Source: Herpetosiphon giganteus (GTDB lineage: Bacteria > Chloroflexota > Chloroflexia > Chloroflexales > Herpetosiphonaceae). From it: a stretch of DNA of 64,000 nucleotides. The DNA is taken from the NCBI RefSeq assembly GCF_016907925.1, contig NZ_JAFBCZ010000002.1:124001-188000 (forward strand). Reading direction: 5' to 3'. Positions 1 through 64,000 of the stretch are shown in pieces. The notes beneath the pieces were generated by a model that was not told where the DNA came from, ran no database searches, and was given only the letters and a program-made list of their open reading frames with translations. Position numbers and translations under genes: made by a program. The first letter of the stretch is position 1, and every line of letters starts with the position of its first letter.

Positions 1-13
1 AGGGGTGAGGGAA
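1..13. repeat. Truncated right end of the GC-rich dispersed element
   Basis: The first bases (GGGGTGAGGG) match the outer right end of the ~130-bp GC-rich element found intact at 5522-5654 and elsewhere. The rest would lie outside the window. The following bases up to about 90 carry the dispersed phrase CTCTGCGCCTCTGCGTTAAA, which recurs in degenerate form near 40205 and 40368. Confidence 0.5.
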
Positions 14-150
14 CGGAAACTATACCTATATACAATCTCCGCTAGCCAAAAGCCCATAGCCTCATTTCCTCTGCGCCTCTGCGTTAAAACCTATTTCTAT
101 GCGATGACACGGCGTGCTACAATGGTTGCTATGACAGAATTCAAGCAACG

Positions 151-771
151 GTGCTTCGCCTTATGCCATCAGCCAAGTATTACAACTATCTCCAAATATT
201 TCAGGCCAAACGCTTAGAACGCGATTACAAACATCTCCTCGCAGAGCCACAATACCATGGGCTAGCCCAGTTTTTTCTTGAAGATATGTATGGGCCATAT
301 GATTTTCATGCCCGCGATACCCAAGCCCGCCGTTTACACCAATTTATTCATTTGGCTCCGGGCTTGAGCATCGAAGATATTGAGGTAACGCTTGATTTGC
401 TCAATCTCACGGTTCGGCTCGATCAGCAGGTTGCCGATTGGCTTGAGCACAATGGCGTAGCCCTGCCATTTAGCGAAGCTCAATACGAAGATGCCTATTA
501 TCGGGTCAATAGTTTTGAGCCACGGGTTCGCCAAATCGAGCTGATCAACGAATCGCTGCGGCGTGTGCATCGCTTATCGCGGATTAGCCTGCTTGGCACG
601 GCGCTCAACAATACCAAAACCTTTGCCAAACTGATGGGCATGGGCGAATTGCATCGCTTCTTGCGCCGTGGTTATCAGGCCCTGCTACCAGTTCACGATC
701 TCAAGCCCTTTCTGACCCAAGTGACCCATACTGAGCTTGATCGGCTCAAACGGATTTATCGTTTGGTATAG
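151..771 (+). CDS. Hypothetical protein, FFLEELYG-type family
   Basis: This is a 206-residue soluble protein with no signal peptide or membrane segment. Residues 41-56 contain an FFLEDMYGP-like motif followed by a short RD motif. It resembles a family of uncharacterised bacterial proteins sharing FFLxxLYG near the N-terminus, so no function is assigned. The start is uncertain: GTG at 151 or ATG at 163, neither with a strong ribosome binding site. Its last 16 bases overlap the 3' end of the convergent murE gene. Confidence 0.75.
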   Translation: MLRLMPSAKYYNYLQIFQAKRLERDYKHLLAEPQYHGLAQFFLEDMYGPYDFHARDTQARRLHQFIHLAPGLSIEDIEVTLDLLNLTVRLDQQVADWLEHNGVALPFSEAQYEDAYYRVNSFEPRVRQIELINESLRRVHRLSRISLLGTALNNTKTFAKLMGMGELHRFLRRGYQALLPVHDLKPFLTQVTHTELDRLKRIYRLV

Positions 772-2300
772 CCCAAGCCTTGTAAGGCCCGTTCTGCCTC
801 GTGATGTTCGTTCCAATCGATGTCGCCGCTGGCGTAAATGATATTGCCTTCGTGACCTTTACCGAGCAAAAGCACCACATCGCCAGCTTTGGCTGTAGCC
901 AGCGCTTGCTCAATCGCTGTGCGCCGATCAGGAATTAGCCAGCAGTTTTGGTCGATAATTTTGCCCTCAGCTTGTGCTCCTGCCGCAATTTCCTGCAAAA
1001 TCTGCATTGAATATTCGGCGCGGGGATCTTCATCGGTCAGATACAGCAGATCGCACCATTTGGCGGCAATTTGGCCTTGAATCGGGCGTTTGGCCCGATC
1101 ACGCTCGCCTGCCGAACCAAAGACCGCAATCAAATTGCCTTGGGTCAACGGGCGGAGCATGCTCATCACTTGCTCAAACGAATCGGGATTATGAGCATAA
1201 TCGACCAGCACGCTAAATGGCTGGCCAAGCTCAACTTGCTCCATCCGACCGTTGATGCCAGCAATCGCTTCGAGCCGCTGAATTGCTGCCGCCAAATCCA
1301 CCCCGCGAGCCACACACACGCTCAGCGCCGCCAGCACATTGTAGACATAAAATGTGCCGACTAATTGCAAATTCAGCTTGAACGTGCCTTGGGGGGTTTG
1401 GGCCGTGAAGCGCAGGCCTTTGCTGGTCGAAACAATCTCGGTTGCGCGTAAATCGGCTTCAGTATGAATTGCATAGCTCAGTTGGCGCACTTGGTTGCCA
1501 GCTGCCAGCCGATACTGCTCAGCGTGGGGATCATCTGCATTGACGATTGCCACTTTTTCAACGGTTGTGGTTTGGCCAAGAATTGCTTTTTGGCTGGGGC
1601 TGGTGCTCAGCAAATGGAACAATTGGGCTTTATCGGCGCGATATTGCTCGACCGTGCCATGGTAATCGAGGTGTTCGTGGGTCACGTTGGTAATTAATGC
1701 CACATCATAGGCACAATCGCCAAGCCGATTCCAACGCTGCGATAAGCCATGCGAAGTGCTTTCCACCACTGCATAACGACAGCCAGCAGTGACCATTTCG
1801 CGCAGCATGGCCTGAATTTCCAAGGCCTCAGGGGTTGATTGGCGGGTTTTGTTGGCCCATTGGCGTGGGCCAATTTTAAAATCGACGGTGCTCATAAAGC
1901 CAACCAACTCGCCGCTGGCTTCCAAGGCTGCCGCCGTTAAAAAGGTAGTCGTAGTTTTGCCCTTCGAGCCAGTAATGCCAATCACTTCTAATTGGTTGGC
2001 GGGGTAATCGTAGAAGGCGGCGGCAATTGGCGAGAGCGCAACTTTGGCATCGGCAACCAGGGCCGAGGGAATGCTGGCTGGTGGCGCTTGATTGGGATCA
2101 TCATAGACCACCGCCACCGCGCCTTGCTCCAAGGCCGCCGCAATATAGCGATGGCCATCGACGTGTACACCATTGATCGCCACAAACAGCGCGCCTGGCG
2201 TAACCTTGCGCGAATCATAGGCCACGTTGCTAATGGTTGTGCTATGATCACCGGCGGCTTGATGGGCAACATGCAATAAAAGTTCAGCCAACGATTTCAT
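756..2300 (-). CDS. murE: UDP-N-acetylmuramoyl-tripeptide synthetase MurE
   Basis: MurE adds the third (diamino) amino acid to UDP-MurNAc-L-Ala-D-Glu in cytoplasmic peptidoglycan synthesis. The protein is 514 residues, normal for MurE. It has the Mur ligase ATP loop GITGSKGKTTTT near residue 108, an STPEAL substrate motif, and a KGHE motif near residue 481. The selectivity motif around residue 423 reads DEDPRAE; DAP-adding enzymes normally have DNPR and lysine enzymes DDPN, so the third residue may be ornithine or lysine (inference). ATG at 2300 has an AGGA site upstream, better than TTG at 2303. It is the last gene of a minus-strand set, 9 bases after the FemAB-type ligase gene. Confidence 0.93.
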   Translation of the reverse strand: MKSLAELLLHVAHQAAGDHSTTISNVAYDSRKVTPGALFVAINGVHVDGHRYIAAALEQGAVAVVYDDPNQAPPASIPSALVADAKVALSPIAAAFYDYPANQLEVIGITGSKGKTTTTFLTAAALEASGELVGFMSTVDFKIGPRQWANKTRQSTPEALEIQAMLREMVTAGCRYAVVESTSHGLSQRWNRLGDCAYDVALITNVTHEHLDYHGTVEQYRADKAQLFHLLSTSPSQKAILGQTTTVEKVAIVNADDPHAEQYRLAAGNQVRQLSYAIHTEADLRATEIVSTSKGLRFTAQTPQGTFKLNLQLVGTFYVYNVLAALSVCVARGVDLAAAIQRLEAIAGINGRMEQVELGQPFSVLVDYAHNPDSFEQVMSMLRPLTQGNLIAVFGSAGERDRAKRPIQGQIAAKWCDLLYLTDEDPRAEYSMQILQEIAAGAQAEGKIIDQNCWLIPDRRTAIEQALATAKAGDVVLLLGKGHEGNIIYASGDIDWNEHHEAERALQGLGYTKR

Positions 2301-2309
2301 CAATTATTC

Positions 2310-3392
2310 CTATTCAGAACGGCGGCGCTGCCAAAGCCAATACGCCGGACGCAAGAAAACACGATCATAGGCTGGCAGATAGCGGACTGGTTGGCCGCCC
2401 CAGCCTTTTTTGAAGCGATACACCCCGGCCATGCCCGTGGCTTGCGCCGCTTGTTCTAAGCGTTCGCGCTCAACAGGGTCGGTCGTAGTTTCAAGGGCTA
2501 AGAATGCTTCGGGAATGCCCCAAAAATCGTAGAGCGTGCAGCCACGTTGCTTGGCCCACGTAATCGCTGCCCATTGCAAGGCATGGCTGGCGGCAAATTT
2601 CAGGCCTTCTTCGTTGGTGCCGCTATACATATATTGGGCTTCAGCGCCTTGGGCAAACACCAAAAAGCTGCCAATCACCCGACCTTCGCGTTCAGCAATC
2701 AACAAGCGGGCTGCACCATCGGGCTGATCGCCACCAAACAAACGCCACGCTTGCGCGTAATACTCGCGGCTATGAATGCCAAACTTAGCGCGTTGGCTGG
2801 TAGCTTGCATAATTGCATAAAACTGGTCGAGATCGGCCTCGGTTGTGCCAACTCGAATCGTCACGCCTTGGCGCTCGGCACGGCGCACATCGGCGCGATG
2901 GCCTTTGCTGGCTTGGGCTTGCAAGGCTGCTAACTCTGGCTCAAGCTGAAGGTGAATCGAGGCGCTGGGTTGCATACTGCTGCTTGGCTCGTAGCCTGCC
3001 AACAACAGCTCAGAATGGAGTTCTGCAGGCGTTCCTGCATCAAGCAGATTTGGCTCTAAGCGCAAAAATGCGGCCCAACGCTTGCGGGCCAAGCGCTCCA
3101 AACTTTGCACCAACAAGCGATTGGCTGCTTGATCAGCTGACCAAATTGGGCCACGCGGCACATAGGCCACCCGCAAGCCATATTGCGAGCGCCACAAAAT
3201 TTGTGCTCCGGCGCAAAACCCATGCTGATTGTAGATGGCGATGCGTTGGGGTTGCCAGCCAAATTGGGCTTTGAGCTGGCCCCATTCTGCTTGTTGTAAG
3301 AGATGGGCTGTGGGCTGAGCTGCTAGCTCCGCCGACCACTGCGCCGCATCAAGCTCGCGTAGCGCAAAACTCACGCTTGGCCTCCTCGCCAT
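2310..3392 (-). CDS. FemAB/FemX-type peptidoglycan interpeptide-bridge ligase
   Basis: A 360-residue protein of the FemAB family, which uses aminoacyl-tRNA to add bridge amino acids to the stem peptide of lipid II. Visible family features are the QxEWGxLK segment near the N-terminus, AYVPRGP, RLEPN, a KGHRADVRRAER segment in mid-protein, and the GTNEEGLKFAASHALQW acceptor-side motif followed by YDFWGIPE. It lies between a PIG-L deacetylase (22-base overlap at its start) and murE. A joint role in building branched peptidoglycan is inferred. The amino acid it transfers cannot be read from sequence. Confidence 0.88.
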   Translation of the reverse strand: MARRPSVSFALRELDAAQWSAELAAQPTAHLLQQAEWGQLKAQFGWQPQRIAIYNQHGFCAGAQILWRSQYGLRVAYVPRGPIWSADQAANRLLVQSLERLARKRWAAFLRLEPNLLDAGTPAELHSELLLAGYEPSSSMQPSASIHLQLEPELAALQAQASKGHRADVRRAERQGVTIRVGTTEADLDQFYAIMQATSQRAKFGIHSREYYAQAWRLFGGDQPDGAARLLIAEREGRVIGSFLVFAQGAEAQYMYSGTNEEGLKFAASHALQWAAITWAKQRGCTLYDFWGIPEAFLALETTTDPVERERLEQAAQATGMAGVYRFKKGWGGQPVRYLPAYDRVFLRPAYWLWQRRRSE

Positions 3393-4108
3393 AACCGTTC
3401 AGCAAACCCGTGTTCGGCCACGCTGGCTGCATAAGCGCTTAGCTCTTGCTCCATCGCTGCGACCGTGCCAAACAACTCAACCATTTGGCTGGCATAATCG
3501 GCAACCGCAGCCAGTTTGGTGGCTAAAGTTTGGTCAATTTGAAGCACTTGATCAAGCGTTGGTTGAATTTGGGCCAAGCGTTGCTCGCGGGCATTGTTGC
3601 GGGCAGAATAGGGCAAATCTTCATACCAACGCAGGTTTGATAAGACCTTTGCTGCCACGCCATGGGTAATTTGATGATCAACGTGATTACCAACCGCCAA
3701 AGGTGCATACCACTGCGCAGCAGGATATTGCTTAGCGAGAGCTTGAAGTTGGCTGGTTAAGCTATCCCACAGCAAATCGTTGGGCATTGGCGTGCCAAAA
3801 ATCGCCTCGACTGAATCGTAGGCAGGGTGGCGATAAATCGCATCGTGTTGCTCAAGCAAGAGCAAATCGGCTCCAAGCCGATCGGCGGCAGCTTGATCTT
3901 CGGCCCGCCGAATGGCAATGGGATCGCTGTCCGCGCCCCAACGCTGGTGCAAATAGGCGGCAAAACTGTTGAGTTCGCCGCTCGGTGGTGCACTGCAAAT
4001 TGTAACGATCAAACAACGCTCGCCAGCAGCATGCCAACCAGCCAGCGCACCGCCAAGCGAGAGCGCCGCATCATCGAAATGTGGCGATAAACAAATGTGT
4101 TGATACAT
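3371..4108 (-). CDS. PIG-L/LmbE family N-deacetylase
   Basis: A 245-residue zinc-dependent deacetylase of the PIG-L family, whose members remove acetyl groups from N-acetylglucosamine-type sugars. The metal motif SPHFDD is at residues 8-13, and HVDHQITH in mid-protein supplies the further histidine. ATG at 4108 (protein starting MYQHICLSPHFDD) is chosen because the motif normally sits close to the N-terminus and because upstream bases are a short quasi-tandem repeat; ATG at 4123 is also in frame. The 3' end overlaps the FemAB-type gene by 22 bases, indicating translational coupling. The substrate is unknown; a cell-wall or glycolipid precursor is plausible from context. Confidence 0.85.
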   Translation of the reverse strand: MYQHICLSPHFDDAALSLGGALAGWHAAGERCLIVTICSAPPSGELNSFAAYLHQRWGADSDPIAIRRAEDQAAADRLGADLLLLEQHDAIYRHPAYDSVEAIFGTPMPNDLLWDSLTSQLQALAKQYPAAQWYAPLAVGNHVDHQITHGVAAKVLSNLRWYEDLPYSARNNAREQRLAQIQPTLDQVLQIDQTLATKLAAVADYASQMVELFGTVAAMEQELSAYAASVAEHGFAERLWRGGQA

Positions 4109-4145
4109 AAGCACAGAGAACATAGAGCATAGAGCATAGCTGCCT
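4109..4145. repeat. Quasi-tandem CATAGAG repeat
   Basis: CATAGAGCATAGAGCATAG and the preceding AGAGAA form a short degenerate tandem repeat just upstream of the PIG-L start. The same word family, in the same orientation with degenerate copies, lies at 23146-23190. Confidence 0.6.
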
Positions 4146-4264
4146 TATGGATATGTTCGGCTCCTTGTTACTAACTGAGGGGTCGGGGATTAGGCTCGCC
4201 CAAGCTTCGTGCTCTTCGTTAAAAAGCTTACGCCTTGGCCCAACCACCGATCCCAATTTCACCC

Positions 4265-4285
4265 TTCATCCCTCATCCTTCATCC
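4265..4285. repeat. Three-unit heptamer repeat (TTCATCC/CTCATCC)
   Basis: Three 7-bp units (GGATGAA/GGATGAG on the minus strand) begin six bases after the stop codon of the HEAT-repeat gene. The same heptamer forms longer arrays at 40409-40443 and 46978-47061. Confidence 0.7.
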
Positions 4286-4291
4286 TTTGCG

Positions 4292-5299
4292 CTATTCCTC
4301 GTCGTCCTCACCATACCAATACTCGTCTTCGTCCTCATCGTCGTCGTCAATTGGCAACGATTGCATGGGGTCGTCGAAGAATTGGAGTTCTTTGAGTGCT
4401 TCGACGGCGGCTTCGCGACGCACGCCATCGACTTCTTTGATCAGTTGTTCAAGAAAGCGGCGGGCGGCAGTACCACCAATTTGGCCAAGCGCCCACATAG
4501 CGGTGGTTGCAACTTCGATGTCGCCATCGGCGGTAGCGCGAGCCACGTGATTAACGATCGATTCGGCCAAATCGCCAAGCTCGCCTGCTGCCCGCACTGC
4601 TTCGAAGCGCAACAATGGCTCGTTGGAACGCAAGCTGTTGGTAATGGTTGGCAGCCATTGATCTAAGCCAGTGCGACCCATGGCGCACAGCGCGGCAGCT
4701 TGCCAACCATCATCATAGCGTTGGTAGGCTGTGCCAATTTCTTGATTGACGCGGGGATCGCTATCGGCCAAATAGCCTAAAGTTTCCAAGAGCCGTTGAC
4801 GCACTAAGGGCGAGGTTTGCTGATCGTCATAGGCAGCCCAAAGTTGCTGTGATAACTCGTTGCTGGTGCGCTGATCGAGATTGCCTTCGCCGGCGCGCAA
4901 AGCCCATGCGCCAAGCGTGATTGCTGCATTGGCGCGCACGCCATCGTCTGCGTCGTTAACCAATAATTCGCTTAAACGCCGCAAACTGGAGCGGCGGGTA
5001 TCCTCAGCCATGCCTTTGACGGCGGCAATTCGAATCGCTGGATCTTGGTCGGTGAGCAAAATGCTAAATACTTCGCGAAAATCAAGCTCTAGGCTAGCCT
5101 CGGCGACTTCTTGCATGGCTTGGGCCAAGTTGCGGCGATGGCTTGGCTCGATGCGCGTCCATTCAAATTCAAAAGTTTCAGCTTCATCTTGGTCAAGGTC
5201 GTTAAAAACTTTGAGTCCGCTCAGCACGATTGGGCGATCATGGTCGCCAATTTCGATGATTGCTGCTTCAATATCGCGTTCATTTTGTTCTTCGGTCAT
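4292..5299 (-). CDS. HEAT-repeat protein with acidic tail
   Basis: A 335-residue protein built of alpha-helical HEAT/PBS-lyase-like repeats, visible as recurring segments such as DPAIRIAAVKGMAED, DDGVRANAAITLGAW, EPLLRFEAVRAAGELGD and DIEVATTAMWALGQIGG from about residue 85 to 300. The C-terminus is a strongly acidic run of Asp and Glu ending in YWYGEDDEE. Such proteins are usually protein-binding scaffolds; no catalytic motif is seen, so the role is unknown. AAGGTG before the ATG supports the start. Short heptamer repeats follow the stop codon. Confidence 0.85.
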   Translation of the reverse strand: MTEEQNERDIEAAIIEIGDHDRPIVLSGLKVFNDLDQDEAETFEFEWTRIEPSHRRNLAQAMQEVAEASLELDFREVFSILLTDQDPAIRIAAVKGMAEDTRRSSLRRLSELLVNDADDGVRANAAITLGAWALRAGEGNLDQRTSNELSQQLWAAYDDQQTSPLVRQRLLETLGYLADSDPRVNQEIGTAYQRYDDGWQAAALCAMGRTGLDQWLPTITNSLRSNEPLLRFEAVRAAGELGDLAESIVNHVARATADGDIEVATTAMWALGQIGGTAARRFLEQLIKEVDGVRREAAVEALKELQFFDDPMQSLPIDDDDEDEDEYWYGEDDEE

Positions 5300-5386
5300 A
5301 TTTCACCTTCGTGATAGCATTGCGTTTTAGTCTACCACGGATAGATCAACGACTTTTGCTAAAGTTATCGTAGTAGATTGGCAAAG

Positions 5387-5509
5387 CCCCTCACCCCAAC
5401 CCCTCTCCCGCCCAGCAGGCGAGGGGCTTTTGAATACTGTGGTTCTTCTGCAATACGTGGTAAGCCACAAGTGCTCCCCCTCGCCCGCGTTCAGTGGGAG
5501 AGGGGGCTA
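5387..5509. repeat. GC-rich dispersed element, copy 1 (right end truncated)
   Basis: Starts CCCCTCACCCCAACCCC, contains an inner hairpin ending GAGGGGCTTTT and a right hairpin CCCCCTCGCCCGCG...GGGAGAGGGGG, but lacks the outer GGTGAGGG end of full copies. It lies 12 bp from copy 2 in the same orientation, so the 405-bp gap between the HEAT gene and the deacetylase gene is almost entirely repeat DNA. Confidence 0.85.
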
Positions 5510-5521
5510 GATTGTTAAGAT

Positions 5522-5654
5522 CCCCTCACCCCAACCCCTCTCCCGCCCAGCAGGCGAGGGGCTTTAACACCGTGGTTCTTGCGCGAATTGCGGTGAACAA
5601 TGGCGGCTCCCCCTCGCCCGCGTTTTCGTGGGAGAGGGGGCTGGGGGGTGAGGG
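5522..5654. repeat. GC-rich dispersed element, copy 2 (complete)
   Basis: A complete 133-bp copy. The outer ends CCCCTCACCCC and GGGGTGAGGG are inverted repeats. Each half contains its own hairpin (CCCCTCTCCCG...GAGGGG, then CCCCCTCGCCCGCG...GGGAGAGGGGG). The conserved core between them resembles TTTAACACCGTGGTTCTT. Other copies are at 5387, 25848, 30706, 42808, 53899 and 58498. Confidence 0.9.
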
Positions 5655-5657
5655 CTT

Positions 5658-5700
5658 ACATCCCCGATCCCTGAATCCTGACCCCTAGCCCCTGATCCCT
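5658..5700. repeat. CCCCTGATCCCTGA-type quasi-tandem repeat
   Basis: Degenerate 7-8-bp words (ATCCCTGA, CCCCTAGC, CCCCTGA) run up to four bases from the stop codon of the minus-strand deacetylase gene. The same word family is at 23105-23150, 31957-32090 and 55505-55686. Confidence 0.7.
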
Positions 5701-5704
5701 CGCG

Positions 5705-6844
5705 TTACTTCCGTTCGTAGCGCCGAACTTCGAGGTCTGGCTGCAAGCGGCCTTGTTGCTCTTCGCCAAGGGTTTCTTCGCTGGGCACGGTAATCGTGTC
5801 GGGATCGCCATCGGAAATAAATTTAAGGTCAGGCCGTTCTTCAAACAGCTGATACCAATATTCCAATTGCGAATCGACAGCTTGGGTGCGCCGAATGTGG
5901 TAGGGATCGAAGGTTTGCGAGTAGGGCGAGGGGCTGGCTCCGCCGGTCACATCGACGGCGGCGCTCAAGGTGTAGCTTTCGCCTTCCGATTCACCTTCGC
6001 GCACTAAGCCTTCATTGGCGGGAAACATACCCAAGGGATAGCTCAGGCTGGTGACTTTATAGCCATCGCCGATGCGCTCTTCAAGTTCTTTGATTGAGAA
6101 CGCCAATTGCCATTGAATCTGTTCTTCGTCGGCTTCGTCGAGGCGTTGGTGGGTGTAGGTATGGGTGCCAACCTCGCCGCCCAAGGCCACAATTTCTTGC
6201 AGCTTTTGGGTTGCCAGTTCTGGCTGACCAAACAACACTCGTTCCTTGACATCAACATCGATCAATGGGAAGAACACGCCAATCGCTGGGAAATCTGGGT
6301 GTTCAGCAGCAAATGCCTGCAAAATGCCCATAGCCGAGGTTGGGTCGATTGTGCCATCTTCGAGGTAGCGGAACTGACCATCTGATGAATCATCGAAGGT
6401 CAACACGACTGGCGATTTGCCCAAGGGCACAGTGATATTATTTGTAACCAAATCACGCAAGGTCATTGGGTAAAAATTATTGGCATACAACCACTCTAAA
6501 TCATCGCGCAGCTTCTCGGGCGAGCGGCTATACTCTGCATCGGGCGATTCAATTAAGTGATATTCTAAGACCAAGACCCAGCCAATCTCGTTGGGCGCAT
6601 ATTTAGCGAGATCCGCATCGCTCAAGCCAGCAGGGGTTGGCGAGGCAGCGGGGGTTGCTGTTGCGGCGGGCGTTGGCGAAGCAGCCGTCGTTGGCGAGGC
6701 GGCAGTGGTTGGGCTAGCAGCAACAGTTGTGGTTGCTGTTGGAGCTTGAGTTTGGGGCGCTTCAGTGGCAGTACCTTGACCGCAGCTAAGCAACACTCCA
6801 CAAACCGTCAAACCCCACAGTCCACGAATCCAACGTCGAATCAT
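5705..6844 (-). CDS. Lipoprotein polysaccharide deacetylase (NodB fold)
   Basis: A 379-residue exported carbohydrate deacetylase of carbohydrate esterase family 4 type. The N-terminus is a lipoprotein signal with lipobox LLSC and the lipidated cysteine at residue 21. A low-complexity linker of repeated TTAASP/TPAA units follows (about residues 25-75). The NodB domain has LTFDDS (metal and catalytic Asp) and HTYTHQRLD (metal His pair). ATG at 6844 has AAGGAG ten bases upstream, so it is preferred over the in-frame start at 6880. It presumably acts on cell-wall or surface polysaccharide outside the membrane; the substrate is not visible. Confidence 0.88.
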   Translation of the reverse strand: MIRRWIRGLWGLTVCGVLLSCGQGTATEAPQTQAPTATTTVAASPTTAASPTTAASPTPAATATPAASPTPAGLSDADLAKYAPNEIGWVLVLEYHLIESPDAEYSRSPEKLRDDLEWLYANNFYPMTLRDLVTNNITVPLGKSPVVLTFDDSSDGQFRYLEDGTIDPTSAMGILQAFAAEHPDFPAIGVFFPLIDVDVKERVLFGQPELATQKLQEIVALGGEVGTHTYTHQRLDEADEEQIQWQLAFSIKELEERIGDGYKVTSLSYPLGMFPANEGLVREGESEGESYTLSAAVDVTGGASPSPYSQTFDPYHIRRTQAVDSQLEYWYQLFEERPDLKFISDGDPDTITVPSEETLGEEQQGRLQPDLEVRRYERK

Positions 6845-7026
6845 GCCTACAGTACTCCTTATCTTTGCGATCAGCACCACGATCTTGTGCTATTATCGTG
6901 CGCGATTCTATGTTAATCATCATACTCGATCTTGCCGACCCACCGTAGCGCGAGAGAAGCGTGAGAAGCTGACAAATTCCTGAGACAGTTCCGCTAAGGC
7001 GCGGTTTGTTAACTGGAGGACTGCCC

Positions 7027-8931
7027 ATGGCCTTCGCCACACCCGAACAGGTGCACCGTTACCCTCGTCGGTTCAAATGGATTTTTGAGGTGCTTTGTAC
7101 TGTCCTCATTGTCGTTGCTGTGGTGCGCTGGGGACGTGCCGTTTTGCAGTATCTCTGGGATAGCCGCAATATCAACGCCGCCTTTATCGCCCGTGACACG
7201 TTTTACGAACCGTTAGTTAACTGGTTCAACCAAACTGGTCAATCGCGCCCCCGCATCCGCGATTTGCTCGATCTTGCGCCCTCGTTTGGCTGGTTGGGCT
7301 TAGCCTTGCTCGTGGTTGTCTTTGTTCGTAATTTCTTCCCCACAATTCGCACCAGTAGCCGTGGTATTTTAATTGAATGGGGCAATGGTTGGTTGCCCGT
7401 TGGTTGGGAGCAAGTGAGCGGCTTGCGGGTTACCGAGGATCTCTCAGGCGAACGCTTTGTGCTGTTGTTGCAAACCAACAATAAAGCCTTGACCAGTTGG
7501 CATCGCTTTTATAGCTTGCTCTATCGGTTTAGCTTGCGCCGTGGCGTACTGATTACCTCGGGCATCTCCGATTTTCTGCCGTTGGTGCGTATGCTCACCA
7601 GCGAGCTTGAACAGGTGGCGCGCCAAACCAAACAACCAGTTGTTAAGCTTGATGAAAAGGCTTCCTCGCCGTTGTTTCAGCTGTTGCTCAGCCCAGCTGG
7701 CTTTTTCAGCCGCCGCTCCAAGAGCGATAAAGACTATGTGGAATACGCCACTCAAGCAGGGCTAACCGCCCAACCTGGCCGCGTTGCCAGCATTATGGCT
7801 ACCTATCCCAAGCGCATTAGCACCTTGCTGGTTGGCGGCACGGCAATTATGGCGGTGCTTGGGCTGCTGCGTGTGCTCGATATGCTGCGCCAATGGATTG
7901 GCCTGAGCTTTGGCTTGGGCGGTATTTTTAGCAGCGCTCCCTTGCCGTTTGATCAAAGTGTTTGGTGGCTGCCAGTTGCCGCAGTGCTCTTGCTGGTCGT
8001 CTTAATTCCCATGTTGGTGGTGGTGCGTAACATTCTGCCCGATATTGAATCGCGCCAAGAAGGCTTGATGGTGCGCTATTTCAATCGCTGGCTGCTGGTG
8101 CGCTGGGAAGAAATTATCGCCGTCAAAACCGCCAGCCTCTCGGAAGATAATCATGTGGTGCTGATCCAAACCACCAACCAAAGTTTGAAGTTGATGCATC
8201 ATCTTTCGTCGTTGCTGTTCGATGGCTCGAATGCCCGCGGGGTTTTATTAACCTCAGCCTTGAGCGTTTACGATCCCTTGGTGCAGCAAATTGTGCTCGA
8301 AGTTTCGCGCCGCCAACGACCGAACGAGCAAGATGAAGGTATCTTGACCGAAGACGCGCCAGCGTGGTTGTTGCGCTTGATGTTCAAACCGAGCGAGGCG
8401 ATCGATCGCATGGTTTCCAATATTTTGCGCCGCGAAGATAGCGACAAAATTAAGTTTGAGACGATGATTGCACTTGGGCGGCCAATGCTTTGGCTGGCAG
8501 CAATTCCTACATTAATGCTTTTAGTCGAGCGCCATATCAACGGCGTGCACTATCCAACCGTTGGCTCAATTATCAATGTCTTGATTTTTGCTGGTTTCTG
8601 TTTGTTGGAATACCCGATTGCCGCCGCTGTCGCCCGCTTCAGTGAACGCAATATGGATGGCGATGCCCACTTGGCCCGCCCATTCTATCTCTACCCAACT
8701 GCCCAATTGCCCCGTATTGTCGTCATGTTGGGTGCATTGTTGCTATTGGTCTTAAATGTACCATTGTTGCCAATTTTGCTCTGGATTGGCGCAGCAATTT
8801 GGTCATTCCTGCTGACCTCTGGTTTGTGGGAAGGGCTATATGGCTGGAGTGGTGGTAAATTATTAGGGATTGGGGCAATTCCAGCAATTATTCAGGTGAT
8901 CGCGCTGATGATGTGGGCTTCGATGAGTTAA
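7027..8931 (+). CDS. Membrane protein with internally duplicated TM + PH-like unit
   Basis: A 634-residue multipass membrane protein that I do not recognise by name. It contains two copies of a unit: transmembrane helix, then a soluble part. Compare GILIEWGNGWLPVGWEQVSG with GLMVRYFNRWLLVRWEEI, VLLLQTNNKAL with VVLIQTTNQSL, and RRGVLITSGISDFLPLV with ARGVLLTSALSVYDPLV. The soluble units resemble bacterial PH-like domains that read as short beta strands (inference). Three or four further helices close the protein after residue 500. GGAGG seven bases before ATG 7027 decides the start. A strong terminator follows the gene. Confidence 0.8.
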   Translation: MAFATPEQVHRYPRRFKWIFEVLCTVLIVVAVVRWGRAVLQYLWDSRNINAAFIARDTFYEPLVNWFNQTGQSRPRIRDLLDLAPSFGWLGLALLVVVFVRNFFPTIRTSSRGILIEWGNGWLPVGWEQVSGLRVTEDLSGERFVLLLQTNNKALTSWHRFYSLLYRFSLRRGVLITSGISDFLPLVRMLTSELEQVARQTKQPVVKLDEKASSPLFQLLLSPAGFFSRRSKSDKDYVEYATQAGLTAQPGRVASIMATYPKRISTLLVGGTAIMAVLGLLRVLDMLRQWIGLSFGLGGIFSSAPLPFDQSVWWLPVAAVLLLVVLIPMLVVVRNILPDIESRQEGLMVRYFNRWLLVRWEEIIAVKTASLSEDNHVVLIQTTNQSLKLMHHLSSLLFDGSNARGVLLTSALSVYDPLVQQIVLEVSRRQRPNEQDEGILTEDAPAWLLRLMFKPSEAIDRMVSNILRREDSDKIKFETMIALGRPMLWLAAIPTLMLLVERHINGVHYPTVGSIINVLIFAGFCLLEYPIAAAVARFSERNMDGDAHLARPFYLYPTAQLPRIVVMLGALLLLVLNVPLLPILLWIGAAIWSFLLTSGLWEGLYGWSGGKLLGIGAIPAIIQVIALMMWASMS

Positions 8932-8945
8932 TCAATTGTCTAGCA

Positions 8946-8987
8946 CCGCAGAGGGCGCTCAAGCGTGGCGCTCTCTGCGGTTTTTTT
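8946..8987 (+). terminator. Rho-independent terminator
   Basis: A 13-bp perfect stem (CCGCAGAGGGCGC / GCGCTCTCTGCGG) with a 9-base loop is followed by seven T. It ends the membrane-protein transcript just before the flavoprotein gene. Confidence 0.9.
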
Positions 8988-9003
8988 ATTTGCGAGGAGC
9001 AGT

Positions 9004-9996
9004 ATGCAAACCTACGATCTGATTATTATTGGGGCTGGGCCAAGCGGCTTGAGCGCGGCCATTGCCGCCCAAGCAGCAGGCTTCAGCTATCTTGTGCTCG
9101 AACGTGGCGCAATCACCAACACGATTATCAATTATCCGCTGCAAACAGCGTTTTTTAGCACAGCACCCAATTTGACCATTGGCAATGTGCCATGGAGCAG
9201 CATTCATCCCCATCCAACCCGCACCGAAGCGTTGGCCTATTATCGCGGTGTGGTTGAGCATTTTGGCTTAAATATTCATGTTTACGAGCCAGTTCAAGCG
9301 CTGGAGCGTTTAGCAGATGGCACGTTTCAGCTGCAAACCACCCGCCACGATCAAACCAGCGCCAGCTATCAATGCCAAGCAGTGATTGTGGCCAGTGGCT
9401 CATATGATACGCCAAATCAGTTGGATATTGCTGGTGCTGAATTGAGCAAAGTGCTGCATTATTATCGCGAAGGCCACCCCTACTATCGCCAAAACGTCGC
9501 AGTGATTGGCGGAGGCAATTCTGCTGCCGAGGCTGCGCTCGATTTGTATTATCACGGCGCAAACGTGACGATCATTCATCAATTTGCCAGCCTCGATCAA
9601 CGAATTAAGCCATGGATTGCTGCCGATTTGCAGGCATGGATCAACACAGGCAAGATTCAGCCCTTCTGGGAAGCCAATGTGACGGCGATTAGCCCAACCA
9701 GCATTCAAATAACCAAGGCCGACGGCTCGCAGCACGAACAGCCCAACGATTGGGTTTTTGCCCTAATTGGCTATCGCCCGAATACGAGCATGCTCGAATC
9801 GGCTGGAGTGCAGGTTGATGCCGATGCTGTGCCAAGCCATGATCCAGCGACATTTGAAACCAACGTGCCGAATTTGTTTATTGCTGGGGTTTTGGCGGCA
9901 GGCTCCCATCCAAGCAAAATCTTCATCGAAAATGGTCGCGAGCATGGTCCTGCGATTATTGCGGCCTTGCGCCAACGCTGGGCGGGCAAAGCCTAA
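9004..9996 (+). CDS. YpdA-like FAD/NADPH oxidoreductase (thioredoxin reductase-like)
   Basis: A 330-residue two-dinucleotide-domain flavoprotein. The FAD loop IGAGPSGL is at residues 9-16 and the NADPH loop VIGGGNSAAEAAL near residue 165. It lacks the redox CxxC of thioredoxin reductase, and the segment LHYYREGHPYYRQNVAVIGG matches the YpdA family, in which some members reduce bacillithiol disulfide. No bacillithiol biosynthesis gene is visible here, so the substrate is uncertain. GAGGAG upstream supports ATG 9004. Its TAA overlaps the ATG of the next gene (TAATG), so the two are translationally coupled. Confidence 0.85.
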   Translation: MQTYDLIIIGAGPSGLSAAIAAQAAGFSYLVLERGAITNTIINYPLQTAFFSTAPNLTIGNVPWSSIHPHPTRTEALAYYRGVVEHFGLNIHVYEPVQALERLADGTFQLQTTRHDQTSASYQCQAVIVASGSYDTPNQLDIAGAELSKVLHYYREGHPYYRQNVAVIGGGNSAAEAALDLYYHGANVTIIHQFASLDQRIKPWIAADLQAWINTGKIQPFWEANVTAISPTSIQITKADGSQHEQPNDWVFALIGYRPNTSMLESAGVQVDADAVPSHDPATFETNVPNLFIAGVLAAGSHPSKIFIENGREHGPAIIAALRQRWAGKA

Positions 9997-11174
9997 TGGA
10001 GATTGAAGGTTTTCGTTGGTTGTTGAGCGCTGCTGGTCAACAATTGCTGGCCGAGTTGAGCGCCGATCCTGAGCTGAACGAAGCAAACTTTTTGCGCTAT
10101 ACCACCAAGTTGCGCAAACGCTATCCAGCAGAGGCGGTCACGGCGGCGTTGGAAACCAGCTTGTTGCGGCGAGCAGCCCAAGCCAAATTTCCCCAAGCCA
10201 GCCAGCTCTATTTTACCCGTGAGTCGTTGGAGCAGGCCACGCCTTGGCTGGTGGCCAACTATCGCCAACGCCATTTTGCTGCTGGCTCGCGCTTGGCCGA
10301 TTTGGGCTGTTCGGTTGGCGGCGATGCCTTGGCGCTGGCCCAAAGTTGCCATGTTTTGGCGCTTGATCGTGATCCGTTGCGCTTGGCAATGCTGGCGGCC
10401 AATGCTGAAACGCTTGGCTTGAGCAATAACATTGCCATCCAAGAGGCCGATTTTACCAGCTTGGAATTTGCTGGCTACGATGGCTTGTTTATCGATCCGG
10501 CGCGGCGCAGCAATGGCAAACGAATTTGGGATGTTGAGCACTATCAGCCGCCGCTTTCGACGCTTGAGCGTTGGCGCAGCCAAGTGCCAATTCATGGAGC
10601 CAAGGTTGCGCCTGGCATTCCCGACGATGCCGTGCCTGCTGGCTATGATCTCGAATTTATTTCGCTTGATGGCGATTTGCGCGAGGCGAGTTTGTGGTGG
10701 CATGCTGGCCAAAACGGCGGTCAACGCAAGGCCGTGGTGCTGACCAGCGCTGGCAATGAATTCAGCATTATTGCCAATCCTGAGCAAGCAGCGGCGGCAC
10801 TGAGCGAGCCATGCGGCTATTTGTACGAGCCTGATCCGGCGGTGATTCGGGCGCATGCGGTGGCTGATCTGGCGGCGCAACATCATTTAGCGCAATTTGA
10901 TGCCAGCATTGCCTATCTCACCAGCGACAGCTTGGTGCAATCGCCATTGCTCAGAGTTTGGCAAATTGAGCAATGGCTGCCGTTTAATCTTAAGGCTTTG
11001 CGTCATGCCTTGCAGGAGCGCGAGATTGGGCGCGTGACGGTGAAAAAGCGTGGCTCGCCAATTACGCCAGAGGAGCTGAGCAAGCAACTGCGCTTGAAAG
11101 GTCGCTATGAACAAACCTTAGTGCTGACCAAATTGCAAGGCCAGCCGATTGTGCTGCTGGTTAAACTGCGCTGA
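9996..11174 (+). CDS. Class I SAM methyltransferase with C-terminal THUMP-like domain
   Basis: A 392-residue protein. The N-terminal third is helical. A Rossmann methyltransferase core follows, with SAM motif LADLGCSVGGDALAL near residue 100, the acidic LALDRDP strand, and a FIDPARR motif. The C-terminal ~60 residues (VTVKKRGSPITPEELSKQLRL and onward) fit the THUMP-like domain that accompanies this family. The family is probably RNA- or rRNA-directed, but the substrate is not established. The start overlaps the stop of the flavoprotein gene by one base. Confidence 0.85.
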   Translation: MEIEGFRWLLSAAGQQLLAELSADPELNEANFLRYTTKLRKRYPAEAVTAALETSLLRRAAQAKFPQASQLYFTRESLEQATPWLVANYRQRHFAAGSRLADLGCSVGGDALALAQSCHVLALDRDPLRLAMLAANAETLGLSNNIAIQEADFTSLEFAGYDGLFIDPARRSNGKRIWDVEHYQPPLSTLERWRSQVPIHGAKVAPGIPDDAVPAGYDLEFISLDGDLREASLWWHAGQNGGQRKAVVLTSAGNEFSIIANPEQAAAALSEPCGYLYEPDPAVIRAHAVADLAAQHHLAQFDASIAYLTSDSLVQSPLLRVWQIEQWLPFNLKALRHALQEREIGRVTVKKRGSPITPEELSKQLRLKGRYEQTLVLTKLQGQPIVLLVKLR

Positions 11175-11275
11175 GTTGCACGCTATCTGCTGCATATCAG
11201 CCGCATATCAGCTACATTTGCTGTTTAAACCGCTATAAACTACGTCGTAGAAATAAACAGAAGTAGGAGGTTTGT

Positions 11276-12169
11276 ATGGCAGCAGCACTTTCACGCCGCA
11301 GTTTTCTGAAAATAATGGCCTATTCGACCTTGGTCACAACCGCTGGCACGCTTGGCGCAGCAGCCTATGGCTTCAATGTCGAAGCCGAATGGCTGAGCAT
11401 CCACGAAGAAACGATCGTTTTGCCGCGCTTGGCCAGCGCCTACGATGGCTATCGAATTGCCCATTTGAGCGATATTCACATTGACGATGTGCTAATGACG
11501 CGTGAGCATTGGCTGACCACGGTGCGCATGGTCAACGCCCAAAAACCAGATTTGATTGCGATCTCAGGCGATTTTATTACCAACGATGCGAGCCGCTATG
11601 CCGAGGATTTGGCGGTTGGCTTGGCGATGCTCGAAGCGCCCGACGGGGTTGTGGGTGTGTTGGGCAACCACGATTATTGGAGCGATGGCAATGGCGAGAC
11701 GGTGCGCCAAGTCTTGCGCGCAACTGGCATTCACGATCTCACCAATCGGGCGATCAGCCTCAACCGTGGCAGTAGTAAATTACACTTGGCGGGCCACGAT
11801 GATCTTTGGCCCAACCCGCTTGGCCCCAACGACCCAAGCACGATGAAGCCAGTGCTTGATCGCTTGGTAAGCGAGTTGCCAAGCAACGATGCGGCAATTA
11901 TTTTGGTGCACGAGCCTGATACCGCCGATTTCACCGCCAGCTACAATCGCTTCGATTTGCAGCTCTCTGGCCATGCCCATGGCGGCCAAGTGCGGGTGCC
12001 AGTCAAAGGCGCGCTGCTGCTGCCCTATTTGGGTATGCGCTACCCCGACCATCGCTATAATCTTGGTTCGCTAGTGCAATTTACCTCGTGGGGCTTGGGC
12101 TGTAGCTGGCCGCAAGTGCGCTTTGGCTGTCGGCCAGAGATTGTGATGCTCAGCTTAGCATGTGCTTAA
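11276..12169 (+). CDS. Tat-exported metallophosphoesterase (YkuE-like)
   Basis: A 297-residue calcineurin-like phosphoesterase. The N-terminus has a twin-arginine signal (SRRSFLK, residues 6-12) and a hydrophobic stretch to about residue 35, so it is exported folded or membrane-anchored. All metal motifs are visible in order: LSDIHID (DxH), SGDFIT (GD), GNHDYW (GNHD), VHEPD (H) and SGHAHGGQ (GHxH). Relatives hydrolyse phosphodiesters such as lipid or nucleotide substrates. AGGAGG seven bases before the ATG supports the start. Confidence 0.9.
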   Translation: MAAALSRRSFLKIMAYSTLVTTAGTLGAAAYGFNVEAEWLSIHEETIVLPRLASAYDGYRIAHLSDIHIDDVLMTREHWLTTVRMVNAQKPDLIAISGDFITNDASRYAEDLAVGLAMLEAPDGVVGVLGNHDYWSDGNGETVRQVLRATGIHDLTNRAISLNRGSSKLHLAGHDDLWPNPLGPNDPSTMKPVLDRLVSELPSNDAAIILVHEPDTADFTASYNRFDLQLSGHAHGGQVRVPVKGALLLPYLGMRYPDHRYNLGSLVQFTSWGLGCSWPQVRFGCRPEIVMLSLACA

Positions 12170-12261
12170 CCTCAGATGAGTATCAGCCGATTTTGAGCAA
12201 GCCAGCGGCCAAACTGTGGTATCCTAGGGCCATAGGGCATAACCAATTAGGAGGATTGCAG

Positions 12262-12378
12262 GTGAAAGCCACAACCACACCACTACGCCGTGTCATGAGT
12301 ATTGCAGCAGGCATCGCGCTCGGCATTGCCCTCGGAGGCATCATCAGCATGTTTATTTTGGTGCTGATTCTGATCTAA
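12262..12378 (+). CDS. Small single-helix membrane protein (38 aa)
   Basis: A 38-residue peptide starting at GTG 12262, with AGGAGG seven bases upstream. It has a short basic N-terminus (KATTTPLRRVMS) and a long hydrophobic Gly/Ile/Leu-rich helix to the C-terminus, so it should be a single-pass membrane protein with a cytoplasmic N-terminus. No homologue is recognised. It sits between the phosphoesterase gene and a bidirectional terminator. The good ribosome binding site is the main argument that it is real. Confidence 0.6.
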   Translation: MKATTTPLRRVMSIAAGIALGIALGGIISMFILVLILI

Positions 12379-12388
12379 AATAATAAAC

Positions 12389-12414
12389 ATCACGGGGCAA
12401 AGTAGCCCCGTGAT
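12389..12414 (-). terminator. Hairpin terminator between convergent genes
   Basis: A perfect 10-bp stem (ATCACGGGGC / GCCCCGTGAT) with a six-base loop. On the minus strand it is followed by a T-rich stretch, so it mainly ends the DUF58 operon. It also lies 11 bases after the small plus-strand gene and may act both ways. Confidence 0.75.
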
Positions 12415-12420
12415 TGGCGG

Positions 12421-13731
12421 TTAAATTAATCCCCGACCTTTGAACTCCAGATATTTATTAATCACCGAAACTGTGAGTTTATTCGCTGGCACATCGATAG
12501 TGTGTACACCAGCTTGGTTCAGCGTGTCGAGCACCACGCGGCGTTCATCGAGCACCATTTCGGCCACCGCTCGCTCATAGACATCGGTCGAATTTTGGGT
12601 TGATTTACCAACGTAGCCAACTAAGTTGGGGTCGCTCATCACCACACACAATGCCAAGTGGGTTTTGGCCAAACGTGCCATATGCTGAATCAAAGGCTTA
12701 GCTGTATCCATCGTGCTGAGGTCGGTAAAAATCACCACCAGCGAACGCCGCTTGTTCTTCAAGCCCAAGTAGGAGATAGCGCGGCCATAATCGGCCTCGA
12801 CTGGCTGTGATGGCAAGTTATACAGCATCTCCAACATTTGATAAAACTGGGCCTTGCCCCGTCGCGGCTGCAAAAAGCGCCCCACATGGTCGGCAAACGA
12901 CAGCATGCCAATATGATCGCCCTTGAGCATCGCCACATAGCCGAGCATCAAGGCGGCGTTAATTGCATAATCCAGCTTGGCAATATCGTTGATCGTTGGG
13001 CGCATCAAGCGGCCTGTATCAATGACCGAAACCACATATTGCGAGCGCTCAGTTTCGTATTCGGCGGCAATTAGCTTGTTGCGGCGAGCGCTGGCCTTCC
13101 AGTTAATCGAGCGAAACTCATCGTCGGGCGTGTATTCGCGCAAGCGCTCAAACTCAGTGCCCGAGCCAAAGACCCGCGCTGTCCGCAAACCAAGCTCAAA
13201 CAACATGCCTTTGCGGGCCAGCATATCGTATTTGCGCACATCAAGCACATTTGGGTAGACCTTAACCAATTCGTCGAAGGCGATTTTTGATTGGCGCAAA
13301 AACGTGCCAAGGGTGCTGGTGTAGCGCAGGTTGATATTGCCAAAGCGATAATCGCCGCGCCGCAATGGCCGCACATGATAGCTGACTTCTTGTACGCTCT
13401 CTGGCTCGATCTTGGTTTTGAGAATCAGCGCATCGCTGGGAAACTCCACCGGGAATTCGTCGCGAATTTGCAGATCGAGGGTGCGTTGGCTTTGATTATG
13501 CACGGCCAGTGTAATCAGGTTTTGTTCGCCAATCGAAAGCTTTGGTTCGTTGATGCGCGCCACTTCCAATAATGTTGGCTTGGGCGTGATAAACCAATCG
13601 ACGGCCACAAAGCCAATCAGCAACAGCACATAGACCCAGATTGTCCAGCGGAAATCGGGGTTTTCGGCCCCGATGACCACCGGCACTAGGCCTGCGAGCA
13701 GAATTCCTAATAAACGGCGCGATGGAATCAT
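12421..13731 (-). CDS. DUF58 domain protein
   Basis: A 436-residue protein with two N-terminal membrane helices (residues about 8-47) and a DUF58 region. The DUF58 signature LREYTPDDEFRSINWKASAR lies near residue 215, followed by a von Willebrand A-like fold starting VSVIDTGR. It is the last gene of a five-gene minus-strand operon with MoxR, DUF4350 and DUF4129. In such operons DUF58 is thought to be a target or partner of the MoxR chaperone. The start overlaps the MoxR stop (TGATG), so translation is coupled. Confidence 0.9.
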   Translation of the reverse strand: MIPSRRLLGILLAGLVPVVIGAENPDFRWTIWVYVLLLIGFVAVDWFITPKPTLLEVARINEPKLSIGEQNLITLAVHNQSQRTLDLQIRDEFPVEFPSDALILKTKIEPESVQEVSYHVRPLRRGDYRFGNINLRYTSTLGTFLRQSKIAFDELVKVYPNVLDVRKYDMLARKGMLFELGLRTARVFGSGTEFERLREYTPDDEFRSINWKASARRNKLIAAEYETERSQYVVSVIDTGRLMRPTINDIAKLDYAINAALMLGYVAMLKGDHIGMLSFADHVGRFLQPRRGKAQFYQMLEMLYNLPSQPVEADYGRAISYLGLKNKRRSLVVIFTDLSTMDTAKPLIQHMARLAKTHLALCVVMSDPNLVGYVGKSTQNSTDVYERAVAEMVLDERRVVLDTLNQAGVHTIDVPANKLTVSVINKYLEFKGRGLI

Positions 13732-14678
13732 CAGCGAGGAACCTCAATACGCCCCAAAATCCGGGTCATGGCGGTATCTGGGGTTAAACCTTCAATCTCT
13801 GCCTCTGGTTTGAGAATAATCCGATGGCGATAGACTGGGCGGGCCAAGAATTTGACATCATCGGGCACAACATACTCGCGGCCTTGCATTGCCGCATAGG
13901 TTTTGGCAGTCAAGAGCAAGGCAATCGAGGCGCGTGGCGAGCCGCCCAGCACCAAATCTGGCGAGCGGCGTGATTCTTGGGCAATGGCATTGATATAGTT
14001 GATCACGCCATCTTCAACCCGCAAGCGCCCAATTTCATCGCGACAGCGCATAATCGTTTCTGGCGTGACAGTTTGTTGCAAATTGACGTTGCTCAAATTA
14101 CGCGCATTAAAGCCTTGGTTATAACGGCGCAGCACCTCGAACTCAACTTCTGGCGGGCTATAGCCAACCAACACCTTGAACAAAAAGCGGTCGAGTTGGG
14201 CTTCGGGTAGCGGGTAGGTGCCTTCGTATTCCATTGGGTTTTGGGTGGCAATCACGAAAAATGGCTGTGGCAAAGGCATCGTTTCGCCATCGATCGTAAC
14301 TTGCTGCTCTTCCATGGCTTCGAGCAGGGCAGCTTGGGTTTTGGCAGGAGCGCGGTTAATTTCGTCGCCCAACAAAATTTGGGTAAAAATTGGGCCTTTG
14401 CGCAAGCGAAACTGGCTGGTTTGCATCTCGTAGACGCTGGTGCCCATCACATCCGAGGGCATCAAGTCGGGGGTAAATTGCACCCGCTTAAACTCGGCTT
14501 GCACCAAATGGGCCAAGGTTTTGGCCATCAAGGTTTTGGCGGTGCCAGGCACACCTTCGAGCAAAACGTGGCCGCCGCTCAGCAAAGCAACCACGAGCTG
14601 CGTCCAGGTTTCCTCTTGACCAACAATAACTTTTGTCGCCTCTTGGCGCATATATTCGGCAACTTGTTTAACCAGCAT
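13731..14678 (-). CDS. MoxR-family AAA+ ATPase
   Basis: A 315-residue AAA+ ATPase with Walker A GVPGTAKT near residue 42, Walker [15 protein letters not shown], and the family segment [22 protein letters not shown]. MoxR proteins are chaperone-like ATPases that mature or activate partners carrying von Willebrand A domains; the adjacent DUF58 gene is the expected partner. ATG at 14678 has GGAGG five bases upstream; the longer reading frame to 14768 has no such support and runs into the neighbouring gene. Confidence 0.93.
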
Positions 14679-14743
14679 TGATCCTCCAATATCGTTCTCA
14701 CGAGCACCGCACGATGCCCGTAGCCTAGGCAAAAAGAGCGTGC

Positions 14744-15910
14744 TTAAACCCGACCTTGTTGTTCCCATGTTTGAATAAAGCGATCAATATCGCTGACCAA
14801 GGCCAAGATATTGGCTTCGCTTGGTTTGGGTTGGCTTAGATGGTTGAGTAAATGGGCAAGGTGATTGCGATCAATTGTATCGGAATAGCGTTGAACTTCG
14901 TTGATAAATTGTTGATCATCAAGCTTTGGATTAATTCCATAGGGCTTGGCAATTCGGCGTTTGAGGTAGGTTTTATAGTGAGCCTGCATATGTTCAGCTT
15001 GGCGGCCCCGTTGAAACAGATTCGCCATCGATTGCACATATTCGCTGCTATTGCGCTGCATCAAATCGATTTTGCTGGGCACAATTTGGCCAAAGCGGCG
15101 GCCTGATAATAACGCCCACAGCCCAACAACAATCGCGCTATACAGCATTGCTGCAACTAATGGCGAGTAGGGTTTGGCGGGCACTGGCGCAGCTTTTGGT
15201 GGCAAAGCGCGGCCATGATGCACTTCATCGAAGGCAATCGTGCCACCTGCTGGTGTTCGATTAACCATATTCAAAATGAGGCGCGCATTGCTTTCACGAA
15301 ACAAGCCAATGTTGGTAAAAATATCAACATTAGTCGAAGCGTAAATCATGCCGCTGCCACGGCTAATGCCGAGCAAGGTTGGCTGCTGCTCCGTGCCGAT
15401 AATCACTTGGCTATTTTGGCGGGTTCGCTCAAAGTAGGTCATTGTGTGATACTCTTCGAGGCTGGTAACATCAGGATTGACCAAGCCGTGGCTGGGTTTG
15501 GTGGTTGTAACTGGATTCAGGTCCTCATTGGGTTTAACTGTCAAATCTAAGCGTGTGAAGATGCCATTTTGTTTAGTATCAACGATAATCAACGTCGCGC
15601 CCGTTTCTTCAACCCAGCGCAAAACTGCGTCAATCTCATCAACTTGCCAACCATTGAAGCGTTCCGAAGGCAACGAGATCATGACATTGATTTTTTGATC
15701 AAGGTCATCAAAACGGCGATATTCGTAGATTTCGGTTTGATAGCCAATTTTGCCGAACCAGAGTTGCAGGGCCGCCGCGCCAAGCGCACTTTCATTGTAA
15801 ATCGAGCCAGTTTCGCTATTATTGGTTTGCAAATCGAGCGAGCTGACCAAAAAAAGCACCAGCGCGATAATGCCAACAACAATGGCAATGGTTTTAACTT
15901 TACTACTCAT
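14744..15910 (-). CDS. DUF4350 membrane protein
   Basis: A 388-residue protein with one N-terminal helix (residues about 7-26), an extracellular-facing DUF4350 region ([20 protein letters not shown]; later IAFDEVHHG), and a second helix near residue 255. The C-terminal cytoplasmic part is helical and contains [15 protein letters not shown]. The function of DUF4350 is unknown, but it regularly accompanies DUF4129 and MoxR. One base separates it from the DUF4129 stop; GAGG lies nine bases upstream. Confidence 0.85.
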
Positions 15911-15911
15911 C

Positions 15912-16814
15912 TTAGCGTACCTCGCGCAGGCTTGTCACTTGTTGGCGATAGTGATCAAAGGTTGTTTGATCCACCTCGGCAATCCCATACCAGACCCGAT
16001 CGAAGGTCTGAATCACGGGGGCTAGGCGCTGATGCAACGGCGTGTTGCTGGGCACTGCTGCCAAAACTTCGCGGTTGGTCAAGGTACGGTCGTAGCGCAA
16101 CATGCCGCGTTCCTCCAGCCATAACAAGGTTGAAAGATACAAATAGCGCACTGCATCGCGAAAATTAGCTTCTTCGGCGGCGACTTTATCGGCGCGTTCA
16201 ATGGCCTGGACACTGGTTAATTTTTGCTCTTCAGCTGGGTCTTTACGGCGGGCAATCTTGACATTACTGCGTTGCACGGTTCTGGCAATATACAGAATTA
16301 GCCCCAGCACAAACACCACCGCAATGACCGTAAAGCACGAGGTTAGGCCTTCGCCAAAGAGCCAGCGCAGAAAATTGAAATTAGATGGTGCTGGTGCGTC
16401 TTGGGGCTTGAGTTTATCAAATGGGTCGGTATTCAAAATAACCTTTAAGGTTTCGAGGTCTTGGGGAGCAGATTCGCGCCCAGCGGTCAGGGCTTCGAGC
16501 ATCGCTGCCAAGCGATCGCGGATAATTGGCAAATTTGGCGTTGTGCTCGCCAAAGCATCCTTGAGCCATTGATGATTAACTTCAATCAAATCTTCGCTGC
16601 GCGTGCGGATATGCTTCAGCGCAACGATTTTGTCGCTGGCCTCGCGCAGCCCAATTTCATCAGTGCGTTGGGCTGCGGTAAAGGCTTCGCGTAGCAATTG
16701 GGTATATTCGTTGACGCTAACAACCTCAGGCGCTTGGGCTTGGGCAATCAAGGGCTGGGCCAAAACCCCGCTCACGAGCAACAAACAAGCTAAAATTCGC
16801 CACATTCGATACAT
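15912..16814 (-). CDS. DUF4129 membrane protein
   Basis: A 300-residue exported protein with a signal peptide (cleavable after about residue 27, AQA), a soluble outer part, one membrane helix around residues 153-175 and a cytoplasmic C-terminus. The C-terminal 70 residues carry the DUF4129 pattern (YLSTLLWLEERGMLRYD, TNREVLAAV, FDRVWYG). In this operon type it probably belongs to a membrane complex with DUF4350 and DUF58 proteins. GAGGTTGAG before ATG 16814 fits the start. Confidence 0.87.
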   Translation of the reverse strand: MYRMWRILACLLLVSGVLAQPLIAQAQAPEVVSVNEYTQLLREAFTAAQRTDEIGLREASDKIVALKHIRTRSEDLIEVNHQWLKDALASTTPNLPIIRDRLAAMLEALTAGRESAPQDLETLKVILNTDPFDKLKPQDAPAPSNFNFLRWLFGEGLTSCFTVIAVVFVLGLILYIARTVQRSNVKIARRKDPAEEQKLTSVQAIERADKVAAEEANFRDAVRYLYLSTLLWLEERGMLRYDRTLTNREVLAAVPSNTPLHQRLAPVIQTFDRVWYGIAEVDQTTFDHYRQQVTSLREVR

Positions 16815-16836
16815 CTCAACCTCTCAATTAGGCTAT

Positions 16837-17775
16837 TTATTGTTGCACATTCAGGCTTGGGTTGCTCGGCACACCAGCATATGCCAAGCGGATTTGATCA
16901 TAATAGAGCAAGGTAAAGCCAATATAGGCCATCGGTAAGGTCATAATCGAAGTAACTGTCGATAAGCCTTGGGTCAGCGCAATCGCCAGCGCACTGGTTT
17001 CGCCGAACAGCGCCATAGCAATCGCACTGATAATTGTGGTTACATAGCTGGCGAGAACGCCTAAAAGCACCACCAACGTGATCCAAATATTGCTAATGCG
17101 GCCAAACGCGCCCCGCGTTAAAACCCACGAGTGATGGATGGCGCGAAACACATTGATCCGCTCAGCCACAATAATTTGTGGCACAAGGCTCAGGCGAACC
17201 CCAAAAAACCACAGCAAGCCCAAGCCTAAAACGAGGCCAGGCAGCTGAGCGAGGGCAAAAAACAGTAAGATAAAGAGCGCTAAAACGCACAGACAGCCCC
17301 ATGCAAACAGCGAGGGCAAGTGGCGTAAACTACCTAACACGACGTTGAGCCAACGAGGCTTGGCTTGGCGATAATGTTCGCCAACCGCAATCACACTCGC
17401 AGCCATCGCCACGTTGCGCATGATGAAAATTGAAAAAAAGCCAACCCCTAACAAACCCCAAATATAGGGCGCAATATCAGCCCGTGGATACTCTAATACC
17501 CACGTGCCATCGCCCATTTGGTTATTTTCAACCCGCCGCGTCATTTCGCCCATAATGACGTTCAACTGTGATGTAGCCCGAGCTTCTACCCCGTTGGCTT
17601 GCATCCAGAGCGTTCCAATCAGTAAGGGCACGACTTGGAGCGCGGCCAAGCCCATAAATAAGCTCGAATAGCGCCGAAGCAGGTTGAGTGCTCCGCGAAT
17701 TAACGTAAATAATGGCATTGGTGTGGGAGTTGATGATGGAGACTGCTGCACAAGAACCCTCTGCTTAAACACCAT
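16837..17775 (-). CDS. Multipass membrane protein heading the MoxR operon
   Basis: A 312-residue integral membrane protein with about six helices: one after RRYSSLFMGLAALQ, one near residue 110, a cluster at 150-200, and two in the last 90 residues. It resembles membrane domains found with glycerophosphodiesterases and DUF975-type proteins, but the match is weak. It is 22 bases before DUF4129 and is probably the first gene of the MoxR/DUF58 operon. The start is uncertain; ATG 17775 is used and ATG 17718 is an alternative just before the conserved helix region. Confidence 0.78.
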   Translation of the reverse strand: MVFKQRVLVQQSPSSTPTPMPLFTLIRGALNLLRRYSSLFMGLAALQVVPLLIGTLWMQANGVEARATSQLNVIMGEMTRRVENNQMGDGTWVLEYPRADIAPYIWGLLGVGFFSIFIMRNVAMAASVIAVGEHYRQAKPRWLNVVLGSLRHLPSLFAWGCLCVLALFILLFFALAQLPGLVLGLGLLWFFGVRLSLVPQIIVAERINVFRAIHHSWVLTRGAFGRISNIWITLVVLLGVLASYVTTIISAIAMALFGETSALAIALTQGLSTVTSIMTLPMAYIGFTLLYYDQIRLAYAGVPSNPSLNVQQ

Positions 17776-17853
17776 GGGAGCGGCGAGAATGCTACCGCTA
17801 GGATGTATTATACCGCAGCCCCCAAGGTTCTGATAGAGCAAAATGATGCTAAG

Positions 17854-19962
17854 TTAGGTCAAATTCATGGCTTCGCTTGGCAAGAGGGGAAACTGAAGCA
17901 GGGCCGTGACTCCAGGCTCAGGGTCATTTGGAATCAGGCTGATCGAGCCGGAAGCGCGCCACATTACCGCTGCACAAATTGGCAAGCCCAAGCCCAATCG
18001 TTGCGGGCCGTGGGTCGTCCAGAAGGGCTGCCAAATATCGCCAAAGGCATCAGCAGGAATCCCTTGGCCAGCATCACGGAAGGCCAACACCGTTGCATGC
18101 TCAGTTTGATAGGCCTTAATCACGATGCCTGCGTGGCTTGAGCCAGATTCCAAGGCATTGTTGAGCAACTCAATGCAGAGGGTCAGCAAGTCGCGTTCTT
18201 GCAACAAAACATACAAGTTGGGCTGAATTTCTAGCCGCAAATCCTCGACCGAGTGATGAACTTGCAAGGCTTGATCGATCAGGCTTGGCAGCGCTTCGCT
18301 CAGATCAATCGGAAACGGCGCGGGATTGCTGCGGCTGGCTCCTTTGAGCAGATGAATGCGCTGAACCATATCTTTGCCGCCACGCACATGCTTGACCACT
18401 TCAGATAATAATTCGCGCTGGGCTTCATCAACCGCATCAAGCTCGGCCAATTGGGTATTGCCCAAAATCACTGCCAAGAGATTGTTGAAGTGATGCGCCA
18501 TTTGGCCTGCCAGCTGCGCCATATTGCGCAAGTAACCCAATTCTGCTTGCTCGGTTTGGCGTGCTGCTTGGTCGGCGACGGTTTGGGCATTGGCCAAGGC
18601 TACGGCAAAATGCGGGCGAGCCATTTCTAATAAGGCCACTTCTTCGTTGGTAATGTGGCGATCTTTGATTGCAATAATGAGCACGCCCAACAAGCGAGCC
18701 TGATGATGCAGCGGCACTGCGGCACAGCCTTGATAGCCAGAATCGAGCAATTGTTGGGTGATTGGCACCAATGTATCATCGCCTAAAACGCATGCATACA
18801 CTTTGGTAATTGTGCCAAGTTCGGTCAGCACATGCAGGCTTGGCTGATCGTTGGGCATACAGAAGGCATCACGTTGCGAGGTATAGGCCAAATCAATAAC
18901 CGCGTTGCGATACGAATACCAAGCAATGGCAACCGGCCCCATAATTTGCTGCAATTCTTGCTCGATGCTGCGATAGAGCGAATCGAGATCTAAATTGGCG
19001 CTCAACGATTGGGCCAAATTATTGACCAATTGCAACTGACGGGTTTGGCGCGCTAGTTGTTCGCGCATTTGGGCTTGGCGAATCGGCCCAATAATTTGAT
19101 GCGCTATCAGTTCAAGCAACACTTGATCATCGGCGCTAAAATGGTCAATGATGCTATGATAGACCGCCAAAACGCCCAACGGCCCGCTTGCATCGCCAAT
19201 TGGCACAATCAAGGCCGAGCGCACGCTGGCCGCCGATTGATCAAGCGCCAGCCAACGTGAATCATCGCGCACATCAGCGATGCGCACTGTTTCGCGGCTG
19301 CGCAAGGCATAGCCCGCCGCACCTTCTTTGACCACCCGCTTGACCCGCTCAAGGTTGTGCGCAACGCCATTATCGGTGGTCAGAATTTCTACATCAGCAA
19401 CATCGTGCAATAAAAATAGATTGCCATGGTCGGCGTGCAAGGCTTTGCTACTCACCTCGACCACATGGGCCAACATGCCCGAAATCGACTCGATGCGGGT
19501 GATGTCGCGGGTAATATCGGCAATCAAGGCAAAACGTTCGCGCTCGGCCTCGACCCGCGAAAGCACATGTTTGAGCCGAATTGCCGCCCGCAAACGCGCT
19601 CGCAAGGTTGCCGAATCAACGGGCTTGAGCAGAAAATCGTCTGCGCCCTCGAAATAGGCTTGTTGGCGCACCGCCAACTCTGCTGCTGCCGTCACCACGA
19701 TCACTGGAATATAATGATGGTCACGTTGGGCACGAATCGTCTTCAGCACTTCAATGCCATCAATGCCAGGCATAAAAATATCAAGCAAAATGGCATCGGG
19801 CGGCGTTTGGCGCACAAACTCCAACGCCGCCATGCCATGCTCAGCCTCAGCGGCGAGGTAGCCCGCCGCTTCAACATAGCGCCGCACAATTGACCGATTT
19901 GAAGATTGATCATCGACGATCAAGACTAATGGCTGTTGACTAAATTCGTGCATTTCAGTCAT
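17854..19962 (-). CDS. Hybrid sensor: REC-GAF-GAF-histidine kinase
   Basis: A 702-residue soluble signalling protein. Residues 10-125 form a receiver domain with acidic pair DD at 17-18, phospho-acceptor Asp at 61 (LLDIFMPG) and conserved KP near 112. Two GAF domains follow (about 150-300 and 320-470). The kinase part has H-box MAHHFNNLLAVILGN, N-box ELLNNALESG, G1 DAGQGIP and G2 GLGLPIC. An N-terminal receiver feeding a C-terminal kinase suggests it takes phosphate or signal from another kinase. No membrane segment is seen. AGGA lies six bases before ATG. It is not obviously in an operon with polA behind it. Confidence 0.9.
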   Translation of the reverse strand: MTEMHEFSQQPLVLIVDDQSSNRSIVRRYVEAAGYLAAEAEHGMAALEFVRQTPPDAILLDIFMPGIDGIEVLKTIRAQRDHHYIPVIVVTAAAELAVRQQAYFEGADDFLLKPVDSATLRARLRAAIRLKHVLSRVEAERERFALIADITRDITRIESISGMLAHVVEVSSKALHADHGNLFLLHDVADVEILTTDNGVAHNLERVKRVVKEGAAGYALRSRETVRIADVRDDSRWLALDQSAASVRSALIVPIGDASGPLGVLAVYHSIIDHFSADDQVLLELIAHQIIGPIRQAQMREQLARQTRQLQLVNNLAQSLSANLDLDSLYRSIEQELQQIMGPVAIAWYSYRNAVIDLAYTSQRDAFCMPNDQPSLHVLTELGTITKVYACVLGDDTLVPITQQLLDSGYQGCAAVPLHHQARLLGVLIIAIKDRHITNEEVALLEMARPHFAVALANAQTVADQAARQTEQAELGYLRNMAQLAGQMAHHFNNLLAVILGNTQLAELDAVDEAQRELLSEVVKHVRGGKDMVQRIHLLKGASRSNPAPFPIDLSEALPSLIDQALQVHHSVEDLRLEIQPNLYVLLQERDLLTLCIELLNNALESGSSHAGIVIKAYQTEHATVLAFRDAGQGIPADAFGDIWQPFWTTHGPQRLGLGLPICAAVMWRASGSISLIPNDPEPGVTALLQFPLLPSEAMNLT

Positions 19963-19979
19963 GCAGGGTTCCTACATTA

Positions 19980-22841
19980 CTAAGCTGGGGCGTGCCAGCG
20001 CTGAAGTTGGTCCCAATTCAGCCCTGTTTCGACGTTAACTTCCAATGGTACGGCCAAATCGGGATAAACTTGGGTCATCGTATCACAAACTAATTGAGCG
20101 ACTGCATCACGCTCGGCCTCAGGCACTTCCAACACCAATTCATCATGCACTTGGAGCAACATTTTGGCTTGATAGCCACCTTCAAGCAAGACTTTTTCTA
20201 AGCGAATCATTGCCAATTTGATCAAATCGGCGGCTGTGCCTTGAATGCCTGCGTTGGTTGCTTCACGCTCGAAGGCGCTGCGCCGTGGCCCGGTTACGCC
20301 GCCCTCTTGCAACTCGCGGAAGTAGCGGCGGCGGCCAAACAAGGTTTCAACATAACCCACCGCCTTGACGCGCTCCAAGGTGCGGTCGATATAGCTTTTT
20401 AGGCCTGGATATTGGGCAAACAAGCCGCTGATCATTTGTTGGGCTTCGCCGCGTGAAAGGGCTGTGCGCGCAGCCAAACCAAAGCTGCTAATCCCGTAAA
20501 TAATGCCGAAAACTGTCATTTTGGCAATTCGGCGTTGGTTTTTGCTGACTTCATCCATCGGAATGTCGAACAAGCGCGCTGCCGTTGCCGCGTGAATGTC
20601 CTGACCAGTTTGAAAAACTTCAACCAAGGCTGGGTCGGCGGTGATGTGGGCCAAAACCCGCAATTCAATCTGCGAGTAGTCGGCGGTCATCAGCACATGG
20701 CCTGGGCGGGCAACAAAGGCGCGGCGAATTTCGCGGCCTTCTTCGCTGCGCACCGGAATGTTTTGCAAGTTGGGCGAATCGGAGCTAAGCCGTCCAGTTT
20801 CTGCGCCAATTTGGCGATATTGGGTATGCACGCGGCCAGTTTTTTGGTTAATCAATTCAATCAAGGCATCAACGTAGGTCGATTTGAGCTTCGACAAACG
20901 GCGATAGCGCAAAATCATGGCGACAATGCCGCTTTGATCGTGGTTTTGCAAATCTTCCAAGGTTTCGGCATTGACCGAATAAACCGCGCCGCCGCTGCGG
21001 GTTGTGCCAGCCAAGCGCTTGAGATTGGCGGTTGGCAGTTTGAGCCGAATAAACAGCAGATCATTTAAATCAAAGCGCGAATTGATATTTAATGGTTCGC
21101 CCACAAAATCGGCAATGTGCTGCTCGATTTCGCGCAAACTTTGGCCCAACACTTGGCCTTGTTGCACAAGTTGCGCTCGATCAAGCCCAATGCCACAGGC
21201 TTCCATGCGCATCAGCACTGGGCTAAGCGGCATTTCGATTTGCTCGAAAACCTCACGTACCGCTGGAATTGCCCCAAGTTGCGGCATAAACAGCGCCAAC
21301 AAACGCGCAGTCATATCAACATCGGCGCTGGCATAGGGGGTTACTTGTTCAATCGCCACTTGATCCATCGTAATTTGCTTTTTGCCAGTGCCAATCAAGG
21401 TTTCGATTCTGGTCATCTCAATTGGGCGATCATCAGCGTCGCGCAATTCAGCAAAGGCCAAATCCTTGAGGCTCTGACGTTTGCCCAACAAGGCGGCGGC
21501 GATGGCGGTATCAAAGCTCAAATGGGGCACATCAAGCCCAATCAGGCTGAGCGCGCTCATATCGAACTTGCCATTGTGGGCCACCACAGCTTTTTTGGGG
21601 TCGCTAAACAATGGTTTCAAGGCGGCGACAACTTCGGCGACGGGCAATTGCTGGCCGCTGCGATGGGCCAAGGGAATGTACCAGCCACAGCCAGCAGTGT
21701 GGGTCAAGGCAATCCCAACCACGCTGGCAGGCACTGGCGAGAACAAATTCAGGCTATTGGTTTCCACGTCGAAGATTAAACGTTCAGACTCAGCTAAAAT
21801 TCTTACCAATTCGGCCAATTGTTCGCTGGTGGTTACCGCTTGGTAATCGCCAGATTGAGCAATTGGCTCGGCGCTTGGTGGCGTTGCATCATCGAACATG
21901 GTTAATTGGCTGGGATTGGTGGTTTGCGGCACGGCGACGACTTGCACCGCACTGACATTGCTCGAAAGCGGCAATTTATCGACCAACTTGCGAAATTCGA
22001 GTTGGCTGAACAAGGCCAACACTGTATCGCGATCGTAATCGTGCACTTTAGTTGCTTCGAGATCCAAGGTCACTGGGGCATCGGTGACGATCGTGGCCAA
22101 GTGAGTGCTAAAGCGGGCGGCTTCGTGCTGGCCATCGAGTTTTGAGCGATAGCGATTGGCAACTTTATCGAGGTTGGCGTAGATATTTTCGACGCTGCCC
22201 CATTCGTTGAGCATGCTAATTGCCCCAGCTTCGCCAATGCCCTTGACCCCAGGAATGTTGTCGGAGGTATCGCCTTTGAGGCCGCGCAAATCGGCAAGTT
22301 GGTTTGGATTCAAGCCTTTGTAGCGTTCGCGCACTTGGGCTTCGTCGTAGAGCGAGACATTGCCCTTGCCATAGGGATTGGCCAACAGCACCTTGGTATA
22401 GTCATTGACCAATTGGAGCGTGTCGGTATCGCCAGTGATGATCAAGGTATCGACACCCTGAGCTTCTGCTTGACGACATAACGTGCCAATGACATCATCG
22501 GCCTCGTAGTTTTCGGCAGTGTAAATTGGAATATTCAGGGCATTGATAATTTGCTTGATGCGCTCAAGTTGGGGGTGAAAATCGGCGGGTGTTTCAGCGC
22601 GGCCAGCCTTATAGTCTGGGTAAATATCATCGCGGAAGGTGCGCCCAATATCGAACGAAACCGCCACGTATTCTGGTTGGCGTTCGCGTAACAAGTTGAG
22701 CAAAATTGATAAAAAGCCTTGGACTGCGTAGGTTGGTTCGCCAGTTGCCCGAACCGACATGCCCGTGTCGCGGAGCGCAAAAAAGGCGCGAAACGCCAGC
22801 GCATGGCCATCAACCAAGACGAGCGTGGGTCGCTGCTGCAT
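19980..22841 (-). CDS. polA: DNA polymerase I
   Basis: A 953-residue family A polymerase, used in Okazaki-fragment processing and excision-repair gap filling. It has all three domains: a 5'-3' exonuclease/FEN domain (1-300; VDGHALAFRAFFAL, GDTDTLQL, GDTSDNIPGVKGIG), a 3'-5' exonuclease with intact metal residues (FDVETNS, AHNGKFDM, YASADVDMT), and a polymerase with motif A DYSQIELRVLAH, the O-helix region RRIAKMTVFGIIYG and motif C QVHDELVLE. Proofreading is therefore predicted to be active, unlike in some Thermus-type enzymes. ATG 22841 has AGGAGG ten bases upstream, preferred to the in-frame start at 22901. Confidence 0.96.
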   Translation of the reverse strand: MQQRPTLVLVDGHALAFRAFFALRDTGMSVRATGEPTYAVQGFLSILLNLLRERQPEYVAVSFDIGRTFRDDIYPDYKAGRAETPADFHPQLERIKQIINALNIPIYTAENYEADDVIGTLCRQAEAQGVDTLIITGDTDTLQLVNDYTKVLLANPYGKGNVSLYDEAQVRERYKGLNPNQLADLRGLKGDTSDNIPGVKGIGEAGAISMLNEWGSVENIYANLDKVANRYRSKLDGQHEAARFSTHLATIVTDAPVTLDLEATKVHDYDRDTVLALFSQLEFRKLVDKLPLSSNVSAVQVVAVPQTTNPSQLTMFDDATPPSAEPIAQSGDYQAVTTSEQLAELVRILAESERLIFDVETNSLNLFSPVPASVVGIALTHTAGCGWYIPLAHRSGQQLPVAEVVAALKPLFSDPKKAVVAHNGKFDMSALSLIGLDVPHLSFDTAIAAALLGKRQSLKDLAFAELRDADDRPIEMTRIETLIGTGKKQITMDQVAIEQVTPYASADVDMTARLLALFMPQLGAIPAVREVFEQIEMPLSPVLMRMEACGIGLDRAQLVQQGQVLGQSLREIEQHIADFVGEPLNINSRFDLNDLLFIRLKLPTANLKRLAGTTRSGGAVYSVNAETLEDLQNHDQSGIVAMILRYRRLSKLKSTYVDALIELINQKTGRVHTQYRQIGAETGRLSSDSPNLQNIPVRSEEGREIRRAFVARPGHVLMTADYSQIELRVLAHITADPALVEVFQTGQDIHAATAARLFDIPMDEVSKNQRRIAKMTVFGIIYGISSFGLAARTALSRGEAQQMISGLFAQYPGLKSYIDRTLERVKAVGYVETLFGRRRYFRELQEGGVTGPRRSAFEREATNAGIQGTAADLIKLAMIRLEKVLLEGGYQAKMLLQVHDELVLEVPEAERDAVAQLVCDTMTQVYPDLAVPLEVNVETGLNWDQLQRWHAPA

Positions 22842-22967
22842 ATGATCCAAACCTCCTGAAACACAACATCCACCCTGCATTGTAGCAGTATTTTGCTGCA
22901 ATACCTAGGCGAGCGTAATCGAACATTTGTTCATTTTAACATAGAAACGAGGCCATGATAAGCAATT

Positions 22968-23152
22968 GATCCACGAAGGACACGAAGGACACGAAGGACG
23001 GAAACCGCGAAGCACGCGAAGAGCGCGAAGGCTAAGTTTTAGCCACAGATTGGCACAGATTTGCTCAGATTAATTTCTCGCCAAATAGCCCATCGCCTAG
23101 CACCTCGTCCCTGATCCCCGACCCCTAGCCCCTGAACCTCAACTCCTATGTT
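22968..23152. repeat. Block of quasi-tandem intergenic repeats
   Basis: The gap between polA and the VOC gene is about 310 bp. It holds CACGAAGGA units (22973-23000), CGCGAAGAG-like units, a TTTTAGCCACAGATTGGCACAGATT phrase split over 23036-23062, and CCCCTGA/CCCCTAG words to 23140. All recur elsewhere in the window. The left 125 bp (22842-22967) holds only the polA upstream region. Confidence 0.8.
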
Positions 23153-23827
23153 CTATGCTCTTTGTTCTCTGTTCTGCTCATATTTTGACTTCTGCCTTTT
23201 GATTTGCTTTATCCCGCTCGGGGTTTCAATGGTGGCGCTTAGCTGTGGCGTGACTGCGGTTTGCCACTTAATCTGATCTTTCATGCCAATTTGGCTCAGC
23301 ATAGTTTCGATTTGGCGTGCGTGAGGGTGCTGTAGCTCAAAATTCAACAAACGACACCCTTGATCAGTTAAGCGTTGGATTGGATGTTGATCGCGCGGCC
23401 ATTGGATGAGCATCGGTGCAACGCCAGCAAAGGGCAAACTACCATCGGCGGGAATTGTGATTTGCCAAGTTAAATCGCCGCGACTCATCGGCGTGACGCT
23501 GCCAAATTGGTGCTGAAGCAACTCGCTGGCGGGCTGAATGAGGATCGTGCGTGCCACCCAGGCTGCCAAGCGCGGAGCACTGTTTGCTTGCAACGCATCC
23601 AATTCAAACCAACGCGGGCGCTTGGGTGCGGGCAAACTTGGGTCGGGCGCGATCACTTCGAGGTAGCAATTGCCAAGATTAAGCAAGCAATTATGTGTTG
23701 CCATAGCTTGATGTTGGCCGCCAGCTTGCAGCGGCACACCGAGCAAATCCTCAACATAGGTCACGCCAACCGCGAGCGTGGGCGCGGTTATGACCAAATG
23801 ATCGATCCACGTTGCTAAAGGCATCAT
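23153..23827 (-). CDS. VOC superfamily protein, glyoxalase-like
   Basis: A 224-residue protein starting IDHLVITAPTL, with LLGVPLQAGGQHQAMATHN and YLEVIAPDP, the pattern of the Glyoxalase_3 type VOC domain. These are metal-binding beta-alpha-beta folds with varied lyase or isomerase roles; the substrate is unknown. AAGGAG lies eight bases before ATG 23827; ATG 23833 would be too close. The last nine residues or so (YEQNREQRA) are encoded by the GAACAGAGAACAAAGAGCATAG repeat family, so the C-terminus appears to be repeat-derived. Confidence 0.82.
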   Translation of the reverse strand: MMPLATWIDHLVITAPTLAVGVTYVEDLLGVPLQAGGQHQAMATHNCLLNLGNCYLEVIAPDPSLPAPKRPRWFELDALQANSAPRLAAWVARTILIQPASELLQHQFGSVTPMSRGDLTWQITIPADGSLPFAGVAPMLIQWPRDQHPIQRLTDQGCRLLNFELQHPHARQIETMLSQIGMKDQIKWQTAVTPQLSATIETPSGIKQIKRQKSKYEQNREQRA

Positions 23828-24085
23828 GTGCATTACTCCTTTTATTTAAGCCTTATTTTTAGCATATATGTGGCGGTAAGTAAGGCCAAACTGAGAACTA
23901 GCTGATAATTAGCTGAAAATTATTATTGACTTTAAGGTATCGAGCCGCTATGATTGGCCTCCAAGCCCCATCTCCATGTTGAGATGTTTGTTGCCATGAA
24001 CGCAGAGAAACCCTGTTGTTGATGGCCGTGTATTGCCTTGTTGTGGTTCGTGGGCGGAACGCACACTCGTAGGAGGTTGTCGATT

Positions 24086-25834
24086 ATGCGGCGTTATTTG
24101 CTCGCCGCCGTCGCCATTGCCCTCTTGATTATGCCAGTATTGACGATTAATGCTGGTCCAGAGCAAGTTTGGGTTGATGATTTAACGGCTGGCAGCTTTG
24201 ATGGGTTGGTCGGCAGTGGCACTATCACCCTCGCTCCCAACGCTCCTCCCGCTCCTGCATTCGTTGGTGATTATCCTCAAGCAGGCAGCTATCTTTCTTC
24301 CGAGCATCAATTTGAAGAAGTCGTTGCTGCGGTTGTAATTGATACCGATACAACGCTGACCACTGGTGGCGCTGTGCGTTTTGATGTGCGCGGCAAAAAT
24401 CCCAGTGGTACGTGGCAAATGTGGCAAGAGGCTCCACGCGGTGGTCGGGTGGCACTCGAACGCCCAAGCAGCGTGATTCAATATCGCATGTGGCTGTTGG
24501 CCAATGGTGAATCACCACGTGCGCGCTCAGTCACCATGGTTGCCGAATGGTCGGGTGGCGCGGCAATTCTGGCCGAATCAGAAGCGCCAACCTATCGAAT
24601 TTATGCGACCCGCGAGGGCTTGGTTGGCCATCGCACCGCCAACGGCCATATTATTCGCCCATACGATCAGTTTGTAGCCTTGCCTTCGTGGCGCTCGCTC
24701 TCATCGTATCGCGGCTATGAATACCAAGTGCGGGTAACCTACAAAGGCCGCTCCAAAGTTGTGCCAGTGTGGGATGTGGGGCCGTGGAACACCCGCGATG
24801 ATTATTGGTCAACCAATCGTCAATCGTGGAAAGATTTGCCGCGTGGCTTGCCCGAAGCTCAAGCAGCCTATTACGATGGCTACAATGGCGGGCGTGACGA
24901 ACGTGGCCGCCGCCCGAACTTGCCCAACGGCATCGACATTGCCGATGGCACCTTCTGGGATTTGGGCATTCCTGATAATGCCTGGGTCGAAGTGACCTTC
25001 TTGTGGGAAGGCTACGATCCTGGGGCTAGCAGCCCTGCGGCAACGCCAACCCCGAATGTTACCGCCACGCCATTGCCGGTAACTTTGCCACCAGCAGGCT
25101 CGCTGTTGGTCGATAACCGCGACAATAGCTTCCGCGAAATGCAAGGCGTGTGGTTTGATGCCCGCTGTGGATTTAACGGTGCCCACCGCTGGACCAAGAG
25201 CGTCGCCAATCAAAGCCAAGTTGATAACCTTGGGGTTTGGAAAGCACCAATTACCAACCCTGGTTTCTACGAGGTGATGGCCTATATTCCCGCTTGTGGT
25301 GAGCCAGCAACCAAGAATGCCACCTATGTGATTGCCCACGACGGCAGCAATACCAAAGTGCGCGTCGATCAAGAGGCCAATCAGAATAAATGGTATTCGT
25401 TGGGCGTGTACTACTTCAAGGGTGGCAACGAAATCTTGCTCGACGATGTGACTGGCGAAGAGGGATTAAGCGTGCGTTACGATGCGATAGCTTGGTTGCC
25501 CCGCTCCGACAACACCGCGCCCAACGCCACCATCATCGATGTTAAAGATCTTGGTGCAGGCCGCTATGAAGTGCATTGGAACGGCCAAGACGATAGCACA
25601 GGCGTGGCCAGTTTCGATGTTCAAGTGCAACGCAACGGCGGCGAATGGGTTGATTGGTTGGTAACCACGACCGAATTGCAAGATACCTTTATTATCGATG
25701 TGAACGCCGCTGATGCAGAAAATACCACCTACGGCTTCCGTGCTCGTGCACGTGACTGGGCTGGCAATACTGGCGAATTCCCACCGAGTGCGCAAGCTAC
25801 CTCGCTCGATGCCTTAGTCATTCAACAGCCTTAA
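24086..25834 (+). CDS. Secreted protein with golvesin C-terminal-like and Fn3-like domains
   Basis: A 582-residue exported protein with a signal peptide (residues 1-22, ending INA). The N-terminal 150 residues look like a beta-sandwich. A middle part contains VVPVWDVGPWNTRDDYWS and GIDIADGTFWDLGIPD. A Thr/Pro linker near 310 is followed by a golvesin C-terminal-like domain (LLVDNRDNSF to RYDAIAWLPR) and a fibronectin III-like domain to the end. Golvesin-type domains occur on secreted enzymes and surface proteins. The enzymatic role, if any, is not clear. AGGAGG nine bases before ATG 24086 fixes the start. Confidence 0.82.
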   Translation: MRRYLLAAVAIALLIMPVLTINAGPEQVWVDDLTAGSFDGLVGSGTITLAPNAPPAPAFVGDYPQAGSYLSSEHQFEEVVAAVVIDTDTTLTTGGAVRFDVRGKNPSGTWQMWQEAPRGGRVALERPSSVIQYRMWLLANGESPRARSVTMVAEWSGGAAILAESEAPTYRIYATREGLVGHRTANGHIIRPYDQFVALPSWRSLSSYRGYEYQVRVTYKGRSKVVPVWDVGPWNTRDDYWSTNRQSWKDLPRGLPEAQAAYYDGYNGGRDERGRRPNLPNGIDIADGTFWDLGIPDNAWVEVTFLWEGYDPGASSPAATPTPNVTATPLPVTLPPAGSLLVDNRDNSFREMQGVWFDARCGFNGAHRWTKSVANQSQVDNLGVWKAPITNPGFYEVMAYIPACGEPATKNATYVIAHDGSNTKVRVDQEANQNKWYSLGVYYFKGGNEILLDDVTGEEGLSVRYDAIAWLPRSDNTAPNATIIDVKDLGAGRYEVHWNGQDDSTGVASFDVQVQRNGGEWVDWLVTTTELQDTFIIDVNAADAENTTYGFRARARDWAGNTGEFPPSAQATSLDALVIQQP

Positions 25835-25847
25835 AGGTTTGGTGTCG

Positions 25848-25978
25848 CCTCAGCCCAACCCCTCGCCCGCTGAGCGGGCGAGGGGCTTTTTGTATTCTAG
25901 TTTTATCAATGATTTTTGGTTCTCCAATCATACACCCCTCGCCCGCGTTCAGTGGGCGAGGGGGTTGGAGGGTGAGGG
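25848..25978. repeat. GC-rich dispersed element, copy 3
   Basis: A degenerate full copy with a CCTCAGCCCAACCCC left end and a GGGGGTTGGAGGGTGAGGG right end. Its core differs from other copies, but both inner hairpins are kept. It lies 14 bases after the stop of the golvesin-like gene. Confidence 0.85.
25859..25891 (+). terminator. Terminator provided by the GC-rich element
   Basis: A perfect 12-bp stem (CCCCTCGCCCGC / GCGGGCGAGGGG) with loop TGA is followed by CTTTTT. It is the left half of repeat copy 3 and should end transcription of the golvesin-like gene. Confidence 0.85.
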
Positions 25979-26112
25979 CACAACGGCCAATTGAATTATC
26001 GCATGCGATTTCATCGTATAATGCTAGCCCGACACACGAACTTGGCTAGGATGGGGCGCGGCAAGCCAACGGCGTGCCTTGCGGGCGTACATCCCCCACT
26101 ATGGAGAAACCG

Positions 26113-29100
26113 ATGCCAAAACGCAGCGACATTCACTCGATTCTGGTGCTTGGCGCAGGCCCAATCGTGATCGGGCAAGCATGTGAGTTTGATTATAGCG
26201 GGACTCAGGCAATCAAAGCCCTGCGCGAAGAGGGCTACCGCATTATTTTAGTCAATTCAAACCCAGCCACGATTATGACTGACCCTTCGTTGGCTGATCG
26301 TACCTATATTGAGCCGTTGGATGTGCCAACAGTTAGCGAAATTATTGCCCGCGAACGCCCCGATGCTTTACTGCCAACGGTCGGCGGCCAAACTGCGCTC
26401 AATTTGGCCATGGATTTGCACCGCGCTGGCGTGTTGGAGCAATACAATGTGCAAATGCTCGGCGCAAATGTCGATGCGATTGCCACTGCCGAGGATCGCG
26501 AGTTGTTCAAGCAGGCTATGGATCGGATTGGCTTGCAATCGGCGCGTTCTGGCATCGCGCGCTCACTCGAAGAAGCGCTCGAATTGGTCAAAGCAACTGG
26601 CTTTCCCTCGATTATTCGGCCTTCGTTTACCCTCGGTGGTGCTGGCGGCGGCATCGCCTACAATGCCGAAGATTTTCGGCGCATTGTCGAAGAGGGCTTG
26701 AAACTTTCGCCAATCGGCGAATTGCTGATCGAAGAAAGTTTGCTGGGCTGGAAGGAATATGAGCTTGAGTTGATGCGCGACAGCGCTGGCAATGGGGTTG
26801 TCGTTTGTTCGATTGAAAACTTCGACCCGATGGGTGTGCACACTGGCGATTCAATTACCGTTGCACCTGCCATGACGCTCTCCGACCGCGAATACCAACG
26901 CTTGCGCGATATGGGCTTGGCGGTGATGGAAGTTGTGGGCGTGGCAACCGGCGGATCGAATGTCCAATTCGCAATCAATCCCCACGATGGGCGGGTGATT
27001 GTGATTGAGATGAATCCACGGGTTTCACGTTCATCGGCGCTCGCATCCAAAGCTACGGGCTTTCCGATTGCCAAAATTGCCGCTAAGCTGGCGGTTGGCT
27101 ATACCTTGCCCGAATTGCCCAACGACATCACCAAATCAACTCCAGCCTCATTCGAGCCAGCGCTCGATTATGTGGTGGTCAAAATTCCGCGCTGGAACTT
27201 CGAAAAATTTCCTGGCTCGCAGCCAGTGCTTGGCACCGCTATGAAATCGGTTGGCGAAGCCATGGCGATGGGCCGCACCTTTACCGAAGCCTTGCAAAAA
27301 GCCTTGCGCTCGCTCGAAAATGGTCGCATGGGTTGGGGCGCTGATGGCAGCCAACCTGTGCCACAAGAACGCTTGCGCGAATTGTTGATCACGCCAACGC
27401 CACAACGAATTTTTGCTATGCGCACCGCCTTTGACCTCGGCTGGACGGTTGATCAGATTCATGAATTGACCAAAATCGATTATTGGTTCCTTGATCAATT
27501 GGCCAGTTTGATTGCGCTCGAAAAAGAACTACGCCAATACGATTTGGCCACGATTCCTGCCGAATTATTGCTGCAAGCCAAACGCAACGGCTATAGCGAC
27601 CCGCAATTGGCCTATTTGCTGAATGCGAACGCCGCCGAAGTGCGCCAACAACGGCTTGGCCATGGCATCAAACCAACCTATCATCATGTTGATACCTGTG
27701 CGGCGGAATTTCCGGCGCAAACGCCATACCTTTATTCATCATACGAAACCGAGAGCGAAGCCAACCCCAGCGATCGGCGCAAAGTGATGATTTTGGGTGG
27801 CGGGCCAAATCGCATCGGCCAAGGGCTTGAATTTGATTATTGCTGTTGCCACGCAGTGTTTGCGCTGCGCGAACTTGGCTATGAAACGATCATGGTCAAC
27901 TGCAACCCTGAAACTGTTTCAACCGACTATGACACCGCTGATCGGCTGTATTTCGAGCCATTGACCTTAGAAGATGTGCTGAATATTGTCGATGTCGAGC
28001 AGCCATCGGGCGTGCTGTTGCAGTTTGGTGGCCAAACGCCGCTCAAATTAGCCAAAGGCTTGGAAGCGGCAGGCGTGCCATTGTGGGGGACCTCGCCAGC
28101 AGCCATTGATCGCGCCGAAGATCGCGGCCAATTTGGTGAAGTGCTAGCCGAATGTGGCTTGCGAGCAACGCCCTATGGCTCGGCAACCTCGTGGGATGAA
28201 GCGCGAGCGATCGCTGAGCGCATCGGCTACCCAACCATGGTGCGGCCATCGTATGTGCTTGGCGGCCAAGGCATGGCGATTATCCACGATCAAGCTGGGC
28301 TTGACGATTATTTGCGCCATATCACCGAGGCCTCGCCAGAACATCCTGTGTTGCTCGACCGCTTTCTTGAAGATGCGACCGAGCTTGATGTTGATGCCGT
28401 TGCCGATGGCGAAACGGTGGTGATTGCAGGCATGATGGAGCAAATCGAACGCGCTGGCATCCACTCTGGCGATTCGGCGTGTGTGATGCCAACCGTCGGC
28501 ATCAAGCCCGAAGTTGTTGAGCAACTCAAACGTGCAACCGATAAACTGGCTCGCGCCTTGGGCGTGGTTGGCTTGATGAACGTGCAATTTGCGGTCAAAA
28601 ATGACGAGATTTATGTGCTCGAAGTCAATCCACGAGCTTCGCGCTCGATTCCCTATGTTGCCAAAGCCAGCGGCGTGGCTTGGGCCGCGTTGGCTGCCAA
28701 AGTGATGGCTGGCGTGACGCTCAAGCAACAAGGTATCAGCAGTGCGCCCGAATTGCGCGGCTTCCACGTCAAAGAGGTTGTGTTGCCGTGGCGGCGCTTC
28801 CCTGGCGCAACAATTGCTTTAGGCCCAGAAATGCGCTCAACTGGCGAGGCCATGGGCAGTGGCGATAGTTTTGGGGCTGCGTTTGCCAAGGCCCAAGCGG
28901 GTTGTGGCCGCAGCTTGCCAACTAGCGGCGCGATTTTTGTCAGCGTCAACGACCACGATAAACCAGCGTTAGTTCCGGTTGCCAAGCAATATAGCGAGCT
29001 TGGCTTCAAAGTGATTGCAACCGCTGGCACGGCTCAATATCTGCGCGAACAAGGCCTCAAGGTTGAAAGCATTTATAAAGTTAACGAAGGCCGACCCAAC

Positions 29101-29310
29101 GCCGCCGACTATATTATCAACGGCCAAGTTGATATTATTGTGAATACGCCGCTAGGCCGCGCTTCACTGTTTGATGAACAAGCGATTCGCCAAACTGCCT
29201 TGCGCCAAGGTGTGATTTCGATCACCACCGTGGCTAGTGCAGCAGCGGTCGCCGATGCGATTCAAGCCTTACGCGAAGGTGGCTTAGGCGTGCGAGCCTT
29301 GCAAGATTAG
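26113..29310 (+). CDS. carB: Carbamoyl-phosphate synthase large subunit
   Basis: A 1065-residue enzyme making carbamoyl phosphate from glutamine-derived ammonia, bicarbonate and two ATP for pyrimidines and arginine. It has two homologous ATP-grasp halves. The first starts [22 protein letters not shown] and the second [21 protein letters not shown]; each has an EVNPR/EMNPR metal motif. A C-terminal MGS regulatory domain starts at [13 protein letters not shown] near residue 940. No carA is nearby. The protein start [10 protein letters not shown] at ATG 26113 matches the family and has GGAG six bases upstream. A TATAAT at 26017 and a ~90-base leader precede it. Confidence 0.96.
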
Positions 29311-29326
29311 GTTTCGGATGCTGCTT

Positions 29327-29365
29327 GCAGCCAGTGGGTCAAAACCTGCTGGCTGCCTGCTGTTT
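29327..29365 (+). terminator. Weak terminator after carB
   Basis: An 8-bp stem (GCAGCCAG / CTGGCTGC) with a 14-base loop is followed shortly by CTGCTGTTTT. Confidence 0.45.
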
Positions 29366-29404
29366 TAGTCGCATTTTGTGAGACAATAGACACTAGTTAG
29401 CGTA

Positions 29405-29423
29405 GAGGTATTGTCTATACCTC
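29405..29423 (+). promoter_or_regulatory. Hairpin/dyad in the leader of the cyclase-family gene
   Basis: A perfect 7-bp inverted repeat (GAGGTAT TGTCT ATACCTC) lies seven bases before the AAGGAG site of the hydrolase gene. ATTGTCT inside it (29410-29416) can instead pair with AGACAAT at 29381-29387, so two exclusive RNA structures are possible. It could also be an operator. Confidence 0.5.
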
Positions 29424-29442
29424 GCTGTTAAAGGAGCCAATC

Positions 29443-30084
29443 ATGGCAAATTTGATCGATATTAGCGTGCCAATTTCACCAGCCTTGCCAGTGTGGGAAG
29501 GCGACCCGCCGATTGAGCAAAAACGCGCCGCCGATATGAACAAAGGCGATATTTGTAATGTGACGCGGCTCAACACAGGGGTGCATATTGGAACCCACGT
29601 CGATGCACCGCTGCACTTTATCAACAACGATTTGGCGGTTGAAAGCTTGGAACTTGATCGCTTTATTGGCGATTGTTATGTGGTGGAATTAACCGGCACT
29701 GGCCCGATTACTGGCGAGGAATTAGCCGCCGCCAATGTGCCCAGCGATTGCAGCCGCTTGTTGCTCAAAACCAGCAATTCGGCTTTTTGGAAAGAGGAGC
29801 CATTGCGTTTTCACCGCGAATTTCGGGCGCTTGATAGCAGTGCTGCGCGCTGGGTGATTGAACGCGATTTGCGCTTGATTGCGATTGATTATCTTTCAAT
29901 CGAGCCATTCGAAGCTGAATCTGGCAATCCAACGCACTGCATTTTGCTTGGTGGGCGGGTTGGTATCCTAGAGGGCATCAACCTAACTGATGTCGAGCCA
30001 GGCCCATACAACCTGATTTGTTTGCCTTTGAAAATTTTGGGTAGCGACGGCGCTCCGGCGCGGGCAGTGCTTCAATCACGCTAA
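29443..30084 (+). CDS. Cyclase family protein (kynurenine formamidase-like)
   Basis: A 213-residue metal-dependent hydrolase of the cyclase/KynB family. The signature HIGTHVDAPLH spans residues 48-58 and supplies the metal ligands. The N-terminus (LIDISVPISPALPVWEGDPP) is also typical. KynB members hydrolyse N-formylkynurenine in tryptophan breakdown, but no kynurenine-pathway neighbour is present, so a general amidohydrolase role is also possible. AAGGAG lies six bases before the ATG. It is probably not co-transcribed with carB because a weak terminator intervenes. Confidence 0.85.
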   Translation: MANLIDISVPISPALPVWEGDPPIEQKRAADMNKGDICNVTRLNTGVHIGTHVDAPLHFINNDLAVESLELDRFIGDCYVVELTGTGPITGEELAAANVPSDCSRLLLKTSNSAFWKEEPLRFHREFRALDSSAARWVIERDLRLIAIDYLSIEPFEAESGNPTHCILLGGRVGILEGINLTDVEPGPYNLICLPLKILGSDGAPARAVLQSR

Positions 30085-30140
30085 TCATTGACAAATCAAG
30101 CTTGCTACAGCCAGTTTGTGGCAATATCGGGAGTTTTGCC

Positions 30141-30695
30141 ATGGTGCATACCATTGATCTTGTGGTTGAACCAGTAACCGATCCACGGATTACGCTTGTT
30201 CTGCAAGCCTTGCGTGGTATGTATCTGAATGGGGGCGTGATTTTTCGCAGTGTGCGGCCAAGCGATGCTTCAGCCTATGATGCAGTGTTTGCCAGCAACC
30301 CCAGCGATGTTAGCCTCCAGATCTATCGGTTTCTCAGCCATCCCACGCTGAATCGCGAATTACCCGAATTGGGATTGCCCACCGATGTTCCTAGCGCGCT
30401 GCCGCTGACCTTTTATAGTGGCTACGAATATGAGGGTGCGTTGACCCATGCCTTGGTCAGCGGCGGAGCCTTCACCAGCTCGCCATTTAGCGATGGCGAT
30501 GCCCGGACGATGAGCAAAGTTTGTGTCGAGGCCATGCTCGGCGGCGAAATTACCACAACCACGGTTTGTCGGATTGAAGGCGCGTGGGCACCTTGGTTCA
30601 ACGCCAACCCATGGGATCGCAGCTTTGCCACCTTCAATCATGGCCAGCGCCGCTGGACGTTGCTTTGTTTGACCGACACCAATCAAGCAAGCTAG
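30141..30695 (+). CDS. Hypothetical protein
   Basis: A 184-residue soluble protein without recognised domains or signal peptide. The sequence has clear coding character (for example RGMYLNGGVIFRSVRPSDASAYDAVF and AWAPWFNANPWDRSFATFNHGQRRW) but no catalytic motif I can name. ATG 30141 has GGGAG seven bases upstream, better than the longer frame from 30102. It follows the cyclase-family gene by 56 bases and may share its transcript. A GC-rich repeat element with a terminator-like hairpin starts ten bases after its stop. Confidence 0.72.
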   Translation: MVHTIDLVVEPVTDPRITLVLQALRGMYLNGGVIFRSVRPSDASAYDAVFASNPSDVSLQIYRFLSHPTLNRELPELGLPTDVPSALPLTFYSGYEYEGALTHALVSGGAFTSSPFSDGDARTMSKVCVEAMLGGEITTTTVCRIEGAWAPWFNANPWDRSFATFNHGQRRWTLLCLTDTNQAS

Positions 30696-30705
30696 ATGTA
30701 GAGAT

Positions 30706-30898
30706 CCCCTCACCCCAACCCCTCTCCCGTCCAACGGGCGAGGGGCTTTAACGCGCTGGTTCTCCCGCAATTCCTTGGCGAAACATGGTCGGCTCCCCCT
30801 CGCCCGCGTTTTCGTGGGAGAGGGGGTTGGGGGTGAGGGGACGATTAACAGCTCCCCCTCGCCCGCGTTTTCGTGGGAGAGGGGGTTGGGGGTGAGGG
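30706..30898. repeat. GC-rich dispersed element, copy 4, with duplicated right half
   Basis: A complete 135-bp copy (30706-30840) is followed by a second copy of only its right half (30852-30898, CTCCCCCTCGCCCGCG through GGGTGAGGG). The block fills the gap between two convergent genes and ends seven bases from the stop of the amidase gene. Confidence 0.9.
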
Positions 30899-30905
30899 AT
30901 TGTTG

Positions 30906-31934
30906 CTAGCGATCGGTTGGTGGCGGCAATTGGTCGCTTGTGCCTTGCATATCGCTGACTTGCACCCAGCCTACAACATTTGAACTGCCGCGTACAAAGC
31001 CCTCGTACCAACCATCGCGCTGGCGAAAGGGCATAAAGCGCTGATCTGCTTCCATCGTATACAACACCCGTGCTCCGCTATCAGGCGCTGAATGGACTGT
31101 CACGTCGGCAGTTTTTGGGCGCTGAATTGCATACTCAATCACTTTCAAGGCTTCAAGATCGTTGCGGTCGTGGGCTGCAAGATAGCGCAACACGCCATTG
31201 GCAATGCTTTGGGCCACCACATCTGATTGGTTGAGCATAAACGCGCGATCGGTTGGGTTGGTCAAAAAGCCCATTTCGACGATAACGGCGGGAGTGGTTG
31301 GGGCAATTGCGTTGCGATGTCGCCGCCAACTGAAGGCATAGTAACCGCGCATATTGGCCGTGATTGCTGAATCTTGGGGCATATCTGTGCCCGCTGCATA
31401 TTCAGCGATCAAGCTATCGAGCAACAATAAACTGGCTTCTGAGGCCCGCCATGGCGTTGCCATCTTAAACCCGCGACTGCTGCTGCTGGTCGAGCCATCT
31501 GCATGAATCGTGATAAAGGCATCAGCTTTGTAGGCAACTGGCACGGTTGCAGGTAGTAGATCAACTGTAATCCCCTCTGCTTCGAGCAAGGCTTTGACTT
31601 TTTCTGCAACTGGTAAATTGACCTCAACCTCGGAGATACCATTAACAAACGCTCCAGTTGAGGTGCGGAATTTGGCCAGATCTTCGGGGAGATCTTCGGT
31701 TTGCCAATGGCCCACTTGAATCCCGACCCGTGGTGGTTCTGGCACTGGGGTTTGGGTTGGCGGGGCTGGCGTAGCGCTGGGCGCTGGCGTAGCCGTTGGC
31801 ACAACCTGGGTGGGGGCCGTGGTAGCAATCGCAATTTGCTGCACCGCAGCAGGTTTGGGCGCTTCAACAAGTATAGCAGCATCGCTACAGCCAACGACGA
31901 ACAAGGTGCCAATAATCAAAGACCAGCGTTTCAT
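30906..31934 (-). CDS. N-acetylmuramoyl-L-alanine amidase lipoprotein (Amidase_3)
   Basis: A 342-residue exported peptidoglycan hydrolase. The N-terminus is a lipoprotein signal with lipobox VVGC (Cys about residue 16), followed by an Ala/Pro/Thr-rich linker. The Amidase_3 zinc and catalytic residues are visible: VGHWQ, SEVEVNL, TIHADGS and VEMGFLTNP. About 60 residues at the C-terminus (VTVHSAPDSGARVLYTME, WYEGFVRG, VGWVQV) look like an SH3-type cell-wall-binding domain. It cleaves the bond between MurNAc and the stem peptide outside the membrane. ATG 31934 is chosen because the signal peptide then begins directly with MKRW. Confidence 0.88.
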   Translation of the reverse strand: MKRWSLIIGTLFVVGCSDAAILVEAPKPAAVQQIAIATTAPTQVVPTATPAPSATPAPPTQTPVPEPPRVGIQVGHWQTEDLPEDLAKFRTSTGAFVNGISEVEVNLPVAEKVKALLEAEGITVDLLPATVPVAYKADAFITIHADGSTSSSSRGFKMATPWRASEASLLLLDSLIAEYAAGTDMPQDSAITANMRGYYAFSWRRHRNAIAPTTPAVIVEMGFLTNPTDRAFMLNQSDVVAQSIANGVLRYLAAHDRNDLEALKVIEYAIQRPKTADVTVHSAPDSGARVLYTMEADQRFMPFRQRDGWYEGFVRGSSNVVGWVQVSDMQGTSDQLPPPTDR

Positions 31935-31956
31935 CGGGTGGTTCCTTGTATGGGAT

Positions 31957-32090
31957 GGGGGCAAGGGGTCAGGGATCAGGGACTAGGGGCAAGGGGTCTG
32001 GAATTAGCAAGAAGATTTATGCGTAACTAGCATTGTTCTTAACGCGATTATCTTCTGGCCTGTGAATCCTAAAACCTGACCCCTTGCCCC
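31957..32090. repeat. GGGGCAAGGGGTCA repeats, inverted pair
   Basis: GGGGCAAGGGGTCA at 31958-31971 is exactly inverted at 32077-32090, about 105 bp apart. The left arm sits in a run of GGGATCAGGGACTAGGGGCAAG words of the CCCCTGA family. This is most of the 250-bp gap between the amidase and response regulator genes. Confidence 0.65.
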
Positions 32091-32128
32091 AATAATTAAA
32101 AGATTAACACGACTTTGCACTTAATTGC

Positions 32129-32159
32129 TTGACACAAAGATTAAGGTTGGACATATATT
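32129..32159 (+). promoter_or_regulatory. Possible promoter of the response regulator gene
   Basis: Consensus -35 TTGACA at 32129 and TATATT at 32154, but the spacer is 19 bases, longer than ideal. Confidence 0.4.
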
Positions 32160-32186
32160 TGATGATAATTGGCTAAGGATTATCCG

Positions 32187-32933
32187 ATGCAGACAATCCA
32201 AACCCTTGTGGTTGAAGATCACCCGAGCTTGCGCGCGGCGATGGTCGCTGGTTTACATGCTACCAAAGAAATTAGCGTGATTGGCGAGGCTGGCAGCGGC
32301 GAAGACGCAATTGAATGGTGTGCCCAGCATATTCCGCAAGCGATTTTGATGGATGTGGCCTTGGCTGGCGAATTAAATGGCATTCAAGCAGCAGTCATTA
32401 TTCGCCGCGAACACCCGCGGATCCCAGTTGTGTTTTATTCGATCCAAGATGATGATGCTTATTATCGCGATTTCCAGCGCTCGGGGATTTTAAGCCACTA
32501 TGCCTATGTGCGCAAAAGCAACTATCTCCTACCAGCCATGGTTGCGCCGCTGCTGCGCGATGCTTTTCAAGGGCGCGCCTTTATCGACCCCGATATTGCT
32601 AGCCGTGTGCAAGAGGTTCGCCACCTCGATGAACAATCGGCGCTCGATTTGCTGGAGCCTGCTGAGCGCGAGGTGATGACCTTGGTGGCCCATGGCTTCA
32701 CCAACGATCAAATTGCTCATCGCTTGGGTTTTCGCGATGCTCGGGCCGTCAGCCGCATCAACGGCCAAATTTATACTGCTTGGGGCTTAAACGAAAATAC
32801 CACCGATGAAAAAGTGGCCCGCACCCGCGCAACAATTATTTTTCACGAGCGCCAGTTGATCGTTTGGGATGAAGAAGGCCGTGGGCGGGTATTTATGCCC
32901 GATGGCCAGTGGCAAACTCGTTGGAACGATTAA
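32187..32933 (+). CDS. Response regulator, receiver plus LuxR-type HTH
   Basis: A 248-residue two-component regulator. The receiver has acidic ED at 10-11 (VVEDHPS) and phospho-acceptor Asp 56 (AILMDVALAG). A DNA-binding helix-turn-helix follows near 165-200 (EREVMTLVAHGFTNDQIAHRLGFRDARAVSRI), close to the NarL/LuxR type. The C-terminal 45 residues are an extension ending WQTRWND. No cognate kinase is adjacent. ATG 32187 has AAGGAT six bases upstream. Its targets are unknown; the pullulanase gene follows 73 bases later. Confidence 0.87.
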   Translation: MQTIQTLVVEDHPSLRAAMVAGLHATKEISVIGEAGSGEDAIEWCAQHIPQAILMDVALAGELNGIQAAVIIRREHPRIPVVFYSIQDDDAYYRDFQRSGILSHYAYVRKSNYLLPAMVAPLLRDAFQGRAFIDPDIASRVQEVRHLDEQSALDLLEPAEREVMTLVAHGFTNDQIAHRLGFRDARAVSRINGQIYTAWGLNENTTDEKVARTRATIIFHERQLIVWDEEGRGRVFMPDGQWQTRWND

Positions 32934-33006
32934 GCCGATTTAGCAATTTGTTGCATATAATGTGCTATACATACGAGTTTTCCCAGTTTATGGGGGATAG
33001 TTTAAA

Positions 33007-35682
33007 ATGTTAGATCAATCTGTTGTTGAAGAGCAGCCCAGCGTCGGGCAGCTTGATCGGCTGCGGGCGTATTGGGTGCGTCGCGATACGATTGTATGGA
33101 ATATTCATGCGCTCCCCAATGCTCGCTATGAGGTACATTATTCGCTTGATGGTTCGTTGGAACTTACTGCTAAAGGCATTCAGCATGGTCAGGTTTTGCC
33201 GCTCGAACGCCATTTGCCAGGCTTAGATGCCGATTTGGTGGCGGCATTTCCTCATTTGCAGGGCTTGCCGGTCTTTCGGCTGGCTGATGAGCACCATGGC
33301 TTGGTTGCAAAAATCCTGCGCGGCCAAGTCGCAGTCCAAGCCTATCACAGCGACGATCAGAGCTTGATCGATGCAACGGCCTTGCAAATTCCCGGGGTGC
33401 TTGATGATTTGTATCATTACACTGGCGAGCTTGGCGTGAGCTTCGATGCCCAGAAACAGCCAATTTTGCGCTTGTGGGCACCAACCGCGCGCAATGTAGA
33501 ACTGTTGTTATATGCAGATTCGGCCAAAACCACTGAACCGCAGCGCCACCCAATGCAGTTTGATGAAGGCTCTGGGGTTTGGAGCATCGTTGGCAAGCCT
33601 GCTTGGAAACATCAATTTTATCGGTATGAAATTGATGTTTTTGTGCCTAGCACTGGCCAATTCGAGCGTAACAGCGTGACCGATCCTTATTCTCTGAGCT
33701 TATCGACCAACAGCCAACACTCGCAGATTGTCGATTTGCAGAGCAAGGCTTTGCAGCCCAAGGGTTGGAGCAAACTGGCCAAACCAAACCTTGCTAAGCC
33801 AACCGATATTGTGCTCTACGAGTTGCATGTGCGCGATTTTTCGATTACTGATCCCAGCGTGCCAGCAGAATTACGCGGCACCTACAAAGCCTTCACTCAA
33901 TTGGAATCGAATGGCATGCAGCATCTTCAGCGGCTGGCCAAGGCTGGGCTGAGCCATGTGCATTTGTTGCCAGTGTTCGATATTGCCACGGTTGAAGAGC
34001 ATCGGCCAGATCGCAAGCGAATTGATTTTGAATATTTAGCCAGTTTGCCCGCCGATTCGCCTGAGCAGCAAGCCTATCTTTTTCCCATTCGCGACCGTGA
34101 TGGCTTCAACTGGGGCTATGACCCGCGCCATTACACCACGCCCGAAGGCTCGTATAGCACCGATCCTGATGGTGCAACCAGAATTCTTGAGTTTCGCGAA
34201 ATGGTGCAAGCATTGAATCAGCTTGGGCTACGGGTGGTGATGGATGTGGTCTACAATCACACCCATTCGAGCGGCCAAGCAAGCTGCGCCGTGCTCGATC
34301 GGGTTGTGCCAGGCTATTACCATCGTTTGGATGCTGATGGCAACGTCTGCAACAGCACCTGCTGCGCCAACACCGCCAGCGAACATCATATGATGGAAAA
34401 ATTGATGCTCGATTCGCTGCGCACATGGGCGGTTGAGTATAAAATCGATGGCTTTCGCTTCGATTTGATGGGCCATCATCTCAAACGGAATATGTTGGCA
34501 ATTCGCGAAATGCTTGATGGCTTGACCCTCGCTGAACATGGCGTTGATGGCAAAGCGATCTATTTGTATGGCGAGGGCTGGAATTTTGGCGAGGTTGCCG
34601 ATGGCGCGCGTGGCGAGAACGCGACCCAACCAGCGCTGGCTGGCACAGGTATTGGCACATTTAGCGATCGTTTGCGCGATGCAGCGCGGGGTGGCGGGCC
34701 ATTTGTTGGCTTCCAAGTGCAAGGCTTTGCAACCGGCCTGCTTGATCGGCCTAATCACTTTGAACAGCGGGCTTTGGTCGAACGCAATTATCAGGTTGCG
34801 ATCATCAGCGATGTGGTGCGCTTGAGTTTGGCTGGCAATTTGGCCGATTATCCAATGCTCAGTTGTGATGGTCAACAAACGCTTGGCGGCCATTTGTATG
34901 TTAATGGCAAGCCAGCGGCCTATGGGTTGCGCCCAGATGACCATATTGCCTATGTTTCGGCGCACGATAACGAAACCTTATTTGATGGTGTGCAAGTCAA
35001 AGCGCCAATTGAAGCGCCGATGGCCGAGCGGGTGCGCATGCACAATTTGGCTTTGAGCTTGGTTGCTTTGGCCCAAGGCATTCCGTTTTTTCACGCTGGC
35101 GACGAGCTGTTACGCTCGAAATCGATGGATCGCAATAGCTACAACTCCAGCGATTGGTTTAACCGGATCGATTGGACGGGCCAGCAAAATACCTGGGGTT
35201 CGGGCTTGCCGCCCTCGGCGGATAACCACGAACATTGGTCAACCGTCGCTCCACTATTGGCCGACCCTGCGCTCAAGCCAACGCCCGCGGATATGGCGTT
35301 TAGCTATGCCCATTTTCAAACTATGCTGCAAATTCGGCGTAGCTCGGAGCTATTTCGGCTAAGCAGTGCTGAGCTGATCAAGCAAAAACTCTGGTTTCTC
35401 AACACTGGGCCGGAGCAAGTGGTTGGCTTGGTGGTGATGGTGCTTGATGATGAGGTTGGCGAAGCAAGCGATTCGCCATTCTGTCGAATTGTAGTGGCCT
35501 TTAATGGCTCGCACCAGCCGTTGAGCTACAGCGATGCCAGTTTTGGCCATTACGATTTGCAATTGCACCCGCTGTTGGTCAATGGCTATGACCCTGTGCT
35601 GGAGCAAGCCAGCTTCGACCGCAGCCATGGCAGCATTAGTGTGCCTGGGTTTAGCTGTGTGGTTTGGGTTGAACAACGCTAA
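33007..35682 (+). CDS. pulA: Type I pullulanase (GH13 debranching enzyme)
   Basis: An 891-residue enzyme cleaving alpha-1,6 branches in pullulan, glycogen or starch. An N-terminal pullulanase-associated region (to about 150) is followed by a CBM48-like sandwich (LRLWAPTARNVELLLY) and the GH13 barrel. The pullulanase signature reads FNWGYDPRHY. GH13 motifs are DVVYNHT, GFRFDLMGH (nucleophile Asp), YGEGWNFGE (acid/base Glu) and YVSAHDNETL. No signal peptide is seen, so it is likely cytoplasmic and acts on glycogen or imported maltodextrins. A strong bidirectional terminator follows. Confidence 0.93.
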   Translation: MLDQSVVEEQPSVGQLDRLRAYWVRRDTIVWNIHALPNARYEVHYSLDGSLELTAKGIQHGQVLPLERHLPGLDADLVAAFPHLQGLPVFRLADEHHGLVAKILRGQVAVQAYHSDDQSLIDATALQIPGVLDDLYHYTGELGVSFDAQKQPILRLWAPTARNVELLLYADSAKTTEPQRHPMQFDEGSGVWSIVGKPAWKHQFYRYEIDVFVPSTGQFERNSVTDPYSLSLSTNSQHSQIVDLQSKALQPKGWSKLAKPNLAKPTDIVLYELHVRDFSITDPSVPAELRGTYKAFTQLESNGMQHLQRLAKAGLSHVHLLPVFDIATVEEHRPDRKRIDFEYLASLPADSPEQQAYLFPIRDRDGFNWGYDPRHYTTPEGSYSTDPDGATRILEFREMVQALNQLGLRVVMDVVYNHTHSSGQASCAVLDRVVPGYYHRLDADGNVCNSTCCANTASEHHMMEKLMLDSLRTWAVEYKIDGFRFDLMGHHLKRNMLAIREMLDGLTLAEHGVDGKAIYLYGEGWNFGEVADGARGENATQPALAGTGIGTFSDRLRDAARGGGPFVGFQVQGFATGLLDRPNHFEQRALVERNYQVAIISDVVRLSLAGNLADYPMLSCDGQQTLGGHLYVNGKPAAYGLRPDDHIAYVSAHDNETLFDGVQVKAPIEAPMAERVRMHNLALSLVALAQGIPFFHAGDELLRSKSMDRNSYNSSDWFNRIDWTGQQNTWGSGLPPSADNHEHWSTVAPLLADPALKPTPADMAFSYAHFQTMLQIRRSSELFRLSSAELIKQKLWFLNTGPEQVVGLVVMVLDDEVGEASDSPFCRIVVAFNGSHQPLSYSDASFGHYDLQLHPLLVNGYDPVLEQASFDRSHGSISVPGFSCVVWVEQR

Positions 35683-35693
35683 TTGAAAAAACA

Positions 35694-35740
35694 AACGGGC
35701 GGCGCACATGATCAAATCTCATGTGCACCGCCCGTTGCTT
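35694..35740. terminator. Bidirectional terminator between pulA and gatB
   Basis: An 18-bp stem with one mismatch (35694-35711 with 35719-35736) lies between the two convergent stops. A-rich bases precede it and T-rich bases follow, so it can work on both strands. Confidence 0.9.
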
Positions 35741-35753
35741 ATTTAACCAAACC

Positions 35754-37205
35754 TTAGTTTAGCGCATCAAGCTCAGTTTTGAGCGCTTCCTCGACCACTT
35801 GGGGATTGGCTTGGCCTTTGGTTGCGCGCATCACTTGGCCGACCAAGAACTTGATTGCTGGCAATTTGCCGCTCTTGTAATCGGCAACGACCTTGGGATT
35901 GGCGGCAATCGCATCGCGGGCAGCTTGGCTCAACACGCTGCTATCGCTAATTTGGCGTAAGCCCTTGGCGTTGATGATTTCCGTTGGAGCCTCGCCAGAT
36001 CGGTACATTTCTTCAAAGACTTGTTTGGCAACCGTGCTGCCAATTTCGCCTTTGGCTACAACTTCAATCAAGCTGGTGAGGTTGGCTGGCGTAACGCGTT
36101 TGGCAACCTCGGCGAGGGTTTCTTCGCCATCTTTGATCAAACGGAACAACTCGCCAGTAATCCAGTTGGCGACGGGCTTGGCATTGCTTGCGCCAGCAGT
36201 GGCCACGATGGTTTCGAAATAATCGGCAGTTTCGCGTTCGCCGCTCAACAAGGCTGCATCTTGCTTCGACAAGCCAAACTCGCTGATGTAGCGGGCAAAT
36301 TTGGCATCGGGCAATTCTGGCAACTCAGCGCGGCGCTCAGCAACCCATTCGCGGCTCAACTCCAGCGGCGGCAAATCTGGCTCGGGAAAGTAGCGATAGT
36401 CGTGGGCATGCTCTTTGGAGCGTTGGCTAAGCGTGATGCCTGCTGCATCGTCCCAACCACGCGTTTCTTGCACAATCGTGCCGCCTTCGCGGGCGATTTT
36501 CTCTTGGCGTTCCAATTCATAGACCAAGGCGCGCTCAAGGTTGCGGAACGAGTTCATGTTTTTGATCTCGACCTTGGTGCCCAATTCCTTTTGACCTTCT
36601 GGGCGAATTGAAACGTTGGCATCGACCCGCAACGCGCCTTCTTCGAGGTTGCCGCTGTTGACCCCCAAAAAGACCAAAATTTGACGCAATTTGATTGCAT
36701 ACAAACGGGCTTCTTCGGGCGTGGTCATATCTGGCTCGCTGACAATTTCGAGCAAAGGCACGCCTGAGCGATTGTAATCAACCAGCGAGTGGGTTTCATC
36801 GCCGTGTTGCAACATCCCTGTATCTTCTTCAAGGTGGGCACGCGTGATGCCGACGCGCTTGGTTTCGCCATTGCCAAGAGTAATTTCTAGCTCGCCGTTG
36901 ATACAAATTGGCTTATCGTACATCGTAATTTGCCATGCTTTGGGCAAATCGGGATAGGTATACGATTTGCGCGAAAACTCGCAATACTCAGGAATTTCGC
37001 AATTGAGCGCCAAACCAAGCAAGGCAGCTTTGCGAATCGCTTCCTGATTGACAACTGGCAAGGTGCCAGGTAGGCCAATGCTGACTTCATCGATACAGCT
37101 ATTGGCGGGAGCGCTGGCATAGGCCGCGTTACAACCGCTGAACATTTTCGATTTGGTAAGAATTTGGGCATGAACTTCCAGCCCAATCGTGGCAGTATAT
37201 TTCAT
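35754..37205 (-). CDS. gatB: Asp-tRNA(Asn)/Glu-tRNA(Gln) amidotransferase subunit B
   Basis: A 483-residue GatB, the tRNA-binding and kinase subunit of GatCAB, which converts Glu-tRNA(Gln) and Asp-tRNA(Asn) to the amide forms. It shows the N-terminal TIGLEVHAQILTKSKMFSGC, the kinase-region SYTYPDLPKAWQITMYDKPI, HLEEDTGM and DYNRSGVPLLEIVSEPD. The C-terminal part has the YqeY-like helical domain ending near ATKGQANPQ. gatC and gatA are not in the window. ATG 37205 has GGAG five bases upstream. Confidence 0.96.
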   Translation of the reverse strand: MKYTATIGLEVHAQILTKSKMFSGCNAAYASAPANSCIDEVSIGLPGTLPVVNQEAIRKAALLGLALNCEIPEYCEFSRKSYTYPDLPKAWQITMYDKPICINGELEITLGNGETKRVGITRAHLEEDTGMLQHGDETHSLVDYNRSGVPLLEIVSEPDMTTPEEARLYAIKLRQILVFLGVNSGNLEEGALRVDANVSIRPEGQKELGTKVEIKNMNSFRNLERALVYELERQEKIAREGGTIVQETRGWDDAAGITLSQRSKEHAHDYRYFPEPDLPPLELSREWVAERRAELPELPDAKFARYISEFGLSKQDAALLSGERETADYFETIVATAGASNAKPVANWITGELFRLIKDGEETLAEVAKRVTPANLTSLIEVVAKGEIGSTVAKQVFEEMYRSGEAPTEIINAKGLRQISDSSVLSQAARDAIAANPKVVADYKSGKLPAIKFLVGQVMRATKGQANPQVVEEALKTELDALN

Positions 37206-37272
37206 AGCAACTCCGAGGCAACAGCACAATCTCCCGCTGATTGTGCCCGATCATGGCTGATTATGCAAGCTG

Positions 37273-38244
37273 TTACAAGCTGGCGAGTTGCTGCATTGCT
37301 TGATATTCCTGCTCGGCAATTTGGTTCATCAGCGTGCTTGCCGCTTGAATTGGCTTTAGCTCGTGCTGTTTGCCTGCTTGATCAAGTAATTGAGCTACTT
37401 CCGTCCAGTTTGCGGCAATCGTTGCGAAGCTGGATTCAACTTGACGTAATTGATCGGAGTCGATCATCATTGCCGCCTCGGCCAGAAAATCGCGGTAGAG
37501 TTTGCGAAAGAGCGAGCCGCCAGTGCCGGCGCGTTCCATCAGCATTGCCGTAGTGCAAAAATCGTACTCAACATTCGCCGACGACTCAAACCACGATTGC
37601 AAAGCAGCGCTGGCCTTGCGAATCCCTTTGTAGTTCACGTTGGTAATTGGCGGGTTGAGATAGGCTTGGGCATTATTGCGAATTGCTTGGCGCACTGCTT
37701 GGGCCAAATCATACTCAGCGCCGCGCTTGAGCGTATAGGCCAGATTTTTCGAGGCCATCGAGCCTTTGGCATTGCGGGCTTGAGCCAAACTTTGCAACGA
37801 TGTTTGAACCTTGCTGCCTTGTTGTTGGGTATCGACCAAGTAGGCGTTGTGCTGATCGTAGCCATAAATTGCGGCGTAGTGGCCAGCAAAATGAATTGGA
37901 TTGCTGAAATATTCGAGGTAAAAACAATCGAGCTTCAAGCCAACCGCTTGACCTTGATCAAGCCAGCCTTGGACGATTGCCCATGCTTTGCTTGGAGAGC
38001 TAGTTTCTTGGCGCTCAATGCTTAGGTTGAGATGTTTAACGAGGTTATCGGTGAGTTGGTCGGGCTTGACTCGCCCGCCGATAAAGGGCATTGGCATTGA
38101 TTTCATATGCCAAAAAATAAAACCAAGCCCTTCGCCAAGCCCAAATAGCAGCGGCTCCGAAAGCTCAATCCCTTGCTGATACAGCAACGTGCCATTGGTG
38201 GTTGTTTCACAATGTTGGCCAATGAATGGTTTGATTGCCAGCAT
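37273..38244 (-). CDS. BtrH N-terminal/DUF4872 domain protein
   Basis: A 323-residue protein resembling the BtrH family: QHCETTTNGTLLYQQGIELSEPLLFGLGEGLGF at the N-terminus gives a candidate nucleophile Cys near residue 12, and HFAGHYAAIYGYD near residue 125 a candidate His. The C-terminal half fits DUF4872. BtrH in butirosin biosynthesis transfers an acyl chain from a carrier protein to an aminoglycoside. No carrier protein or antibiotic genes are adjacent, so the acyl donor and acceptor are unknown. GAGG before the ATG supports the start. It follows gatB convergently oriented neighbours only by strand and is probably its own unit. Confidence 0.82.
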   Translation of the reverse strand: MLAIKPFIGQHCETTTNGTLLYQQGIELSEPLLFGLGEGLGFIFWHMKSMPMPFIGGRVKPDQLTDNLVKHLNLSIERQETSSPSKAWAIVQGWLDQGQAVGLKLDCFYLEYFSNPIHFAGHYAAIYGYDQHNAYLVDTQQQGSKVQTSLQSLAQARNAKGSMASKNLAYTLKRGAEYDLAQAVRQAIRNNAQAYLNPPITNVNYKGIRKASAALQSWFESSANVEYDFCTTAMLMERAGTGGSLFRKLYRDFLAEAAMMIDSDQLRQVESSFATIAANWTEVAQLLDQAGKQHELKPIQAASTLMNQIAEQEYQAMQQLASL

Positions 38245-38327
38245 AAATCCTCATCACTTAACATTCTATTGAGCTTGGGTCTTAAGTATTGGCTAATAAT
38301 AATCCACAAAATAGTTATTAGGGGGTA

Positions 38328-38386
38328 CAGGGTGATGAAAACCCCCTGTGTTTCCCGCCTTGAGGCAGGACGGAAGGGTGGTGAAA
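38328..38386 (+). repeat. Two-hairpin structured repeat, copy A
   Basis: Begins TTAGGGGGT and ends ACGGAAGGG with a short tail. Hairpin 1 pairs ACAGGG with CCCTGT; hairpin 2 pairs TCCCGCC with GGCAGGA (one mismatch). Copy B at 46917-46977 has the same order with compensatory base changes. Confidence 0.75.
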
Positions 38387-38485
38387 ACTCGTGAGCCAAG
38401 CCGATAATTCATGATTCTACGTGTGGATTATGCAGCTACTTCTGCCTTAACTGACGAAAGCAGAAGTAGCTCAAACCTTAATTTT

Positions 38486-39988
38486 TTAGGCGGCTTTGCC
38501 AAGCATACTACCCAATTCACGCAACTTTTGCGGCGTAAACAGGCCAAGATTTGGCACATACTGGGCTGTGCCTTCGCGCCAACCACGCAGCGCTAAGCCA
38601 ATTTCTACCGCATTGCGACACTCCAAAATTGCCAAAAGCTCGGCTTCGGCCACAAAGCCCGCTTGATCGAAGCGTACTGCCAAACGGCTCCAGCGATCGG
38701 CTGGCTGTTGGGCTGGGGCAAGCTGTTCGAGTTGAGCCAAAACTGCCTGCATATCGGGCGTAGTTTGATAGACCACTTTGGCAACTTGGCAATTGCGTAA
38801 CAGGCTTTGATAGCTTTTTGCCACCACAACCAAAACTTTGGGCTGGCCAACCAAGCGTTGCGCCAAACTCGCCGCCATGGCTTCGGTGGCAGGCACGAAG
38901 ATTGGAATCCGCTCGCTGCCACGTTGGGCAATAAAATCGGGCACTAATAAACGATGAGCCAAGCTAAATGGCACCGGATCGCGGCGAATCCGCCAGCCTG
39001 CATTTTGGCCTTTGCTCACAAAGCGACTCCAGGCTTGGCTAAATTGTTGTTCGAGCGTGGTTTCCCAGCTATCGCCGCTGGTGTCATGTTGATAGCGAGC
39101 TGTGCCACCAAGTACGGTTAATTCGCGCTTCGCAAGCTTAACGAGGCTATTTTTGCCCTGCATATGCACCTGAATCAAGCCTTCGCTGGCGGTGTTGGGA
39201 TGGGCTGCCAGTAAGCGCAACGCACAGCGCGCAATCCGCCGCCCAGTGCGCGTCCAATTGCCGAGCGCATCTTTGGCTCCATGCAAGGTGAGCAGCACAA
39301 AGGTGGCCATGCAATCTTCTGGCTCGCTTAATTCATAGCGCAGATTATAGCGCTGCGCCAAATTATGTGCCGAAACTGCCAAGGCATTAATATCGCCATC
39401 AAGCCGTAATTGCAGCGAGCGGCAATTGCGCAAGCCTGTTTCGAGCGAATGAAAATTGTATAAAGCCACAATTGCGCTTGGCTCTGGGCGTTCGGCGCTG
39501 CGCACCAACAAGGCTTCTTGCTCATCATCAAGGTAGAGCACGCGCTCAAATTGGCTGGCGGTTAATCCGACCTCGTTAGCCAGTTGGTTGACCGCGGGCC
39601 AACGCTCGCTGGGCAAAATGAAGCCAGTGCTTTGATTGGCGTGAGCATACAGCAAGGCCCGAAAATCAGCCGGATTGCGCAAGCCGCGTTCAGCTAATTG
39701 TTGATACGTAGCTTGATCGAGCACTTCGGCGATTTGAGGCTGATGCCAACGATAGGTTTGGCTTAAACATGCCACCAAGCCGCGCGCCAACTTGGGATCG
39801 CCGAAAAACTCCAGCAAGGTGGCGGCTTCAAATTCGCGCCGTGCCCGTCCAAGCATCTGCTCGTAGTAGCCAATCGCATACTCAATCGCCGCCAAATAGC
39901 GATCATCACGCAATTGGTGCGGGTAGAGTTGGCGGCCAAGCTCGCCATTGCGGCTGGTATATTTGAAATCGGCTGGTGTAAATGACAT
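38486..39988 (-). CDS. Bax1-like DUF790 nuclease-family protein
   Basis: A 500-residue protein resembling DUF790/Bax1, the nuclease partner of archaeal XPB. The N-terminus (LGRQLYPHQLRDDRYLAAIEYAIGYYEQMLG) and a mid-region ELSEPEDCMATFVLLTLHGAKDALGNWTRTGRR fit the family. The nuclease region shows LVPDFIA near residue 355, but the expected acidic residue in the next strand is replaced (SERIPIF) and the following lysine is not obvious (AQRLVG), so catalysis is in doubt. The XPB-type helicase lies upstream on the same strand, separated by 455 bp of repeats. The alignment is from memory of the family. Confidence 0.78.
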   Translation of the reverse strand: MSFTPADFKYTSRNGELGRQLYPHQLRDDRYLAAIEYAIGYYEQMLGRARREFEAATLLEFFGDPKLARGLVACLSQTYRWHQPQIAEVLDQATYQQLAERGLRNPADFRALLYAHANQSTGFILPSERWPAVNQLANEVGLTASQFERVLYLDDEQEALLVRSAERPEPSAIVALYNFHSLETGLRNCRSLQLRLDGDINALAVSAHNLAQRYNLRYELSEPEDCMATFVLLTLHGAKDALGNWTRTGRRIARCALRLLAAHPNTASEGLIQVHMQGKNSLVKLAKRELTVLGGTARYQHDTSGDSWETTLEQQFSQAWSRFVSKGQNAGWRIRRDPVPFSLAHRLLVPDFIAQRGSERIPIFVPATEAMAASLAQRLVGQPKVLVVVAKSYQSLLRNCQVAKVVYQTTPDMQAVLAQLEQLAPAQQPADRWSRLAVRFDQAGFVAEAELLAILECRNAVEIGLALRGWREGTAQYVPNLGLFTPQKLRELGSMLGKAA

Positions 39989-40020
39989 AAGTATTCCAAT
40001 ACTGCAAAGACTAAGCTAAT

Positions 40021-40443
40021 TGATCCACGAAGGACACGAAGAGCACGAAGGGCTGTAACCGCGAAGGACGCGAAGAGCCGTTTTTTCGCCACGAATTGCA
40101 CGAATTCCACGAAGAATATTCCGATAGCCCAAAGCTATAAAGTTTTTAGCCACAGATTGCACAGATTATTGTGATTCTGTTCCTCTTAGCCCAAAGCCTA
40201 TAGCCCATAGCCATCGGTTCCTCTGCCCCTCTGCATTAAGAATTTGATCCACGAAGAACACGAAGAGCACGAAGGGCTATAACCGCGAAGAACACGAAGA
40301 ACACGAAGGTTTCTATTTCCAAAGCCTTACGCTTCATCCCTCATCCCTCATCTTCATCCTTCGCTACTCTGCGCCGCTGCGTTAAATCCTAATCCCTTAT
40401 CATGAGCCTTCATCCCTCATCCCTCATCCCTCATCCTTCATCC
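40021..40443. repeat. Large block of degenerate tandem repeats
   Basis: The 455-bp gap between the Bax1-like and XPB genes is almost all repeats: CACGAAG(A/G)(A/G) units at 40027-40080 and 40250-40310, AGCCACAGATTGCACAGATT near 40150, AGCCCATAGCC words near 40190, CTCTGCNCCTCTGC phrases near 40205 and 40370, and five TTCATCC/CTCATCC heptamers at 40409-40443 that touch the XPB stop codon. No gene is seen. Confidence 0.85.
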
Positions 40444-41769
40444 TTAACTATTGCTCTGCTGATTATGCGCGGCCACGGCTTTTTTGCGGCGGCGCGCGGT
40501 TTGAACTTCGCTTGTATTGCGGGTAACCAACTCGTAGAGCAAGGCTTCATCAGGCTTTTTGCGCAAGACCCGCCCCAAGCGTTGAATATATTCGCGAGCA
40601 GTGGCCGAACCGCTGACCACAATTGCCACGTTGGCATCGGGCACATCAACGCCCTCGTTCAGCACCCGCCCCGTGACCAACTTAGAATAGCGTCCAGACC
40701 GAAAGCCATCCAAAATTGCCTTGCGTTCGTCGGCTGCCGTGCGATAGGTAATGCTGGGGATGGCAAACTGACGACTGATGGTGTTGACCAAGGCGTTGTA
40801 TTCAGAAAAGATAATGACTTTATCGTTGGGATGTTGGCTGAGCAATTGGCCAACATGTTCAAGCTTTTTCTCGGCGTTGAGCGCAATCATGCGCGCTTGA
40901 TGCTGCGCTTGTAAGGCATTGCGGGCTTGAGGATCGCTACCAGAGCGCCGAATTAGCTCGCCAAAGAAATCACCACCGCTAGCCAATTTATGCCGATGCT
41001 TGGCCAAAAACCAGCGCCATGTAGTCATCAAGGTTTCATAGCGCACCAATTCATCGGCGGTTAGATCGACCAAAATGCGTTTTTCGCGGAACTTGGCAAT
41101 ATGGCCTTCTTCGGCCAAATCGTTGGGTGCGCGTCGATAGACGACCTTGCCAACCAAGCGGTCGAGTGCTGAATGCGAGCCATCGCTACGTTCGGGCGTT
41201 GCAGTCAAACCCAAGCGATAGGGTGTGCGGCTACGCAAGGCAATTGTGCTATAGGCAGGTGAAGGCAAATGATGCACTTCATCACAAATTAGCAAGCCCA
41301 AATTCTCAAGTGGCGCATCGGGCATGGCTGCCGAAGCATAGGTGATGACGGTGATTGGCCGCCATTCGCGCTGGCCATCGCCAACTACGCCGACAAATTT
41401 GGGATCGAGCGCCAAGGTTTGGATCACGGTGTCGCGCCATTGGTAGAGCAATTCAATCGTGGGCACGACGATCAGCGTGCGCAGACCTAACTTGGCAATT
41501 GCCAACATTGCGGTGATCGTTTTGCCAGCGCCGGTTGGCAGCACAATCACCCCACGCCCTTCGTTGGCTGTCCAAGCTGCGACAGCCTCGGTTTGATAGG
41601 GGCGCGGGGCAAATTGCAATTTGGCTTTGAATCCGCCCTGCAAACTGGCATCAACTTCTGGCAAATCCTCATCTGGTTCGTCAAGCAGGCTTGCATCAAG
41701 CAAACTTGCCTCGTCGAGCAGCCATTCTTCTTGGGCTGGCTGCTCGGCTTGGGTGGCAGTTCGGGTCAT
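40444..41769 (-). CDS. XPB-type DEAD/DEAH superfamily 2 helicase
   Basis: A 441-residue SF2 helicase of the XPB/Rad25 type. After an acidic N-terminus (LLDASLLDEPDEDLPEVD) come the Q-like motif RPYQTEAVAAW, motif I LPTGAGKT, motif Ia VVPTIELLYQWRDTV, motif II CDEVHHLP, motif III LTATPER, and the C-terminal RecA domain with IIFSEYN, RVLNEGVDVPDA and QRLGRVLRKK. XPB opens DNA in nucleotide excision repair. ATG 41769 has GGAGG four bases upstream. It starts eight bases after the HhH gene and precedes the Bax1-like gene, making an archaeal-like XPB/Bax1 arrangement. Confidence 0.9.
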   Translation of the reverse strand: MTRTATQAEQPAQEEWLLDEASLLDASLLDEPDEDLPEVDASLQGGFKAKLQFAPRPYQTEAVAAWTANEGRGVIVLPTGAGKTITAMLAIAKLGLRTLIVVPTIELLYQWRDTVIQTLALDPKFVGVVGDGQREWRPITVITYASAAMPDAPLENLGLLICDEVHHLPSPAYSTIALRSRTPYRLGLTATPERSDGSHSALDRLVGKVVYRRAPNDLAEEGHIAKFREKRILVDLTADELVRYETLMTTWRWFLAKHRHKLASGGDFFGELIRRSGSDPQARNALQAQHQARMIALNAEKKLEHVGQLLSQHPNDKVIIFSEYNALVNTISRQFAIPSITYRTAADERKAILDGFRSGRYSKLVTGRVLNEGVDVPDANVAIVVSGSATAREYIQRLGRVLRKKPDEALLYELVTRNTSEVQTARRRKKAVAAHNQQSNS

Positions 41770-41777
41770 GCATCCTC

Positions 41778-42323
41778 CTAGGCGGCTTTTTGCCCATACT
41801 CCCATAAGGTTGGTTGGGTATAGATGATGTTGCTGCTTCGAGCGCTGTGGGCCGCATTGGCTGGTGGTGGTGGATCGTCGGGAAACATGTTCGAAACAAT
41901 TAGGTCGGCGCGTTGCGGGCCTACGCCCCAAATTGCGGTCAGCCGTTGGTAGGCTGCTTCGCGCAACAAGGCCGAAAGCTCAATCTCGCCCAGTTCTTGG
42001 CTGATGCGTTCGGCCAAAATTGGCCCAATGCCAGCAATTTTGAGCAAGCGTTGTTGGCTGGGTGGCAGCAAGGCACACAGATCTTCGTAGAAATCCAATT
42101 GGCCTTGAGCTGCAAGCACCGTGATCTTGCGGGTGAGGCTGGCCCCAAGTTTGTTGAGACCTAACGGCTTGCCTGCTAAGGCGCGTTCGGAGAGCGAATG
42201 CCGCAGACGGAGGATTGCCCGCGCTATTTCGCCATAGCGCCGCACTCGATAGGGATTGGCGTTCTGGCGCTTCAGCAGCGTGGCAATATTAAACAGAATT
42301 TGGGCAATTGCGCGATTATTCAT
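41778..42323 (-). CDS. Helix-hairpin-helix protein like the PolX/Pol-beta N-terminus
   Basis: A 181-residue protein. The first 60 residues (NNRAIAQILFNIATLLKRQNANPYRVRRYGEIARAI) match the 8-kDa DNA-binding domain of PolX and DNA polymerase beta. Two helix-hairpin-helix motifs follow (LLKIAGIGPILAERISQ and AIWGVGPQRADLIV). There is no polymerase palm or PHP domain, so it is a stand-alone DNA-end or gap-binding module. It is the first gene of an operon with the XPB-type helicase (8-base gap). ATG 42323 is used; its ribosome binding site is weak. Confidence 0.82.
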   Translation of the reverse strand: MNNRAIAQILFNIATLLKRQNANPYRVRRYGEIARAILRLRHSLSERALAGKPLGLNKLGASLTRKITVLAAQGQLDFYEDLCALLPPSQQRLLKIAGIGPILAERISQELGEIELSALLREAAYQRLTAIWGVGPQRADLIVSNMFPDDPPPPANAAHSARSSNIIYTQPTLWEYGQKAA

Positions 42324-42386
42324 GGCTATCACCAAAGCTTTCTACTCGTTCAAACGTACTGTGTCTGTGATGAAACATCTGTGCTA

Positions 42387-42414
42387 ATTATACTACATTT
42401 AAGCTTAATCGCAA
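42387..42414 (-). promoter_or_regulatory. Promoter of the HhH-XPB operon with spacer palindrome
   Basis: On the minus strand, -35 TTGCGA (42414-42409), 16-bp spacer, perfect -10 TATAAT (42392-42387), 64 bp from the ATG. The spacer holds a perfect 10-bp palindrome TTAAGCTTAA (42399-42408), a typical operator position. Confidence 0.75.
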
Positions 42415-42493
42415 GCGTTATTATGTTGATCTGATCAATTCATAGAGGTCGTTAACGTAAGCCAAGTATAGCCTGAACATGTGACAAAAACCG

Positions 42494-42730
42494 TCACAAC
42501 TGGCTTTTGGGCTGAATCTGAATCTCTAAATCGCAAGCCTTGATGCCATGAAAAAGCTGGCGCGGAATCGTCACCGCCGCGTAGCCAGTCGCATCAAAGC
42601 GCCGTTCGATAGTGAAGTTTGGGGTCGCAATGTTCACAAGCTGGGCATACGCCGCCTCGCAATGAATCAGCAAAGCCCAATCGCCGTTGACTAGCTCTTG
42701 GGCTTCGAGATCATAGAGATAATTCGGCAT
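42494..42730 (-). CDS. Small hypothetical protein (78 aa)
   Basis: A 78-residue protein beginning MPNYLYDLEAQELVNGDWALL. It is not recognised. It has no signal or membrane segment and looks like a small mixed beta-strand domain (ERRFDATGYAAVTIPRQLFHGI, LEIQIQPKSQ). AAGGAA ahead of the ATG supports it. It stands alone between the HhH operon promoter and a repeat element. Confidence 0.68.
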   Translation of the reverse strand: MPNYLYDLEAQELVNGDWALLIHCEAAYAQLVNIATPNFTIERRFDATGYAAVTIPRQLFHGIKACDLEIQIQPKSQL

Positions 42731-42807
42731 CGACCGTTCCTTTCATGAATCAAATTCATTTTTTGCAACGTCGCCGATTGTACCAGAACATGCCTTGGTT
42801 GTAAGAA

Positions 42808-42999
42808 CCCCTCACCCTAACCCCTCGCCCGTCCTACGGGCGAGAGGCTTTTCATGGTGTGCCTCTTGGACAATTCGTTGGGCAACAAGGTCGGCTCCCC
42901 CTCGCCCGCGTTTTCGTGGGAGAGGGGGCCGGGGGGTGAGGGAATGTTTGACCACCACGCTTTTTTAAAAACCTACCCTTGAAAGGCTGGGGGGTGAGG
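42808..42999. repeat. GC-rich dispersed element, copy 5, plus a right-end fragment
   Basis: A complete copy at 42808-42942 is followed by a further fragment of the right end (GGCTGGGGGGTGAGGGC, about 42983-42999) that stops six bases before the NB-ARC gene stop codon. It fills the gap between the 78-residue gene and the NB-ARC gene. Confidence 0.88.
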
Positions 43000-43005
43000 G
43001 CACAA

Positions 43006-46000
43006 CTACTTAATCACTGCGCCTAGATTGAGCAAACTCGCTTGTTCTGCTGGATTGAGGCCAGTTGCTTGCTTGATGCTAAGCCCTTGATAGGGGTGGT
43101 CGCCATGCAGCCGTTTGCGCAATTTGCCTGTGGTTAAATCCCAAATGGTAATCGTGCCTTGCTGATCGCCAGTGATTAACATGTGACTATCGGCGCTCAG
43201 ATACGCACTATCCAAGGCTGCCAGATGCTCAAACCGCTGGACTATTTGGCGCTTCTGCCAATCCCAAATCAAGGCCAACGAACCAGCTGTAATCACAATC
43301 CAGCGCCCATCCGCCGACCACTGGACTTTTTTGAGCAAGCCTGGTTTATGCAAGGCGATAATCTCATATTGCTCGGTGCTGAGATCCCAAATGCGTACCT
43401 GTTGATCGGCTGCCGCACTGACAAGTTGGCGTTGGTCGGGGCTAAAACTAAGGCCGATGATGCTGGCACTATGGCCTGCCAATAAGCCCACACAACTGTG
43501 TTCGTTAACGCCCCAAATGCGAATGGTATGGTCAGCGCTGCCGGTTGCCAACAAATTGCCATTGTGGCTCCACTCAAGGGTTGTTACCAAATCATCGTGG
43601 CAATCAAAAACATGGCTAATGTGGCCATAGGGTAGCGACCAAATATGCACCGTATGATCTTCGCTACAACTGGCGAGCATACTGCCATCGGGCCGAAAAC
43701 TAAGCGCCCGAATTAAGCCGTGATGGCCAGTTAAAATTGTGGTCAATTGCAGGCGCTGACAATCCCAAATTTGAATCAGCTGCTCTTTGCTCAACGCCAA
43801 ACTGTGGCTGGCTTGATGATAGGCCAATTCACGCCCATTATTGGTTTCTGGTGGTAAATTGAGCCGATAATATGGCTCAGTTAGTTGCCATAATGCAACA
43901 GCTTGCGCTTCGCTGGAACTAAACAATAAATCGTTATTTAGGCTTAATGCGAGGCTGCGAACACCGCCGCGATAGCCTTGCAGGGTATGAATTAAGCGCC
44001 CGCTGGCTTGCTCCCAAATGCGCAGGCTTTGATCGCTGCTCACCGAATAGAGCCGCGAACCATCGCGACTGTAGCGCAACGCCCGCACCCAATGCTGATG
44101 CCCATACAACATATGGGTCAGATGGACGGTTTGGACCTGCCAAACCCGAATACATTGATCGATGCCAGCAGTGGCCAAATTGGCTCCATCAGGGCTGAAT
44201 TGCAAATCAAAGACCCGATCTTCGTTGGCGAGGCTGGTGATTAACTGATTATCCTGAAGATCCCACAGATACACATCGCCATCAAGCCCAGTGCCCGCTA
44301 AAATTGTAGCATCAGGGCTGAATGCCAACAGCTGAATTGGCTCGTGATGAGTCGTTAACGTGCTTTGATAGCGCAAATGCTGCCCATGCCAGAGCTTGAT
44401 TTGGCGATCAATCCCAGCGGTTGCCAAAAGTTGGCCATCGGCGCTCAATTGAATGCTGCTGATGCCGCCGCTATGCGCATTGATCGTCTGCAAACATTTG
44501 CCACTCAGTCGATCCCACACCCGCAACTCACCATCGCTGCTGGCGCTAATCAGCCGTTGCGATTGCGGTGCAACCACCACGCCAATCACTGGCTGGGTGT
44601 GGCCAACAAACATGCGCGGATTATGGCCTTGGCTCGCTTCCCACAAGCGAATTATGCCGTCGTTGCCAGCGCTAATGAGAAAGCGGCCATCGCTGCTAAA
44701 ACTCAGCGTGCGCACGCCATCGTGGTTGCTTGGCAGGTGCCAAAGCTTGCGCAGCTCCAAGCTATGCCAAACGATTAACTCATCATCGGCAGTAGCGACC
44801 GCCAAAAACCGATCAGCCGGATCGCGGGCGAGGGCAATTAATGGGCCAAATTGCTCGCTAAACACCGTGCGCGAAAGGTCGCTATAGCTCAAATCGAGAT
44901 GTTTGGGCGTGAGGCCGCGCAGATTGGCATGCCACAACGGTTTATGTCGAAAATCAAATTGGCTAAGATCGGCCTTGAGTTCAACCAATAAATTAAAAAT
45001 ATTGCCTGGTGCATAGCCCATTTCCAAGGCGCTCAAGGCTTGCATCGTTTGCAGCAGTTGGCGCAGCGTCGTCAACAAGCGCTCTTGGCCAAGCTCAACA
45101 AAAATTCGGTGCAGCAAGGGCCGCAAAATAGCCCGACTTTGGTGCTCGCGAATGCTATCGAGGCTATTGGCTTTAATCAGCGCATGGCGATAGAGCAAAC
45201 CCTGCGTTCCATCAAGCAATTCTTGGGCAATCTGGTCGATCAAGCGGTCGGTGGTGTATTCGAGCACCACGTTGTGCAGCATAAAGCCATCTTGGTGGCG
45301 CTCGACGAGCGAGCGGCGCAGCAACGATTCAAGGGTTTCGAGCAACATATGTTGATATTTTGAGCGCACCAAATCGTGCTTGAGTTCGGCCAATTTGACG
45401 GTATGACGTTCGATTGCCAGCCAATACAATAATTCCTGTTCTTGGTCGGATAAACGCTCGAACTGCTGGGCTAAGATTGTACGAACATCGCCAAAAATTA
45501 GCTCTTCGTGCTGCAAAAACTCGGCAATTTGGCCAAAAAACATCGTTTTGATCACTTGGGCAACCAATTTTAAGGCCAACGGATTGCCCGTGTAATGCTT
45601 AATCAGTTCTTGCCAAAGTTGCGGCGTGCCATACAGCTCCTGATTATCAAGCAACATTTGGGCATCATCGCGGATCAAGCCAGTGAGCACCATTGAGCGG
45701 GTGTGCACACCTTCGAGCCGATTGAACTCATAGGGTTTTTCGCGGCTGGTCACAATCAAACAGCTTTCGTGGGCGCGCTCGCTGATGGCTTGAAACAGTT
45801 GGGCATATTGCTCGTAGCCTTCGCGATAGCGCCCAGCGGGATAATTGGGCTGCAAAATGGCCTCAATATTATCGAGAATCAATAGGCAGCGGGTGGTACG
45901 CAAATAATCAATCAAGACACTTAAACGCTGCTCAAATTGTGCCGGATATGCCGAATTGGGGCTGGGAATAATCCGATGTAAGCATTCCAGCAGAAAATCA

Positions 46001-46635
46001 TTTGCCTGTTGGCCTTGTTGCAACGAACGCCAAACAAGCACTTTAAAATCATCTTGGGCTTGTTGGGCAACCCGTGTGGCAAGGCTGGTTTTGCCCATGC
46101 CGCCCAGCCCGATAATTGCCACCAAGCGGCAGCGATCAAGTTGCAGCCACTTCACCAAGGTCGCAGTTTCATCCTCGCGCCCAACAAAATTTTGCACATC
46201 GGGAGCATCGCCCCAATCGTGCAAGACCCCCATCAACGGCCCAGTTTTGGCTTGATCCTGCTTTTGCTGCTGCACCTCGGCCAGATAGGCGCTTGCCAAC
46301 TGTTGCAAGGCCTGCCACGTTGCCAGCGGCGTGAAATCAATTGCATACTCGTTCAGGGCAAACTGAATCGTTGCCAACAACTGCTGTTCAGCCAGGCCCC
46401 GCTGGTAAGGCGGTAAATCCAACTGATCGATCACCAGTTGCGCGAGGGCGGCGATATAGCCTAGTGGGCACAGTATTTGATCATTTTCATAGCGCATGAT
46501 CGTGGTATGTGCCAGCCCAAAATGGCGGGCAGCCCGATTTTTGGAGCGAAAAACCCATGAACGCAAATCGCCCAGAAATGCGCCCAGCCCTTCGGTTGCA
46601 TGAAAAACAGGCAACGATAAAACAGCGTTTGTCAT
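43006..46635 (-). CDS. HTH/NB-ARC/WD40 STAND protein
   Basis: A 1209-residue multidomain protein. An N-terminal Xre-like helix-turn-helix (about residues 30-60, AARHFGLAHTTIMRYEND) is followed by an NB-ARC ATPase near 165-430 with Walker A IGLGGMGKTSLA, Walker B RCLLILDNIEAIL, IVTSREKP and GNPLALKLV. A winged-helix/helical linker follows. From about residue 590 to the end there are 14 WD40 repeats, for example LSFSSDGRFLISAGNDGIIRLW, enough for two seven-bladed propellers. STAND proteins of this form are switch ATPases; some relatives act in antiviral defence, but that is not shown here. GAGG six bases before ATG 46635 sets the start. Confidence 0.9.
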   Translation of the reverse strand: MTNAVLSLPVFHATEGLGAFLGDLRSWVFRSKNRAARHFGLAHTTIMRYENDQILCPLGYIAALAQLVIDQLDLPPYQRGLAEQQLLATIQFALNEYAIDFTPLATWQALQQLASAYLAEVQQQKQDQAKTGPLMGVLHDWGDAPDVQNFVGREDETATLVKWLQLDRCRLVAIIGLGGMGKTSLATRVAQQAQDDFKVLVWRSLQQGQQANDFLLECLHRIIPSPNSAYPAQFEQRLSVLIDYLRTTRCLLILDNIEAILQPNYPAGRYREGYEQYAQLFQAISERAHESCLIVTSREKPYEFNRLEGVHTRSMVLTGLIRDDAQMLLDNQELYGTPQLWQELIKHYTGNPLALKLVAQVIKTMFFGQIAEFLQHEELIFGDVRTILAQQFERLSDQEQELLYWLAIERHTVKLAELKHDLVRSKYQHMLLETLESLLRRSLVERHQDGFMLHNVVLEYTTDRLIDQIAQELLDGTQGLLYRHALIKANSLDSIREHQSRAILRPLLHRIFVELGQERLLTTLRQLLQTMQALSALEMGYAPGNIFNLLVELKADLSQFDFRHKPLWHANLRGLTPKHLDLSYSDLSRTVFSEQFGPLIALARDPADRFLAVATADDELIVWHSLELRKLWHLPSNHDGVRTLSFSSDGRFLISAGNDGIIRLWEASQGHNPRMFVGHTQPVIGVVVAPQSQRLISASSDGELRVWDRLSGKCLQTINAHSGGISSIQLSADGQLLATAGIDRQIKLWHGQHLRYQSTLTTHHEPIQLLAFSPDATILAGTGLDGDVYLWDLQDNQLITSLANEDRVFDLQFSPDGANLATAGIDQCIRVWQVQTVHLTHMLYGHQHWVRALRYSRDGSRLYSVSSDQSLRIWEQASGRLIHTLQGYRGGVRSLALSLNNDLLFSSSEAQAVALWQLTEPYYRLNLPPETNNGRELAYHQASHSLALSKEQLIQIWDCQRLQLTTILTGHHGLIRALSFRPDGSMLASCSEDHTVHIWSLPYGHISHVFDCHDDLVTTLEWSHNGNLLATGSADHTIRIWGVNEHSCVGLLAGHSASIIGLSFSPDQRQLVSAAADQQVRIWDLSTEQYEIIALHKPGLLKKVQWSADGRWIVITAGSLALIWDWQKRQIVQRFEHLAALDSAYLSADSHMLITGDQQGTITIWDLTTGKLRKRLHGDHPYQGLSIKQATGLNPAEQASLLNLGAVIK

Positions 46636-46694
46636 GACAAACCTCATTCTGCGCTGGAAAAATATCAAGCTCGGTAGTAACGAATTATGCCTGA

Positions 46695-46723
46695 ATGATA
46701 GATGCAAGCTCGTAGAACTTCAA
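46695..46723 (-). promoter_or_regulatory. Promoter of the NB-ARC/WD40 gene
   Basis: On the minus strand, -35 TTGAAG (46723-46718), 17-bp spacer and -10 TATCAT (46700-46695), 60 bp upstream of the ATG. Confidence 0.6.
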
Positions 46724-46850
46724 GAGCTAGTACGCTAGTGCCAAAGTACTATTTTTAACCGTAGTTTAACGGGTTAAGGCAGCAGAAATCAAAAGTCAAA
46801 AACACCGGTGGCTAAACAATCGGTATTTGTAGAACAAGGGTTGGGTAAGG

Positions 46851-46880
46851 AACCGCGAAGGACACGAAGAGCACGAAGGG
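46851..46880. repeat. CACGAAG quasi-tandem repeat
   Basis: ACCGCGAAGGACACGAAGAGCACGAAG units, the same word family as at 22968 and 40027. The region 46724-46850 shows nothing else. Confidence 0.65.
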
Positions 46881-46916
46881 GAAATAGAAACATACACACA
46901 ATCCAGCAGATAAACA

Positions 46917-46977
46917 TTAGGGGGTGCTGGGGGATGAAAACCCCCGGCGTTTCCCTCCAGCGGAGGGACGGAAGGGA
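46917..46977 (+). repeat. Two-hairpin structured repeat, copy B
   Basis: Same architecture as 38328-38386. Hairpin 1 pairs GCTGGGGG with CCCCCGGC around loop ATGAAAA; hairpin 2 pairs TCCCTCC with GGAGGGA around AGC; then ACGGAAGGG. The stems differ in bases from copy A but keep pairing. Confidence 0.75.
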
Positions 46978-47061
46978 GGATGAAGGATGAAGGATGAAGG
47001 ATGAAGGATGAAGGATGAAGGATGAGGGATGAAGGATGAGGGATGAGGGATGAGGGATGAA
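46978..47061. repeat. Twelve-unit GGATGAA/GGATGAG heptamer array
   Basis: Twelve exact-length 7-bp units, eight GGATGAA and four GGATGAG, with no indels. It directly follows structured repeat copy B. The remaining 47062-47261 region holds TTCGTGGAATTCGTGCAATTCGTGG-type words and no gene. Confidence 0.9.
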
Positions 47062-47261
47062 GTCAAAAAGTATAAGGCTATGGGCTATTAGAACTTAATT
47101 CGTGGAATTCGTGCAATTCGTGGCTAAAAAATAGCCTTCGTGGGCTAGTGGCTACGATTGGGCCAAAAATTGCGCGCAAAATATTTAGACAGCGCTAGCA
47201 AGATTTGATACTATCCCAGTTAGCGACCAAATCGCAGCCCTGTACCTATCCATATGTCAAC

Positions 47262-47289
47262 TTGAGACTTTTTGATAACAGTGTACAAT
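47262..47289 (+). promoter_or_regulatory. Likely promoter of the cytochrome c oxidase operon
   Basis: -35 TTGAGA (47262-47267), 16-bp spacer, -10 TACAAT (47284-47289). It leaves a leader of about 180 bases before coxB. Confidence 0.6.
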
Positions 47290-47476
47290 TGGGGTGATAG
47301 CGAACCAGTAACTCCCCCAACTCCAAGTTCATGCCACCACGAGATTGCGCGTGGGCGGTTTGAGTGGAGTTGACTCTGATTTAGTAGTAGTGGAAAGGCC
47401 AATCGTTCGGCTTGGTGGCGGATGTTCGCGGTGCCAACCACGATTTGGAGAACACGGTCTTAGCAAGGAGGCATGG

Positions 47477-48556
47477 ATGCCCAATCGTTCGCCTGCCAAG
47501 GCTCTGCTGCGCCCTACGGCAACCCTGTTGCTTGGAAGCGTTGTGCTGGCAGCGTGCGGTCAAAAGACCCCTCAAACGACCCTGAACCCAGCAAGCGAGA
47601 GCACCCGCGCAATTTACAATCTCTCGGAATTGTTGTTTTGGTTGGGCGTTGTGGTCTTTTTGATCGTACAAACCTGGTTGATCGTTTCGATCATCAAGTA
47701 TCGACAAAAGGATAGTTCGCAGGTTCCCACACAGATTCATGGCAATACGAAGGTTGAAATTGCTTGGACAATCGTGCCAGCAATTATCGCGATTGTTATT
47801 TTCGTCTTTACCTTCGACACGATTCGCAAAATCGAGTTTATGCCAGACGAAGCTGCCGGTAATACCTTGAATGTCAAGGTTATCGGCCATCAGTGGTGGT
47901 GGGAATTCCAGTATCCTGATATTAAGGATGCGAGCGGTAAGCCGTTGGTCACTGCTAACGAGTTATGGATTCCTTCAGGAAGCTATATCGACGTTAAAAT
48001 GACCTCAGTTGACGTAATCCACGACTTCTGGATTCCTGGGCTTGCAGGTAAGCGCGACGTGATGCCCAATCGCGAAAGCGGCTTGTGGTTCAAGGCCGAT
48101 GATGTGGCCGATGGTGCGCCTGGCGTATTCTGGGGCCAATGCGCCGAATACTGTGGCGGCCAACATGCCTACATGAAAATGCGGGTCGTTGTGGCCAGCC
48201 CTGCCGACTTCCAAAAATGGTCAACCGAGCAAAGCCAAGTGGCGGTTAATACCACCTTGCCTGAATCGTTTACCAAAAATTGTATTGGTTGTCACGCGGT
48301 GCGTGGCACCAACTCCGCTGGGATTACCGGCCCCGATTTGACCCACTTTGGTGGCCGGATGACGATTGCCGCTGGCACCGTCGATAATACCCGCGAACAT
48401 CTTTATGCATGGTTAGACGACCCTGATGCAGTCAAGCGTGGCAACATTATGACCACCGCCATCAAGGCCGATACCCTGACCGAAGCCGAAATTAATGAGT
48501 TGGTCGATTATCTGGAAAGCCTCAATCCAGGCACCAGTGTTAAAGGTCAGCAGTAG
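47477..48556 (+). CDS. coxB: Cytochrome c oxidase subunit II with fused cytochrome c (caa3 type)
   Basis: A 359-residue subunit II. A lipoprotein signal (VLAAC, Cys about residue 27) is followed by two membrane helices (about 50-75 and 90-115) and the CuA cupredoxin domain with QWWWEFQYPD and the CuA ligands CAEYCGGQHAYMKM. A C-terminal cytochrome c domain has heme motif CIGCH near residue 274. It takes electrons from soluble cytochrome c or an equivalent donor. AAGGAG six bases before ATG 47477 decides the start. It heads the oxidase operon. Confidence 0.95.
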   Translation: MPNRSPAKALLRPTATLLLGSVVLAACGQKTPQTTLNPASESTRAIYNLSELLFWLGVVVFLIVQTWLIVSIIKYRQKDSSQVPTQIHGNTKVEIAWTIVPAIIAIVIFVFTFDTIRKIEFMPDEAAGNTLNVKVIGHQWWWEFQYPDIKDASGKPLVTANELWIPSGSYIDVKMTSVDVIHDFWIPGLAGKRDVMPNRESGLWFKADDVADGAPGVFWGQCAEYCGGQHAYMKMRVVVASPADFQKWSTEQSQVAVNTTLPESFTKNCIGCHAVRGTNSAGITGPDLTHFGGRMTIAAGTVDNTREHLYAWLDDPDAVKRGNIMTTAIKADTLTEAEINELVDYLESLNPGTSVKGQQ

Positions 48557-48565
48557 GAGGGCCGC

Positions 48566-50413
48566 ATGGCTACTGACGTAAGTACCCTCCACCATGCCCC
48601 AGCCAAACAACGGCGGGGTTGGTTGGAATGGATCACCACCGTCGACCACAAAAAAATTGGCATCATGTATGCAGTGACTGCCTTTTTGTTCTTTGTAATC
48701 GGCGGGCTTGAGGCATTGCTCATTCGTTTGCAACTTGGTTCATCGCAAAATGCGATTCTGACCCCAGAAGCCTATAACCAAGTCTTTACGATGCACGGCA
48801 CAACCATGGTGTTTATGGCAATTATGCCAGTTAACGCTGGGTTTATGAACTATTTCGTGCCGCTGATGATTGGCGCAGGCGATATGGCCTACCCGCGTAT
48901 GAACGCCATGAGCTATTGGCTCTTGCTGTTCGGCGGGATCGTCATGTATTCCAGTTTTGTCTTCGGTGGCGGCGCTCCCGATGCTGGCTGGTTTGCCTAT
49001 GCTCCATTGACCTCAACCACCTACTCGGTCACCCGAGGGATGGATTATTGGGTCTTGGGCTTGCAGCTGTTGGGGGTTTCCTCGCTAGCTGGCTCGGTCA
49101 ATATCATCGTAACAATCATCAGGCTACGAGCACCAGGCATGCGCTTTAATCGGATGCCGTTGTTCGTCTGGATGAGCTTCGTTACCTCATTCTTGTTGAT
49201 TTTCGCCCTGCCAAGCATCACCGTTGGGATCACGTTGCTGTTCTTTGATCGCAACTTTGGCACCAACTTCTTCTTGCCTGCTGCTGGTGGCGACCCACTC
49301 TTGTGGCAACACTTGTTCTGGTTCTTTGGTCACCCCGAAGTGTACATTATGATTCTGCCCGCCTTTGGTGTAGTTTCAGAAATGTTGCCAGTCTTCTCAC
49401 GCAAGCCAATTTTCGGCTACGAGTTTGTGGCTTACTCAGGCGTTGCAATCGGCGTGTTGGGCTTCACCGTGTGGGCTCACCACATGTTTGCTACCAACTT
49501 GGGCGTAATTGCCGACACCTTCTTTGCTGCTGCTTCGATGCTGATTTCGGTTCCGACCGGGGTCAAAATCTTCAACTGGCTGGCAACCTTGTGGCGTGGC
49601 GAGTTGCGCTTCAAAACTCCGATGCTGTTCAGCCTTGGCTTTATCGCCATGTTTGTGATCGGCGGGATTTCCGGGGTTTCGTTGGCGGCTGCCCCATTCG
49701 ACTTGCAAGTGACCGATAGCTACTTTGTGGTTGCCCACTTCCACTATGTGCTGTTCGGTGGCGCTGTCTTTGCCTTGTTCGGGGCTGCCTATTATTGGTT
49801 CCCCAAAATCACTGGCAAGATGATGAGCGAGCGAATTGGCAAATGGCATTTCTGGATTCTGTTGCTTGGCTTTAACTTAACCTTCTTCCCCCAACATATG
49901 CTTGGGTTGCAAGGGATGCCGCGGCGGGTCTGGACGTATCAACAAAACCAAGGCTGGGATTTCTACAACTTGCTCTCAACGATTGGGTCATTTTGTATTG
50001 CCTTTGCAACCTTGGTCTTTATCGTCAACTTTATCATCAGCTTGCGCAAGGGTGCGCCTGCGGGCAACGACCCATGGGATGCAGCAACCCTGGAATGGGC
50101 GACGACCTCGCCACCTCCAGCCCACAACTTCGATGTGGAATACATTGTGCATAGCCGTCGCCCCTTGTGGGATAACAAATATAGCGGCGAAGGCCGTGGC
50201 ATGACGATCAATTACGATTTTCATCCCCACTTGCCACCACCGTCATTTGCCCCAATCATCTTCTCGTTTGGCTTGTTTGTGCTCGCCTATGGCATGCTCA
50301 ATCTCGCCTCAGCCCCATTGATTGGGATTCCAATTATCTTGGTGGCCTTGGCAATTGCCTTTGTCGGCATGAATCGCTGGGTCGGCGAAATTGCCCAAGA
50401 TCCGGTGCTGTAA
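48566..50413 (+). CDS. coxA: Cytochrome c oxidase subunit I
   Basis: A 615-residue heme-copper oxidase core with twelve or more helices; the binuclear heme/CuB site reduces oxygen and pumps protons. The motif GHPEVYI (CuB His, D-channel Glu, cross-linked Tyr) marks the A family. HMFATN contains further CuB histidines after WAHH, and PTGVKIFNW gives the K-channel Lys. Heme ligand histidines lie in FTMHGTTMVF and in VVAHFHYVLFGG. AGGAGG precedes the ATG. It starts ten bases after coxB. Confidence 0.97.
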   Translation: MATDVSTLHHAPAKQRRGWLEWITTVDHKKIGIMYAVTAFLFFVIGGLEALLIRLQLGSSQNAILTPEAYNQVFTMHGTTMVFMAIMPVNAGFMNYFVPLMIGAGDMAYPRMNAMSYWLLLFGGIVMYSSFVFGGGAPDAGWFAYAPLTSTTYSVTRGMDYWVLGLQLLGVSSLAGSVNIIVTIIRLRAPGMRFNRMPLFVWMSFVTSFLLIFALPSITVGITLLFFDRNFGTNFFLPAAGGDPLLWQHLFWFFGHPEVYIMILPAFGVVSEMLPVFSRKPIFGYEFVAYSGVAIGVLGFTVWAHHMFATNLGVIADTFFAAASMLISVPTGVKIFNWLATLWRGELRFKTPMLFSLGFIAMFVIGGISGVSLAAAPFDLQVTDSYFVVAHFHYVLFGGAVFALFGAAYYWFPKITGKMMSERIGKWHFWILLLGFNLTFFPQHMLGLQGMPRRVWTYQQNQGWDFYNLLSTIGSFCIAFATLVFIVNFIISLRKGAPAGNDPWDAATLEWATTSPPPAHNFDVEYIVHSRRPLWDNKYSGEGRGMTINYDFHPHLPPPSFAPIIFSFGLFVLAYGMLNLASAPLIGIPIILVALAIAFVGMNRWVGEIAQDPVL

Positions 50414-50421
50414 GCTAAATT

Positions 50422-50452
50422 GCCCTGCGCCGATTTTATGTTGGTGCAGGGC
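50422..50452 (+). promoter_or_regulatory. Intra-operon hairpin between coxA and coxC
   Basis: A 10-bp stem with one G-T pair (GCCCTGCGCC / GGTGCAGGGC) and an 11-base loop, followed by TTAGTTAT rather than a T run. It may lower downstream expression or protect the upstream mRNA end. Confidence 0.55.
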
Positions 50453-50472
50453 TTAGTTATCTGGGAGAACCT

Positions 50473-51099
50473 ATGGCACAGGCAGTCGTGCGCGATATTG
50501 ATAAAAATGATCCTGGGCGAGGCCTCGATTTACGCAAGCTTGGCATGTGGACATTCCTTGGCTCGGAAGTATTTTTCTTCGGAGCCTTGGTCGTAACCCA
50601 CCTCTCAATGCGCGGGGTCGTTGCACCATCATCAAGCAAAACGAACCTCAATGTTGAAGGCGTTCGCGAGCTATTTGGCTACAATGTGTTGACCTCGATT
50701 TTGGCCTTCATCTTGCTGACCAGCAGCTTGACCATGGTGTTAGCACTTGATGGAGTCAAAACCAACAATCAAAAGCGCTTCCGCTTCTGGTTGGGGGCCA
50801 CCATCGCATGTGGCTTGATCTTTTTGGGTGGTCAGGTTTACGAGTTCTATCACATTGTCCACGAAGGTGTGACAATTAAAAATATGATGTTTGGCTCGAC
50901 CTTCTTCTTTGTAACGGGCTTCCACGGAACCCACGTTGCAGTTGGGATTGTTTGGTTGACATCATTACTGGTCTCAGCAATTCGCCACCCTGAGCGCTAC
51001 AATGCTGGCAATTATATGGCCGTCGAGCTTGGCGGTTTGTATTGGCACTTTGTCGACTTGGTGTGGGTCTTGATCTTTACCGTAATCTATCTGATCTAA
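50473..51099 (+). CDS. coxC: Cytochrome c oxidase subunit III
   Basis: A 208-residue subunit III with five helices. The N-terminal KLGMWTFLGSEVFFFGALVVTHL, the FHGTHVAVGIVWL helix and the C-terminal YWHFVDLVWVLIFTVIYLI are characteristic. It is the shorter bacterial five-helix form. GGGAG lies before the ATG. It is the third gene of the oxidase operon and helps stabilise oxygen and proton uptake by subunit I. Confidence 0.95.
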   Translation: MAQAVVRDIDKNDPGRGLDLRKLGMWTFLGSEVFFFGALVVTHLSMRGVVAPSSSKTNLNVEGVRELFGYNVLTSILAFILLTSSLTMVLALDGVKTNNQKRFRFWLGATIACGLIFLGGQVYEFYHIVHEGVTIKNMMFGSTFFFVTGFHGTHVAVGIVWLTSLLVSAIRHPERYNAGNYMAVELGGLYWHFVDLVWVLIFTVIYLI

Positions 51100-51124
51100 C
51101 CATTATTTATCCAAGGAGTACATA

Positions 51125-51460
51125 ATGGCCCACGGTCATGATGAACACGCCCCAATCGAACACGAAGCGCATCACAGCCACGCCAAGTTGTATGTGATTA
51201 TCTTCTTTATCTTGTTGGTAATGACTGGGATTGAAATTGCAATTCCGATCGTCAATGAGACGGTTTTGCATATGGCCAAGCAATTAGAAGTCGCACTGTT
51301 GCTCGCTTTGATGACCATCAAGGGTGCAATTGTGATGATGTTCTATATGCACCTTAAAGGCGATCGCCGCATGTTTGGGACGCTGTTTGTCTTCCCAATT
51401 GTGTGTGTGCTGTTGATGATGCTTGGTTTCTTTGCTCTATTCCAGCCAGAGTTATGGTAA
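51125..51460 (+). CDS. Cytochrome c oxidase subunit IV
   Basis: A 111-residue small subunit with a His-rich N-terminus (HGHDEHAPIEHEAHHSH) and three membrane helices. The IKGAIVMMFYMHLKGD segment is characteristic of bacterial COX subunit IV (prokaryotic COX4 family). The fourth gene of the operon, 25 bases after coxC, with AAGGAG before the ATG. Its stop is five bases before the next start. Confidence 0.9.
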   Translation: MAHGHDEHAPIEHEAHHSHAKLYVIIFFILLVMTGIEIAIPIVNETVLHMAKQLEVALLLALMTIKGAIVMMFYMHLKGDRRMFGTLFVFPIVCVLLMMLGFFALFQPELW

Positions 51461-51464
51461 ACAA

Positions 51465-52277
51465 ATGAACGAATGGACGCTTGATTGGCCGCTGCTTTTG
51501 GGCTTAATCGCCGCAACGGTTGGCTATCTCTGGGCAGTTGGCCCAAGTCGCAAGCGCCTCGGTGGGCCAGCAGCTTTCCCAGTTGGGAAGGCTGTTGCCT
51601 TCTTAAGCGGCTTGTTGGCCTTAGGTTTATCGATTATGTCGCCAATTGGGCTGTGGGCAGATCGCTATCTGTTTACGATGCACATGGTTCAACATATGAT
51701 TTTGACCATGTTTTGCGCTCCCATGCTGTTAATTGGCATTCCTGAGTGGTTGCTACGGCCTTTGGTGCAGTTGCCATGGGTTTATAGCATTGTGCGCTTT
51801 GCGGTGAACCCAATCGTCGCATTTAGCGCCTTCAATATTTCCTTCAATGGCTGGCACTTTCCCCAATTTTACGATTTGGCTTTGCGCAATGAGTTGGTGC
51901 ACATTCTCGAACACCAAATGATGATGGGCAGCGCAATTTTGCTCTGGGCACCATCGCTCATCCCATTGCCAGAATTACGCTCATCGTATCCGGTGCAAAT
52001 GCTCTACTACTTTGTGAATTCAATTATCCCAACCATTTTGGGCGCGTTGATTACCTTTGCAGATAGTGTGTTGTACCCAACCTACGAGCTAGCGCCACGG
52101 ATTTGGGGCATCAGCGCGATCGCCGATCAGCAAATTGGGGCCTTAATTATGTGGATTCCAGGCGGCTCAATCTTTATTCTTGCGATTACGATCGCCTTTT
52201 TCAAGTGGATGAACCGCGAGGACGAAGAACAAAGCCTGCCAAGCATTGCCGACCAAAAAGCAGCAGCCCGTCAATAA
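51465..52277 (+). CDS. ctaG: Cytochrome c oxidase assembly factor CtaG (caa3 type)
   Basis: A 270-residue membrane protein with about seven helices of the caa3_CtaG family. Visible family features are MHMVQHMILTMFCAPMLLIG, FNGWHFPQFYDLAL and LEHQMMMGSAILLW, which hold conserved His residues. It helps mature the copper centres of the oxidase and closes the operon. ATG 51465 has only a weak site and lies four bases past the subunit IV stop, so coupling is likely. Confidence 0.9.
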   Translation: MNEWTLDWPLLLGLIAATVGYLWAVGPSRKRLGGPAAFPVGKAVAFLSGLLALGLSIMSPIGLWADRYLFTMHMVQHMILTMFCAPMLLIGIPEWLLRPLVQLPWVYSIVRFAVNPIVAFSAFNISFNGWHFPQFYDLALRNELVHILEHQMMMGSAILLWAPSLIPLPELRSSYPVQMLYYFVNSIIPTILGALITFADSVLYPTYELAPRIWGISAIADQQIGALIMWIPGGSIFILAITIAFFKWMNREDEEQSLPSIADQKAAARQ

Positions 52278-52284
52278 ATCAATC

Positions 52285-52316
52285 AAGGCGCGTTGTTTGC
52301 CAATGCGCCTTATTTC
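52285..52316 (+). terminator. Weak terminator after the oxidase operon
   Basis: A 7-bp stem (AAGGCGC / GCGCCTT) with a 13-base loop, followed by ATTTCGTT. Confidence 0.5.
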
Positions 52317-52349
52317 GTTCCAATTCCCCAAGTGCTCTCCACGAAGCTG

Positions 52350-52772
52350 CTATACGAACTGCTTTACCATCAAGTCAGCGCTACTGCAAATGCTGCCCCA
52401 CTGGGCCGAAGCATGCAAGCGCTCGTCAGCCTCGCTCCGTTCGATTGGCTGGTAGCCGTGGGCGGCAAAGAACTTGGCGGCGCTAGTTGTAAGCAGATAG
52501 AGGGTTTGCAAGCCCTGCTGGCGGGCCTGTTGCTCCAAAGCTACGAGCAATGCCGCACCCCAACCTTGGTTTTGATGATCTGGCGTAACTGCGACCGAAC
52601 GCAACAAGCCAACCTCGCCATAGACCTCTAATGCGCCACAAGCCAGCAAATTGCCATTTTGCCAGCAACCATAGGCTTGAGCCGTCCCTAAGCCTTCGTT
52701 GCCTAACCCGACCGCGCTCAATAATTGCTCGAATGTTGATTGTTGATCTGAAGTAATTGGTTCAAGTTGCAT
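52350..52772 (-). CDS. GNAT acetyltransferase, ArsN2-like
   Basis: A 140-residue GNAT N-acetyltransferase. The acetyl-CoA loop reads TPDHQNQGWGAALL near residues 60-73. The flanking LLRSVAV and LYLLTTSAAKFFAAHGY followed by ERSEADERL resemble the ArsN2 group often linked to arsenic operons. It follows an ArsR-type repressor gene 51 bases upstream and probably shares its promoter. AGGATGG precedes the ATG. No arsenite pump, ArsC or ArsM is visible, and the exact substrate is not known. Confidence 0.82.
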   Translation of the reverse strand: MQLEPITSDQQSTFEQLLSAVGLGNEGLGTAQAYGCWQNGNLLACGALEVYGEVGLLRSVAVTPDHQNQGWGAALLVALEQQARQQGLQTLYLLTTSAAKFFAAHGYQPIERSEADERLHASAQWGSICSSADLMVKQFV

Positions 52773-52823
52773 AGGCCATCCTATTGAAAAAATTCAATTC
52801 AGAAGCGAAAAAACTAGCCGCAG

Positions 52824-53183
52824 CTAGCGATTCCAGCCATCCAAGTGGCTGTTGATGCGGGCCTTGAGGCTGGCGAGGCGTTCGCGTTCAACCCGATAAT
52901 AGGCCCACGGGCCACGCCGTTCATAGCTCACCAAGCCTGCTTCGCGCAACAACTTGAGATGATACGAGACGGTTGGCTGTTTGACCGCAACCGCTGCCTC
53001 AAGATCGCAAACGCAAACATCCTCACTTGATCTGGTGAGCAAGGTCAGCAATTGCACCCGCACTGGATGCGCAAACACCTGAAAATCGGCGCTGATCGCC
53101 TCGGCTTCGCTTTCGTTTATTCCAGCGCTGGCAGGCGTGCAACAGCCAGTGGTTTGGGCAATTAATTCAATTATTCCAGTCAT
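52824..53183 (-). CDS. arsR: ArsR-family metalloregulator
   Basis: A 119-residue winged-helix repressor with the arsenic-binding motif DVCVCDLEAAV (CxC) near residue 64 and the recognition helix KQPTVSYHLKLLREAGLV. A further CC pair near residue 14 (TTGCC) may add a metal ligand. It probably represses its own promoter until As(III) or Sb(III) binds, and it is followed by the ArsN2-like gene. GGAGG lies six bases before ATG 53183. Confidence 0.9.
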   Translation of the reverse strand: MTGIIELIAQTTGCCTPASAGINESEAEAISADFQVFAHPVRVQLLTLLTRSSEDVCVCDLEAAVAVKQPTVSYHLKLLREAGLVSYERRGPWAYYRVERERLASLKARINSHLDGWNR

Positions 53184-53200
53184 AATCGACCTCCACAAGC

Positions 53201-53229
53201 ACTATAGCACGCCTATCGAATTGATTCAA
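53201..53229 (-). promoter_or_regulatory. Promoter of arsR-arsN2
   Basis: On the minus strand, -35 TTGAAT (53229-53224), a 17-bp spacer and -10 TATAGT (53206-53201), 18 bp from the start codon. ATTGAATCAAT at the -35 region resembles the dyad seen in ArsR operators. The -35 box overlaps the stop of the upstream SUKH-3 gene. Confidence 0.75.
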
Positions 53230-53828
53230 TCTGCTGGTTTATTCATTGATTGAATTTTATTACTAGCCCAATGAGCATCTACAACTGTAGCCGTTTCAAT
53301 AGCCCTTGGTGCCATCGCTCCATCAACGCCATTTGGTTGCCACCATACCCGTCCACGCAACAGTTTTGGATAACGAATTGCCAAGATTAATGCATCAGCA
53401 GCATGAGTGCTCATTGAACCATGATCAATTAAAAATGTTCCGCCATCTAGATAAATGCTAGCCTCCTCATCAATAAAAAGGATTCCCTGTTCTCCATAAT
53501 TGCCAATTGGCCAAAGCGCTTTTTGGATCAATGTTTCATCTGATAACAAGCTTTCGTGGCTAATCTCAAAATCAACAAAACCAGGGTCAAACAGAATCGC
53601 TGAAGGCGCATAAACGCGAGGTGTTATGGTTGGTGGATGAACGGTTAAACCACCGAATGAACGTAGCACAGTTTCAACAATTGGATTCCAAACATAGCCA
53701 TATTCAAGGTATTGCTGTTGCCACTGGGTAAGATCAAACTCGCGTTCAGGATACCAACCTGCGTCAAGAAACGCTTGATAAACCCGTGGATCACGCAGAA
53801 ATGATTGAATGATAGGGTCTAGTGCCAT
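53226..53828 (-). CDS. SUKH-3 family immunity protein
   Basis: A 200-residue protein. FLDAGWYPEREFDLTQWQQQYLEYGYVWNPIVETVLRSFGGLTVH spread over residues 20-65 fits the SUKH-3 pattern (AGWxPxR, then FGGL). SUKH proteins are immunity factors that neutralise polymorphic or contact-dependent toxins. No toxin gene, secretion gene or second immunity protein is next to it. GAGG precedes the ATG. The stop codon lies inside the arsR promoter. Confidence 0.78.
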   Translation of the reverse strand: MALDPIIQSFLRDPRVYQAFLDAGWYPEREFDLTQWQQQYLEYGYVWNPIVETVLRSFGGLTVHPPTITPRVYAPSAILFDPGFVDFEISHESLLSDETLIQKALWPIGNYGEQGILFIDEEASIYLDGGTFLIDHGSMSTHAADALILAIRYPKLLRGRVWWQPNGVDGAMAPRAIETATVVDAHWASNKIQSMNKPAD

Positions 53829-53898
53829 TGTAACTACCTCGCATGCTGAATCTTCGCTATCAAGTAGTTGTATTGGTTCATTGGATTAGCAACCGTGT

Positions 53899-54032
53899 CC
53901 CCTCACCCCCCAGCCCCCTCTCCCACGAAAACGCGGGCGAGGGGGAGCATCCATTTTCACCACGTAGTGCGGGTAGAACCACGCGATTAAAGCCCCTCTC
54001 CCGCTCCGTGGGAGAGGGGTTGGGGTGAGGGG
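53899..54032. repeat. GC-rich dispersed element, copy 6 (inverted)
   Basis: A complete copy in the opposite orientation to the others, in the 348-bp gap between divergent genes. The rest of the gap (54033-54137) holds nothing recognisable. Confidence 0.88.
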
Positions 54033-54137
54033 ATCAGGCGGTGGTTAACCTGATTACCAGTAGTACAAGTAGTAGCATGCTTGGCTTTGCAGCAACATCC
54101 CTCCGAAGGCTGATTTGCTGCTAGCTGGGTTATTTTA

Positions 54138-54164
54138 TTATTCAATTATCTAATTATTGAATAA
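54138..54164. promoter_or_regulatory. Perfect dyad, likely operator of the ArsR/DUF2087 gene
   Basis: TTATTCAAT and its exact reverse complement ATTGAATAA flank a 9-bp AT-rich spacer. It ends 12 bases before the start codon of an HTH regulator, so autoregulation is likely. Confidence 0.7.
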
Positions 54165-54176
54165 ATAAGTGAGAAC

Positions 54177-55469
54177 ATGATGCAATTTCATACTTCAGCA
54201 GTTGCCGATAGCCTTAACACGCTGCAATTGCTTAATCAAGCAAGCAGTTTGCGCGGCGCAACGGCATGGGTTCAACGCACAGCCCAAGCCCTCAGCGCCC
54301 AAGAATTGGCCGATAATCAGTTGGTTGCCAGCCTCAGTTTTGGCTTATTGCCCGCAGATCCGAGCCAAACGATGGATGCTTATTTGAGCGAATTACACAA
54401 CGCCGAGCCTGCTGCATGGGTTGCGCAGCTGCAACACCACATTCTCGAACTTGCTGGCAATCAAGGCTCGCTCAGCAGCGAACGGTTGTGGCAGGGCTTG
54501 CGCAATGCTGGCATTTATAGCGAGCTGGCGACCCAGCAAGCGTTGTTAGCGGCGATGCAGCAGCCCGCCGAATTGTTGGTGCGGGTTTTGCAGCATCTTG
54601 CGCATATGTGGCAAACTTGGCTGCAAAACGAATGGCAACAAGCCCAAACCGCAATCAGCCAGCTCAAAAATCAGCTCCAAAGCCAAATTCCTGATACTGC
54701 TGCACTCAACGGTTTTCGCCAAAACTTGGGCTATGCAGTCAATCAAGCTTGGCAGCAATTACAAGGGCAACGCCAAATTCGGCTGTTTGCTGCGACCCAA
54801 AATGCTAGCCTCACGACCTTTTTGGTTGATCCAAGTTGTTTGTGGGTTGGCATTGGCTTTGGCAGTAGCAGCGAAATTCAGCCACGAGTGGTGAGCCGCA
54901 ACGAGCTTTTATTTCGCTTGCAAGCCTTAGCCGATGCAGCCCGAATCCAAATTATGGAGTTGCTGGCGCAGGGCGAATTGCCAGCCCAAGCGATTATTAG
55001 CCAAACTCAATTGCCGCAATCGAGCGTTTCGCGCCATTTGAACATTTTGCGTAATGCTGGCTTTGTGCACGAACGGCGATCAGGCGGCGCAACCAAAAGT
55101 TATCGTTTGGTTGCCAGCCAACTTGGGGCTACTTTTGCGGCGTTTGAGCAAACGCTAACCCAACCAAGCCAAGCCCAAACCAGCGTGGAGCAAACAGAAT
55201 CAGCTGTGCCAAGCAGCATCCAGCGCTTTTTCAACCGTGAAGGGCGCATGGTTACTTGGCCAAGCAAACATAGCGATCGGATTCCTGTGTTGGAGTATTT
55301 GGCTGGGCAATTTGAGCTTGGGCGTGAATATAGCGAGCGTGAGGTCAACGAACTGCTCAAGCAGCACACTGGCAGCGATGTGGCCAACCTACGCCGCTAT
55401 TTGATCGACGTGAAACTGTTTGAGCGCGATGGCACTGGCTCCCGCTATTGGCGAAAAAATGAAGAATAG
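54177..55469 (+). CDS. ArsR-type HTH and DUF2087 regulator
   Basis: A 430-residue regulator. The first 240 residues are helical and not assigned. An ArsR-type winged helix lies at about 245-320 (LQALADAARIQIMELLAQGELP then LPQSSVSRHLNILRNAGFVHERR). The C-terminal ~85 residues are a DUF2087 domain (RFFNREGRMVTWPSKHSDR to GTGSRYWRK). DUF2087 is thought to be a nucleic-acid or regulator module. A perfect dyad just upstream suggests it controls itself. The start is ATG 54177 or 54180. Confidence 0.85.
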   Translation: MMQFHTSAVADSLNTLQLLNQASSLRGATAWVQRTAQALSAQELADNQLVASLSFGLLPADPSQTMDAYLSELHNAEPAAWVAQLQHHILELAGNQGSLSSERLWQGLRNAGIYSELATQQALLAAMQQPAELLVRVLQHLAHMWQTWLQNEWQQAQTAISQLKNQLQSQIPDTAALNGFRQNLGYAVNQAWQQLQGQRQIRLFAATQNASLTTFLVDPSCLWVGIGFGSSSEIQPRVVSRNELLFRLQALADAARIQIMELLAQGELPAQAIISQTQLPQSSVSRHLNILRNAGFVHERRSGGATKSYRLVASQLGATFAAFEQTLTQPSQAQTSVEQTESAVPSSIQRFFNREGRMVTWPSKHSDRIPVLEYLAGQFELGREYSEREVNELLKQHTGSDVANLRRYLIDVKLFERDGTGSRYWRKNEE

Positions 55470-55481
55470 AATTTTACCCGC

Positions 55482-55686
55482 GAAGAGCGCGAAGAACGCT
55501 AATGTTGATTATAGGGGTCAGGATTCAGGGGCTAGAGATCAGGGTTGGGTTCTATGATCTAGGAAAAAACAATTTGGTAAAGCTATTGCTAACTAACCGA
55601 ATCCCTGATGCCTCATTTCTTTCATCTTCGTGTTCTTCGTGGTTTAAAACTTTCTGGCCCCTGACCCCTAAACACTGACCCCTCGG
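55482..55686. repeat. Mixed quasi-tandem repeats
   Basis: CGCGAAGAGCGCGAAGAAC words near 55482, GGGGTCAGGATTCAGGGGCTAG words at 55514-55545, CATCTTCGTGTTCTTCGTGG near 55623, and CCCCTGACCCC words ending a base or two from the methyltransferase stop. No gene is visible. Confidence 0.75.
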
Positions 55687-56748
55687 CTACTTTTTGCGAA
55701 ACAGAAAAATATACTCGTGCTTGAAGATATAGAAGCCGCCAACCAAGGCTCGGTAGCGCCACAGCTCTTTTTGATGGCGCTTGCCAGTCGTTTCTTCAAA
55801 GTTTTTGACGATGATGCTTTTGAGTTGAAAGCCTTGTTGCTGCACCACTTCCATCGTGCGAAAACCGAGCGCAACCCACTCGCCATGCATATATTTATCG
55901 CCGATAATTACTGCGAGATGGCGACCACGTTGCAGCACAGGCACGACTCGCGCAACCGCCGCCGCCATTTGGGCCAGAAAATCATCGACCGAGGGCGCGT
56001 TGGATAAATCGCGCTCATCATCGCTGAAATTGATAATATCGAAATAGGGCGGGTGCATAATTGCTAGCTGCACATGGCGCTGACCATAATCAGCTAAAAG
56101 CGCTTGCCAATTGATTGTGGTGCAATCGCCATGCACCGAACGGGCGATAATTGCCGCTGGATTTGGCTCGCGCTCAACTGCTTGGTTGGCGTATTCAACC
56201 ATATGTTCTTGCAATTCGACCCCAAGCACATTGCGCCCAAGCCGCTGACCTTCGATCAGCGTCGTGCCTGAGCCAGCAAAGGTATCAAGCACCCAATCGC
56301 CTTGTTTGGTATAACGCCGCATCAATTGATTGGGAATTTGCGGCACAAAATTGCCCCAATAGCCTGCCGAATGCACGCCTGAGCCATCGCGGCGATCGAT
56401 CATCCACAAGCTATCGGTGTTAATATCGTCGTATTCCTTCCACCGATTGAGATTAATATCGTTGATGGCGGTGGTGCGAACTGTGGCAATGCTGCGGCTC
56501 AAGCGATCGATGTAGTAATGGGCGCGTTCGAGCGTCTGGGCATCGCTAATTTGTTGCAATTCACCCAGCAAATAATCATACTCATAGGCCACACTTTCGG
56601 CCTGATCAGCAACACCATCAGCATAATCAGCGAGGTGGGTCGTGGTGGCAAGAATACTAGCGCGGAGTGCGACGAGGGCTGTGAGATCACGCCAACCAGC
56701 CAAAAGATTGAGCAAACGCGGTTTGCGAAACCAAAGCAACCGATCCAT
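55687..56748 (-). CDS. Orphan DNA methyltransferase (N4/N6 methylase type)
   Basis: A 353-residue SAM-dependent DNA methyltransferase. The SAM motif DTFAGSGTTLIEGQRLG is near residue 155 and the catalytic motif IMHPPYFDI near 220, so the order is SAM site then catalytic site. VKNFEE and the C-terminal YRALVGGFYIFKHEYIFLFRK are typical of this HPPY group. There is no restriction enzyme next to it, so it is an orphan or regulatory methylase; base specificity cannot be read. ATG 56748 is preferred to the in-frame codon at 56793, which lies inside a terminator-like hairpin. Confidence 0.85.
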   Translation of the reverse strand: MDRLLWFRKPRLLNLLAGWRDLTALVALRASILATTTHLADYADGVADQAESVAYEYDYLLGELQQISDAQTLERAHYYIDRLSRSIATVRTTAINDINLNRWKEYDDINTDSLWMIDRRDGSGVHSAGYWGNFVPQIPNQLMRRYTKQGDWVLDTFAGSGTTLIEGQRLGRNVLGVELQEHMVEYANQAVEREPNPAAIIARSVHGDCTTINWQALLADYGQRHVQLAIMHPPYFDIINFSDDERDLSNAPSVDDFLAQMAAAVARVVPVLQRGRHLAVIIGDKYMHGEWVALGFRTMEVVQQQGFQLKSIIVKNFEETTGKRHQKELWRYRALVGGFYIFKHEYIFLFRKK

Positions 56749-56775
56749 GCAATCACCCATGAACAATTCACAAAC

Positions 56776-56802
56776 GGGGTTGGTCTTGTACAAACCAACC
56801 CC
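56776..56802 (-). terminator. Hairpin between the M32 peptidase and methyltransferase genes
   Basis: A perfect 9-bp stem (GGGGTTGGT / ACCAACCCC) with a 9-base loop, followed on the minus strand by GTTTGTG. It lies 30 bases after the peptidase stop, upstream of the methyltransferase start. Confidence 0.6.
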
Positions 56803-56831
56803 GACAACGGTTTCCTGTGTGGAATGCTATT

Positions 56832-58337
56832 TTACAACGAATAGAGTTCGCCGTATTTGGTGCGCAAATAGCGGATGTATGGCTCGATGCTGAGGTCTTG
56901 GCCAGTTACTTTGCGGATCAAGGTTGGAACGCTGTATTTGCGGCCATGCACATACATATTGGCTTTCAACCAATTGTGCAGGTTGGCAAATTGGCCTTGG
57001 CTAATTTCGGTTGGCACATTTGGATTGGCCTTTACAGCGGCATCGAAAATTTGCGCGCTGAGAATGTTGCCCAAGGTGTAACCTTGGAACGAGCCACCGA
57101 TAATCCCACCATACCAGTGTACATCTTGCAGCACGCCATCACGATCATCTGGCGCAGTAATGCCCAAATCGCTGCGGTAGCGTTCGTGCCAGGCTTCGGG
57201 CAAATCGCGAATTGCCAATTTGCCTTCGAGCAAGGCCAATTCCAAATCGAAGCGAATCATGACGTGCAAGTTGTAGGTCACTTCATCGGAATCGGTGCGC
57301 ACCAACGAGCGTTGCACTTTGTTGATTGCGCGATAGAAGGTTTCGAGATCGACGTTGCCAAGTTGGGTTGGGAAGGCAGCTTGGGCCTTGGGATAGGCGT
57401 ATTGCCAGAAGGCGCGACTACGACCAACCACATTTTCCCACAAACGCGATTGCGATTCGTGCGTACCAGCCGATGCGCCGCTCGCCAATGGCGTGTTTTC
57501 ATAGGCTGGGTTTACGCCCAACTCATAGACCGCGTGGCCAGTTTCGTGAATCGTGCTGAACAAGCCATCGCTCAGGTCGTTGTCACGGAAACGGGTGGTA
57601 ATCCGCACGTCGCCAATCGAGAACTTGGTCATAAATGGGTGATGAGTTTTATCTTGGCGGCCACGTTCGAAATCGTAGCCAATTTCGCGGATCAAGCTCT
57701 CGCCAAAAGCCAATTGCTCGGCTTCGGGATAGTGTTGGAGCAAGCAGCTATCGTCGGCGGCTGGTTGCTCGGTGATGGTTTTGACCAAGGGCACGAGTTG
57801 TTCGCGCAAGGGGCCAAAAATCTCGCGAATTTTGGCGACGGTCATGCCTTGGTCTGCCAAATCGATTAATGGATCGGCGATGTGCTCGCTTGGGCCGAAG
57901 AACTCGGCATAGCGGCGGCTGAGATCCAAGGTTTTTTCGAGCAACGGCGCAACTGCTGCGAAGTCGTTATTGGGGCGGGCTTGAGTCCAAGCGGTATAGG
58001 TTTTGGCGATGTGCGAATACAATTCGGCGATAAACTCGCTTGGCACACGCACCGCTTGGTCGTAATCGCGCTTGGTGACCAGCACTAAAGCTGCATCATC
58101 CGACTCGGGATCTTGTTGTTCGGCCCAAGGCACGAGTTTATCGAGCAAGCGCCCAACCTCGGCTGAGGTCGCATGTTCGTGGGCCAAACGGCTCAGCGTT
58201 GCCATTTGGCGACCGCGAGCTTCGGCTCCACCATTGGGCATATAGGTGCTTTGATCCCAATTTAACACAGCGCCAGCATACGCTAAATCTTGCGCAACCC
58301 CAATTTTTTCCTTCAAATCAGCCAATTGTTCTTGCAT
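56832..58337 (-). CDS. M32 family metallocarboxypeptidase
   Basis: A 501-residue cytoplasmic zinc carboxypeptidase of the Taq/M32 type, releasing C-terminal residues with broad specificity. The zinc motif HETGHAVYE lies near residue 265, with a GTHESQSRLWEN motif downstream. The N-terminal LNWDQSTYMPNGGAEARGRQ is also characteristic. Length is normal. AGGAG before the ATG supports the start. A hairpin follows the stop. A divergent repeat-rich region precedes it. Confidence 0.95.
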   Translation of the reverse strand: MQEQLADLKEKIGVAQDLAYAGAVLNWDQSTYMPNGGAEARGRQMATLSRLAHEHATSAEVGRLLDKLVPWAEQQDPESDDAALVLVTKRDYDQAVRVPSEFIAELYSHIAKTYTAWTQARPNNDFAAVAPLLEKTLDLSRRYAEFFGPSEHIADPLIDLADQGMTVAKIREIFGPLREQLVPLVKTITEQPAADDSCLLQHYPEAEQLAFGESLIREIGYDFERGRQDKTHHPFMTKFSIGDVRITTRFRDNDLSDGLFSTIHETGHAVYELGVNPAYENTPLASGASAGTHESQSRLWENVVGRSRAFWQYAYPKAQAAFPTQLGNVDLETFYRAINKVQRSLVRTDSDEVTYNLHVMIRFDLELALLEGKLAIRDLPEAWHERYRSDLGITAPDDRDGVLQDVHWYGGIIGGSFQGYTLGNILSAQIFDAAVKANPNVPTEISQGQFANLHNWLKANMYVHGRKYSVPTLIRKVTGQDLSIEPYIRYLRTKYGELYSL

Positions 58338-58497
58338 TCTGTTCTCCTACACATGTGGCACGCTTGTGCAACGATGCACACCCGCCTTGTCATTATAATT
58401 CAATTCATGGCCAATCGGCGAGCCAGAATATGTATTCTGATGGTGTAGAATGCTAGCCAATAACTGTACTGGTACATGCGGTTAACCACTGCTTGAT

Positions 58498-58627
58498 CCC
58501 CTCACCCCAACCCCGCTCCCGTGCGCGGGCGAGGGGCTTTAATCGTGCGGTTCTGTCGCGATGCGTGATACAAAACGACGGCTCCACTCGCCTGCGTTCA
58601 GTGGGAGAGGGGGTTGGGGGGTGAGGG
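58498..58627. repeat. GC-rich dispersed element, copy 7
   Basis: A complete copy with several substitutions (CCCGCTCCCGTGCGCGGGCGAGGGGCTTT), in the 574-bp gap between the divergent M32 gene and the small membrane protein gene. Confidence 0.88.
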
Positions 58628-58861
58628 AAGATGATTGCCAATCCAATGGATCAATACACATAGCTGCATGGCAAAAGCACTGGTGTGCGGGCAAAATGCC
58701 TTTGTTTGCACTGCAAGGCCAAACGTGCTGATGGGCCAAATGTATGAGTAGCTCTGGTACTATCTGGGGGAGCGAATCCAACCCCTTTGCGTGGCATATA
58801 TCCCTAGGTAACCCATAAATAAAGTCCTATAGTCCTGTTATTTCTAGTTGCACGAACTGAC
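58628..58861. other. Intergenic stretch without recognised features
   Basis: About 230 bp between repeat copy 7 and the dyad at 58862. I see no gene, RNA or clear promoter here; the same holds for 58338-58497. Confidence 0.5.
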
Positions 58862-58878
58862 TGAGTATGTCATACTCA
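58862..58878. promoter_or_regulatory. Perfect 17-bp dyad upstream of the STAS operon
   Basis: TGAGTATG-T-CATACTCA, a perfect inverted repeat with one central base, 33 bp before ATG 58912. It looks like a repressor or activator site. Confidence 0.55.
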
Positions 58879-58911
58879 CGAATAACCATTTTTCCCAACG
58901 GGTTTTTCACT

Positions 58912-59118
58912 ATGCAACGATCATTACCATCTGCGAAACAGCTTGGTTTGGCTGCCTTGGCAACGTTGATTTTAGGAATCGGCTTGCTATATGCAGGAGC
59001 CTTAACCATTGCACCATTAGCTTTGCTCAGTTTTGTCGTGCTATCAATTGTGGCAATGGTATCCCTCACCGCCCACGACATAGAAGATACCATTCTAAAG
59101 AAAGGGCGTTCAGAATGA
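58912..59118 (+). CDS. Small two-helix membrane protein
   Basis: A 68-residue protein with two hydrophobic helices (LGLAALATLILGIGLLYAGAL and PLALLSFVVLSIVAMVSL) and a charged C-terminus. It is not recognised. Its stop overlaps the next ATG (ATGA), so it is translationally coupled to the STAS protein and may be its membrane partner. ATG 58867 is also in frame but lies inside the dyad, so 58912 is preferred. Confidence 0.68.
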   Translation: MQRSLPSAKQLGLAALATLILGIGLLYAGALTIAPLALLSFVVLSIVAMVSLTAHDIEDTILKKGRSE

Positions 59119-60188
59119 GTTTACTTCCCGCCGCCATTGACGACAATGAGTTATCGCCTGCGCGCAAATCCCTGCTTGATCGGATTCATTTGGTTTGGAT
59201 CTTTGTCAATGGTTCGACCGCACTGAGCCTCTTCTTTCTGTTTCTGTTCAATTTCTTTAGTGGCAACGATGCTTGGATTCAAATGCTGATCCTCTCGATT
59301 TCATCGATTGGTTCGACCGGAATTTTGTGGTATACCAATCACAAGCCGGTGCAGTGGCGTTTGTGGGCGGCCTTAATTAGCTCAATGGTTGCCTTAATCG
59401 AAATTGCGCTCTTCTTCCAAAATGGCTATTTGATTGCAATTTCGGTCACCAGTGTGGTGAGTATTTATGCGGTTACTGCTGATCGCCACGAATTAATTAC
59501 TTGGTCAGCAGTCATTGGCGTGGTCTTTACGATTGTTTTTGCGATTTTGAATGGCGTGCAACAAACTCCGCCAGAATGGCTGAATAACCTGCACCTGAAT
59601 TTGGTTATTTCGAAAGTGCTGGTGCCAGCCTTTATTGGTGGCGGGATTGTGATGATTGCGCTGTTGTTGCTTGGTTTGAGCAATACCTTGCGACAATCGT
59701 TGAACGAGGCCAATGAGCGCCGCCGGATTGCTGAAGAATCGCAAGCAGCGCAGGCTAAAACCTTAGCCCAAGTTGAGCGCCAAGCTGCTGAGCAAGCCCG
59801 CTTGCTTGAATTGGTGCGCGACCTCGAAACGCCGGTTATTCCGGTGCTTGATGGGGTTTTGGTGCTGCCAATCGTTGGTCACCTCGAAAGCAAACGCCTC
59901 GAAAATCTCACCGATTTGTTGTTGAATCGGGTTGCTCAAGAGCGAGCGCATACCGTCTTGCTCGATATTACCGCCGTTTCGGTGGTTGATACCGCTACTG
60001 CACAACACCTGATTCAGTTGGCGCGGGCAATTCGCTTGCTTGGCGCTGAATGTGTGATTACTGGGATTCGCGCTCATGTTGCGAGCACCTTGGTGGCGCT
60101 TGGCATCACGTGGGAAGGCCTGCGCACCGCTGGCTCGTTGCGCGATGGCATTGCCAAAATTATCGCCGAAAAGAATATTGCAATTTAG
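59115..60188 (+). CDS. Membrane STAS-domain protein (RsbR-like C-terminus)
   Basis: A 357-residue protein. The first ~190 residues hold about five or six helices (from LVWIFVNGSTALSLFFLFLF). A short coiled coil (LNEANERRRIAEESQAAQ to LLELVRDLE) leads to a C-terminal STAS domain (PVIPVLDGVLVLPIVGHLES, LDITAVSVVDTATAQHLIQLA). In RsbR-type proteins the Thr/Ser near the VDTATA motif is phosphorylated in stress signalling. No RsbT-type kinase is adjacent. The ATG overlaps the stop of the small upstream gene. Confidence 0.85.
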   Translation: MSLLPAAIDDNELSPARKSLLDRIHLVWIFVNGSTALSLFFLFLFNFFSGNDAWIQMLILSISSIGSTGILWYTNHKPVQWRLWAALISSMVALIEIALFFQNGYLIAISVTSVVSIYAVTADRHELITWSAVIGVVFTIVFAILNGVQQTPPEWLNNLHLNLVISKVLVPAFIGGGIVMIALLLLGLSNTLRQSLNEANERRRIAEESQAAQAKTLAQVERQAAEQARLLELVRDLETPVIPVLDGVLVLPIVGHLESKRLENLTDLLLNRVAQERAHTVLLDITAVSVVDTATAQHLIQLARAIRLLGAECVITGIRAHVASTLVALGITWEGLRTAGSLRDGIAKIIAEKNIAI

Positions 60189-60190
60189 GA

Positions 60191-61333
60191 ATGTGGCTTG
60201 TGGTTTTTGATGATACAGATTTAACCCCCAACCAGATTGAAATGGCTCGCCGCGCTGCGGCGGGTCATTTTATTGATCTGACCAGTAGCAATCCAACCCA
60301 GCAAGGTTTGCTTTTTCCGCCTGAGGTGTTGCAGCAAGCGGCCCAACGCTATTGGGCGCAACGGCGCTACGAGCCAAATCCACGCGGTTTGGAGCCAGCT
60401 CGCCAAGCAATTCTCAACTATTATCAGCAACGCACCCCAGCCTTGGCGCTGACGCTTGATGATATTTTTATTACTGCCAGCACCAGTGAAGCCTATAGCT
60501 TGTTGTTTTCGCTGCTCACCGCGCCAGGCGATAATATTCTTGGCCCGAATGTGACCTACCCATTGTTTGAATATTTGGCCGATTTGCATCACGTTGAGCT
60601 GCGAACTTACGAGCTTGATCCTGCCAACGATTGGGCGCTTGATCAGGCTTCGTTGCTAGCGGCAGCAGATGAGCGCACGCGCGCAATTTTGCTGATTTCG
60701 CCACACAATCCAACGGGTGCGATTATTAGCGAGCCAATTGCAGCATTGCAACAGCTTGGCATTCCGTTGATCTGCGATGAAGTATTTGCGCCATTTGCGT
60801 TGGCTAAGCCTACCGTGCCACCCTTGGGTGTGCTGCACCCAGATGTACCAGTATTTCACCTGAACGGGATTTCGAAGCTCTTGGCCTTGCCCGACCTCAA
60901 GTTGGGCTGGATTGCGCTGAACCAAGCGGCACAGCGCTATGCAGAGCGCTTAGAATTGATCAACGATACCTTTCTGAGTTGTAGCACGCTGATTCAGACC
61001 ATGCTGCCGGATTTATTGCAGGTAGCGCCAGCGTTTATTGCCCAGATGCTGGAGCGTGTGCGCAGCAATATTGATTATGCGCGGCAACACTTGGCAGCCC
61101 ATCCGCGTTTGATTTGGAGCGAGCCAGCTGGTGGCTATTATCTATTTCTCCAAGTGCGTGATGAATATGACGATGAAGCCTTGGTTGTGCGCTTAATCGA
61201 GCAAGGCGTGTTGGTGCATCCTGGCTTCTTTTTCGATTGGAATGATGATTGTCGGATTATGCTTTCGGCCTTGACTGAGCCGAATCAATGGCGCGCTGGG
61301 ATTCAAAAACTTGCTCAGAACCTTACAATTTGA
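60191..61333 (+). CDS. PLP-dependent class I/II aminotransferase
   Basis: A 380-residue fold-type I aminotransferase. The substrate-side SSNPTQQGL, the SPHNPTGA motif and the PLP lysine in NGISKLLALPDLKLGW (Lys about residue 228) are visible. The C-terminal GGYYLFLQV is also typical. The amino-acid substrate is not determined by sequence. ATG 60191 is two bases after the STAS stop and has a weak site. The stop codon overlaps the -35 box of the tRNA/tuf promoter. Confidence 0.87.
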   Translation: MWLVVFDDTDLTPNQIEMARRAAAGHFIDLTSSNPTQQGLLFPPEVLQQAAQRYWAQRRYEPNPRGLEPARQAILNYYQQRTPALALTLDDIFITASTSEAYSLLFSLLTAPGDNILGPNVTYPLFEYLADLHHVELRTYELDPANDWALDQASLLAAADERTRAILLISPHNPTGAIISEPIAALQQLGIPLICDEVFAPFALAKPTVPPLGVLHPDVPVFHLNGISKLLALPDLKLGWIALNQAAQRYAERLELINDTFLSCSTLIQTMLPDLLQVAPAFIAQMLERVRSNIDYARQHLAAHPRLIWSEPAGGYYLFLQVRDEYDDEALVVRLIEQGVLVHPGFFFDWNDDCRIMLSALTEPNQWRAGIQKLAQNLTI

Positions 61334-61358
61334 CAAGCAATCAATCTTCGGCTATAAT
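61330..61358 (+). promoter_or_regulatory. Consensus sigma-70 promoter of the tRNA-tuf cluster
   Basis: TTGACA (61330-61335), exactly 17 bp, TATAAT (61353-61358). All twelve bases match consensus. The aminotransferase stop TGA is inside the -35 box. Confidence 0.92.
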
Positions 61359-61397
61359 CACCCGCGCTGCCAGAAAATGGCAGGTTTACAAAAAAGT

Positions 61398-61482
61398 GGG
61401 TAGGTACCAGAGCGGTCAAATGGGGCGGACTGTAAATCCGCTGGCTTCGCCTACGGGGGTTCGAATCCCTCCCTGCCCACCA
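61398..61482 (+). tRNA. tRNA-Tyr (GTA), CCA encoded
   Basis: An 85-base class II tRNA. The acceptor GGGTAGG pairs with CCTGCCC and the discriminator A is followed by encoded CCA. The anticodon stem GCGGA/TCCGC encloses CTGTAAA (anticodon GTA), and a long variable arm is present, as required for tRNA-Tyr. Confidence 0.93.
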
Positions 61483-61508
61483 ACTTGTTTTCCATGTCAA
61501 AGACAAAT

Positions 61509-61584
61509 GCCCTTGTAGCTCAGTTGGTAGAGCACACCCTTGGTAAGGGTGAGGTCACGGATTCGAGTTCCGTCAAGGGCTCCA
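61509..61584 (+). tRNA. tRNA-Thr (GGT), CCA encoded
   Basis: A 76-base tRNA. The acceptor GCCCTTG pairs with CAAGGGC, followed by T and CCA. The anticodon loop has TTGGTAA (anticodon GGT). D arm AGCTCAGTTGGTAGAGC and T loop TTCGAGT are intact. Confidence 0.95.
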
Positions 61585-61595
61585 TACCTATGCTG

Positions 61596-61629
61596 GAAAA
61601 CGATCCGACACTTTGTGCGGGTCGTTTTC
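61596..61629 (+). terminator. Hairpin between tRNA-Thr and tuf
   Basis: A 12-bp stem (GAAAACGATCCG / CGGGTCGTTTTC, one G-T pair) with a 10-base loop, ending in TTTTC. It may be a partial terminator or an RNA-processing signal that separates tRNAs from the mRNA. Confidence 0.6.
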
Positions 61630-61679
61630 ATTGAAACTTACAAAACCCCATTTTGGGATTGTAGGAGGACAAACACTCA

Positions 61680-62882
61680 ATGGCTAAGCAAAAGTTCGAG
61701 CGGAACAAGCCCCACATCAACATTGGGACGATCGGCCACGTTGACCACGGCAAGACGACCTTGACCGCTGCCATCACCAAAACCATGGCACTTCGTGGTC
61801 GCGCTGAATTCCGCGCTTTCGATCAAATCGACAACGCTCCAGAAGAACGCGCACGTGGGATTACGATTTCGATTTCGCACGTTGAGTACGAAACCGAAAA
61901 TCGCCACTATGCCCACGTCGACTGCCCAGGCCACGCCGACTATATCAAAAACATGATTACCGGCGCTGCCCAAATGGACGGTGCGATCTTGGTGGTGTCG
62001 GCACCCGACGGCCCGATGCCCCAAACCCGCGAACACATCCTCTTGGCTGGCCAAGTTGAAGTGCCCGCGATGGTCGTCTTCTTGAACAAAGTCGACATGA
62101 TGGACGACCCTGAGTTGCTCGAACTGGTCGAAATGGAATTGCGCGAGTTGCTGACCAAATACGGCTTCCCGGGCGACGAAATTCCGATCGTGCGTGGCTC
62201 AGCCAAAGGCGCATTGGATAGCGCATCAACCGATGCGAGCCAACCAGAGTATCAATCGATCCAAGAATTGATGCAAGCGGTTGACGACTATATCCCAACG
62301 CCAGAACGCGCCATCGACAAACCATTCTTGATGCCGATCGAAGACGTGTTCTCGATCAAAGGCCGCGGTACCGTGGTAACCGGTCGGATCGAACGCGGGA
62401 TCGTCAAAGTTGGCGATACGATTGAAATCATCGGGATGGGACCAGACGTACGCACCACTGCCGTCACCGGCGTGGAAATGTTCAAGAAGTTGCTGGACGA
62501 AGGTCGCGCCGGCGACAACGTGGGGGCACTCTTGCGCGGGATTGAACGGACGGACGTGGAACGCGGTCAAGTCTTGGCAAAACCAGGCTCGATCAAGCCC
62601 CACACCAAGTTCAAAGCCGAAGTGTACGTGTTGAAGAAAGAAGAAGGTGGCCGCCACAGCCCATTCTTCAGTGGCTATCGCCCACAGTTTTACGTGCGGA
62701 CGACGGACGTGACGGGTGCGATTGGCTTGCCCGAAGGCGTGGAAATGGTGATGCCAGGCGACAACATCCAAATGACGGTGGAGTTGATCGTTCCGGTTGC
62801 TATCGAACAAGGCTTGAAATTTGCGATTCGTGAAGGTGGCCGCACCGTGGGTGCTGGTATCGTGACCGAAATCATCGCATAA
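61680..62882 (+). CDS. tuf: Translation elongation factor Tu
   Basis: A 400-residue GTPase that delivers aminoacyl-tRNA to the ribosome. G1 [10 protein letters not shown]3 DCPGHADY, G4 NKVD and G5 SAKGAL are intact. Domains II and III follow ([13 protein letters not shown], then [16 protein letters not shown]). The switch I region ([13 protein letters not shown]) matches the family. GGAGG precedes the ATG. It follows two tRNAs and precedes rpmG, secE and nusG, the common cluster layout. Confidence 0.98.
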
Positions 62883-62900
62883 GCTAATGCTTTGAAAAAG

Positions 62901-62941
62901 CACAAACGCGATCAGCCGCTTGGTCTGGTCGCGTTTGTGCC
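62901..62941 (+). other. Strong hairpin between tuf and rpmG
   Basis: A perfect 12-bp stem (GCACAAACGCGA / TCGCGTTTGTGC) with a 17-base loop and no T run. It could attenuate transcription or stabilise the tuf mRNA end. Confidence 0.65.
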
Positions 62942-63035
62942 TCAACCTGCGTCAGCAGCAGGCTAAGCATAACAAGACGGGGGCAACCCCGCATTATTAT
63001 GTTTGGCACTGATTCACATCTACAGAGGTTTTATC

Positions 63036-63200
63036 ATGGCAAAGAAAGAAAACCGAATTGTGATCACCTTGGCTTGTACCGAGTGTGGCGATCGCAATTA
63101 CACAACGACCAAGAATCGCAAAAACGACACAAATCGTTTAGAATTGATGAAGTACTGCCCACGTTTGCGCAAACGCACCTTGCACCGCGAAACGAAGTAG
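63036..63200 (+). CDS. rpmG: Ribosomal protein L33
   Basis: A 54-residue 50S protein with [22 protein letters not shown] and a C-terminal KRTLHRETK. The first zinc pair CxxC is intact; the second site reads YCPRL, so only one of its two cysteines is present and zinc binding may be weak or absent. GAGG eight bases before the ATG supports the start. It lies between tuf and secE. Confidence 0.93.
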
Positions 63201-63269
63201 TACCAGAAATTGCGCAAACGCGGTCGCGCCTAGCGCCCCGCAGCATTTCTATTTCATCAGGAGGTTGTG

Positions 63270-63485
63270 GTGGCCGTGGCAACAGAAGACAAAGAAGATT
63301 ACAAACCGAATCCAATCGCCCAATTTTTCCGCGATGCGTTTTCGGAAATGCGCAAGGTCGTTTGGCCAAGCCGCGAGGAAACTCAACGCTTGACGCTAGT
63401 CGTGATTGGCATTTCGTTGTTGGTCGGGTCGATTCTAGCAGTCTTCGACTTGCTATTTGAAACGCTGGTGCGGATCATCCAATAA
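63270..63485 (+). CDS. secE: Preprotein translocase subunit SecE
   Basis: A 71-residue SecE, the small clamp subunit of the SecYEG channel. The conserved FFRDAFSEMRKVVWPSREET is followed by one membrane helix (LTLVVIGISLLVGSILAVFDLLF). GTG 63270 has AGGAGG five bases upstream; GTG 63267 is too close. It lies directly before nusG. Confidence 0.92.
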   Translation: MAVATEDKEDYKPNPIAQFFRDAFSEMRKVVWPSREETQRLTLVVIGISLLVGSILAVFDLLFETLVRIIQ

Positions 63486-63509
63486 ATACCGCCAAATGCG
63501 AGGCTCAGT

Positions 63510-64000
63510 ATGTCTGACAACGAAAACGAAGCAGAAACAACGCTTGATCCCGAGGGTGTCCATTGGTATGTTATTCATACCTACTCAGGCTATGAAAACA
63601 AAGTGATGCAAAATCTCCGACATCGGATTGAATCGATGGATATGCGGAACCAAATTTTCCGCGTCGTCGTGCCAACCGAAGAAGAGATTGAAATCAAAAA
63701 TGGCCAACGTCGGACTGTTCAAAAAAAGGTGTTTCCTGGCTATGTGCTGGTTCAGATGGCCATGACCGACGATTCGTGGTATGTGGTGCGTAATACACCA
63801 GGTGTCACCTCGTTTGTGGGCATGGGAACCAAGCCATCACCATTGGCCGATGAAGAAGTTCGCTTTATTCTGAAGCAAATGGAAGAAGAAGCACCCAAAG
63901 TCAAGGTCAACTACGAAATTGGCCAAACTGTCAAAATTACCGACGGCCCCTTCACCGATTTTGAAGGCGTGGTCGATGAGATTGACGAAGAACGAGGCCG
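63510..64000 (+). CDS. nusG: Transcription antitermination factor NusG (partial)
   Basis: The first 163 codons of NusG; the gene continues past the window. The NGN domain is visible (WYVIHTYSGYENKVMQNL, then VFPGYVLVQM and VVRNTPGVTSFVG), and the KOW domain begins at GQTVKITDGPFTDFEGVV. NusG binds RNA polymerase to control elongation and couples it to ribosomes. GAGG lies six bases before the ATG. It is the last gene seen in the tRNA-tuf-secE-nusG cluster. Confidence 0.97.
   Translation, partial: MSDNENEAETTLDPEGVHWYVIHTYSGYENKVMQNLRHRIESMDMRNQIFRVVVPTEEEIEIKNGQRRTVQKKVFPGYVLVQMAMTDDSWYVVRNTPGVTSFVGMGTKPSPLADEEVRFILKQMEEEAPKVKVNYEIGQTVKITDGPFTDFEGVVDEIDEERG

Follow-up and report, generated by a model that had tools for sequence, protein, structure and literature searches.

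The window, the whole 64,000-nucleotide stretch of Herpetosiphon giganteus DNA that was analysed, carries two copies of an element built from two successive hairpins, P1 and P2, and direct inspection of the sequence confirmed that both lie where the initial annotation had placed them (38328-38386 and 46917-46977; parts in Table 1). The compensatory changes cited there are genuine; they comprise A-T to T.G and A-T to G-C in P1, and G-C to T-A in P2. Each stem of copy 1 contains a single mismatch. Neither is present in the orthologue of the congener G004, where the positions of T38333 and A38367 are both occupied by G, indicating that the window copy is decaying. Inverted ends are absent from both window copies; a 10-bp inverted pair flanking copy 1 (ATAATCCACA/TGTGGATTAT) was dropped as a candidate for its ends, other copies of the same type having no such pair. 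A heptamer tandem array of GGATGAA/GGATGAG adjoins copy 2 downstream (46977-47062), with an inverted counterpart at 40407-40445.

Table 1. The two copies, their parts and surroundings, in window coordinates.
Feature	Position	Strand	Details
Intergenic gap around copy 1	38245..38485	.	contents vary between congeners
Copy 1 upstream block TAATCCACAAAATAGTTATTA	38300..38320	+	matches type A leader (AACAATCCAC..AAATATTA)
Copy 1 conserved core (G-run, P1, P2, GGAAGGGTGG)	38321..38381	+	model hit G000:C2:162303-162381
Copy 1 hairpin P1	38326..38350	+	arms 38326-38334 / 38342-38350; loop ATGAAAA; mismatch T38333 x C38343
Copy 1 hairpin P2	38353..38370	+	arms 38353-38359 / 38364-38370; loop TTGA; mismatch C38356 x A38367
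CACGAAG-type repeat immediately upstream of copy 2	46850..46881	+	
Copy 2 type A leader GGGGAAATAGAAACATACACACAATCCAGCAGATAAACATTA	46878..46919	+	
Copy 2 conserved core	46920..46979	+	model hit G000:C2:170902-170979
Copy 2 hairpin P1	46925..46949	+	arms 46925-46933 / 46941-46949; loop ATGAAAA
Copy 2 hairpin P2	46952..46968	+	arms 46952-46958 / 46962-46968; loop AGC

Extent and base pairing of the family

A covariance model trained on 47 copies was used to search the genome and its relatives, as the initial annotation had proposed, and revealed a dispersed family restricted to Herpetosiphonaceae. The annotation had named a lack of more copies in any genome as evidence against its reading; further copies are plentiful, with at least 150 matches in the H. 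giganteus genome (G000) alone, all at E <= 3e-8, and 18 copies on one 336-kb contig, a count that is complete for that contig. The exact pattern GATGAAAACCCCC occurs 56 times in the same 6.16-Mb genome, and the reversed pattern not once. With the model, 36 to at least 116 copies were found in each of five Herpetosiphon congeners, 48 in one other genus of the family, and 0 and 1 in two more; 32 genomes of the same order gave marginal matches only (E about 0.006-0.007). The exact pattern was also found in at least 77 stretches of GTDB species genomes, and among the matches listed all belong to Herpetosiphon or to a Herpetosiphonaceae MAG; the repeat is essentially absent outside this family. The plasmids of PLSDB contained zero matches to the element, and nothing in Rfam exceeded its gathering cut-off at the element, the best weak bacterial match being Clostridiales-2 (21.8 bits against a cut-off of 58.6). 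No description of the repeat was found in the Herpetosiphon literature searched, which comprised papers available without subscription.

The conserved core, P1 plus P2, spans ~62 bp and follows the consensus GGGGGTGCAGGGGG-ATGAAAA-CCCCCTGC-GTYTCCC-(TCC.GGC.GGA or GCC.TTGA.GGC)-GGGACGGAAGGGTGG. Across the 16 pairs of P1 and P2, 98.8% of cells were paired in 115 distinct aligned copies, so that the broken stems which the initial annotation had named as evidence against its structure were not the rule; when the pairing partner was slid along the alignment, pairing fell to 49-57%. Cells with double changes numbered 77, as against 24.6 +- 2.9 after column shuffling (0 of 500 shuffles), although this shuffle leaves the relatedness among copies in place; the direct evidence of covariation therefore comes from swaps in both stems, namely T-A/G-C in P2 (48 versus 62 sequences), and A-T/T-G/T-A/C-G and G-C/A-T in P1. 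Two copies alone were insufficient to establish the covariation initially proposed, whereas the 115-copy family does so, and copy number and covariation together rule out a chance origin of the motif. Conserved base pairing, one of the attributes expected of a functional non-coding RNA, is accordingly present in the family.

In about nine alignment rows, with differing P2 types, the leading G-run and the two P1 arms are together reduced in length from 5 to 4, which points to an additional interaction of the leading run with the C-run; copies with the run and arms at 4 include L140, L141, L142, L143 and L179. Pairing of the leading run with YCCC at the start of P2 is also possible and gives P1 an alternative, longer form, a stem that is nearly perfect in copy L044. 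On the + strand, G.T cells outnumber A.C cells by 33 to 8, which gives only a hint of strand asymmetry since two positions account for 24 of the 33.

Full-length units and their movement

In its full form, found in H. aurantiacus and elsewhere, the core lies inside units of 171-193 bp, with a few longer variants, bounded by 16-bp terminal inverted repeats (CTTACAAGGGTAGGTT...AACCTACCCTTGTAAG). One 16-bp end is followed by an inner hairpin (GAACCAC...GTGGTTC), then by P1 and P2 and then by the motif GGAAGGGTGG, and the opposite end completes the unit. With at most one mismatch allowed, G001 contains 147 CTTACAAGGGTAGGTT ends (control, 0). When CTTACAAGGGTAGGTT-end units were defined by their ends alone, 7 of 24 were flanked by perfect 11-bp direct repeats, compared with 2 of 552 in a cross-pair control; the perfect 11-bp duplications are GTCAGGGGGTG, ATGGTGGCTAG, GAGGGGGTCAG, GCTAGGGGGTG, GAGAGGGGATG and GTTGGGGGGTG. 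Three units (L332, L333 and L337) are nearly identical, indicating recent movement, and several CTTACAAGGGTAGGTT-end units are nested inside CCCTCACCCC repeats. Folded as single-stranded DNA, a typical full unit takes the form of three main hairpins closed by an end stem (z = -5.9); GGAAGGGTGG resembles the inner end motif, and in RNAalifold its pairing partner is the right end.

A second end type, TGTAYTGGTTCATTG, bounds a 226-bp core-bearing unit in G004, which is flanked by a 6-bp duplication. Such ends number 92 in the H. giganteus genome, at three mismatches or fewer over a 25-base pattern, and most of them enclose a different hairpin interior, CCCTCACCCC. The G004 unit defines a clean empty site 1.2 kb from the site of copy 1: the unit is absent in G000 and G001, and GTTACA, which stands twice around it in G004, stands once in the G000 empty site. 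The gap that holds copy 1 is itself variable, being nearly empty in G003 (about 18 nt from stop to start), carrying the element inverted in both G001 and G002, and a different hairpin repeat in G005. The initial annotation had raised the possibility of a mobile hairpin; filled and empty sites and target duplications bear out the mobility, but the demonstrated mover is the larger unit of 171-226 bp that contains the hairpins. Tandem repeats of GGCTATTGGCTAT often flank TGTA-type units.

Two forms of the repeat can be distinguished, and the core, common to both, is the part that the covariance model detects. Type B has inverted ends or their remains. Type A, the commoner form, includes both window copies and over half of those in the H. 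giganteus genome, most copies of which have no inverted ends; it has the leader GGGGAATAG.AAC..CAACAATCCAC..AAATATTA, occurs in head-to-tail arrays and shows no recognisable inverted ends. CACGAAG repeats lie within 200 bp of about 65 of 118 copies; in the window, repeats of this type (CCGCGAAGAACACGAAGAGCACGAAG) occupy 22968-23033, 40022-40117, 40246-40311 and 46850-46881, often just upstream of type A. Direct repeats flanking type A copies were rejected as target duplications of that form, since tandem arrays and CACGAAG repeats account for most of the excess; single cases in L040 (17 bp) and L008 (11 bp) are possible exceptions. The window copies are best read as descendants or relatives of the same core, set in mosaic intergenic repeats. 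In one head-to-tail array (G000:C2:267384-267799), copy number is 3, 2 and 1 across G000, G004 and G001, and the cores of G000 and G004 are near-identical, the pattern expected of unequal crossing-over or gene conversion.

Conservation among spreading units and decay after insertion

Among 13 core-bearing units defined by their ends, the core showed a pairwise identity of 0.928 and the ends one of 0.91-0.93, as against 0.72-0.74 for the remaining interior; the set was drawn with a loose core filter, includes the degenerate unit L316, and has ends conserved in part because the search required them. Among spreading lineages the core is thus as well conserved as the ends. Because some sets were chosen by pattern and are biased towards intact cores, divergence was estimated from the collinear contig and from stand-alone pairs. 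Among the stand-alone copies, seven orthologous pairs (L040-L290, L006-L081, L158-L285, L178-L279, L092-L110, L093-L110 and L100-L117) differed at 20 of 384 positions in the core and at 58 of 1536 in the flanks (hand-summed). Stand-alone copies, copy 1 of the window included, decay neutrally after insertion; the structure that the initial annotation described as kept is kept at the level of the family, whereas individual stand-alone orthologues diverge like their flanks and lose pairs. Constraint at individual loci, a further attribute of a functional non-coding RNA, is lacking in the stand-alone orthologous copies, and for these an RNA function exerted site by site is unsupported. Type A copies in mosaic repeats form an exception: three orthologous pairs with rearranged flanks, taken from a collinear region, differed at 1 of 171 core positions; selection, gene conversion or recent replacement could each produce such near-identity.

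Nature of the repeat

We consider it likely that this element forms the conserved core of a MITE-like mobile repeat that is non-autonomous, genus-specific and high in copy number. Bacterial MITEs, of which Correia/NEMIS and RUP are examples, are short, non-coding, intergenic foldback sequences present in many copies, with terminal inverted repeats and duplications of constant length, and the Herpetosiphon repeat resembles them in all of these; its full-length forms possess terminal inverted repeats, a constant-length duplication, and filled and empty orthologous sites. A cut-and-paste transposase, supplied in trans, would recognise the full unit by its inverted ends, and this putative enzyme would generate the 11-bp target duplications; the core, folded on its + strand or by way of the end-like motif GGAAGGGTGG, may aid mobilisation, a role that would allow only lineages with an intact core to go on spreading. 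Transposase loci of the families PF01609, PF00872 and PF00665 were surveyed, and none of the 26 DDE_Tnp_1 and 5 Transposase_mut loci of G001, nor of the 11 rve loci of G001/G000, proved to be an autonomous partner with the same ends. Two long-range end pairs (L239, 2.7 kb; L252, 1.7 kb) enclose ordinary genes and were discarded.

Unlike MITEs, for which an autonomous partner is expected, the Herpetosiphon repeat has none among the loci examined, and its two-hairpin core covaries, is as conserved as the ends, and occurs with two end types or, mostly, with none. One core with two kinds of ends, and also without ends, exceeds what a plain MITE model predicts, and we count the lack of inverted ends in the window copies and in most H. 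giganteus copies, the untraced partner and the near-unchanged type A orthologues against the MITE-like reading. There is a modest chance that spread of the repeat depends on the internal folded two-hairpin module, which, as RNA or as single-stranded DNA, would be a portable mobilisation structure that travels with different ends or with none, and would replace an ordinary MITE interior. The interiors of MITEs are usually regarded as filler; here an interior module matches the ends in conservation, keeps its pairs and recurs with two end types, and structure-aided spread, of DNA or RNA, becomes directly testable within one cultured genus. The family also explains many odd hairpins of Herpetosiphon intergenic DNA and provides markers of insertion history. 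It is nonetheless a MITE/REP-like repeat and not a new kind of genetic system.

The strong covariation, the highly conserved loops and linkers, the invariant basal T.G pair of P1 and the G.T excess described above, most of it from two positions, would also be expected of a host structured RNA or a cis-regulatory RNA that acts at each site (in mRNA stability, termination or regulator binding) and was multiplied by duplication. Gene contexts, derived from an ORF heuristic rather than from annotation, are in keeping with such an RNA: 15 of the 18 contig copies lie outside ORFs of at least 120 aa, on a contig scored as 86% coding, the other three falling in one apparently spurious array ORF, and the + strand agrees weakly with flanking co-directional genes, by 25 to 11. 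We nevertheless regard a host RNA as unlikely, since stand-alone orthologues change at the rate of their flanks and lose pairs, one intergenic gap is filled, empty or reversed among sister species, every orientation relative to neighbouring genes occurs, and no match was found in Rfam. The structured RNA suggested by the initial annotation thus retains a small probability and gained no direct support, nothing in Rfam exceeding its cut-off.

Quite improbable, in our view, is a core that takes no part in movement and is preserved as an insertion-sequence target or recombined as a passenger between MITEs. In H. aurantiacus, 2 of 4 copies of an insertion sequence with a 447-aa transposase and a ~15-bp duplication (GCAGGGGGATGAACC) lie inside P1 of the core, and all 13 copies of another, with a 421-aa transposase and duplications of about 8 bp, lie in the CCCTCTCCC hairpin of the CCCTCACCCC repeat; moreover, two unrelated inverted-end types have the same two interiors. 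Target status alone, however, would not conserve a sequence with compensatory changes, and the core is conserved to the same extent as the ends. The H. aurantiacus loci with these insertions are L356-L368, L350 and L351.

Very improbable is a palindrome of the REP/BIME type whose single-stranded DNA form is mobilised by a RAYT (TnpA-REP) or by a TnpA of IS200/IS605, for although copy number and intergenic position are alike, the hairpins hint at strand asymmetry and six of eight relatives have one or two Y1_Tnp genes each, the copy-rich H. giganteus and G005 genomes have none, the element is absent within about 1.5 kb of the relatives' Y1 genes, the GTAG tag is missing, and target duplications surround the full-length forms. 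To our knowledge, HUH single-strand transposition makes no target duplications. The lack of a Y1 (HUH) gene in the H. giganteus genome, and of the element beside the Y1 genes of relatives, likewise argues against membership among RAYT-mobilised REPs. High-copy intergenic hairpins that serve as insertion-sequence targets are shared with REP/BIME; the core differs from these in its length of about 62 nt, its two different hairpins, its head-to-tail clusters and the absence of a GTAG tag and of a genomic RAYT. Di Nocera et al. 2013 described GTAG and CGTC super-families of REPs, the latter with an unpaired CGTC tag, an 8-9-bp stem starting with A/T and a CCA tail (PMC3733652). Membership of the CGTC group was rejected, as the minus-strand CGTC overlaps the P2 stem (TCCCGCC/GGCGGGA), which is G/C-rich and 7 bp long, at variance with the rules for tag and stem.

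The BOX and RUP elements of Streptococcus pneumoniae are likewise small interspersed repeats with more than one family in a single genome, of apparently different sequence and in another host (PMC3049150). A second dispersed hairpin repeat (CCCTCACCCCAACCCCTCTCCC...) is present in the window at 5378-5698, 25837-25978, 30697-30899, 42799-42942, 53869-54050 and 58480-58658; many of its copies lie within TGTAYTGGTTCATTG ends with 6-bp duplications, and in H. aurantiacus it is found with CTTACAAGGGTAGGTT ends also, so that two interiors, the double-hairpin core and this second repeat, combine with two end types.
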